6,529 bases of DNA, taken from positions 1 through 6,529 of the forward strand of contig JAUWOV010000088.1 of assembly GCA_030611945.1 (NCBI GenBank), in the 5' to 3' direction. This document shows, piece after piece, positions 1 to 6,529 of this stretch. A model generated the notes under the pieces. That model saw nothing but the letters and a program-made list of their open reading frames with translations, had not been told where the DNA came from and did not search any database. Each line of letters starts with the position of its first letter. Position 1 is the first letter of the stretch. The DNA is from a bacterium (lineage in GTDB: Bacteria > JAHJDO01). The translations under genes were made by a program, and so were the position numbers.

Positions 1-67
1 GACAAAAATCTTTCAGATTCTTTTGTAAAAGCTCAGGAATTCTGGCACCGCTAATGACTGTTCCCAT
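1..67 (-). CDS. 5' end of a small gene, possibly a ribbon-helix-helix regulator or antitoxin (partial)
   Basis: Only the first 22 codons lie in the window; the gene runs off the left edge. The ATG at 67-65 is well supported by a strong Shine-Dalgarno, GGAGGTG, about 7 bases upstream. The protein begins MGTVISGARIPELL. A short strand of alternating hydrophobic residues followed by R-I-P and a helix start resembles the N-terminus of many CopG/VapB-like ribbon-helix-helix proteins, which often begin with TVISARIPEEL-type sequences; this is recollection of the family pattern. The symmetric operator just upstream fits an autoregulated DNA-binding protein. The start codon is fairly certain but the family is only a suggestion, since too little of the protein is visible to exclude an unrelated gene. 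Confidence 0.5.
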   Translation of the reverse strand, partial: MGTVISGARIPELLQKNLKDFC

Positions 68-80
68 AATACACACCTCC

Positions 81-110
81 TTGTTACAATACGTTAACAA
101 ATGGTAACAA
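81..110. promoter_or_regulatory. Symmetric three-part operator
   Basis: Arms TTGTTAC (81-87) and GTAACAA (104-110) are perfect inverted repeats. Midway between them is the palindrome GTTAAC (93-98), with exactly five bases on each side. The half-sites therefore recur every 11 bp, close to one helical turn, as expected for a dimeric regulator binding cooperatively on one face of DNA. The site lies between the -35-like box and the ribosome binding site of the gene starting at 67, so bound protein would block its transcription. The symmetry is seen directly; the operator role is inferred. Confidence 0.55.
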
Positions 111-119
111 TTGTGTCAA
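91..119 (-). promoter_or_regulatory. Candidate promoter for the gene starting at 67
   Basis: A perfect -35 hexamer, TTGACA, lies at 119-114 on the minus strand. With a 17-base spacer the -10 would be TAACGT (96-91), a poor match, and it falls inside the central palindrome of the operator. A better -10 match (TATTGT, 91-86) is 22 bases away, which is too far for a standard promoter. A weak, repressor-controlled promoter is plausible. Confidence 0.4.
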
Positions 120-174
120 GAAATACTTTTGGAAGCACAAAATCCTGAAGAAATCACGTTTACATCAAAACGAA

Positions 175-795
175 CTATTGAACTGTCTTTTTTATTTCTT
201 CCTCAAAAAACTCTTTCACTCTTTCCCATTTTACATCTTTTAACATCCTTGGCATTTCGTCAGGCTCAGCATCATTAAAAAATACTAAACTTTTTTGGAT
301 ATGTATATGATTAGAAGCTAATCTTTTATATTTTTTATCGTAAAAATCCAACAGATCAGTTAATTGATAACCGGATTTGCATATAAAATATAAGTCAATG
401 AAATCTCTTTTCGCACCTCGAGCGGCTACAGCATCTATTTTCATTGCGGCAATATCACGAATATCAGCTATACTTACCGACAAATATTTTAACGCAGGAA
501 AAATCAATGGGTATTTATAAACAAAAAGACTAAAATTTATCCCTTCAAATTTACCCAAAACGGTTCCTTTGCTTGTCTGTTCTTCATCAAATGAACCTAA
601 TTTTGATAGTGCGGCAGAAATTTCTTTGGGCATAAACTCTTTAGTTGTGAAAAAATCAAAATCCACAGAAATACGGTGACCTAATTGAAGAGCTGCTGCT
701 GTGCCGCCTGCTAGATAAGCCTCTTGTAAAATACCTGAACGACCTAATAAGGCCAGAACGTCCTTGGCTCCTTTGACGAATGTTTCTTCAAACAT
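175..795 (-). CDS. AbiEii/AbiGii-type nucleotidyltransferase, probable toxin
   Basis: This 206-residue protein has the signature of the AbiEii nucleotidyltransferase toxins (PF08843): a GG motif and paired acidic residues in YLAGGTAAALQLGH and RISVDFDFF (residues 27-49; G30-G31, D45 and D47), then the helix with K119 and the conserved KRDFIDLYFI segment (residues 129-138). Characterised relatives are DNA-polymerase-beta-fold enzymes that transfer nucleotides to RNA and stop growth; that activity is inferred here. The strand expected to carry a third metal-binding Asp reads INFSLFVYKY and has none that I can place, which seems common in this short subfamily. The ATG at 795 has AAGGA upstream. 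It overlaps the preceding 104-codon gene by 52 bases, indicating translational coupling in an antitoxin-toxin pair. The product looks cytoplasmic, with no signal peptide or membrane segment. No terminator was recognised after the stop at 175. Confidence 0.82.
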   Translation of the reverse strand: MFEETFVKGAKDVLALLGRSGILQEAYLAGGTAAALQLGHRISVDFDFFTTKEFMPKEISAALSKLGSFDEEQTSKGTVLGKFEGINFSLFVYKYPLIFPALKYLSVSIADIRDIAAMKIDAVAARGAKRDFIDLYFICKSGYQLTDLLDFYDKKYKRLASNHIHIQKSLVFFNDAEPDEMPRMLKDVKWERVKEFFEEEIKKTVQ

Positions 796-1058
796 AACAC
801 ATCCTTTCTTGGTATATCCAAAACCAAAGCCCAGAAATTAGCAGTTTTTAAAGAATATCCACGAAAATTAGATAACGCATCTTTTATATCTCTTTTTTTA
901 AAATTCTTCCACATCCAATCAACAGCGTCTTCATCCCCATATTCCAGAAGGCGCTTTAGAACATATATCTTACGATTTTTAAGATCAATCTTATCAAAAT
1001 CAATATCCCAAAAATATTTTTTTAGAAATACAGGCTTGTTTTTTGCTGCGATTTCCAT
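744..1058 (-). CDS. DUF6922-like small protein, probable antitoxin partner of the AbiEii-type protein
   Basis: A 104-residue basic protein. Its pattern of KPVFLKKYFWDIDF near the N-terminus, a central LEYGDEDAVDWM segment, and SLKTANFWALVL followed by a short tail ending FWPY matches my memory of DUF6922 proteins, which commonly sit directly before AbiEii-type genes. The family name is recollection and was not searched. The ATG at 1058 has AGGA nine bases upstream. The last 17 codons overlap the start of the nucleotidyltransferase gene in another frame, so the two are almost certainly translated together. The tail shares the W-x-Y-like ending I associate with the family, so I take the long overlap as real and not as a frameshift artefact. 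A role as antitoxin or as a DNA- or toxin-binding partner is inferred from position alone. Confidence 0.75.
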   Translation of the reverse strand: MEIAAKNKPVFLKKYFWDIDFDKIDLKNRKIYVLKRLLEYGDEDAVDWMWKNFKKRDIKDALSNFRGYSLKTANFWALVLDIPRKDVLCLKKHSSKEPRTFWPY

Positions 1059-1106
1059 ACTCTAACATCCTGACTTGCTTTATTATTGCCGCCTCTTTGA
1101 TTTTAA

Positions 1107-1115
1107 ATTATATCA
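1107..1115 (-). promoter_or_regulatory. Extended -10 promoter for the toxin-antitoxin-like module
   Basis: The minus strand reads TGATATAAT, a perfect -10 hexamer with the TGn extension that can replace a -35 box; no good -35 is visible 16-18 bases upstream. It begins 17 bases after the murE stop codon and about 49 bases before the start at 1058. This suggests that the accessory pair has its own promoter and does not rely on dcw transcription. Confidence 0.6.
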
Positions 1116-1132
1116 TAGCCCCGCATAAAAAC

Positions 1133-2611
1133 CTATACGAAACCCAATATCTCTTTCGCAACCTCTCTATCATCAAAAGGGACCACTGTGTCCTTTAATA
1201 CCTGATAGGTTTCATGCCCTTTACCCAGAATCATTACCATGTCGTTCTCTTTAGCAAGCTCTATTGCTATCTTAATAGCGTTTTTTCTGTTCGGTATAAT
1301 TTCAAAGACAGAACTGCTGGTGTCTTTAATGCCCTGAATAATCTCTTCAATAATCTTCATGGGATCTTCAGTTCTTGGATTATCAGAGGTAATAATAGTA
1401 TAGTCACTCAGTTCTGAAGATATCTTTCCCATTTGAGGGCGTTTTAGCCTGTCTCTGTCTCCTCCGCATCCAAAAACTGTTATTATTCTGTTGGGTTTTA
1501 ACGCTTTTGCAGCACTGAGAACTTGTTTCATGCCGTCAGGAGTATGAGCGTAGTCAATAATAACGTCAAAACCAGTATTTGTGGTTATTTTTTCGAATCT
1601 GCCTGAAACTGATTTTAAGCTTTCCAGTCCGGATTTAATTTCATCAAGAGACAGACCAAAAGCTAATGCAGTGCTTGCGCCTGCAAGCGCATTATAGATG
1701 TTGTATTTACCTGCAAGATTGATTTTTACCTCTATGCTTTTATCCGGAGAAACATGAAGTCTAAAATATGAACCATTAAGTGTTGATCTTATGTCAGCTG
1801 CATACACAGATGCGTTTGTATTTAATCCATAGGTTATAACTTCAACTCCACACGCATCAATAAATCGTCTACTTACGGGATCATCTATATTTATGACAGC
1901 TTTTTTAACAGTATCCTTTTTACTGTTCTTTCCAATTTGTTCAAAGAGCTGAAGTTTTGTTTCTTGATATTTTTCTAATGTTTTATGGTAGTCTAAATGT
2001 TCAGGTGTTAAGTTAGTAAAAATGCAGGTATCAAATTCAATTCCTGCTATTCTTTGCTGGTCAATTGCATGAGAAGAAACCTCCATTATGACAGTTTCTA
2101 TACCTGCCTCTAACATCTGGCTAAGTAACGCTCTTAATTGAATCGGGTTCGGAGTAGTATTTATTGCGGGTATAATCCTTTCTCCTATCCGATAATTGAT
2201 TGTTCCAATTATTCCGGTTTTGTGACCCGCTTTTCTAAGAATTTGATCAATGAAATAGGTAGTTGTTGTCTTCCCATTAGTTCCCGTTACACCAATAATG
2301 TTCATTCCATTTGAAGGATAGTTATAAAATGCGTCTGCTACTGTGGGAAGGATCTTCCTCGTATCAGGAACCCTTATTATTGTTATATCCGTTAATACTT
2401 CTACATCCTTTTCTACTATGATAGCTGCAGCTCCTCTGGAAATAGCATCGTTAATAAAATTATGCCCATCTGCCTTTAGTCCTTTAATACCTATAAATGC
2501 AAAACCGCTCTTTACATTGTTAGAGTCAGAGGCTATTCCATTAATCTCAATATCCTTCTTCCCGAGTACATCAAAATCTCCTAAATTAGAAATTAGTTTC
2601 TGTAATTTCAA
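1133..2611 (-). CDS. murE: UDP-N-acetylmuramoyl-L-alanyl-D-glutamate--2,6-diaminopimelate ligase (MurE)
   Basis: MurE is the cytoplasmic ATP-dependent ligase that adds the third amino acid to UDP-MurNAc-L-Ala-D-Glu. At 492 residues the protein is normal length with all Mur-ligase landmarks: an N-terminal UDP-binding domain (about 1-100), P-loop GVTGTNGKT (107-115), NTTPN (151-155), EVSSHA (177-182), NLTPEHLDYH (200-209), the YxxxK motif whose K219 should be the carbamylated lysine, DYAHTPD (353-359), and GKGHE (463-467). DNPR at 410-413 is the motif of meso-diaminopimelate-adding enzymes; lysine-adding MurE differs there. Translation starts at TTG (2611-2609), preceded seven bases upstream by AAGGGAG. 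The TTG overlaps the ftsI stop by four bases (TTGA), so the two are translationally coupled. No hairpin terminator was found after the stop, and murF does not follow. Confidence 0.96.
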   Translation of the reverse strand: MKLQKLISNLGDFDVLGKKDIEINGIASDSNNVKSGFAFIGIKGLKADGHNFINDAISRGAAAIIVEKDVEVLTDITIIRVPDTRKILPTVADAFYNYPSNGMNIIGVTGTNGKTTTTYFIDQILRKAGHKTGIIGTINYRIGERIIPAINTTPNPIQLRALLSQMLEAGIETVIMEVSSHAIDQQRIAGIEFDTCIFTNLTPEHLDYHKTLEKYQETKLQLFEQIGKNSKKDTVKKAVINIDDPVSRRFIDACGVEVITYGLNTNASVYAADIRSTLNGSYFRLHVSPDKSIEVKINLAGKYNIYNALAGASTALAFGLSLDEIKSGLESLKSVSGRFEKITTNTGFDVIIDYAHTPDGMKQVLSAAKALKPNRIITVFGCGGDRDRLKRPQMGKISSELSDYTIITSDNPRTEDPMKIIEEIIQGIKDTSSSVFEIIPNRKNAIKIAIELAKENDMVMILGKGHETYQVLKDTVVPFDDREVAKEILGFV

Positions 2612-4308
2612 TGTTGTTCTCCCTTATCGGGGAAAATGTTGAAATATCTCGCTACATCCTGCGCAACATTCTTGAATGCAGGAGCTGCGACGATTGATCC
2701 ATAATATGCTCCTTGAGGTTCGTTCACAATTATTAGTATTGCTACCTGTGGATTGGGTACAGGCAAAAATCCTATAAAAGACGCTACATATTTTTTATTG
2801 GAATAACCCTTGCCTGGTATGTATTTCTGAGCAGTGCCTGTCTTGCCCGCAATACTATAACCTTCAATTTGTGCATTGATGCCAGTTCCATTCTTTACAA
2901 CACCTGTCATTATTTCGCTTAACACTCTGCTTGTTTTGGAAGAAATTACCCTACAAACTACTCTTGGTTTGAATTCCTTTTTTATTTTCCCGTCCTTATT
3001 CTCTATACTACGCACGATCATAGGGGACATTAAGTTTCCACCGTTTGCAACTGCTGATATTGCAGTTATAAGCTGAAGAGGCGTCACTGATATCTCCTGT
3101 CCGAATGGAATAACCCCAACAGAAAGCTTTGACCATCTACTTAAAGAACGCAGCAAACCCTTAGCCTCGCCGGGAAGCTCTATACCCGTCTTTGCTCCAA
3201 ATCCGAATAATCTAATATACTTATACATATCTTTTGCCCCGATTCTGGTACCTATCTTGGAAAATGCTATATTACTTGATACTTCAAGCGCCTGACGGAA
3301 CGTAATTTCCCCATATGGCTCATGGTCGTGTATTGTATGTCTCATAAATCTATATGAGCCGTTTTCAGCGAAAATAATATCCTCAGGCTCAAACACCTTA
3401 TTATTTAAAGCCGCTGCTGCTGTGATAATCTTAAAAGTAGATCCTGGTTCATAAGCATCCGTTACCGCTCTATTTCTTCTGCAATCAAGTGTGAAATTTC
3501 CTGCATCATTTGGATCATATGCAGGTCTGTTAGCCAATGCAAGTATCTCGCCTGTATTTGGGTTCATAACAATGCCTGTTACGCTTTTGGGACTAAATTT
3601 CTCAACAAGTCTATTTAATTCACGTTCTAATATATGCTGTATAATTTCGTCTATAGTAAGAACAATATCTGCGCCGTCTGATAAACCGGATATATACGAT
3701 CCGGATGAAACAAGTTCTCTGCCTCTGGCATCCTTCATGGTAATATAATAATCTGTTTTGCCTCCCAGCTCATCCTCAAAAAACCTCTCTGCGCCTTCTA
3801 ATCCTCTGTTATCGCTACTGACAAACCCGATAACATGACTTCCTAATATCTCTTTTGGATAAAATCTAGCGCTTTCCGGGCGAAGCTGGACACCTTTTAA
3901 TCTCAATGCTGAGATCTTTTTATATGCTTCAGAAGACAATTTTCTGCTCAAAGTAAAAAGTCTTTCACGGGACTGAATTTGTTTTAGTATCTGCTCAGGA
4001 TCTTTCAAGATAATTCTTCCTAACTGTTCGGAAACATTCTCAGGATCATCAACCTTTTTTGGTCTAATGTAAAGAGTATATGTCTTCATATTTATTGCTA
4101 ACTCTCTATGATTTCGGTCGTAAATTTTTCCTCTTTCAGCAGTTGATAAGATTCTCATCTTATGCAACTTTTTTGCTTCTTCAGACAGCTTCTTATTCTG
4201 AAGTATCTGCACATGAAAAAGCCTCGCAACAAGAATAAGAAGAGTAATGTTTATCGCTATCACAACGATTGCTGTGCGACGTTTATGCTTAGAGTTTAGA
4301 CTACCCAC
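2608..4308 (-). CDS. ftsI: Class B penicillin-binding protein, septal transpeptidase (FtsI/PBP3, SpoVD-like)
   Basis: A 566-residue membrane-anchored D,D-transpeptidase that cross-links septal peptidoglycan with FtsW. There is a short basic N-terminus, one transmembrane anchor (about residues 12-32), the PBP dimerisation domain opening with ERGKIYDRN (58-66), and then the transpeptidase domain. The three active-site motifs are intact: STFK (S290 nucleophile, K293), SSN (344-346) and KTG (489-491). No PASTA repeats follow, so it is closer to the Gram-negative FtsI plan. The start is GTG (4308-4306), supported by AAAGGA six bases upstream. Its position between ftsL and murE is the standard one and separates it from the elongation-specific PBP2. 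The 88-base leader is filled with heptad repeats that may fold over the ribosome binding site. The end overlaps murE by four bases. Confidence 0.95.
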   Translation of the reverse strand: MGSLNSKHKRRTAIVVIAINITLLILVARLFHVQILQNKKLSEEAKKLHKMRILSTAERGKIYDRNHRELAINMKTYTLYIRPKKVDDPENVSEQLGRIILKDPEQILKQIQSRERLFTLSRKLSSEAYKKISALRLKGVQLRPESARFYPKEILGSHVIGFVSSDNRGLEGAERFFEDELGGKTDYYITMKDARGRELVSSGSYISGLSDGADIVLTIDEIIQHILERELNRLVEKFSPKSVTGIVMNPNTGEILALANRPAYDPNDAGNFTLDCRRNRAVTDAYEPGSTFKIITAAAALNNKVFEPEDIIFAENGSYRFMRHTIHDHEPYGEITFRQALEVSSNIAFSKIGTRIGAKDMYKYIRLFGFGAKTGIELPGEAKGLLRSLSRWSKLSVGVIPFGQEISVTPLQLITAISAVANGGNLMSPMIVRSIENKDGKIKKEFKPRVVCRVISSKTSRVLSEIMTGVVKNGTGINAQIEGYSIAGKTGTAQKYIPGKGYSNKKYVASFIGFLPVPNPQVAILIIVNEPQGAYYGSIVAAPAFKNVAQDVARYFNIFPDKGEQH

Positions 4309-4312
4309 AATA

Positions 4313-4326
4313 AATCCTTTAGGATT
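4313..4326 (-). promoter_or_regulatory. Hairpin over the ftsI Shine-Dalgarno
   Basis: On the minus strand AATCC and GGATT (five-base arms, loop TAAA) flank and include the AAAGGA ribosome binding site of ftsI. The small, weak stem would partly hide the site. The 5' arm can alternatively pair with either of two upstream AGGATTAAG copies, which would free the site. A role in translation control is inferred. Confidence 0.4.
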
Positions 4327-4410
4327 AAGTCATAAGAATTAAGAATTAAGTAAAAAAAACATTGTGCATTAAACTTAATCCTTAGAGCGAAGCGTCTTAA
4401 TCCTTAATTC
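4321..4410 (-). repeat. AATTAAG/GATTAAG heptad repeat cluster with alternative inverted pairings
   Basis: The ftsL-ftsI gap holds four related segments in mRNA order: A (4410-4396) and B (4384-4374), both containing AAGGATTAAG, then C (4350-4336), two copies of CTTAATT plus a C, and D (4329-4321), CTTAATCCT. A is complementary to C at 14 of 15 positions. B is perfectly complementary to D over nine bases. A:D and B:C are also possible, so several exclusive folds exist. Between B and C is a run of eight Ts (4359-4352). The ftsL stop codon lies in segment A. This could be a dispersed intergenic repeat or a structured leader. Confidence 0.6.
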
Positions 4411-4693
4411 TGTATAACCTTACTATACACCATTCTTTAGATGGAATAAGCCCCATATCTTTAGCTATTCTTTCTATGCGCTGAGGGGATCTTAAAGAGG
4501 CCACATTCAGCTGTAAGATATGATTTTCTTCTATTAGCTTTGTACGTTCACTCTTTAACTTATTGATACAGTAGCCGCTTTTTACAACCTCAATATGCTG
4601 CCATACGTAAAATATACCAAGTAATATAAAAGGAATAACCCATAAAAAATATCTAAATGCTGAAACTGTCTTTTGAAAAATGTTCGTACGCAT
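4397..4693 (-). CDS. ftsL: Cell division protein FtsL
   Basis: A 98-residue bitopic membrane protein with the FtsL/FtsB plan. There is a short cytoplasmic N-terminus (1-14), one hydrophobic segment (about 15-31, YFLWVIPFILLGIFYVW), a periplasmic coiled-coil stretch rich in L, E and K (about 33-67), and then SPQRIERIAKDMGLIP (69-84), a motif common after the coiled coil in this family. FtsL joins FtsB and FtsQ to recruit and activate FtsW/FtsI. Sequence conservation is low in this family, so identification rests on size, topology and position between rsmH and ftsI. The ATG is one base after the rsmH stop, with no clear Shine-Dalgarno, so translation is probably coupled. The last codons (IKD and the stop) fall inside the heptad repeats, so the natural C-terminus may have been altered by the repeat. 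Confidence 0.88.
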   Translation of the reverse strand: MRTNIFQKTVSAFRYFLWVIPFILLGIFYVWQHIEVVKSGYCINKLKSERTKLIEENHILQLNVASLRSPQRIERIAKDMGLIPSKEWCIVRLYRIKD

Positions 4694-4694
4694 T

Positions 4695-5843
4695 TTATTG
4701 TGTTTTTTCTACAACTCTTAATTTTGCGCTTCTGGAGCGGACATTTCTATCAATCTCTTCCTCTGTTGGTGTCAGAGGTTTTTTAGTGATAATTTTCGCT
4801 TGCTCATTCATTTTAAATTCCCTGAACTTGTTTTTTGCAATCCTGTCTTCTAATGAATGAAATGACATTATGACCATCCTGCCTTCTTTTTTGAGAAGAC
4901 TAAAGCCATGTGTAATTGCTTGTGTTAAATTCTTCAATTCATTATTTACAGCTATTCTTAAGGCCTGGAATACCCTTGTGCCAGGGTGAATTCTATATCT
5001 TTTCAGAGGGATAGCCTTCTTTATTATGGTTACCAACTCACCTGTTGTTTGTATGAGTTTCTTTTTCCTTTCTGTTATAATCCTGGATGCAATTCTCTTA
5101 GAATATCGTTCTTCTCCATATTTAAAAAAAATTTCAACTAATTCATCGTAGGATAAATTATTAATCAAACTCTGAGCTGTCAGATTAGAAGAGCGATCCA
5201 TTCTCATATCCAATGGTCCGTCTTTATTAAAACTAAATCCTCTTTCAGGATTATCTATTTGATACGAAGATATCCCAACATCAAAGATAATCCCATCTAC
5301 TGCCTTGATATTTAACCGGCTGCAAATATCTGTAATATTTAAAAAATTATCGTGAACAAGTTTGAACGAGCCGGCAAACTTTCCTAATCTTCTCTCGGTT
5401 ATCTCCAGAACTGATTTATCGCAGTCTATACCAATCAGAAAACCTTTGGGATGCACAACATTCAGTATTGCTTCGGAATGTCCTCCCTCGCCAATTGTGC
5501 AATCAATATATATGCCTTCGGGTTTAACACACAGCAGGGCTAATATTTCATTAAGTAAAACAGGTATATGCCTGGGGGTTGCAACAGAATAAGATTGACT
5601 ATTTGGAGTTTCATGTTTGAGGTCAGTGCAAGGCGCGACGAGGGCGGTGTGCCCTCTGTGGCACATAACCGAGGAGCAACGCTGCAATGGCCTCAAGATG
5701 GAACTCCCCAAAGGGCCAGGTCGCTTTTGGGCTGCGACTGCGTCACTCATCCCTTTCGTAGCACTTTGGCTACGCGTCACTCTTCGTTTCTTGTCTCGCT
5801 CCAAAATCGCCTCTGGCAAATGGTTAATCTTATTCTGTTGCAA
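4695..5843 (-). CDS. rsmH: 16S rRNA (cytosine1402-N4)-methyltransferase RsmH (MraW), with an element-derived N-terminus
   Basis: RsmH is the SAM-dependent enzyme that N4-methylates C1402 in the ribosomal P site. The core is complete from HIPVLLNEIL (residue 92, near 5570): SAM-binding DCTIGEGGHSEAIL (114-127), DGIIFDVGISSYQID (183-197), RGFSF and DGPLDMRMD (201-216), HPGTRVFQALRIAVN (286-300), SFHSLEDRI (327-335), and the KPLTPTEEEIDRN...RSRSAKLRV tail (355-377). The core alone is about 291 residues, near normal RsmH length. Residues 1 to about 90 come from the inverted-repeat insertion and resemble no RsmH. The usual ATG just before HIPVLL is missing, and no ATG, GTG or TTG lies in frame within the last 30 codons before it. 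Possible starts are TTG 5843, GTG 5780, ATG 5750 and ATG 5666, none with a well-spaced ribosome binding site. The true start is uncertain. Confidence 0.93.
   Translation of the reverse strand: MQQNKINHLPEAILERDKKRRVTRSQSATKGMSDAVAAQKRPGPLGSSILRPLQRCSSVMCHRGHTALVAPCTDLKHETPNSQSYSVATPRHIPVLLNEILALLCVKPEGIYIDCTIGEGGHSEAILNVVHPKGFLIGIDCDKSVLEITERRLGKFAGSFKLVHDNFLNITDICSRLNIKAVDGIIFDVGISSYQIDNPERGFSFNKDGPLDMRMDRSSNLTAQSLINNLSYDELVEIFFKYGEERYSKRIASRIITERKKKLIQTTGELVTIIKKAIPLKRYRIHPGTRVFQALRIAVNNELKNLTQAITHGFSLLKKEGRMVIMSFHSLEDRIAKNKFREFKMNEQAKIITKKPLTPTEEEIDRNVRSRSAKLRVVEKTQ
5575..5596 (+). repeat. Terminal inverted repeat, rsmH side
   Basis: Twenty-two bases identical to the reverse complement of 5826-5847. 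It reads outward-in as GGGGTTGCAACAG followed by AATAAGATT. An extra G at 5574 lies just outside. Confidence 0.85.
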
Positions 5844-5847
5844 CCCC
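5826..5847 (-). repeat. Terminal inverted repeat, mraZ side
   Basis: This is the partner of the repeat at 5575-5596. On the minus strand it starts with GGGG at 5847-5844, directly followed by TTG, the upstream-most possible start of the rsmH reading frame. Confidence 0.85.
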
Positions 5848-5852
5848 TTATA

Positions 5853-6025
5853 TCAAATTTCCAATTGTTCCGCAATTTCATTGACAGATTTTTCTGTGTT
5901 TTTTGAATAAGATATCCACTTTTCTCTGCTCCAGATCTCTATGCGGCTCATAACTCCGATGACAATAACGTCCTTTTCTATTTGAGCATAATTCTTCAAA
6001 TACAAAGGGATTGATATCCTTCCCC
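5853..6025 (-). pseudogene. mraZ: Displaced 3' part of mraZ in another frame
   Basis: From the GGGG run at 6025-6022 the minus strand, read one base later than the mraZ frame, gives a typical MraZ C-terminal half: [17 protein letters not shown], then [18 protein letters not shown] and ...NEIAEQLEI, ending at TGA 5855-5853. This is the second SpoVT-AbrB-like domain. With one G removed, DKQGR reforms the second DxxxR motif and the full protein would be 144 residues, normal for MraZ. The segment is clearly protein-coding by its family match but is out of frame with its start. Confidence 0.85.
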
Positions 6026-6288
6026 TGTTTGTCTATTGCGCATTCGGAAGCGCCGGAAAATAAATGTCTGGTGTAAGCGCGAGCATCCTTGCCTGTAAGA
6101 GGCAAAGCTTTTGTCTTATTTTCAAACAATTTCCATTCATTCTTTGTAAATAAGAATAAACAGTTATCCAGTCCTTTTGTAATAATAAACCTTTCGACGA
6201 AAGTTTCCTTTATTTTTCCCCTAAGACGCATGGGAACAATAAGGCGGTTTTTCTCATCCAGTGTATGCACAAATTCACCGTAAAACAT
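5878..6288 (-). CDS. mraZ: MraZ, transcriptional regulator of the dcw cluster, apparently frameshifted
   Basis: MraZ is a nucleoid-associated DNA-binding protein with two SpoVT-AbrB-like domains that forms rings and binds repeats before its own promoter. The first 89 residues are typical: [19 protein letters not shown] with the first DxxxR motif (D11-R15), then the linker up to [13 protein letters not shown] (78-89). After that the frame drifts into unrelated residues and stops at 136. A single extra G in the GGGG run at 6025-6022 explains the break. The ATG at 6288 has GGGGA eight to nine bases upstream, inside the last GTGG repeat. If the base is real, the product lacks the second domain and probably cannot form the normal ring. 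A sequencing or assembly error is equally possible. Programmed +1 shifting is less likely. It is the first gene of the cluster. Confidence 0.9.
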
Positions 6289-6291
6289 AAG

Positions 6292-6341
6292 TTATCCCCA
6301 CAATCCACAACTTATCCACATTCTCCCCCACTTTCTACCAC
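6292..6341 (-). promoter_or_regulatory. MraZ-type GTGG repeat operator with overlapping DnaA-box matches
   Basis: Five GTGG motifs read on the minus strand, with plus-strand complements starting at 6298, 6305, 6316, 6328 and 6338; spacings are 7, 11, 12 and 10 bases. MraZ is known to bind direct TGGG-type repeats with about 10-bp spacing before mraZ, so this is a likely autoregulatory site. On the plus strand TTATCCACA at 6312-6320 is a perfect DnaA box, and TTATCCCCA at 6292-6300 differs by one base. CAATCCACA at 6301-6309 differs by two bases. The array abuts the mraZ ribosome binding site. Confidence 0.6.
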
Positions 6342-6345
6342 AGCA

Positions 6346-6374
6346 AGCTAACATGAGACCATGTAATATGTCAA
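6346..6374 (-). promoter_or_regulatory. Candidate mraZ (dcw) promoter
   Basis: A perfect TTGACA lies at 6374-6369. The -10 region is poor: TTAGCT at 17-base spacing or TAGCTT at 18. Transcription would begin just before the GTGG repeats, which would then sit at and after the start site, a repressor position. The weak -10 could mean activator dependence. Confidence 0.45.
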
Positions 6375-6529
6375 GCGATAGTTGCGATCCCAAATTCCTA
6401 TTTAGACCGGCAAACACAGGGATCTAAAGAAAATTCGAGATTAGTTTTTACCTAATCTACTTATTTCTGCCAAGAATTTCCTTTCAAATCACTATAATTC
6501 ACTCAAAGAACGTTTTATGCCTGGTTTTT
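6375..6529. other. Upstream intergenic stretch with no gene recognised
   Basis: Apart from the palindrome and weak promoter at 6438-6473, nothing definite is visible. All three minus-strand frames close within about 35 bases of the right edge, so the tail of an upstream gene could end there but cannot be identified. Confidence 0.4.
6438..6473 (-). promoter_or_regulatory. Second candidate promoter with a palindrome over its -10
   Basis: TTGGCA (6473-6468) is followed after 17 bases by TAAAAA (6450-6445). The -10-like box lies inside the seven-base loop of a perfect inverted repeat, AGATTAG/CTAATCT (6438-6444 and 6452-6458). The arrangement suits an operator, but both promoter elements are imperfect and the match may be chance in AT-rich DNA. 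Confidence 0.3.

Follow-up and report, generated by a model that had tools for sequence, protein, structure and literature searches.

It was between the mraZ and rsmH genes of a bacterial division cluster where we found a 273-bp palindromic DNA element that is probably a member of an undescribed superfamily of short palindromic, MITE-like, non-autonomous mobile DNA elements of about 273 bp, also occurring in a single-lobe form of 163–165 bp. The window, that is, the whole stretch of DNA analyzed, is one entire 6529-bp contig (C112) of genome G000 (1.66 Mb, 119 contigs), and profile matches identified mraZ, rsmH, an ftsL-like gene, ftsI/PBP, and murE on its minus strand. A preliminary description had suggested a non-autonomous mobile or dispersed structured element located where rsmH should begin. 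The location is confirmed by the full-length Pfam Methyltransf_5 match of the window RsmH (residues 3–308 of 309, with the catalytic domain intact), and in favor of mobility there are numerous full-length copies in other genomes, two empty sites, and a 3-bp flank repeat. The features of the element and of its junction with rsmH are as follows:

5575–5847, no strand assigned: the complete 273-bp element, a near-palindrome
5575–5605, plus strand: left terminal inverted-repeat arm, its outer 22 bp perfect
5817–5847, minus strand: right terminal inverted-repeat arm
5601–5707, plus strand: lobe 1, a long imperfect hairpin with a full match to covariance model R1
5635–5642, plus strand: GCGACGAG, conserved in alignments, 5' side of the tandem-GA internal loop of lobe 1 (putative non-canonical pairing)
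5647–5666, plus strand: apical hairpin of lobe 1, varying in sequence with its pairing kept (helix 5 of the covariation analysis)
5669–5677, plus strand: CCGAGGAGC, conserved in alignments, 3' side of the same tandem-GA loop (putative non-canonical pairing)
5715–5821, minus strand: lobe 2, homologous to lobe 1 and inverted, with a full R1 match on the minus strand
5757–5774, plus strand: apical hairpin of lobe 2, CGTAGC-ACTTTG-GCTACG
5848–5856, minus strand: native rsmH start TTG-ATA, now directly before a TAA stop (in congeners, TTG-ATA-TTC leads into RsmH)
4695–5843, minus strand: open frame in which an element-encoded N-terminal extension of up to 91 codons is fused in frame to rsmH

The ends and composition of the element agree with what had been read from the window at first. 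Its arms are perfect complements over 22 bp (5575–5596 with 5826–5847) and 94% complementary over 31 bp (5575–5605 with 5817–5847), a terminal repeat for which simple arithmetic gives a chance expectation of about 1e-6 per 6.5 kb, and both ends, 5575 and 5847, are exact, given that the full-length copies of other genomes share both terminal bases. The interior is indeed GC-rich (56.9%, and 52.7% for the element as a whole, vs. 36.3% in the remaining window), there is no transposase ORF in the element, and two stem-loops with stems and loops of about six bases are present at about 5647–5666 and 5757–5774. Folded as DNA, the element reaches −65.7 kcal/mol (z = −7.6; none of 200 shuffles was as good), and the minus strand folded as RNA gives a z of −6.5.

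The anatomy behind this folding is common to the family: the arms of the terminal stem enclose two homologous lobes in inverted orientation, and because of this arrangement the element is about 58–70% identical to its own reverse complement. In lobes across the family, the apical stem varies in sequence while keeping its pairing, and the flanking internal loops, GCAAGGcGCGACGA ... GAGGAGCAACGC, are nearly invariant; in the alignments, the facing C-GA-C-GA and G-GA-G-GA of the internal loops of lobe 1 suggest tandem sheared G·A pairs. Covariance folding of the copies, the check proposed at the outset, gave strong covariation over 24 lobes, with two-sided change in 23 of 31 pairs vs. 12.0 in shuffles, 119 covarying cells vs. 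38.5, and a score of 0.462 vs. 0.202 that none of 500 shuffles equaled, while structures slid along the alignment scored at most 0.11. The terminal arms pair at 93.5% of positions within a copy vs. 69% between copies. The idea that organized internal hairpins set the element apart from a simple MITE is thus supported by the inverted homologous lobes, by their covariation, and by the freely varying ends. The accompanying suggestion that it may act as RNA did not fare as well: mismatches of the terminal stem are as often G·T (17) as A·C (18), which gives no sign of selection on an RNA strand and means either that pairing is maintained in the DNA itself or that a process acting on DNA, such as palindrome correction, restores it. 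In lobe 1, G·T mismatches (33) outnumber A·C (14), an excess that is biased by the choice of folding and is therefore given no weight here.

Other copies had been named as a check on mobility: G000 carries a single copy, which counts against it, but the copies in other genomes overrule this. G069 (NPL-UPA2 Unc8), G091, Omnitrophota MAGs, Theseobacter exili (Auribacterota), and CSMAG genomes all contain full-length copies, with lengths of 267–274 bp and about 70–88% identity; among 32 distinct full-length copies, all within that length range, 11 are exactly 273 bp. There are two copies in G069 (88% identical), one in Theseobacter exili, up to about 12 in the Omnitrophota MAGs, and 13 full-length or nearly full-length copies in G091 besides five single-lobe copies of 163–165 bp. 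The carriers are metagenome-assembled, fragmented genomes, and multi-copy elements are often missing from such assemblies. The copies lie mostly in intergenic regions, in many cases with genes of one direction on both sides. No match to the element was found in plasmid and phage collections, in viral contigs by exact pattern, or among the families held in Rfam up to E = 1, and our search of the literature on MITEs and palindromic repeats in Omnitrophota or candidate phyla found no description of it; this is, therefore, a cross-phylum family of small mobile elements absent from Rfam and from the papers searched, whose members can be found with the covariance model. Two copies of G097 depart from the common plan, one whose lobe 2 has an apical hairpin longer by about 65 bases (L055/L104), and a minimal one of about 51 bp (L094:7738–7789) with the terminal arms almost back to back and both lobes deleted.

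At E ≤ 1e-4, the lobe covariance model matched 25 of 385 genomes (about 6%), many of the matches being two inverted lobes about 113 bp apart. The terminal sequences of these elements are of unrelated types, namely GGGG (the class of the window), TA-GTGTC/GTGTAC, TA-CTGAG, and TA-CTACCGAGAGC. The terminal repeat of G254 was counted 78 times in that genome (control, 0), and its complete copies measure 272–274 bp for the most part, in spite of a different stem and diverged lobes. Given that this geometry is kept with another stem, and that the end types are unrelated, we regard the lobes and the overall geometry, and not the end sequence, as the conserved identity of the element. We tentatively suggest, as a possibility well short of probable, a class of mobile DNA defined by its internal fold (two inverted lobes with tandem G·A loops) and not by its terminal sequence. 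If the enzyme recognized the fold, lineages could retain the lobes and a length near 273 bp even as they exchanged stems of the GGGG, GTGTC, CTGAG, and CTACCGAG types, and non-autonomous mobility would then be marked by structure rather than by end sequence. With the known bacterial MITEs (Correia/NEMIS, ERIC, RUP, and Nezha), the element shares its short length, terminal inverted repeats, small flanking duplication, lack of a transposase, strong folding, and possible in-frame fusion with genes. Unlike them, its conserved part consists of two covarying lobes common to elements with different terminal repeats, it spans phyla, and no parent insertion sequence was found in the carriers searched.

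The flanks of the copies provide the evidence on how the element would move. An exact 3-bp repeat flanks 12 of 37 GGGG-class copies vs. 5.3 expected, a count reached in none of 2000 shuffles; the flank pairs include TAA/TAA seven times, TTA/TTA four times, and no mixed pair, one copy is flanked by TTG/TTG, and similarity outside the TAA/TTA pairs is borderline (P = 0.053). This repeat fits staggered cutting at T-W-A. However, with TTA the reverse complement of TAA in a near-palindromic element, a fixed TTA flank on either strand could mimic a duplication, and the window copy, flanked by CTG/TTA, has no intact repeat, both points counting against our preferred reading. The expected target duplication is therefore seen at the family level, with that reservation, and not at the window copy, whose flanks are compatible with a TCA duplication that may since have lost bases. 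In one copy of G098 (L056/L071), the flanking direct repeat is not 3 but 7 bp long (ATACTTA).

We infer MITE-like movement at the DNA level, in which a transposase provided in trans would make staggered cuts at a TWA-type target. In recognition, this enzyme would depend less on any fixed terminal sequence than on the stem and/or the folded lobes, given that the lobes are conserved while the terminal repeats differ between lineages and yet stay self-complementary. A trans-acting staggered-cut transposase is the most likely agent, with an HUH route as its main rival. A terminal-repeat search for an autonomous partner in the fragmented assemblies of G091, G097, G098, G103, and G254 returned remnants and non-coding copies only, and the lack of an autonomous element with the same ends in G091, G097, G103, or G254 speaks against the preferred reading. 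IS5-type insertion sequences duplicate TNA and in this resemble the element, but no member with matching ends was found among the PF01609 members, the only ones compared. The DDE_Tnp_1 family (PF01609) occurs in 8 of 15 carriers and is absent from G069, G254, and G118, and GGGG-type ends were seen in none of the PF01609 transposases examined.

DruA/DUF4338 was considered as the enzyme and rejected, since PF14236 is found in only 4 of 31 genomes and in no lobe-bounded unit. The lead had come from a lobe about 1.2 kb from druA in G061, where druA turned out to be part of an IS66-like element, bounded by ends of its own (GTGTCCTTCCGG), that had inserted next to the remnant of a lobe; in this element (L187, G061:C491), adjoining the remnant, druA lies between tnpB and the transposase gene. 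The druA of G097 is located among large ORFs with no lobe, and that of G004 beside a DDE transposase, again with no lobes. In G237 (L182–L185), a multi-copy druA insertion sequence with the end AGTGTCTGTCCCAATACTG accounts for breaks in at least seven contigs, all of them at one and the same base.

The HUH route, to which we give a minor though appreciable probability, regards the element as REP/BIME-like, with a tyrosine HUH transposase (RAYT or TIRYT, PF01797) moving it in single-stranded form. The lobes would then be the hairpins that the enzyme recognizes, and the TTA at the flanks would be its fixed target instead of a duplication. The structured, covarying lobes suit single-strand recognition, and in a near-palindrome TTA/TTA and TAA/TAA become one rule read on either strand, although the TTG/TTG-flanked copy does not follow it. 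Y1_Tnp (PF01797) is present in 14 of 15 carriers vs. 56 of 90 non-carriers (Fisher P about 0.013, in a comparison that ignores phylogeny), and many of these Y1 ORFs are 220–350 aa long, the size of RAYTs; however, G226 carries the element and has no Y1 gene. In 20 regions around Y1 genes, moreover, none of these genes was flanked by lobes or by the terminal repeats of the element, and the only lobes nearby were 6 kb off in a single region. One Y1 gene of G091 has its own palindromes nearby, GGGGACAGTCCCC, which weakens the case further; these fit the GGGGWSAS repeats of TIRYT genes (PMC3733652). In comparison with REP/BIME repeats and their RAYT/TIRYT genes, the element is likewise a palindromic, non-coding repeat, in a group where inverted dimers are frequent, and Y1 genes are common in its carriers, but no GTAG foot was seen in it, it is much larger, and it has no lobes beside the Y1 genes examined.

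Coming back to the element as MITE-like mobile DNA, its minus-strand frame is open in many copies, and three genomes contain in-frame fusions with similar peptides: with rsmH in the window, with the intein of an RtcB RNA ligase gene in G105 (L064), and with a class-II glutamine amidotransferase in G103 (L072). The case of L064 is a mobile element within a mobile element. These fusions favor a protein-coding palindromic element kept for a useful peptide, like the Rickettsia palindromic elements (RPEs), a disfavored and very unlikely explanation, given that copies are mostly intergenic, lengths not divisible by three are common, and there is no codon-position signal (variation by position of 54/50/55, 43/42/52, 23/22/31, and 39/34/33). 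With no third-position excess, the open frame appears to be an incidental consequence of the structured sequence. RPEs are also palindromic, dispersed, and found in frame inside protein genes (PMC10969869, PMC2229807), but by their description they are set apart by their length (105–150 bp vs. 273 bp) and their different bacteria, and the element has two lobes and no sign of peptide selection. It provides a further system of in-frame palindromes within proteins, outside Rickettsiales. In G091, solo terminal-repeat remnants lie at gene starts (L108, L118, L119, and L129), where the end GGGGTTGAGAAATAATAATATG supplies an ATG; these are apparently used as translation starts, of genes that we take by eye, from their translated starts, to be leuS- and dapF-like, among others.

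At the window locus, the insertion itself can be seen against the empty site. In the congeners G002 and G003, whose RsmH proteins are 89% and 80% identical to that of the window, the mraZ–rsmH junction has no element and reads ATTTGATATTC-AAGCATATACC or ATTTGATATTC-AGACACATACC, whereas the window reads ATTTGATATAA-[element]-CAGGCATATACC; nucleotide and lobe-model searches detected no copy in any congener genome. The element is 88% identical to the NPL-UPA2 copies while the host RsmH proteins are only 49% identical, and this shows movement across lineages and excludes vertical descent at the mraZ–rsmH locus, the alternative named beforehand as fatal to mobility and excluded also by the empty congener sites. 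In the congeners, TTG is the sole in-frame start codon at the beginning of rsmH. Since the native TTG-ATA is now stopped by TAA and the frame of the element is open for 91 codons, RsmH can start only inside the element. Candidate starts would be TTG 5843, GTG 5780, ATG 5750, ATG 5666, or others, and the resulting N-terminal extension would be of roughly 32–91 residues. The locus offers a clear example of a conserved gene in the division cluster that takes its translation start from a mobile element.

A vertically inherited structured RNA or regulatory leader of the mraZ–rsmH operon would suit the position in the dcw operon and the strong folding and covariation, but is hardly credible, given that the empty congener site excludes this reading here, copies elsewhere lie beside unrelated genes, and the terminal stem has no G·U bias, in addition to the negative Rfam search. 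No more credible is an assembly chimera or contaminating contig, in spite of the contig being only 6.5 kb long and coming from a MAG with 3% contamination, because the flanking genes match those of the two congeners, which have mraZ next to rsmH, and the element ends coincide exactly with those of the copies elsewhere. With regard to the other genes of the window, mraZ (5878–6288, minus strand) is frameshifted relative to both congeners in a G run at about 6030–6045, either by a real mutation or by an assembly error, so that its C-terminal part is out of frame. Downstream of murE, there is an AbiEii-like nucleotidyltransferase of the type IV toxin-antitoxin family (175–1058, minus strand), together with a DUF6922 gene.
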